From Gemmatimonadota bacterium (GTDB lineage: Bacteria; GCA-2686955), in contig NYZA01000125.1 in assembly GCA_002686955.1 (NCBI GenBank), forward strand, positions 1-22,922: 22,922 nt of DNA, written 5' to 3'. The notes below the pieces were generated by a model that was not told the origin of the DNA, did not search any database, and saw only the letters and a program-made list of their open reading frames with translations. The position numbers and the translations under genes were made by a program. Shown one piece after another: positions 1-22,922 of this stretch (positions are counted from its first letter, which is position 1; every line of letters begins with the position of its first letter).

Positions 1-32
1 CCATGCGCCTCTTGGCCTTATCCTTCGTCACT

Positions 33-87
33 CGCACCGATTTGATGCTCAACGAAGCTCCACTACGCCTGCGCTCAAATCGGTGCG
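33..87. repeat. 13-bp perfect inverted repeat with 29-nt spacer
   Basis: The arm CGCACCGATTTGA at 33-45 is the exact reverse complement of TCAAATCGGTGCG at 75-87. The arms do not extend further in either direction. A T-run does not follow, so a simple intrinsic terminator is not indicated. It sits directly beside the larger palindromic element and could be part of the same composite repeat or a binding site. Confidence 0.6.
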
Positions 88-96
88 GTTCCTCGA

Positions 97-285
97 CTAA
101 GGGTCGGCGAAGAAATAACTTCCTGTGTTTGCGCCCAGATTTGGTGTAGATCTGGTCGATCGGTGAGCTCCGAAACCGGAGGAATGGCAGCGCCCTTTTG
201 AGGCTTTCGGAGCTCGCCGATCGGCGCAGAGATGCGCCGAAGATGGGATGCATACATGGGAAGTTATTTCTTCGCCGACCCTAAG
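97..285. repeat. large imperfect palindrome with nested inverted repeats
   Basis: The outer arms at 100-123 and 259-282 are perfect 24-bp inverted complements (core TCGGCGAAGAAATAACTTCC on the left) and can be extended to 97 and 285 with one mismatch. Nested inside, 157-175 pairs with 205-223 at 18 of 19 positions (GAGCTCCGAAA against TTTCGGAGCTC). The intervening segments also show partial complementarity. The whole segment could therefore fold into one long hairpin or cruciform. No transposase is encoded. The form fits a non-autonomous palindromic repeat (MITE- or REP-like), but copy number in the genome cannot be judged from here. Confidence 0.7.
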
Positions 286-423
286 ACCAAGATTCACACG
301 GCTCGGGCACGCATTAGGTGGCGGATCCTGGTCCCCTATCCCCTTGATTCCCATCCCTTCCTCCCCCAGTTTGCACTCCGATATGCCAGACTCTTCCGCA
401 TCAACCCATCCTCAGGAGAAATC

Positions 424-1020
424 ATGAGAAGAGCGACCTTCTACGCCCTCGTGGCTGCTTTGATCGCCGGCTGCGGCCCGAGCCGGCAAGTCTCCCGAAT
501 CGACGTCGAAGCCGTCACCGATCTGAGTGGCAAGTGGAACGACACCGACTCGCGACTCGTCTCGGAAGAGATGATCGCGGACTGCCTCTCGCGGGCGTGG
601 CTGCCCGAGTTCATGTCCACGGAGCATCACAAACCGGTGCTCACGGTCGGCACGATCCGCAATCGGAGCAACGAGCATATCGACGTGACGACATTCACGA
701 AGGATATGGAGCGCGAGCTGATCAACTCCGGTCGGGTGAAGTTCGTCGCGGGGCGCGAGCAGCGCGATGAGGTTCGTAGCGAGCGGATGGAGCAGCAGAT
801 CTTCTCCTCCGACGAGACGGCGAAGAGTCTTGCCCAGGAGACCGGCGCGGACTATCTGCTCAAGGGATCGATCGCGACGATCGTCGATCGCTACGAGGGC
901 GACAAGGTGGTCTATTACCAGACCGACCTCGAGCTGATCCATGTCGAATCGAACGAGAAGGCGTGGATCGGGATGAAGAAGATCAAGAAGTTCATCACCC
1001 AAAAGGGGAAGAAGTGGTAG
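424..1020 (+). CDS. LpoB-like lipoprotein, penicillin-binding-protein activator family
   Basis: This 198-residue protein opens with a lipoprotein signal ending in I-A-G-C, with the lipidated Cys at position 17. The mature body resembles the LpoB/COG3417 family: a conserved region around the phrase LTVGTIRNRSNEHID, a segment about generating a low-expression reference (GRVKFV), and a C-terminal GADYLLKGSIATIVDR strand followed by a closing W-I-G-M-K-K. In Proteobacteria, LpoB sits in the outer membrane and activates the bifunctional synthase PBP1b. That role is established for enterobacteria and only inferred here. The ATG at 424 follows AGGAGA with suitable spacing. The frame extends upstream, but the extension crosses the palindromic element and is unlikely to be coding. 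It is the first gene of a three-gene plus-strand operon. Residue Gly follows the Cys, which does not suggest inner-membrane retention. Confidence 0.85.
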   Translation: MRRATFYALVAALIAGCGPSRQVSRIDVEAVTDLSGKWNDTDSRLVSEEMIADCLSRAWLPEFMSTEHHKPVLTVGTIRNRSNEHIDVTTFTKDMERELINSGRVKFVAGREQRDEVRSERMEQQIFSSDETAKSLAQETGADYLLKGSIATIVDRYEGDKVVYYQTDLELIHVESNEKAWIGMKKIKKFITQKGKKW

Positions 1021-2528
1021 CGGGCTCCGAGCCCAATCGTTCTGCAATGGGTGGACGGGCGGCGGCGGGGATTCTGTCGCTCGTGCTTCTTCTCGCCCTC
1101 GATTCCTGCGCGAGTGTTGCGACCCGAAAGGGATTCTACGAGCCGATAATGGTCGATCTGCGGGCGCAGGATTACGAAGCGGCGGTCCGGAAGATCGAGG
1201 CCGCGGCGGAGAAGCAGCGCTACGCGGAGAAAGACCGTCTTCTCTACTATCTCGATTCGGGTTTGGCGCACCACTATGCCCGATCTCTGCCTGAGAGCAA
1301 TGAGCGTCTTACTCTCGCCGAGGAGACCGGGGAAGCGCTTTTCACCAAGAGTGTCTCGCGGGCCGCGGTCTCGCTTCTTCTGAACGACAACGTTCTGGAA
1401 TACGCCGGTGAAGATCACGAGATCCTCTACACCAATCTGATCAAGGCGCTGAACTACTTGACGATGAGGCAATTCGACGACGCTTTCGTCGAGATTCGGC
1501 GCGCGAATGAGAAGCTCGACCTGCTGGAGCAGAAGTACGATGCCGCGGGCAAGATGCTCCGAGAGGGAGCCGAGAACGATACAGCAGGTGTTGCGATCGA
1601 CTATCGAGCCGAGCATGTTCGATTCGAGAACGACGCTTTCGCCCGCTACCTGAGCATGCATCTGTACGCTGCCGACGGGCTTTTCGACGATGCCGAGATC
1701 GACCTGAGAAAGCTGAAAGAAGCGTATCGAACCCAACCGCATATCTATCCCTTCCAAGTCCCCGATGTGCGCTACTCCACACCGCGCAATGCGGTTCTCA
1801 GCGTTATTGCCCTCGCCGGGCTCTCGCCGACGAAAGAGGCACTGAATCTTCGAATTCGGACCGACAAGGACTTGAATCTGGTGCAGATCCTCTACACCGA
1901 CGGCAAGAATGAGGGGCAAGAGTATGGACACCTCTTTCTGCCGATCGATGTGGACTACTACTTCAAATTCTCCATTCCGCAAATTGTATCGCGGCCATCG
2001 ACGGTGCGAACCGTGAGGCTGAGCGCCGATTCGGAGCTGATCGGAGAGCTTCGTCTTCTCGAAGATGTGGGGCTGGTCGCGGCGGAGACGTTCGAGGCCC
2101 GTAAGTCCCTGATCTATCTCCGCGCGGTCGGCCGGGCCGTGTTCAAGGGGCTGTTGGGGGAGAAGTTGAAGAAGAAGGCCGAGGGGAAGGAGAAGGAGAA
2201 GAGGCGGAAGAAGAAGGGGAAGAGGGATGACACCTCGGAGAAGGAGGGAAGCAGACGCCGCGACATCGGTGCGCGCTTCGGCACTTGGCTCAAGAAGGTC
2301 GCGGTCGATGTTGCGATGGAGGTGTCGGAGAACGCGGATCTACGCTGTTCGGAGCTGCTGCCCGGCCAGGTCCTTGTAGGCGATTTCGAGCTCGAGCCGG
2401 GAGTCTACGATCTCAGGGTAGATTTTCTCGGCGCGGGAGGTCGTATCTTGGAGAGTAAGGAGTTTCCGCGGTACGAGGTCGCGGGTGGCGGGGGGCTGAA
2501 TCTGATCGAAGCGGTTTACCTGAACTGA
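1014..2528 (+). CDS. COG3014-like envelope lipoprotein with helical repeats
   Basis: A protein of about 504 residues. The hydrophobic signal (GILSLVLLLALDSC) ends in a Cys, but the lipobox is degenerate, with Asp at -2. The middle is helical and TPR-like in composition (repeated Y/A/L-rich helices such as NYLTMRQFDDAFVEIRRANEKLDLLEQKYDAAG). It resembles the uncharacterised COG3014 lipoproteins that neighbour LpoB-like and LPP20 genes in gammaproteobacteria. Around 2158-2260 there is a strongly Lys/Glu/Arg-rich linker, followed by a small beta-rich C-terminal domain. Start choice: GTG at 1014 overlaps the preceding stop by 7 nt and is preceded by AAGGGGAAGAA. ATG at 1047 gives a cleaner signal peptide but has no ribosome-binding site. 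Function is unknown; the context suggests an outer-membrane assembly or peptidoglycan-related role. Confidence 0.8.
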   Translation: MVAGSEPNRSAMGGRAAAGILSLVLLLALDSCASVATRKGFYEPIMVDLRAQDYEAAVRKIEAAAEKQRYAEKDRLLYYLDSGLAHHYARSLPESNERLTLAEETGEALFTKSVSRAAVSLLLNDNVLEYAGEDHEILYTNLIKALNYLTMRQFDDAFVEIRRANEKLDLLEQKYDAAGKMLREGAENDTAGVAIDYRAEHVRFENDAFARYLSMHLYAADGLFDDAEIDLRKLKEAYRTQPHIYPFQVPDVRYSTPRNAVLSVIALAGLSPTKEALNLRIRTDKDLNLVQILYTDGKNEGQEYGHLFLPIDVDYYFKFSIPQIVSRPSTVRTVRLSADSELIGELRLLEDVGLVAAETFEARKSLIYLRAVGRAVFKGLLGEKLKKKAEGKEKEKRRKKKGKRDDTSEKEGSRRRDIGARFGTWLKKVAVDVAMEVSENADLRCSELLPGQVLVGDFELEPGVYDLRVDFLGAGGRILESKEFPRYEVAGGGGLNLIEAVYLN

Positions 2529-2538
2529 GAGGTCGCCG

Positions 2539-3576
2539 ATGACAACGAATCGTTTCCGCACGGCATTCGCGGCCGCTTGCTCGCTCCTGCTCTGTTCGAG
2601 CCGCTGGACGGTCGCCGCCGACACCGCGCGCCCAGTCTGGGTGAGCGACCCCGACCGAGAGTTTCCAAACGAGATGTACATCGCCGCAGTAGGATCGGGC
2701 GACACAGAAGACGCGGCGAAGAACAATGTCGTCTCTCGCATAGCCATGGTTTTTCAGTCCGACGTCAAGGCGGTGGACGAGATCGTGAGCGAGTACTGGG
2801 AGGCGGACGCCGCCGCTGGTGGTGAGCTTGCGAGATCGACGCACCTTCGGGAGCAGATGGCGATTTCGACCGATCAGAAACTGCGCAATGTGACGGTCTC
2901 TCGCACCTGGTTCGACCGTGAATCCGGGCGACACCATGCCCTCGCCTATCTCGATCGCGATCAAACCACCTCGCTCTACCTCGAGGAGCTTGCCCGCCTC
3001 GACGGGGAGGCGACGGAGTTCTTCGCGGGCTTTCGTTCCCACTCCGACAAACTGACACGCCTGGCCTTCCTGAACAGGGCGCTTTCACTCTCCGCCGAAC
3101 GCGACCTGCTCTCGAGTCAGCTATTGGTGATCTCGCAGGGGGGAAGCTCCCGCGAGCCCCAGATCAAAGCGGTCCGGCTCGCATCGGCCCGTGCGAGCCT
3201 GAAGAAGGAGATTTCGGTCGGAATCGCCCTGGGAGGAACCGATTCGCCGACTTTCGAGAGCGCTGTTCGCGGCGTAATGGAGAGGGAGGGATTCCGAGTA
3301 GTGCCCTCGGGCGCTGACTACGAGATTCGCGGCGGGTTGACGATGAACCGCCTCGATCGGCCCGGCAAGTTCATCGGATGGCGTGCCGAGCTGCGTCTCG
3401 CGGAGAGCGGCTCCGGCGCCGAGTTGCTATCCTGCGAACGCCACGGGCGTGAAGGGCACCGATCATTCAGCGAGGCGGAGCGACGCGCCGAGACCAAGGC
3501 CAGCGGCGAGATGAAGACGGCTTTGACCGAAGCGATTGATGGCTATCTCGGGGGTTTGCTCGCGAATAGCAACTGA
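2539..3576 (+). CDS. LPP20-domain periplasmic protein
   Basis: This 345-residue protein begins with a secretion signal (FAAACSLLLC, probable cleavage after TVAA), not a clean lipobox. Residues of about 32-150 match the LPP20 pattern: P-x-W-V near the start, then YIAAVGSG, then a run of alternating helix and strand with DAAKNNVVSRIAMVFQSDVKA. LPP20 proteins are surface or periplasmic lipoproteins of unknown biochemical role, named from Helicobacter. The C-terminal half (about 215-345) is a different domain, with phrases such as ADYEIRGGLTMNRLD, reminiscent of envelope-assembly proteins that sense or compare lipoprotein levels. I cannot assign it further. The ATG follows GAGAGG by 6 nt and lies 10 nt after the COG3014-like stop, so it is co-transcribed. 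It ends 53 nt from the convergent MltC-like gene. Confidence 0.78.
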   Translation: MTTNRFRTAFAAACSLLLCSSRWTVAADTARPVWVSDPDREFPNEMYIAAVGSGDTEDAAKNNVVSRIAMVFQSDVKAVDEIVSEYWEADAAAGGELARSTHLREQMAISTDQKLRNVTVSRTWFDRESGRHHALAYLDRDQTTSLYLEELARLDGEATEFFAGFRSHSDKLTRLAFLNRALSLSAERDLLSSQLLVISQGGSSREPQIKAVRLASARASLKKEISVGIALGGTDSPTFESAVRGVMEREGFRVVPSGADYEIRGGLTMNRLDRPGKFIGWRAELRLAESGSGAELLSCERHGREGHRSFSEAERRAETKASGEMKTALTEAIDGYLGGLLANSN

Positions 3577-3629
3577 TTACTTGAACATTCGCTGGTACGG
3601 CCTTCCGGTCGCCTTTTCTTCTGCTTCGG

Positions 3630-4901
3630 TCACGAGGCGGGATCCGGGCGGCTCCACTCGGCATAGTTGCCCATCCGCTCACTCACCTTGGTCAGATACC
3701 CTTTGGTTTCATCGTGCGGAAGGTGCTCCAGCAGATGGGCTTTCAGCTCGTCTCCACGTCCCGTGAACTCGCGATTGACGCGAGCGACGGCCGGGCCGAA
3801 TCGCCCCCGTTGCGATTTCGATACCCCGCTGCTCCCAGTGTTCAGAGTTCGGTTTACATTCCCAGGACCTGTGTTGTAAGCGGCGATCACGCAGTACTGG
3901 CGGCAGACGGGATCTTTGATGCCGCGATAATACTGATGCCACAGCTTCGATACATAGGCGATGCCGAGCTCGATATTGCGGGGGGGCACATAGAGCGCTT
4001 CGCCGCTCAGTACCCGCTCTTCCTCACCGAGGTACTGCAATGCGTCTTTGGCGCCGCTGTTCGGCACGAGTTGCATTAGCCCAAAAGCCGGCACATGGGA
4101 GCGCGCCTTGGGATTGAAAAACGACTCGGTCTGCATGATCGCCAATACCAACTCGATCGGCATGGCGGCGACATCTTTTCGGCGAGCGACAGAGCTCGAC
4201 TGCTCCCGCACGGTTGGTAGATAGCGCTCGGCCCTGCGCCGCAAGTGGTCGGGAACGAGGGGCAGCACGATCGTGAGCTTGACACGTGCGACGCCATCCC
4301 GACCGGTGAAGGTAGAGCTTCGCATTTTGCCCTCGTTCACCTGGCGATCAGCGAAGCGCTTCACTTCGGTGGTGCTCACCGCTACTCCCGACGCCCCGGC
4401 GATCTGTCCCTCGAGAATCGGGCGCTCGCTCAAGGGGGCGGGGGAACCGAGTGCGGGATCGGTCGCGCGACCGGCAAAGTCGTCGGTCGTACCGCGGCTC
4501 GAAGCCACCTGCTCGATCTTGGCCCGTAGGCGGCCGGCGAGAGCTTCGTGGCTCGTGCTCTCGGGAGCGATCACTTCGACCCTGGCTTCACCCTGCTCGA
4601 AATCGACCGTCGAACGGGCGTCGAGGTCGGAATCGTATTCGATCCAGGTTCGGGCTTCGGGCTCGACGAAACGGTCCCAACGCCGCTCTACCTCGGCTTT
4701 GAATTCGGCGAAGGCGAGGCTGTCGGCGCGCAGGAAGGCGGTGAAGGCCCGGGTCTCTCCCTGCTGGAACCGATCGAGAGCCGTGTTCTGATCTCGAAGG
4801 AACGCCTCGTAGGCGTCGTCTTGGGCGCCGGCGGGTCGATGGCCGGTCACACCGAGAGCGGAGATCGCGAGGATCGAGAAGGAAAGACCGATTGAGCGCA
4901 T
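3630..4901 (-). CDS. MltC-like membrane/periplasmic lytic murein transglycosylase
   Basis: This 423-residue protein cleaves peptidoglycan glycan strands, leaving 1,6-anhydro ends. Residues 1-26 are a signal peptide with an A-G-A cleavage site. Unlike E. coli MltC there is no lipobox Cys. Residues of about 68-215 match the MltC N-terminal DUF3393 domain (RWDRFVEPEARTWIEYDSD, then VDFEQGEARVEV). Residues of about 240-400 are the SLT domain, with catalytic Glu259 in the MQTESFFNPKA motif, GLMQLVP at 274-280 and AYNTGPGNV at 341-349. A Cys pair (C333, C337) lies between these motifs. ATG at 4901 follows GGAAGGAGC. It lies 51 nt downstream of the second LPP20 gene and is convergent with the LpoB operon. 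Family assignment is firm; the choice of MltC over other SLT enzymes rests on the N-terminal domain. Confidence 0.9.
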   Translation of the reverse strand: MRSIGLSFSILAISALGVTGHRPAGAQDDAYEAFLRDQNTALDRFQQGETRAFTAFLRADSLAFAEFKAEVERRWDRFVEPEARTWIEYDSDLDARSTVDFEQGEARVEVIAPESTSHEALAGRLRAKIEQVASSRGTTDDFAGRATDPALGSPAPLSERPILEGQIAGASGVAVSTTEVKRFADRQVNEGKMRSSTFTGRDGVARVKLTIVLPLVPDHLRRRAERYLPTVREQSSSVARRKDVAAMPIELVLAIMQTESFFNPKARSHVPAFGLMQLVPNSGAKDALQYLGEEERVLSGEALYVPPRNIELGIAYVSKLWHQYYRGIKDPVCRQYCVIAAYNTGPGNVNRTLNTGSSGVSKSQRGRFGPAVARVNREFTGRGDELKAHLLEHLPHDETKGYLTKVSERMGNYAEWSRPDPAS

Positions 4902-4952
4902 GCTCGCTCCTTCCGCCAGAGGCAGATATGCTCCGCCCCAACGATCGCGTCT

Positions 4953-5489
4953 CTACTGGGTCGCCGATTCGAGCTCCTGGAAGGCCTGGCTCGCGCGGAA
5001 GCGGGTGTACATCTCCTCTTCGGTCTTGATCCGCTGCATAGCGGTGGAGTTGAGCGCGCTCGAAGAGATCTCGGCGAGTACGTAGGCGCGATACTTCGTG
5101 CCCGCCTCGCTCGAGATCTCCGCGACCTCTTGCTTTACCACCTTCGAGCCGCGCAAGGTCGTGTTGGTCACCGACTTGCTCACATCGCTGATCTGTTTCA
5201 GCAGCACCGCGTCGTCGGAGCTACCGGTCTCGTCGGCGAACTTCTTGAACAGGTTCTGGACCTTGACTTCCATCTCTTGCGCGATCTTCTTCCGCGCCTC
5301 CATCGTGGCCTCGCTCATCGCCAAGTTGAGGTCGCGCGACTCCCCGCTTCCGGCGCCGACGATGTAGGCCGGGTCGGTGTCGGGGGACAGGTACCACTCG
5401 GGGATCGAGCCTACGCCGACGCTCTTGCCCCCGCATCCGAAGGTGCCGATCACGATGCCCGCCAGAAGTGCGGGTGCCAGTCTCTTCAT
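4953..5489 (-). CDS. LPP20 family lipoprotein
   Basis: A 178-residue lipoprotein. The signal MKRLAPALLAGIVIGTFGC places the lipidated Cys at 19, in a slightly degenerate lipobox (T-F-G-C). The mature chain has the LPP20 signature: IPEWYLSPD, then AYIVGAGSGES, then a long amphipathic helix (MSEATMEARKKIAQEM). It closes with a strand-rich TKYRAYVLAEISS segment. The frame extends upstream to 5609, but the ATG at 5489 has GAGCGAGAG just ahead and is the only start that gives a signal peptide. It is probably transcribed with the MltC-like gene that follows. It is the second LPP20-type protein in this neighbourhood; the other lies on the opposite strand at 2539-3576. The biochemical role of the family is unknown. 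Confidence 0.85.
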   Translation of the reverse strand: MKRLAPALLAGIVIGTFGCGGKSVGVGSIPEWYLSPDTDPAYIVGAGSGESRDLNLAMSEATMEARKKIAQEMEVKVQNLFKKFADETGSSDDAVLLKQISDVSKSVTNTTLRGSKVVKQEVAEISSEAGTKYRAYVLAEISSSALNSTAMQRIKTEEEMYTRFRASQAFQELESATQ

Positions 5490-5641
5490 CTCTCGCTCCA
5501 TCTCGGGATCGCCCGATAACGCGGCTTCGGGCAAGGTTCGGGGGGTCCGAGGGCCCACACTCCGACTCGGGTACGGCCTCCGCGGATGGCCTACCTCCCA
5601 GTCTCCCACATCGATCCCCGAGTGTCAGCCGGGCACGCGCG

Positions 5642-7102
5642 CTATCGATGCGCCCCCGTCCCCCGGATTTCGTCCATCCCCGTCTTGTAGGCGTCGAGCT
5701 CCTCGGAGAGACGCAGGATCTTCGCGCCCAGATCGGATGCATCGATGGTCGTGACGCGGTAGTCGTCCTTCACGACCCTTCCCCCAGCCACGACGAAGCG
5801 GACCTCGCTGCCGTCGCTCGCCCAGATCAGGTTTTCGACCACATTGCTCCGCCTGGTGGGGATCAGGTTCGGGCGGGTGAGATCGACGAGCACGAGATCC
5901 GCCGCCTTGCCGGGGGCGAGGGAGCCGGCGTCGATGCGCAGCATTCGGGCCGCATCGACCGTGACCATCTCGAGCGCTTGCTGGGCCGGCAAGCAGCGGG
6001 CGTCGCGGTGCTGGGCCTTCTGGAACTGCGAGGCGAGTCGCGCCGCCGCCAGTATGTTCTGGCTATCGGCGCTTCCCGATCCATCGGTCGAGATCGCGAC
6101 ATCGATTCCGGCGTCGAGCATCTCCATCAGGGGCGGCATCCCCGAGCCTAGGATCGTATTGGCGAGGGGGTTGTGCACGATCTTGGCCCCGCTGTCCTTG
6201 AGAATCGCCAGATCGTCGGTGGTCGTATTGACCTGATGCGCGAGCACGGTTCTTTCGTCGAGGATGCCGAGCTCGCTCGCATAGCGCACCGGCGTCCGTC
6301 CGTACTCCTTCACGAACCAGTCGGTGGTGTTGGGCCCTTCCGGGCTGTGGCAATGAAATAGGCTCTCGTGCTCCCTCGCCCACGCTTTCAGGGAGCGCAA
6401 GATCTCGGGACCGTTCGAGAAGAGCTGGTCGGGGCCGGGCACGATCTCGGCACGGCTGAGCGAAGCGTGCCGTTCCGCCGCCCGATCGAGACGTTCGATC
6501 GCCCGGGTGTGCGGGATGTCGAGCAGTTTTCCGTAGTAGTTGCGGTCCTGACTGCCCACGGCGACAATGATTCGGGTTCCGGCAGTCTCGCTTGCCCGCA
6601 CCAGCTCGTCGACCCTGTACTTGCTGAAATTGCAATGGTGGGTCATCGCCGATGTGATGCCGTACGAGAGATCGTCGAGCTTCGCCTTCAGGTAGGTCAG
6701 ATAGTGCGGCGAGTCGCCCAGCTCTGCATGCAGATCCTCGCCGCGCTCTTCGAGAAAGCGGGTGAAGACGTTGACCGCGCCGTCCAGCCAGTCGGTGAGT
6801 GGGACGTCTTTCACCATGCCGATGATTGGCGACTCATGGTCGTGGCCGTGGGCCTTGACGAAGCCGGGCAGGATCACACCATCGTGCCGGACCAGGCCGC
6901 CCGGCTCGCGCGCGCAGCCCCCACCCAGCACAGCGAGCTCGCCGTGCTCCGCCAGGAGCCGTCCGCCCGTCTTCTCGTCGTATGCGCCGACCTCCAAGAT
7001 CTCATCTTCTCGATAGAGAACGAAACCGTCTTCGATCCGCGTTTCGCGACCGAGCTCGTCCGACAGAGGCAGAAGAAGGCGGGCGCGGGCGAAGCCGGTC
7101 AT
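5642..7102 (-). CDS. COG0402 amidohydrolase (SsnA/chlorohydrolase/deaminase-like)
   Basis: A 486-residue cytosolic metal-dependent hydrolase of the ATZ/TRZ-deaminase branch of the amidohydrolase superfamily. The expected metal and catalytic residues are present: HGH at 85-87, the HCHSPE box (H250, H252, E255), H289 in LAHQVNTT, the VHNPLANTILGSG loop starting at H310, and D340 in STDGSGSAD. A C-terminal beta-domain returns to GKAADLVLVDL, as is usual. Typical substrates of relatives are purines, cytosine, triazines and S-adenosylhomocysteine; the actual one here cannot be read from sequence. The ATG at 7102 overlaps the hydroxylase stop as ATGA, so translation is likely coupled to it. Pairing of an SsnA-like amidohydrolase with molybdenum hydroxylases is seen in the E. 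coli ssnA-xdhD region. A longer upstream frame inside the neighbour is spurious. Confidence 0.85.
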   Translation of the reverse strand: MTGFARARLLLPLSDELGRETRIEDGFVLYREDEILEVGAYDEKTGGRLLAEHGELAVLGGGCAREPGGLVRHDGVILPGFVKAHGHDHESPIIGMVKDVPLTDWLDGAVNVFTRFLEERGEDLHAELGDSPHYLTYLKAKLDDLSYGITSAMTHHCNFSKYRVDELVRASETAGTRIIVAVGSQDRNYYGKLLDIPHTRAIERLDRAAERHASLSRAEIVPGPDQLFSNGPEILRSLKAWAREHESLFHCHSPEGPNTTDWFVKEYGRTPVRYASELGILDERTVLAHQVNTTTDDLAILKDSGAKIVHNPLANTILGSGMPPLMEMLDAGIDVAISTDGSGSADSQNILAAARLASQFQKAQHRDARCLPAQQALEMVTVDAARMLRIDAGSLAPGKAADLVLVDLTRPNLIPTRRSNVVENLIWASDGSEVRFVVAGGRVVKDDYRVTTIDASDLGAKILRLSEELDAYKTGMDEIRGTGAHR

Positions 7103-9516
7103 TTCACCAACTCTTCGACATTCGTTCGATGATCGATCCATGCTCGACGGATCTTCTCGGGCGTCAGCGGCAGCTCGCGAAAGCGGATTCCTATCGCATT
7201 CGCGACGGCGTTGGCGATCGTGGGACCGGGGCCGTCGGTGGGAATCTCGGAAACGCTCTTTGCGCCGAAGGGACCGGCCGGCTCGAACGATCGGATCAGG
7301 ATAGTCTCGAAATGCGGCATATCGAGCGCCGTGAACTGCTTGTAGTCCCTGAAAGTGTCGTTCAGGACCCGCCCGGTGTCGTCGAAAACGAAGTGCTCGC
7401 TCAACGCGTAGCCCATCGACATTCCAGCTCCACCCTCGGTCTGTCCTTCGGCGCTCGCCGGGTGAATCGCGACGCCGCAATCGACGGCGGCGACATATTT
7501 CAGCACCCGCACGGCGCCCGTTTCGGTGTCGACCTCCACCTCGGCGAAGTCGGCCGAGAAGGGGGGGGGACATTCGAAGCTCATATGCGAGCCGTGGTCC
7601 ATGATCTGGTGCTGATCGTGCGTGTAGAAGGTCGAGAGACAGATATCGGAGAAGCTCAGCGGCGATCCCTCGGGTCTCCTCACATTCCCCTGCTCCACCC
7701 AGAGCTCGTCGGTCGAGACCGGCTCACCTCGGCTGCGCCACATCTCAGCGGCCGCCTCGATCAGTTGCCGCACCACTCCCAGGCACGACTTCTTGACCGC
7801 CATTCCAGAGATGAAGGTCGTGCTGGATGCGTAGGCGCCGGTGTCGAAGGGGGTGTGATCGGTGTCTGAGGAGTAGATCACCACCTTGTCGAGTGCCACG
7901 CAGAGTGTCTCGGCGGCGATCTGCGAGAGGATCGTGTCGGAACCGGTGCCGATGTCGGTCGCGCCTACATGCAGATTGAACGATCCGTCCTCGTTCAGCT
8001 TCACGCGGGCCGACCCCATGTCGACGCCGGGGATCCCGGAGCCGTGCATCAGGCAGCTCATGCCGATGCCGCGCTTGACCACGCCGCTCCGGTCGAGGCT
8101 CGCGCGGCGGTCCCAGCCGATCGCTTCCTGCCCGCGCTCGATGCACTCGAGTACCTCACAGGAGCGGATCTTCTGCGGCGGGCCCTCTTTGCCCTCGCCC
8201 AGTGCCTGCGCCAAGGCGTTGTCGTGCCCCGGTCCGATCACGTTCATCCGCCGGAACTCCAGCGGGTCGATGCCGAGCTTCTCGGCGAGCTCGTCCATGT
8301 GGCACTCGAGCGCCACGAAACCCTGCGGGCCGCCGTAGCCGCGGAAAGCGCCTGCTACCGGCAGGTTGGTGTAGACGGTCTTCATCAAGAAGCGATAGGC
8401 GTTGGCGCGATATAGGGGGAGCGTCTTTCCGGCGGTACAGGTCTGAACCGTCAGCGCGTGCGCCCCGTAGGCTCCCGTATTGGCGAGGACGTCTAGCTCT
8501 TGGGCGAGGATCCGCCCCTCCTTCGTCACCGCGCTTTTCCAGCGCAGGAGCTGGGGATGTCGCGTGCGCGACGAGACGATCTCTTCGGAGCGGCTGAGCA
8601 TCAAGCGGGCGGGTCGCCCCGTGCGAAGCGTGACCAGGGCCGGCAGATCTTCGAGCAGGATCTCTTGCTTGGCGCCGAAGCCGCCGCCGATCCGTGGTTT
8701 GACGACCCGAATGCGCCGCAGTGGGATCCGGAGGATCCGGGCGAGGATCCGGCGGCTGTGGAACGGGACCTGGGTCGCGACCCTGACGACGAGTCGATGG
8801 TCTTCGTCCAGCCATGTCAGTGCCACATGGGGTTCCAGGCAAGCATGATGCTGGTACGGCACCTCGTAGCTTCTCTCCAAGACAAGATCCGCCCGATCGA
8901 GCTCGGCATCGATGTCGCCGTGTGTGACGTTCATCTGCGCGGCGATATTGCGTTTCTTGTCGTAGTCGGGCAGCCCGGCGGCCTCGGGCTCGTCGTGGAT
9001 CACCGGGGCGCCGGGTTCGATCGCCCTTCGCGGATCGAATACCGGCTCGAGCAGCTCGTACTCGACATCGATCAGCTGGACCGCGCGAGCGGCCGCTCGT
9101 TCCGTCTCGGCGGCGACGCAGGCGACGCGGTCTCCCACGAAACGGACCTTGCGAGGGAAGACGAATTGATCGTAGGGGGAAGGTTCGGGGTGGCCCTGGC
9201 CAGCGGTGGTGTACGGGATCCGCGGCACGTTGCCGTGGTGGAGGATCAGCACCACTCCGGGGACCCTCTCGGCGGCACTGGTGTCGATCGACACGATGTG
9301 GGCGTGGGCGTGAGGGCTCCAGAGCAGCTTCAGATGCAGCGTTCCTTCAAGCGCGAGATCGTCGGTGTAGGTGCCCCGGCCGAGTGCGAGCTTGAGGGCG
9401 TCTACCCGACGCTCGTTCTTGCCGACCACTCTGTAGTCGTCCTGTTCCCCAACCCGATCTTCGCCCGTGTCCCAGGATTCCTCTCGCCGCTCTTGATTTC
9501 GCTCGTCGCGGCTCAC
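7099..9516 (-). CDS. molybdenum hydroxylase large (molybdopterin-binding) subunit, xanthine dehydrogenase superfamily
   Basis: This 805-residue chain binds the molybdopterin cofactor and hydroxylates a carbon next to a ring nitrogen, using water. Residues of about 28-150 form the aldehyde oxidase/xanthine dehydrogenase a/b hammerhead (YRVVGKNERRVDALKLALGR). The Mo-domain motifs are GGGFGAKQE at 277-285, AFRGYGGPQ at 390-398, DIGTGSDT at 521-528, and the catalytic Glu at 757 in GPFGAKSVSEI. In classical xanthine oxidases the third motif reads G-Q-G with a Gln near the metal; here that position is Thr. The GTG at 9516 overlaps the TGA of the Fe-S chain and is preceded by GGAGGG, so the 27-residue acidic/basic leader before the conserved region is probably real. 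It forms a complex with the FAD and [2Fe-2S] chains encoded just upstream. The substrate is unknown. Confidence 0.9.
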   Translation of the reverse strand: MSRDERNQERREESWDTGEDRVGEQDDYRVVGKNERRVDALKLALGRGTYTDDLALEGTLHLKLLWSPHAHAHIVSIDTSAAERVPGVVLILHHGNVPRIPYTTAGQGHPEPSPYDQFVFPRKVRFVGDRVACVAAETERAAARAVQLIDVEYELLEPVFDPRRAIEPGAPVIHDEPEAAGLPDYDKKRNIAAQMNVTHGDIDAELDRADLVLERSYEVPYQHHACLEPHVALTWLDEDHRLVVRVATQVPFHSRRILARILRIPLRRIRVVKPRIGGGFGAKQEILLEDLPALVTLRTGRPARLMLSRSEEIVSSRTRHPQLLRWKSAVTKEGRILAQELDVLANTGAYGAHALTVQTCTAGKTLPLYRANAYRFLMKTVYTNLPVAGAFRGYGGPQGFVALECHMDELAEKLGIDPLEFRRMNVIGPGHDNALAQALGEGKEGPPQKIRSCEVLECIERGQEAIGWDRRASLDRSGVVKRGIGMSCLMHGSGIPGVDMGSARVKLNEDGSFNLHVGATDIGTGSDTILSQIAAETLCVALDKVVIYSSDTDHTPFDTGAYASSTTFISGMAVKKSCLGVVRQLIEAAAEMWRSRGEPVSTDELWVEQGNVRRPEGSPLSFSDICLSTFYTHDQHQIMDHGSHMSFECPPPFSADFAEVEVDTETGAVRVLKYVAAVDCGVAIHPASAEGQTEGGAGMSMGYALSEHFVFDDTGRVLNDTFRDYKQFTALDMPHFETILIRSFEPAGPFGAKSVSEIPTDGPGPTIANAVANAIGIRFRELPLTPEKIRRAWIDHRTNVEELVK

Positions 9517-9980
9517 GATTCGCCCTCCATCCCGCGCGCCGCCTCGAGGACGGCGGCGACCGGCTTCACATGGCCGGTGCAGCGGCAGACGTGGCCCGCC
9601 AGATGGCGGCGGACCTCACGCTCGCTCGGGGCGGGGTTCCGATCGATCAACGCCTTAGCCGCGATCACCATGCCCGGAGTGCAGTAGCCGCACTGGATCG
9701 CGGTTCTGTCGACGAATGCCTCCTGAATCGCGTGGGGCGCCTCGAAGCTGCCGATCGACTCGATCGTCGTGATCTCGTGGCCGGCCGCCTGAGCGGCGAG
9801 CACGATGCAGCTCGGCGCTTCGCGGCCGTCGAGCATAACCGCGCAGGCACCGCAGTCCCCCGACTCGCAACCACGTTTCGTTCCAGTCAAGCCGTTCCTG
9901 CGAAGCACTTCGGTCAGGAACTCATGCGGCTCGCAATCCCACGAGACATCTCGGTCGTTTACGCGAAGCTCGATCTTCAA
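9513..9980 (-). CDS. molybdenum hydroxylase [2Fe-2S] subunit
   Basis: A 155-residue electron-transfer chain of the XdhC/CoxS type. Residues 1-75 form a plant-ferredoxin fold, with cluster ligands C38, C43 and C46 in GCESGDCGAC plus C58. Residues 76-155 carry the second cluster, with C97 and C100 in QCGYCTPGM and C132 and C134 in VCRCTGH. All eight ligands are intact and the length is typical. The start is TTG at 9980, chosen because it coincides with the first residue of the conserved domain, sits inside the TGA of the FAD gene (TTGA) and follows a strong GAGGAGGAG. It carries electrons from the Mo site to the flavin chain or an outside acceptor. Confidence 0.93.
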   Translation of the reverse strand: MKIELRVNDRDVSWDCEPHEFLTEVLRRNGLTGTKRGCESGDCGACAVMLDGREAPSCIVLAAQAAGHEITTIESIGSFEAPHAIQEAFVDRTAIQCGYCTPGMVIAAKALIDRNPAPSEREVRRHLAGHVCRCTGHVKPVAAVLEAARGMEGES

Positions 9981-10843
9981 GACAGCTCCTCCTCACCGAA
10001 GAGCACGGCCAGCGCCCGCACACCCAGAGTCGTCCCCAGATCGCGGCGGTACTCGCCGCTCGCCCAATCGTCCCCGTAGGCTTCCAGCTCGGCCGCCAGC
10101 GATGCACGGGCCTCATCTCTCCAGCCCTCCGGCCGCCGCGACAGCCAAGCGCTCGCCAGCGCTTCGGTCTTTTCGAGAAGGCGTAGAGAGTCGGCAGTTG
10201 AGCCCTGCATGTTCGCGGCCACCCTGACCCGATCGCCGCGAATCGCCACCGCGACGGTTGCCAGCGGAGCATCCACGGCGCTACGCCCCATGCGACGGAG
10301 GGCGCTCGCATCGGTCCCGTCAACGGGGATGATCACTTCCAGGAGCAGCGCGCCTTCCAAGGCGGCGCGCGCGCCGTCGCGCGTGGGATAATCGATCTCC
10401 ACTTCGCGAACCCTCTCCTCCGCTCGATCGAAGTGCGCCAGACGCAACCGTGCCCCGAGAACCGCCAGGGCTGGGGGGAGGTCTTGATCGGGGCGATCGA
10501 TCATGATCCGTCCGCCCATTGTGCTTCGATTCTGAATCGCGACATTCGCGAAGGCCAAGGCCGCTTCACGCAGGGCGGCCATTGGAGGCTCCGCCAGCCC
10601 TCGATGCTCGGCGATCCGCGCCAGCGTCGTTCCCGCGCCGATCCGCACTTCGCCTCGGTCGACCCTCAGCCGATCGATCCCGAGTCCTTGAATATCGACG
10701 ACTCGCTCCAGCGCTTCATGGCCGCGGACGTTCAGCTCGGTTCCGCCCGCGAGAATCGCGGCCTCTTCATCGGGGTGATGCAAGAGACGAAGGCACTCCT
10801 CGACGGTGGAAGGACGCTCGTAATGCTCGAGGGAGAGATACAT
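9977..10843 (-). CDS. molybdenum hydroxylase FAD-binding subunit
   Basis: A 288-residue protein of the CoxM/XdhB/YgfM type, PCMH flavin fold. FAD contacts appear as LAGGTEL at 31-37 (relatives usually LAGGTDL) and NRSTMGGRI at 105-113 (relatives usually have NxGTxGGN). The changed residues in the second motif, Ser for Gly and Arg for Asn, are somewhat unusual. A C-terminal CO_deh_flav_C-like region follows from about 190. ATG at 10843 begins exactly at the conserved N-terminus, but no good ribosome-binding site is seen upstream. It is the first gene of the four-gene hydroxylase/amidohydrolase operon, with 108 nt between it and the glycoside hydrolase stop upstream. Confidence 0.88.
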   Translation of the reverse strand: MYLSLEHYERPSTVEECLRLLHHPDEEAAILAGGTELNVRGHEALERVVDIQGLGIDRLRVDRGEVRIGAGTTLARIAEHRGLAEPPMAALREAALAFANVAIQNRSTMGGRIMIDRPDQDLPPALAVLGARLRLAHFDRAEERVREVEIDYPTRDGARAALEGALLLEVIIPVDGTDASALRRMGRSAVDAPLATVAVAIRGDRVRVAANMQGSTADSLRLLEKTEALASAWLSRRPEGWRDEARASLAAELEAYGDDWASGEYRRDLGTTLGVRALAVLFGEEELS

Positions 10844-10951
10844 TGGCGGACGGCTCGCGTGTCGGTGGGATCGGCTCGAATCGAGGGTGAGTCCCCGACA
10901 CTATACCGGCCCGCGGACCTTCCGTCCGTACAATCGCCGTCGCGACCCGGA

Positions 10952-12373
10952 TCAGTCCAGCGGCGACATCCGCCCGTTTTCCAGTGACGACCGCCACCAG
11001 CTCCGTGTGACCTCTCCGGAATGGATATCGAAGAGCATCTCGTTCGTCTCTTGCGCGAGATCGACGAGTTCGTCGTAGGGAGTGTCGGTCAGGGGATCGA
11101 CCAATCCCCAATTTCGCCAACTCTCGTCCGCACCGTGATCGTAGAAAGCATGCCACCACACGCCGACGACGAAGGGGCGGGAGGCGAATTCAGTGATCGC
11201 CCATCGGTACGACACCCCGCGCTGAGTCTGATCCGGCACACGGGGGTATGGTCTGTTGGAGTATCCAGTGTCATCACCGAGATAACTCGTCTCGGAGATG
11301 ATGATCGGCTTATCGGTGTATTGGTGTACAAGATCCATCAAACGGGGACTGCTGCCGTAGGAGTTGAACGAGAGCACGTCGCAGTATGGAGCGAGTGCCT
11401 CCACCGCCGCACCGAAGGCTCCCTGACTCAGCGACATTCGTGTGCCGAGGATCAGGTGGTCCGGATCGTACTTCTTGACTTTGGAATGCGCCACCTGACC
11501 GAAGCGATCCAGAATGCGGAAGGTGAACTCCCTAGCGTCGTCGATCTCCATGCGTAGCTCGTACACTTCGTGGAGCTCATCGAAATCGGTAATACTCCAA
11601 CCGAGTGAGTCGGCATAGATAGCGTTGAACTCCTCAGGGGCGTCGTAGACCTCCGCCATCATCGCCACCCATTGCTGCTTGCCCGGGGCATCGGAATCGA
11701 GCGCGATTATGTAGTCGGCCCAGATCTTGTGGCCCTCGTACTCGTATCGGGTCCATAGCTCATTGGCCATGTAGTAGCCAAGAAGATGTGGATCGGTGCG
11801 CACCTTCGAGATCATCCGCTCGGCCCGCAGATCGGCTGTCTCCGCCCAGTCGTCGCTCCAAACATCGGGGAAACGTTCCGAATGATATTCCTCTTCGGGT
11901 ATGAAGTGGCGGATCCCCTCATGGGCGACGAGAAATAGTGTGACGGCGTAAGGAAGCTGCATTCTCCGGTAGAGACGAGGATCGCCGTAAGTGTAGTTGT
12001 CGTTGCGAGGTCCCGATGTCGACAGATGCGCGATGCTGTTGAACGACCAGCCGAGGAGCCGCTCGCGCTGCATCTCGCCCCAGGTCCAGCGGCTGCGCCC
12101 GTAGGTAACCCTCCACGCGTCACTATTGTGCAGCTCGATCCAGCTGCTCATCACTTTGTTGACGCCTATGCCGAAGTATGCATTCCCCTCGGGCGTCCAG
12201 AACCAAGTGTGTCCTTGGTCGTCTTCGCCGATCGTGAATCGCCCGGTCACCCGGCTTTCGTCGTGAAGATCCAGAAAACCTTGATACTGATCCAAGGGAA
12301 GTGCCACGGCCGTAGCTGCGCACGCGAACATCCACGTGAGCGCCGGGAGAATCGGATGGGGGATTCGGATCAT
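10952..12373 (-). CDS. secreted clan GH-A-like glycoside hydrolase
   Basis: A 473-residue exported protein. Residues 1-25 are a signal peptide (ILPALTWMFACAATAVALP). The body looks like a TIM-barrel glycosidase: an N-terminal WFWTPEGNAYFGIGVNKV segment, an N-E pair at 204-205 in GYYMANELWT (candidate acid/base) and E361 in PIIISETSYLG (candidate nucleophile). This is the pattern of clan GH-A, somewhat resembling beta-agarase (GH50-type) openings. I cannot name the family or substrate with confidence. The frame extends to 12415, but ATG at 12373 is preceded by GAGGAC and is the first residue of the signal peptide. It stands alone between the YqeB-like gene (275-nt gap) and the hydroxylase operon (108-nt gap), on the same strand. 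Confidence 0.7.
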   Translation of the reverse strand: MIRIPHPILPALTWMFACAATAVALPLDQYQGFLDLHDESRVTGRFTIGEDDQGHTWFWTPEGNAYFGIGVNKVMSSWIELHNSDAWRVTYGRSRWTWGEMQRERLLGWSFNSIAHLSTSGPRNDNYTYGDPRLYRRMQLPYAVTLFLVAHEGIRHFIPEEEYHSERFPDVWSDDWAETADLRAERMISKVRTDPHLLGYYMANELWTRYEYEGHKIWADYIIALDSDAPGKQQWVAMMAEVYDAPEEFNAIYADSLGWSITDFDELHEVYELRMEIDDAREFTFRILDRFGQVAHSKVKKYDPDHLILGTRMSLSQGAFGAAVEALAPYCDVLSFNSYGSSPRLMDLVHQYTDKPIIISETSYLGDDTGYSNRPYPRVPDQTQRGVSYRWAITEFASRPFVVGVWWHAFYDHGADESWRNWGLVDPLTDTPYDELVDLAQETNEMLFDIHSGEVTRSWWRSSLENGRMSPLD

Positions 12374-12648
12374 CGCTCGTCCTCGATACAAGTCGCCGGG
12401 GTCCATGCAAGACAACCTGTGAACTCAGTGTGCAATCGACGTGCCAGGGGGGGCAATCCGGCGCCCGCCATGCGCAAGTGCTTGCCGGGGATACCTTTTG
12501 CATCGTCAACGACCGGCGATGATCGCTCGACCCCAGAGATCCTCGGACGCGAACTGCTCAGGATTCGATCCGGCCGGAGCCCGCGCTGTTCGAGAATCCT
12601 ACTTCTCCACTTATCCCGGGGCGCGGAGCGTCTGGATCATCTCGTTCG

Positions 12649-13467
12649 TCAATTGCAGGGGAGTGGCGACCGCTCGGGCCGGCGCGCCCCCCCGGCAAGG
12701 GCCAGCAGCGCGCCTCGTCCGATCGCCCCTGCCTTGTCGGTCCGCACTTCGAGCAAGGAGATGTCTCGCCGAGGATCGACATCTCCCACCTTGTGACCCG
12801 CGCCGACTTCGACCCCGCTGAGCTTCAACCCCCGAATCATGCCCCGCAGGCGCGATCGAAGCGCGCCTCCCTCCACCCATCCCACCACGTCGCCCGGATC
12901 GACGAAATCACCCAAGTCGAGGACCCTGCGGAAGACCCCTTCGCGAGGCGCGCGCAGGATCCTCTCCTCGCTGAAGCCGAGAACCTCCCCGGGCACGCCG
13001 CTGTGCGGCTCCGCCTCGCCGTGGGTCAATACTCGACCCAGCCTCGGTCCTCGCATCGATTCGATCACGAAATGCGCATCGCGCCCCGCAACGATCCCCG
13101 GCCCGATCGCCACGACCACGCGCGCCTCGTCGATTCGCACGGGTGGATCGATCAGCCCCCGCATCCGCGCCTCGACGAGAACATCGGGCCGCTCTCCAGC
13201 GAATGCGCACATTGCTTGGACGCACACCGCCACCCGGTTGCGAGACCAAGCGTCGAGCACCTCCCGCCGGCTCTCGCAGAGCACCCCCTCGACCCCTTCG
13301 ACGACGATCGAGCCCTTGAGGAGCGCGCTGGCGAAAGCGATGCCGTGGCGCAACGAAGTGGGCGGCGAACGATCGAGCACCACCACCCGGAAACCGGCAC
13401 GATGCAGCGTGTCGGCCACCGCGGATCCCATCTCGCCGCCGCCCCGGATCAAGACCGTTTCAGACAC
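12649..13467 (-). CDS. yqeB: YqeB/EF2563-family molybdenum hydroxylase accessory protein
   Basis: A 272-residue protein beginning with a Rossmann-like strand and glycine loop (VLIRGGGEMGSAVADTLHRAGFRVVVLD) followed by PTSLRHGIAFASAL. The middle has IDEARVVVAIGPGIVAGRD and GRVLTHGEAEPHSGVPGE, and the end has HKVGDVDPR. These match the YqeB family as I know it, which co-occurs with selenium-dependent molybdenum hydroxylases and is presumed to act in maturing or inserting a modified cofactor; its biochemistry is unproven. GTG at 13467 overlaps the aminotransferase stop by 8 nt and fits the family N-terminus. An upstream ATG-like extension inside the aminotransferase gene is rejected. yqeC and mocA/ygfJ, the usual partners, are not in the window. 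Confidence 0.82.
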   Translation of the reverse strand: MSETVLIRGGGEMGSAVADTLHRAGFRVVVLDRSPPTSLRHGIAFASALLKGSIVVEGVEGVLCESRREVLDAWSRNRVAVCVQAMCAFAGERPDVLVEARMRGLIDPPVRIDEARVVVAIGPGIVAGRDAHFVIESMRGPRLGRVLTHGEAEPHSGVPGEVLGFSEERILRAPREGVFRRVLDLGDFVDPGDVVGWVEGGALRSRLRGMIRGLKLSGVEVGAGHKVGDVDPRRDISLLEVRTDKAGAIGRGALLALAGGARRPERSPLPCN

Positions 13468-14602
13468 CGGCGTCGAGGGCCCCCCGAAGTGCGCGCCCGA
13501 CCCGGGCCACCTCATCGCGTGTGATCGATGGATAGAAAGGCAGCGTGATCGTTCGCTCCCCGATCGACTCCGCCACCGGCAGCGCCCCTGCCTCGATGCC
13601 GAAATGCTCTCTGTAGTAGGTCAGAAGATGGACAGGGAGGAAGTTGACCGCGCAACCGATTCCCCGCTCTCGGAGCGCCCGAAGCGTCGGCCCGCGGCGG
13701 CTCCGATCGACCCGTATCGAGAAGATATGGAACGCGCTCTCGCAACCTCCGGGGATACGGGGAAGCTCCACTCCCTCGATCCCGTCTATCTCCTCGATGA
13801 ACCAACCCCAGGCCCGACGGCGGCGCGCCAGAGTCTCATCGATCCGCTCGAGCTGTGGCAGCAGGAGTGCCGCCTGGATCGTGTCCATGTTGTACTTCCA
13901 GCCAAGAACATCCATGTCGTAGCCGGGGCCTGCGCCCGGGCCATCGTGGCGCATGTGCGCATCCCGGGTCATCCCGTGGAGGCGCAATCGGCGCAGCAGA
14001 TCGCGCGTGCCCTCATCGTGCACCGCGATCGCGCCTCCCTCGCCCGCGCTGAGATTCTTGGTCGCGTAAAAGGAGAAACAGGCCGCGTCGGAAAGGTGCC
14101 CGGGACGCGCTCTGTCGCGGGACCCTTCCACGCAATGGGCCGCGTCTTCGATCAGAGCCAAGGAGTGACGATCCGCGATCCGCCGGAGTGAGCGCATATC
14201 GCAGAGCACCCCGTACAGGTGGACCGCGAGAATCGCGCGCGTCGTCGGGCCGACGGCCTCCTCGACGGCGCCGGGATCGATATTCCCCGTCACCGGATCG
14301 ACATCGACGAAGACCGGCGTTGCGCCAGCGTGCAGGATTGCGTTCGGCGTTGCCATGAAAGTGAGCGGTGTCGTGATCACCTCGTCGCCGGGACCGACCT
14401 CACGGGCCAGGAGCGCCAGGTGCATCGCCGCCGTGCAGCTCGTCACACCGACCACGTGGGGCACCCCCAAGTACGAGGCGAAGCGCTCCTCGAAACGCGC
14501 CGTCATCGGCCCAGTCGTGAGGAACTTCCCGCGCAGCGCCTCGCGCAAGGAATCGAGCTCCGCCTCTCCGAGCTCGTGACGAAAGAACTCGACCCCTTTC
14601 AC
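13460..14602 (-). CDS. DegT/DnrJ/EryC1/StrS-family PLP aminotransferase
   Basis: A 380-residue fold-type I aminotransferase that transfers an amino group, usually from glutamate, to a keto-sugar nucleotide. PLP residues are visible: IEDAAH with D153 for the pyridine nitrogen, SFYATKNLSAGEGG with the Schiff-base K182, and GWKYNMDTIQAAL further on, diagnostic of the family. Length is normal. GTG at 14602 overlaps the RNase D stop as GTGA, and a purine-rich AAGAAGATGG lies ahead. Its product sugar is unknown. The closest sugar-metabolism neighbour is the phosphomannomutase gene two upstream; no 4,6-dehydratase or nucleotidyltransferase is present here. Its overlap with the YqeB-like gene means the two are translated together, although no biochemical link is known. 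Confidence 0.9.
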   Translation of the reverse strand: MKGVEFFRHELGEAELDSLREALRGKFLTTGPMTARFEERFASYLGVPHVVGVTSCTAAMHLALLAREVGPGDEVITTPLTFMATPNAILHAGATPVFVDVDPVTGNIDPGAVEEAVGPTTRAILAVHLYGVLCDMRSLRRIADRHSLALIEDAAHCVEGSRDRARPGHLSDAACFSFYATKNLSAGEGGAIAVHDEGTRDLLRRLRLHGMTRDAHMRHDGPGAGPGYDMDVLGWKYNMDTIQAALLLPQLERIDETLARRRRAWGWFIEEIDGIEGVELPRIPGGCESAFHIFSIRVDRSRRGPTLRALRERGIGCAVNFLPVHLLTYYREHFGIEAGALPVAESIGERTITLPFYPSITRDEVARVGRALRGALDAGV

Positions 14603-15735
14603 GACGCCATCTTCTTCGAGAACTCCGCCAGCTCGCAGCCGACCTCCGCGAACGACCAGGAGCGCATCTCATCCACCTCTCGAAGCTCGTCCGGCGTCAC
14701 CGGACCGTGCCCCGCGACATGATCGAGCACCGCATTTGGTATAAGTACATGCGGTTGTATTCCATATGGTTCCGCTTGTTTCTTACGCCACTGCTTGAGC
14801 GATTTCACACGGGTCTTCAGGGTCGGATCGTACTTGGTGCCGGAGCGTTTCGAGCGGGGCCGCTCCGGCGGCTCGGCAGCCTCCCCGCGGGCGATCGCGG
14901 CGAGCAGGGACTCTCCCAGGCGCCGCACGACATAGGAGGAGACGCCTCGGACGCGCAGCAGAGTCTTTTCATTGCGAGGCCGTGCCTGCGCGAGATCGAT
15001 CAGGGTGAGATTCCCGAGCACCTTGAAGGGGGGACGGTCCAGTGATCTGGCTCTTTGGTCGCGTAGCGTGAAAAGCTCCTTCAGCACCGCCTGCTCCCGG
15101 GGGCTGAGTCGTCCGGCGCCCTTGATGCGGCGGAAGTCGTCGGGATCGAAGCTCCTGGCCGGCCACTCCTTTTGGGCGATGAGGGCGAACTCCTCCTTCG
15201 CCCAGGAGAGCCGCCCGGCCTGCTCCAGCTCGCCGATCAAGCGATCGCGAAGCTCGCACAGGTAGTGCGTATCGAGTCGTGCGTACTCCAACATCGGTTC
15301 CGGCAGGGGGCGTTGGGACCAGTGCGCCCGTTGGAAGCGCTTGTCGAGCTCGACATCGAAATGTTGCTGAAGCAGATCGCTCAGTCCGATCTTCTCGTAG
15401 CCGAGGAGCAGGCTCGCCGTCATCGTGTCGAAGAGCCGGTCGAACACGAAATCGTAGTCGCGCTTGAGGCAGAGCACATCGTACTCCGCCGCATGGAAAA
15501 CCGTTTCGTGATCGGGACTCGAAAAGATCGGGGCGAGCTGACCGATCCCATCGCAGCCCAGCGGATCGACGATGTAATCTCGTCCCGCCGCCGAAAACTG
15601 GAAGAGACAGACTTTGTCGAAGTAGGAGTAGAGACTGTCGGCTTCGGTATCGACACCGACGATTTCGGCCTTGCTCAAGGTCTCGGCGAGCTGTCCCACA
15701 CCTTCGTTCGTCTCGATCAGATCATAGCTGGGCAT
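14599..15735 (-). CDS. rnd: ribonuclease D
   Basis: A 378-residue 3'-5' exoribonuclease involved in tRNA 3'-end trimming. The DEDDy exonuclease residues are visible: D29 and E31 in VGVDTEAD, D86 in FHAAEYDVLCL, and Y151 and D155 in EYARLDTHYL. An HRDC domain follows at about 211-285 (SPREQAVLKELFTLRDQRA). The C-terminal tail includes a basic segment, SKRSGTKYDPTLKTRVKS. ATG at 15735 begins at the conserved N-terminus. The frame continues upstream into the phosphomannomutase gene, but that part is out of the family. The ribosome-binding site is weak. It lies 50 nt downstream of the phosphomannomutase gene. Confidence 0.92.
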   Translation of the reverse strand: MPSYDLIETNEGVGQLAETLSKAEIVGVDTEADSLYSYFDKVCLFQFSAAGRDYIVDPLGCDGIGQLAPIFSSPDHETVFHAAEYDVLCLKRDYDFVFDRLFDTMTASLLLGYEKIGLSDLLQQHFDVELDKRFQRAHWSQRPLPEPMLEYARLDTHYLCELRDRLIGELEQAGRLSWAKEEFALIAQKEWPARSFDPDDFRRIKGAGRLSPREQAVLKELFTLRDQRARSLDRPPFKVLGNLTLIDLAQARPRNEKTLLRVRGVSSYVVRRLGESLLAAIARGEAAEPPERPRSKRSGTKYDPTLKTRVKSLKQWRKKQAEPYGIQPHVLIPNAVLDHVAGHGPVTPDELREVDEMRSWSFAEVGCELAEFSKKMAS

Positions 15736-15785
15736 AAGGTTCGAATTCCGGGCACGGGATACCGCACCCTCTTGGCCTGACGCGA

Positions 15786-17162
15786 TCAGAGCTCGACCGA
15801 CGACACGTCCACGCCGTCCAGTCCGCCCAGGAAAGAGAGCACCTCCGCCGCGATCTCGCGCATCCGGTCTGGGGTTCGGGCTTCGAAGCGAAGAACGAGA
15901 ACCGGCTGAGTGTTCGAGGCGCGGACGAGTCCCCACCCGTCCCCGAAGAGGATCCGTGCACCGTCGATATCGACGACCTCGCGGCCGTCTCGGAAGTGGT
16001 CGAGCACCTCGTCCACAACCGCGAACTTGCGGGAATCGGCGCACTCCACTCTGAGCTCCGGCGTGCAGGAATAGTTGGGGACCGTGTCCGCGATCTCGGA
16101 AAGGGGGCGAGAGTCGCCGGCGAGGAGGCGAGCGATCCGCCCCGCCGCGTAGATGCCGTCGTCATAGCCGAAATACTCATCCGCGAAGAACATGTGGCCG
16201 CTCATCTCGCCGGCGAGGGGAGCGGCCGTCTCCTTCATCTTCGATTTGATCAGGGAGTGGCCCGTTTTCCACATGATCGGCCGCCCGCCGTGTGCCTCGA
16301 TGTCTTCGACCAGCGCCTGGGAGCATTTCACCTCGAAGATGACCGGTGCACCGGGATGGGCGCCGCCGAGCAGCTCCCGCGCGAAGAGGGCGAGAAGCCG
16401 GTCGCCCCAGAGCACCCGGCCGAGATTGTCGACCACCCCGACTCGGTCCGCATCGCCATCGAGACCGATTCCGAGATCGGCGCCGGTCTCGCGCACCGTG
16501 CGGATCAGATCGTCGAGATTGGAGAGCACTGTCGGATCGGCGGGATGGTTCGGAAAGCTGCCGTCCGGTTCACAGAAGAGCGGAATCAGGTCGACGCCCA
16601 GCCCACGGAGGAACTCCTCCGCCGCGGGGCCGCCCGAGCCGTTCCCAGCATCGAGCACGATCTTGAGCGGTCGCGCCAGCTCGATTCGGCTCGCAAGCGC
16701 CGCGAGGTAGGGGGTGAGCCCGTCGATCTCTTCCCGCTCCCCTCCGCCCGAGGCGAGCTCCGATTCCCGAATCCGCCGCTCCAGATCGGTGATCGCTTCA
16801 CCGTAGATCGACGCGGTGCCCTTTGAGAGCTTGAACCCGTTCATGTGGCCCGGATTGTGACTCCCGGTCACCATCACGCCCCCGTCGACCCCGAGGTGAT
16901 GGATCGTGTGATAGAGACAGGGAGTGGGGACGAGCCCGACATCGACGACATCGACCCCGGCGGAGTTGATTCCCTCGGTCAGCGCCCGGGATAGCCGCGG
17001 GGAGGAGAGGCGCCCATCGCGCCCGACCGCGACTCTGGCCCCGTCCGAATCGCCCCGAACCACCGAGCCGTATGATCGGCCGATCGCGCGCGCGACATCG
17101 TCGCTGAGGTCGGTTTCGGCGATGCCGCGGATGTCGTACTCGCGGAAGATGTGGCTGTTCAT
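15786..17162 (-). CDS. phosphomannomutase/phosphoglucomutase
   Basis: A 458-residue alpha-D-phosphohexomutase that interconverts hexose 6- and 1-phosphates and feeds GDP-mannose or UDP-glucose synthesis. The four family loops are visible: the phosphoserine loop TGSHNP at 99-104 with S101, the metal loop DGDADR at 235-240, the sugar loop GEMSGH at 318-323 and the phosphate loop RASNTQP at 414-420. GEMSGH is typical of dual-specificity AlgC/ManB enzymes. ATG at 17162 is directly before the conserved FREYDIRG. A GTG extension to 17219 lacks support. No strong ribosome-binding site is seen. A 145-nt gap separates it from the upstream CobW-like gene on the same strand. Confidence 0.92.
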   Translation of the reverse strand: MNSHIFREYDIRGIAETDLSDDVARAIGRSYGSVVRGDSDGARVAVGRDGRLSSPRLSRALTEGINSAGVDVVDVGLVPTPCLYHTIHHLGVDGGVMVTGSHNPGHMNGFKLSKGTASIYGEAITDLERRIRESELASGGGEREEIDGLTPYLAALASRIELARPLKIVLDAGNGSGGPAAEEFLRGLGVDLIPLFCEPDGSFPNHPADPTVLSNLDDLIRTVRETGADLGIGLDGDADRVGVVDNLGRVLWGDRLLALFARELLGGAHPGAPVIFEVKCSQALVEDIEAHGGRPIMWKTGHSLIKSKMKETAAPLAGEMSGHMFFADEYFGYDDGIYAAGRIARLLAGDSRPLSEIADTVPNYSCTPELRVECADSRKFAVVDEVLDHFRDGREVVDIDGARILFGDGWGLVRASNTQPVLVLRFEARTPDRMREIAAEVLSFLGGLDGVDVSSVEL

Positions 17163-17307
17163 AGAGGTTGGAACTTGGAGAAGGGAGAAGGAACTCGGGT
17201 GGTTGAGGTAAGGAGGCACGTTAGCAACCTGGCCTCGATCGCATCAACCGTCGAAGGCATCCAGGATCCGCCACCTTATAGGAGGCTATGTGCAACAGGC
17301 TCCCAGG

Positions 17308-18321
17308 CTAGTCTACTCCCGTCACTGCCTCCCACCCCTTGCGAAGCTCGACATGATCGAGGTCGCGGCCGATCAGAACGAGCAGCGACTCGTCGGGCGC
17401 TGCACCCATCTCCGGGCGCAGCTCCATCCACTGGTAGATGCCTTGGACGACGACGCGGGGGCCGTGGTCTCTGCAGCGCACGATCCCTTTGAGTCGCATC
17501 AGCTCCCAGGTGCGGCGCTGGCCAACGAATTGAAGCCAAATCCGCAGGCGGTGGATGTCGAGGGTGCGGCGGGTTCGGAGCGTGAGCGCCGACATGCCCG
17601 CGGTGTGGCCGTGCGGGCTGCCGTCCCGCTCCGAGGATTCTTCGGACGGGTCGGCTTCGGCAAGATCGAGCTTCCAGCGGCCCGGATCGGTGGTCTCGAG
17701 ATGGAGAACCCGGTCCGGGGGCAGCTCGGCATGCTCGGTGCGAACGATCGACGCCATGGGGTTGATGCGGCGCAGGGCCGTCTCGGCTTCGACCTGTCCG
17801 GCGTCGTCGCTTCGATCGCAGTGGTTGAGCAGGATCGTGTCGGCATAGCCGATCTGCTGGCATGCTTCGGGATGGAAGGCGAGCTGCTCTTTCACGTGGG
17901 CCGCGTGGGCGAGGGCGACGACGCCGTCGACCCGGGTGCGTTCCGAGAGCTCCGGATCGGCGAGGAAGGTCTGGACCACTGGGCCCGGAGAGGCCACGCC
18001 GCTCGCCTCGATCACGATCCGATCGAAGCGGATTCTCCTCCAGAATCTTCGGGCACGGCGCTCCAACAGCGCGGCGACCGTCTCTCGCATATCGCCGCGG
18101 ATAGTGCAGCAGATGCAGCCGTTCTGGAGCTCGATCAGGTCCTCGGAGGTGCCGACCACCAGGGACCCGTCGATCGACACGTCTCCGAATTCGTTGACCA
18201 CGATCGCGATCCGCTCGGCGTGATTCGATGCCAATAGACGATTGAGCAGCGTGGTCTTTCCGCTGCCCAAGAAGCCGGTCAGAAGTGTGATCGGAATGCG
18301 CGGCACGGCGTATGCTAGCAT
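17308..18321 (-). CDS. CobW/COG0523 G3E-family GTPase (metallochaperone-like)
   Basis: A 337-residue GTPase. The P-loop GFLGSGKTT is at 16-24, NEFG at 43-46, the metal-binding GCICCT at 68-73 (C69, C71, C72), and a SIMIBI switch-like [10 protein letters not shown] follows. The guanine-specificity motif usually reads NKxD; here it is NHCD at 166-169. A short HGH in the linker and a C-terminal CobW_C-like domain ([13 protein letters not shown]) follow. Members load Zn, Co or other metals. Which metal is served here is unknown. ATG at 18321 is divergent from ribBA with only 56 nt between start codons, so promoters overlap or lie inside the neighbouring genes. GTG at 18306 is an alternative start. 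Confidence 0.87.
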
Positions 18322-18377
18322 GCAGGGTTCCCGGCTTTCCTCCCACCCGACAGTCGCCTTCTCCAGAGGTGCTCCGC

Positions 18378-19619
18378 ATGTCTCCCGACCCGGTCTTCGA
18401 CAGCATCGAAAACGCCATAGAGAAGATCCGCGCCGGCGAGATGCTCATCGTCGTTGACGACGAGGATCGGGAGAATGAAGGGGATTTCGTCATGGCCGCG
18501 GTCAAGGCCACGGCGGAGTCTGTGAATTTCATGGCGAAGCACGGCCGCGGGTTGATCTGTGCTCCCCTGACCTGGGAGCGTTGCGCCGAGCTCGATCTGC
18601 CTCTCCAAGTCGAGGAATCGCGAAACAGCACCTCGCTGGGAACGGCGTTCACGGTCTCGGTCGACGCCCGTTCGGGAGTGACCACCGGGATCAGCGCGGC
18701 GGACCGCGCGCGCACCCTCGATATACTGGTCGACCCCTCGTCCCGGCCCACCGATCTGGCGCGACCGGGTCATATTCATCCATTGAGGGCCGAGCGAGGC
18801 GGCGTGCTGAAGCGTGCGGGCCATACCGAGGCGGCGGTCGATCTGGCACGGCTGGCGGGGTTGGAGCCGTCCGGCGTGATCTGCGAGATTATGAAAGACG
18901 ATGGGGAGATGGCGAGGGCACCGGATCTGGCGACGGTTGCCCTGGAGCACGGCCTGAGCATGGTCACGATCAAAGACCTCATCGCGTTCCGCAAGCGCTC
19001 CGAGAAACTGGTGCGCGACGTGGTGGCGCCCACCCTTCCGACCCGCTACGGCGCCTTTGCTCTACATCTGTACGAAGCGACCTACGATCCGACGCAGAAG
19101 CACATCGCACTGGTGAAGGGGGATGTGCGCAACCAACGCGAAGTGCTGGTACGCGTGCACTCCTCATGCCTGACCGGTGATGTATTCGGGAGCCTTCGTT
19201 GCGATTGCGGGCTGCAGCGCGACGCCGCCCTCGCCGCGATCGAGAGAGAGGGGAAAGGGGTCTTCCTGTACATGAACCAAGAAGGGCGCGGCATCGGTCT
19301 CGAGAACAAGCTGCGTGCGTACTGTCTGCAAGATGACGGCTACGATACCGTCGAGGCGAATCACAAGCTGGGTTTCAAGGCGGACTTGCGCGACTACGGC
19401 ATCGGGGCTCAGATTCTGGCCGATCTGGGTCTCACGACGATCCGCCTCCTGACCAACAATCCCAAGAAGATCGTGGGGATCTCGGGTCACGGCCTCGTCA
19501 TTACCGACCGCGTGCCGATCGGTCCGCTCGTTACCGACGCAAACCGTCGTTACCTTCAAACCAAACGCGACAAGCTAGGCCATTTGCTCCCCATCGAAGA
19601 GGGGCAGGATCTGAAATAG
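18378..19619 (+). CDS. ribBA: bifunctional 3,4-dihydroxy-2-butanone 4-phosphate synthase / GTP cyclohydrolase II
   Basis: A 413-residue two-domain riboflavin enzyme. Residues of about 5-210 make dihydroxybutanone phosphate from ribulose 5-phosphate: [10 protein letters not shown] at 27-36, RPGHIHPL, and [16 protein letters not shown] around H149. Residues of about 213-410 open GTP: zinc ligands C264, C275 and C277 in [15 protein letters not shown], then [12 protein letters not shown] and the LLTNNPKK loop. Both active sites look intact. ATG at 18378 is preceded by AGAGGTG; the frame opens earlier, but that part is in the divergent promoter region. No FMN riboswitch fits in the 56-nt upstream gap. 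It leads the ribBA-ribH-nusB run. Confidence 0.95.
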
Positions 19620-19632
19620 GAGGCCATGAACG

Positions 19633-20112
19633 ATGCCAAAGACTTTCGAGGGGAGCCTCGACGCCGCCGGACGCTCTTTCGGTTTGGTCGTAGGCCGCTT
19701 CAACGAACTGATCACGAACAAGCTGCTGAGCGGTGCGCTCGATTGTCTCTACCGGCATGGAGCCGCGGAGGAGGAGATCGACGTCGCTTGGGTGCCCGGA
19801 GCATGGGAGATCCCGAGCATGGCCCACCGCATGCAGATCTCGGGCCGATACGACGCCGTGATCTGTCTCGGAGCGGTGATCCGCGGTGGAACACCACATT
19901 TCGACTACGTCGCGGCCGAGGTGGCGAAGGGGGTGGCCGCCTTGGCCGATCCATCGCGACCACCGGTCGCGTTCGGTGTGTTGACGACCGACGATATCGA
20001 ACAGGCTGTCGAGCGCGCCGGCACGAAAGGGGGCAACAAGGGTTGGGATGCGGCCCTGGCGGCCATCGAGATGGCCGATCTCGTATCGCGCTTCGACAAC
20101 GTTTCCTCCTGA
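19633..20112 (+). CDS. ribH: 6,7-dimethyl-8-ribityllumazine synthase
   Basis: A 159-residue lumazine synthase that condenses dihydroxybutanone phosphate with the pyrimidine product of the GTP branch. Family marks are [40 protein letters not shown] with catalytic H89, and a C-terminal [21 protein letters not shown] at 19633 is 10 nt from AGGAGG; an out-of-frame ATG at 19626 opens only a shadow frame. It lies 13 nt after ribBA and 21 nt before nusB, so it is in the same transcript. Confidence 0.95.
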
Positions 20113-20133
20113 CGACTCTTCGGGTACGGAACG

Positions 20134-20586
20134 ATGAGCGATCGCAGTTCGGGCAGAAGTCTCGCGAGGGAGTTTGCTCTCTCGGTTCTATTCGCCTCTC
20201 AATTCCACGAGAGTGGCTCCGCCGACGAGATCTACGGTGATCTGCTGCGCACCTTGGAGCCGCGGGGACCGATCGACGAGCACGCGAAACGGCTCATCGA
20301 GACCGTGCTTCTCGAAAGAGAGGAGATCGATGCGGCGATCTCACCGGCACTCAGGGGCTGGTCGATCGATCGTCTGGCGACCGTCGATCGTTGGGTATTG
20401 CGAATAGGAGTGTGCGAGTTGCTCTTCTTTGGCGAAGTTCCCGCCGGCGTCGTGATCGACGAAGCCGTGGAGCTGGCCAAGCGATTCGGTGGGCCGCGAA
20501 GCGGTACCTTCGTGAACGGCGTGCTGGATGGGGTTCGACGAGGAAAGAGCTCGTCGGCGCTCAACGATCAGTCGGAGACCGCTTGA
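20134..20586 (+). CDS. nusB: transcription antitermination factor NusB
   Basis: A 150-residue all-helical NusB that binds boxA RNA with S10 for rRNA antitermination. The N-terminus has the usual RSLAREFALSVLFASQF and the C-terminus has IDRLATVDRWVLRIGVCELLF and VVIDEAVELAKRFGGPRSGTFVNGVLDG, strongly typical. The linkage after ribH is common in bacteria. The ribosome-binding site is weak (ACGGAACG). Four nt separate its stop from the metallophosphoesterase start. Confidence 0.94.
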   Translation: MSDRSSGRSLAREFALSVLFASQFHESGSADEIYGDLLRTLEPRGPIDEHAKRLIETVLLEREEIDAAISPALRGWSIDRLATVDRWVLRIGVCELLFFGEVPAGVVIDEAVELAKRFGGPRSGTFVNGVLDGVRRGKSSSALNDQSETA

Positions 20587-20590
20587 GCAG

Positions 20591-21313
20591 ATGCGCTACG
20601 CCATTGTCTCCGATATCCACGGGAACTTGGCGGCCTTCGAGGCCTGTCTGAGCGATGCGGGCGATGTCGGGGGCCTTTGGTGCCTGGGCGACACGGTCGG
20701 CTATGGGCCTTGTCCGAACGAATGTGTTCGGCGGGTACGCGATCTGGCGACCCACTCGGTACTCGGAAACCACGACGCCGCGGCGATCGACCGAGAGGAT
20801 CTGAGTCTCTTCAGTCCGACCGCTCGAAAGTCGGGCCTTTGGACCCGCCGATGTCTGGAGGACGATGTCGCCGCCTACCTCCGCTCACTTCCACTTAGGG
20901 TCGAGGTGGGCGACGTTGTGCTCGTTCATGCGACCCCCGCGAGCCCCTCGAAGTGGCACTATCTCTTCAGTGCCACATTCGCTCAATTCGAGTTCGCGGC
21001 TTTCGAAGAGCGGATCTGCTTCATCGGGCACTCACACGTGCCGGCGATCTACGAGAACGCCACACAAGGTGCTCAGCCGGCCTCCTCGAACGGGCCACGG
21101 GCTCTTCGCGCGGGCTGTCGCTACATTGTCAATGTGGGCAGTGTCGGACAGCCCCGAGACGGCGACCCCCGGGCCTCGTACGGGCTCTACGACGACGAGA
21201 GAGAGACGATCGAGATCCGTCGTGTCGGCTACGAGATCGCGGAGACGCAGAGGAAGATCCGCGAGGCCTGCTTGCCGGCGGCGCTGGCCGAGCGCCTGGC
21301 CTACGGCGAGTGA
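20591..21313 (+). CDS. metallophosphoesterase (YfcE/calcineurin-like)
   Basis: A 240-residue two-metal phosphoesterase. Metal ligands follow the family order: SDIHGN with D8 and H10, LGDTVGYGP with D34, LGNHD with N60 and H61, VHATP with H113, and GHSH with H147 and H149. A closing GSVGQPRDGDPRASYGLYDDE is typical of the protein-phosphatase-like/YfcE subgroup that often follows housekeeping genes. ATG at 20591 begins at the first strand; the frame extends back into nusB but that part is not conserved. Substrate is unknown. Its TGA overlaps the methyltransferase ATG (TGATG), so the two are probably translated in sequence. Confidence 0.9.
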   Translation: MRYAIVSDIHGNLAAFEACLSDAGDVGGLWCLGDTVGYGPCPNECVRRVRDLATHSVLGNHDAAAIDREDLSLFSPTARKSGLWTRRCLEDDVAAYLRSLPLRVEVGDVVLVHATPASPSKWHYLFSATFAQFEFAAFEERICFIGHSHVPAIYENATQGAQPASSNGPRALRAGCRYIVNVGSVGQPRDGDPRASYGLYDDERETIEIRRVGYEIAETQRKIREACLPAALAERLAYGE

Positions 21314-22095
21314 TGGTCAACGGGGGCCGGCGGGTCAGTGAGAAACGACATTGGGAGAGTTTTTGGGGTGCCCGGACCGATCCGTCGGAGGTGTATCCCG
21401 ATTCGCCCGCCTTGCTCGATCGTTTCTTCGCCGACGAGACCGCCGGAGGCCTGAGAGTGCTCGAGGTGGGGGCGGGCTCCGGAAGAGATGCGGTGGCGCT
21501 TGCCCGTTCGGGAGCGGAGGTCACCGTCCTCGACTACGCCGACAACGCCTTGGCGCACGTAAGGGAGAACGCCCGCCGGGCCGGTGTCGACGTGCGGCGG
21601 GTCAGGGCGGACGGACGGGTGAGCCCCTTCCCCGCCGAGACCTTCGACGTCGTGCTTCACCAGGGCTTGCTCGAGCATTTTCGAGAGCCCGCGGATCTTC
21701 TTCGAGACAACCACCGCGTGCTCAAGCCGGGCGGACGTCTCTACTGCTCCGTCCCCCAGACTTTCCATCTCTACACAGTGCTCAAACAGATGCTGATCGC
21801 CGTCGACCGGTGGTTCGCGGGCTGGGAGACACAGTTTACGCCGGCGGAGTTGGATCTCTGCGCCAGGCGGGCCGGATTCGATGTGACCGGGCGCTTCGGC
21901 GGATGGATGGTGCCGAGTCTCGCGTATCGCTCGCTGCGGGCCGGCGTCGGCGCTCTTGGGATAGATCTGCCGATGGTCGTTCGCGGACCGCGAGCTCTGG
22001 CCGATCTGCGGCGTCGCTTCCGCTCCCGTTTGCAGAGTCTCTCCATCACCGCCTGGACCTACCTCGTGGTCGGCGTTGTGGCGCAGAGGCCATGA
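21313..22095 (+). CDS. class I SAM-dependent methyltransferase
   Basis: A 260-residue methyltransferase. Motif I is VLEVGAGSGRD at 49-59, the acidic residue after strand 2 is D74 in TVLDYAD, and motif IV/post-I appears as FDVVLHQGLLEHF, followed by HRVLKPGGRLYCSVP. The C-terminal half carries a hydrophobic and Arg-rich tail. The acceptor is unknown; the neighbouring glycosyltransferase suggests a glycan or lipid substrate. ATG at 21313 overlaps the preceding TGA. A longer upstream frame inside the phosphoesterase is rejected. Its stop overlaps the next ATG as ATGA. Confidence 0.88.
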   Translation: MVNGGRRVSEKRHWESFWGARTDPSEVYPDSPALLDRFFADETAGGLRVLEVGAGSGRDAVALARSGAEVTVLDYADNALAHVRENARRAGVDVRRVRADGRVSPFPAETFDVVLHQGLLEHFREPADLLRDNHRVLKPGGRLYCSVPQTFHLYTVLKQMLIAVDRWFAGWETQFTPAELDLCARRAGFDVTGRFGGWMVPSLAYRSLRAGVGALGIDLPMVVRGPRALADLRRRFRSRLQSLSITAWTYLVVGVVAQRP

Positions 22096-22922
22096 GCAGA
22101 GGCGTACCCGGGACCTTGCGAATCGGAGTCGTCAACTGGAACGACCGAACCGATCCACATGCGGGCGGGGCCGAGGTGCATATTCACGAGATTTTCAAGC
22201 GGATCGCTTCCATGGGGCACGAAGTGACGCTGATCTGCAATCGCCATCGCGCCGCGGCCCGGCGCGATCAGATCGACGGCATGCGTGTGATCCGAGTCGG
22301 TAGTCGCAACACTTTCAACTACCATGTGCCTCTGGCGTACTATCGACACCTTCGAGGGCGCGTCGATGTGATCGTCGACGCCCTCAACAAGTTGCCGCTC
22401 ATGCTGCCGCTCTTTTCCAAGGAGCCGGTCGTTGCGGTCGTGCATCATCTTTTCGGAGCGACCGCATTTCACGAGATGAGCTCTCTGGCGGCGATCTATG
22501 TCGGCTTCTTCGAGTCGTTCGTGCCTCGCGTTTACCGCGATAGTCTCATCGAGGTCATCAGCGAGTCGACACGAGAGGACCTTCACCTTCGCGGAGCTAC
22601 GAACGACAGAAATATCAGAACCGTGTTCTGTGGACTGGACCAGGATCTGTATTGTGCCGCAACTGATCCTTCGGCGGGCAGGGATGAGCGGCCGATGCTG
22701 CTTTTCTTGGGCCGCATCAAGCGGTATAAATCGGTGGAGACCATCATCGAGGCGATGGCCAGGGTCCGCGGTGAGATTGGTAACGCCCATCTTGTGATCG
22801 CGGGCGAGGGTGACGATGTCCCGCGATTGCGCGGTATCGCGGCGGCATCCGGTTGGAGCGACGATGTCGTTCGCTTCGCCGGAGAGGTATCCGATGCGGA
22901 GAAGGTCGGTCTTTATCGGCGC
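22092..22922 (+). CDS. GT4-type glycosyltransferase, 3' end beyond window
   Basis: The first 277 codons of an open frame that continues off the window, read by translating from ATG 22092. The N-terminal Rossmann half has IGVVNWNDR, then the GGAEVHIHEIF donor/acceptor loop (25-35) usual in GT-B glycosyltransferases of family 4, and HEVTLICNR. The second half opens with LLFLGRIKRYKSVETIIEAMA and has LVIAGEGDD, the usual nucleotide-sugar domain. The EX7E-type catalytic region lies past the end and cannot be checked. It overlaps the methyltransferase stop by 4 nt and likely acts on the same glycan or lipid, an inference from coupling only. Confidence 0.85.
   Translation, partial: MSRGVPGTLRIGVVNWNDRTDPHAGGAEVHIHEIFKRIASMGHEVTLICNRHRAAARRDQIDGMRVIRVGSRNTFNYHVPLAYYRHLRGRVDVIVDALNKLPLMLPLFSKEPVVAVVHHLFGATAFHEMSSLAAIYVGFFESFVPRVYRDSLIEVISESTREDLHLRGATNDRNIRTVFCGLDQDLYCAATDPSAGRDERPMLLFLGRIKRYKSVETIIEAMARVRGEIGNAHLVIAGEGDDVPRLRGIAAASGWSDDVVRFAGEVSDAEKVGLYRR

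Follow-up and report, generated by a model that had tools for sequence, protein, structure and literature searches.

Of all the uses of selenium, its insertion as a labile cofactor in molybdenum hydroxylases is the one that is understood least. YqeB is a maturation protein that is thought to insert the selenium, and YqeB and YqeC together have served as a genomic signature. What, then, is to be made of a YqeB gene that lies on the same strand as the genes of a three-subunit molybdenum hydroxylase and an amidohydrolase, with a glycosidase gene in between and no YqeC? The window (the whole stretch of DNA that was analyzed, 22,922 bases) is the entire contig C125 of a draft genome, G000, that is 84.5% complete. 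The genes that matter here, listed from the high-coordinate end, are these:

13460-14602, minus strand: DegT/DnrJ-type aminotransferase (PF01041)
12649-13467, minus strand: YqeB-family protein, 272 aa, with a GTG start (TIGR03309, 231.6 bits)
10952-12373, minus strand: exported beta-agarase/GH50-like glycosidase (phmmer matches to agarases)
9977-10843, minus strand: FAD-binding subunit of a Mo hydroxylase, 288 aa (PF00941, E 1e-26)
9513-9980, minus strand: [2Fe-2S] subunit, 155 aa (PF01799 and PF00111; cluster cysteines present)
7099-9516, minus strand: Mo-binding large subunit, 805 aa, XdhD/XdhA-type (PF01315, PF02738 and PF20256)
5642-7102, minus strand: TRZ/ATZ-type amidohydrolase, 486 aa (PF01979)

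The gene run and its conservation

The initial annotation had described a complete FAD/[2Fe-2S]/Mo hydroxylase on the same strand as a YqeB gene, with an exported glycosidase separating the two. All of these genes are found on the minus strand, where it had placed them, and the YqeB is a genuine one, its score lying above the TIGR03309 cut-off of 220. The genes are tightly packed: 4 bp are shared by FAD and FeS, by FeS and Mo, and by Mo and the amidohydrolase gene (as ATGA at the last of these junctions), and the GTG start of yqeB overlaps the DegT stop by 8 bp. The sole loose junction of the run is the gap between yqeB and the FAD subunit gene, which contains the glycosidase. The top NCBIfam model for the FAD subunit is TIGR03312 (Se_sel_red_FAD), with a score, 64.6 bits, that is below its cut-off. 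Elsewhere in the window, a gene for a CobW-type GTPase (a metallochaperone family) lies at 17308-18321 on the minus strand, divergent from a riboflavin-synthesis (ribBA-like) gene.

The same gene set recurs in five other genomes, which argues that the locus is not a chance assembly. One of them (G001) is of the window's phylum, the only other genome from that phylum that was compared and an incomplete draft like G000; the others are G002, G003, G008 and G009, making six operon genomes with the window's own. All five relatives, which come from two phyla, have the YqeB-FAD-FeS-Mo unit whole and uninterrupted; conservation of the YqeB and hydroxylase gene pair, for which the initial annotation had proposed a test, is thus borne out. 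The gene order in G001 is rnd, DegT, YqeB, FAD, FeS, Mo and amidohydrolase, with ~80 bp between YqeB and FAD. Scanning the named genomes with the YqeB alignment yielded as best matches two drafts named Planctomycetota, with YqeB, FAD, FeS and Mo genes contiguous, and a class-wide search around G002 added G008 and G009, again with the entire unit. An amidohydrolase of 69-76% identity is linked to the operon in G001, G002, G003 and G009; none was found on the G008 contig, which is short. (In G002, G003 and G009, other genes intervene between those for the Mo subunit and the amidohydrolase, and these appear not to be shared.) Among 12 genomes of the G002 class, four possess YqeB, and exactly those four also possess an ortholog of the hydroxylase, at 72-75% identity (37% for the next best match) and always adjacent to YqeB; the Fisher p of 0.002 for this co-occurrence is a guide only, the four sharing ancestry and kinship being uncorrected. 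In G008 (L151, 2292-3350, plus strand), a CRP/cyclic-nucleotide-binding-like gene ends directly before yqeB and is a possible regulator there.

These comparisons also deal with the two neighbors. The glycosidase has no Pfam or NCBIfam match; phmmer relates it to the beta-agarases 6xj9 and 4bq2 at E ~1e-15 (best 7.6e-16). It is absent from the yqeB/FAD junction of the five relatives that were compared, and since YqeB-FAD-FeS-Mo is contiguous in all of them, it is best read as a lineage-specific insertion; a role as a component of the system is ruled out by its presence in the window genome only. DegT adjoins yqeB in G001 as it does in the window, but has no match at the loci L054, L055, L151 and L152. 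Kept beside yqeB only in G001 and missing from that place in the other phylum, it is probably a neighbor rather than a component of the system. The suggestion of a reduced or rearranged system in a poorly known lineage thus stands in two of its parts: the system is reduced, and the lineage is poorly known, with a single relative from its phylum among the genomes compared. The rearrangement dissolves into the glycosidase insertion.

We take the locus to be a conserved operon, a YqeC-free variant in which an XdhD/XdhA-branch three-subunit Mo hydroxylase goes together with a YqeB maturation factor of its own and an amidohydrolase, and we give this reading a probability of roughly 70%. Its gene content, coupling and co-occurrence, like the tree position, YqeC loss and altered residues described below, are read from the sequences; dedicated maturation by YqeB, a purine-like substrate and the order of reactions we infer. 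YqeB would act on the molybdenum cofactor or on the apo-enzyme, and the hydroxylase would receive a terminal labile chalcogen ligand, which may be selenium from selenophosphate, or sulfur. The mature enzyme would add oxygen to, or remove it from, a purine-like N-heterocycle, with electrons passing via the 2Fe-2S centers and FAD, and the amidohydrolase would deaminate or open the product.

Affinities of the hydroxylase and the amidohydrolase

In a maximum-likelihood tree built from 46 large chains, the six of the window type form one clade (support 100/100), which joins the XdhD proteins of E. coli and Serratia and a Sedimentibacter chain (support 100/99); XdhA comes next, outside this group (support 100/98). 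Outside the window type, the closest relative is the Sedimentibacter FeS/Mo hydroxylase, at 41%; its draft (L065, 116-4296) has a nucleotidyltransferase-like gene and YqeB in convergent orientation to a separate pair of FeS/Mo hydroxylase genes. Placement of the window type with classical xanthine dehydrogenase (1jro) is rejected by the AU test (p-AU 4e-63), as is a clade that would unite it with Se-dependent xanthine dehydrogenase (p-AU 0.0003). The possibility of a classical xanthine oxidase, on which the initial annotation had wanted a tree, is thereby disposed of in favor of a grouping with XdhD. The window large chain scores 332.8 bits with TIGR03311 (Se-dependent xanthine dehydrogenase; cut-off 830.45) and 612.4 bits with TIGR03313 (XdhD/Se_sel_red_Mo; cut-off 1101.9), its Fe-S and Mo chains being separate rather than fused; its best full-length model is XdhA, at 686.7 bits for a cut-off of 780.

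In the active-site alignment, the window type, XdhD and XdhA carry Gln and Tyr in the places of Glu-802 and Phe-914 of bovine XDH; Glu and Phe occupy these pocket positions in xanthine dehydrogenases, whether Se-dependent or not. Arg-880 is also absent in all three (the window chain has C at that column), and the catalytic Glu-1261 and the Gln near Mo are retained. XdhD reduces urate to 2,8-dioxopurine, and SsnA and the reductase YgfK act jointly on the product (PMC12507026); from its kinship with XdhD, the window hydroxylase probably acts on a purine-like ring substrate.

The amidohydrolase is another matter. Its metal and acid/base motifs (HxH, HxHxxE, H and D) are intact, but the SsnA-like enzyme of the initial annotation it is not: the SsnA model TIGR03314 scores 116.9 bits against a cut-off of 455.5, and against E. 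coli SsnA the protein has 23.5% identity (70 bits), no better than its 25.3% (77 bits) against the guanine deaminase GuaD. An SsnA identity is thus ruled out.

How does the operon compare with systems that are already known? The E. coli yqeB/yqeC/mocA/ygfK/ssnA/ygfM/xdhD locus specifies a reductive urate pathway (PMC12507026) and is an SDMH candidate (PMC2276186). The window resembles it in the proximity of YqeB to an amidohydrolase and a hydroxylase of the XdhD branch, in the Q/Y active site and in being its sister in the tree; it differs in its separate Fe-S and Mo genes, in lacking YqeC, MocA and YgfK, in an amidohydrolase that is not SsnA, and in a YqeB that is divergent and not fused to an XdhC/CoxI domain. 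With E. coli XdhABC it shares the Q/Y pocket and a division into three separate subunits of like type, but the gene order differs, XdhABC has no coupled amidohydrolase and XdhA lies outside the clade of the window type and XdhD. Classical XdhAB (1jro, and an example on contig C38) belongs to the same superfamily and has the catalytic Glu and Gln, but the window type falls in a different clade and lacks equivalents of Glu-802 and Arg-880. The operons of Se-dependent xanthine dehydrogenase (TIGR03311; Clostridia, Moorella, Hungatella, Treponema) likewise have a YqeB-associated Mo hydroxylase, but the window large chain is in another clade and lacks their Glu/Arg/Phe xanthine pocket.

One such Se-dependent enzyme is encoded in the window genome itself, which has five Mo hydroxylases. 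It lies on contig C66 (L022, 4439-11586, minus strand) and scores 907.5 with TIGR03311, above the cut-off of 830.45. Next come an amidohydrolase of the SsnA type (33.5% identical to SsnA of E. coli) and two PLP-dependent enzymes. Judged by sequence, the C66 enzyme is this genome's clearer candidate for a selenium hydroxylase. The window YqeB could serve this enzyme in trans, which counts against the reading of a dedicated operon. That YqeB serves mainly the C66 enzyme, its place beside an XdhD-type hydroxylase being accidental, would fit the quality of that TIGR03311 match and the company of an SsnA-type amidohydrolase, but is most improbable: in G001 the operon is present while no protein passes the cut-off for Se-dependent xanthine dehydrogenase, the other hydroxylases of the G002 class in the tree all lie outside the Se-dependent xanthine dehydrogenase clade, and the adjacency of YqeB and hydroxylase is conserved across two phyla.

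A divergent YqeB without YqeC

The YqeB of the operon belongs to the family by score and stands apart within it. With TIGR03309, five of the six window-type proteins exceed the cut-off (G002 at 241, G003 at 244, G008 at 238 and G009 at 221 bits, in addition to the window's); that of G001, at 191 bits, is under it. In an alignment of 52 sequences, the six window-type and 46 others, the six form their own clade (support 100/100). The window YqeB has G104, D107, P141 and L239 where other YqeBs have K, N, H and C. These residues are nearly fixed elsewhere (Lys in 46/46, Asn in 45/46, His in 43/46 and Cys in 40/44), and none is kept in the six: the Lys column holds G, S or A and the Cys column L. 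Such altered residues could signify a changed function of YqeB, and they point to positions that may work with YqeC or selenium. Their loss lowers the transfer of function, not family membership by score, signature residues not being a curated criterion.

YqeB and YqeC are described as having no known predicted domains (PMC11448449), and a sequence search of the window YqeB against solved structures gave nothing convincing. Its AF2 model (mean pLDDT 91.1) has a predicted Rossmann-like N-terminal part joined to a predicted barrel-sandwich-hybrid (biotinyl/lipoyl-like) domain: residues ~154-233 of the predicted structure match biotin carrier domains with Z 9.6-10.2 and rmsd 1.1-1.7 over 62-68 residues. 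The likeness is one of fold only, not of function, and the hairpin with the attachment Lys of biotinyl domains was not seen when the model was inspected by eye. A structural match to the XdhC-like 3on5 (Z 9.5) was set aside, as it is not above those to many unrelated Rossmann enzymes.

YqeC (TIGR03172) is found neither in the window genome nor in its five relatives, all searched as drafts, which bears out its reported absence. A gap in a draft is an unlikely explanation, given none in six. Of 49 other genomes with YqeB, spread over many phyla, 44 have YqeC, and the difference from 0/6 has p 1.6e-5, uncorrected for kinship; the six genomes being kin, the absence may count as one loss. (The fragmentary Sedimentibacter draft G004, L065, is YqeC-less and was omitted from the count because its isolate relative S. 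saalensis, G052, does have YqeC.) The five further YqeB genomes without a YqeC match (L059, L061, L062, L078 and L111) keep the canonical YqeB Lys. MocA/YgfJ had also been noted as missing from the locus, and a search of the window genome found only a nucleotidyltransferase-like protein, away from the cluster, at 97.2 bits for a cut-off of 186.45. No xdhC was found by tblastn of the window-type loci.

SelD, YqeB and YqeC together constitute the published signature of the selenium-cofactor trait (PMC5029168); of the three, YqeC is absent from the window type. A YqeC-free operon suggests that the pairing of YqeB with YqeC misses part of the family. In C. difficile, growth on xanthine or urate needs yqeB but not yqeC, the yqeB requirement matching the behavior of selD mutants (PMC11448449), which fits a YqeC-independent form. 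We consider it fairly probable that the window type represents a separate, YqeC-independent branch of YqeB with an XdhD-branch hydroxylase and amidohydrolase of its own, in which either YqeB alone inserts selenium or a switch from selenium to sulfur has occurred.

Selenium or sulfur

The selD gene, for which the initial annotation had proposed a search, is present over the cut-off in the window genome and in G001, G002 and G003 (four of the six operon genomes), as well as in the Sedimentibacter draft G004. YqeB has been reported solely in selD-positive genomes (PMC2276186), and G000-G004 conform. The window genome's SelD (contig C248, L001, 1489-2532, plus strand) has an in-frame TGA at the position of the active-site Cys (PAGG-U-ARK) and is probably itself a selenoprotein; with a tRNA-Sec at 76.9 bits, the organism most likely makes selenocysteine. 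Since use of selenocysteine also explains selD, the gene is not diagnostic for a selenium cofactor.

That the operon specifies a true selenium-dependent Mo hydroxylase, SelD making selenophosphate and YqeB placing labile selenium on Mo with no help from YqeC, so that the known system is merely short of a dispensable gene, has in our estimate an even chance. The presence of selD in every window-type YqeB genome examined for it (G000-G003), the restriction of YqeB to selD-positive genomes, the C. difficile genetics, and the organism's possession of a Se-dependent xanthine dehydrogenase above a curated cut-off all speak for it; the alternative account of selD, the place of YqeC in the usual signature and the altered YqeB residues speak against. 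Its main rival is a YqeB branch that has left selenium and matures a sulfur-ligated Mo hydroxylase, an XdhC-like task, the loss of YqeC and of the Lys, Cys, His and Asn residues marking the change. YqeC was indeed lost clade-wide together with otherwise fixed residues of YqeB; the cluster lacks XdhC, so that some other factor would be called for; and Se-unrelated roles for YqeB alone are allowed for (PMC5029168). This remains a tentative proposal, faced with selD in all the operon genomes examined (G000-G003) and with five of six YqeBs that exceed the cut-off of a selenium family. The conserved YqeC-free operon that we favor accommodates either chalcogen. As a pair conserved in two phyla without YqeC, it offers a natural test of the role of YqeC, and YqeB, the three subunits and SelD make up a minimal set for reconstitution. 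A second SelD match over the cut-off lies within an 823-aa open frame of G003 (C29, 48292-49209; L145), perhaps a SelD fusion.
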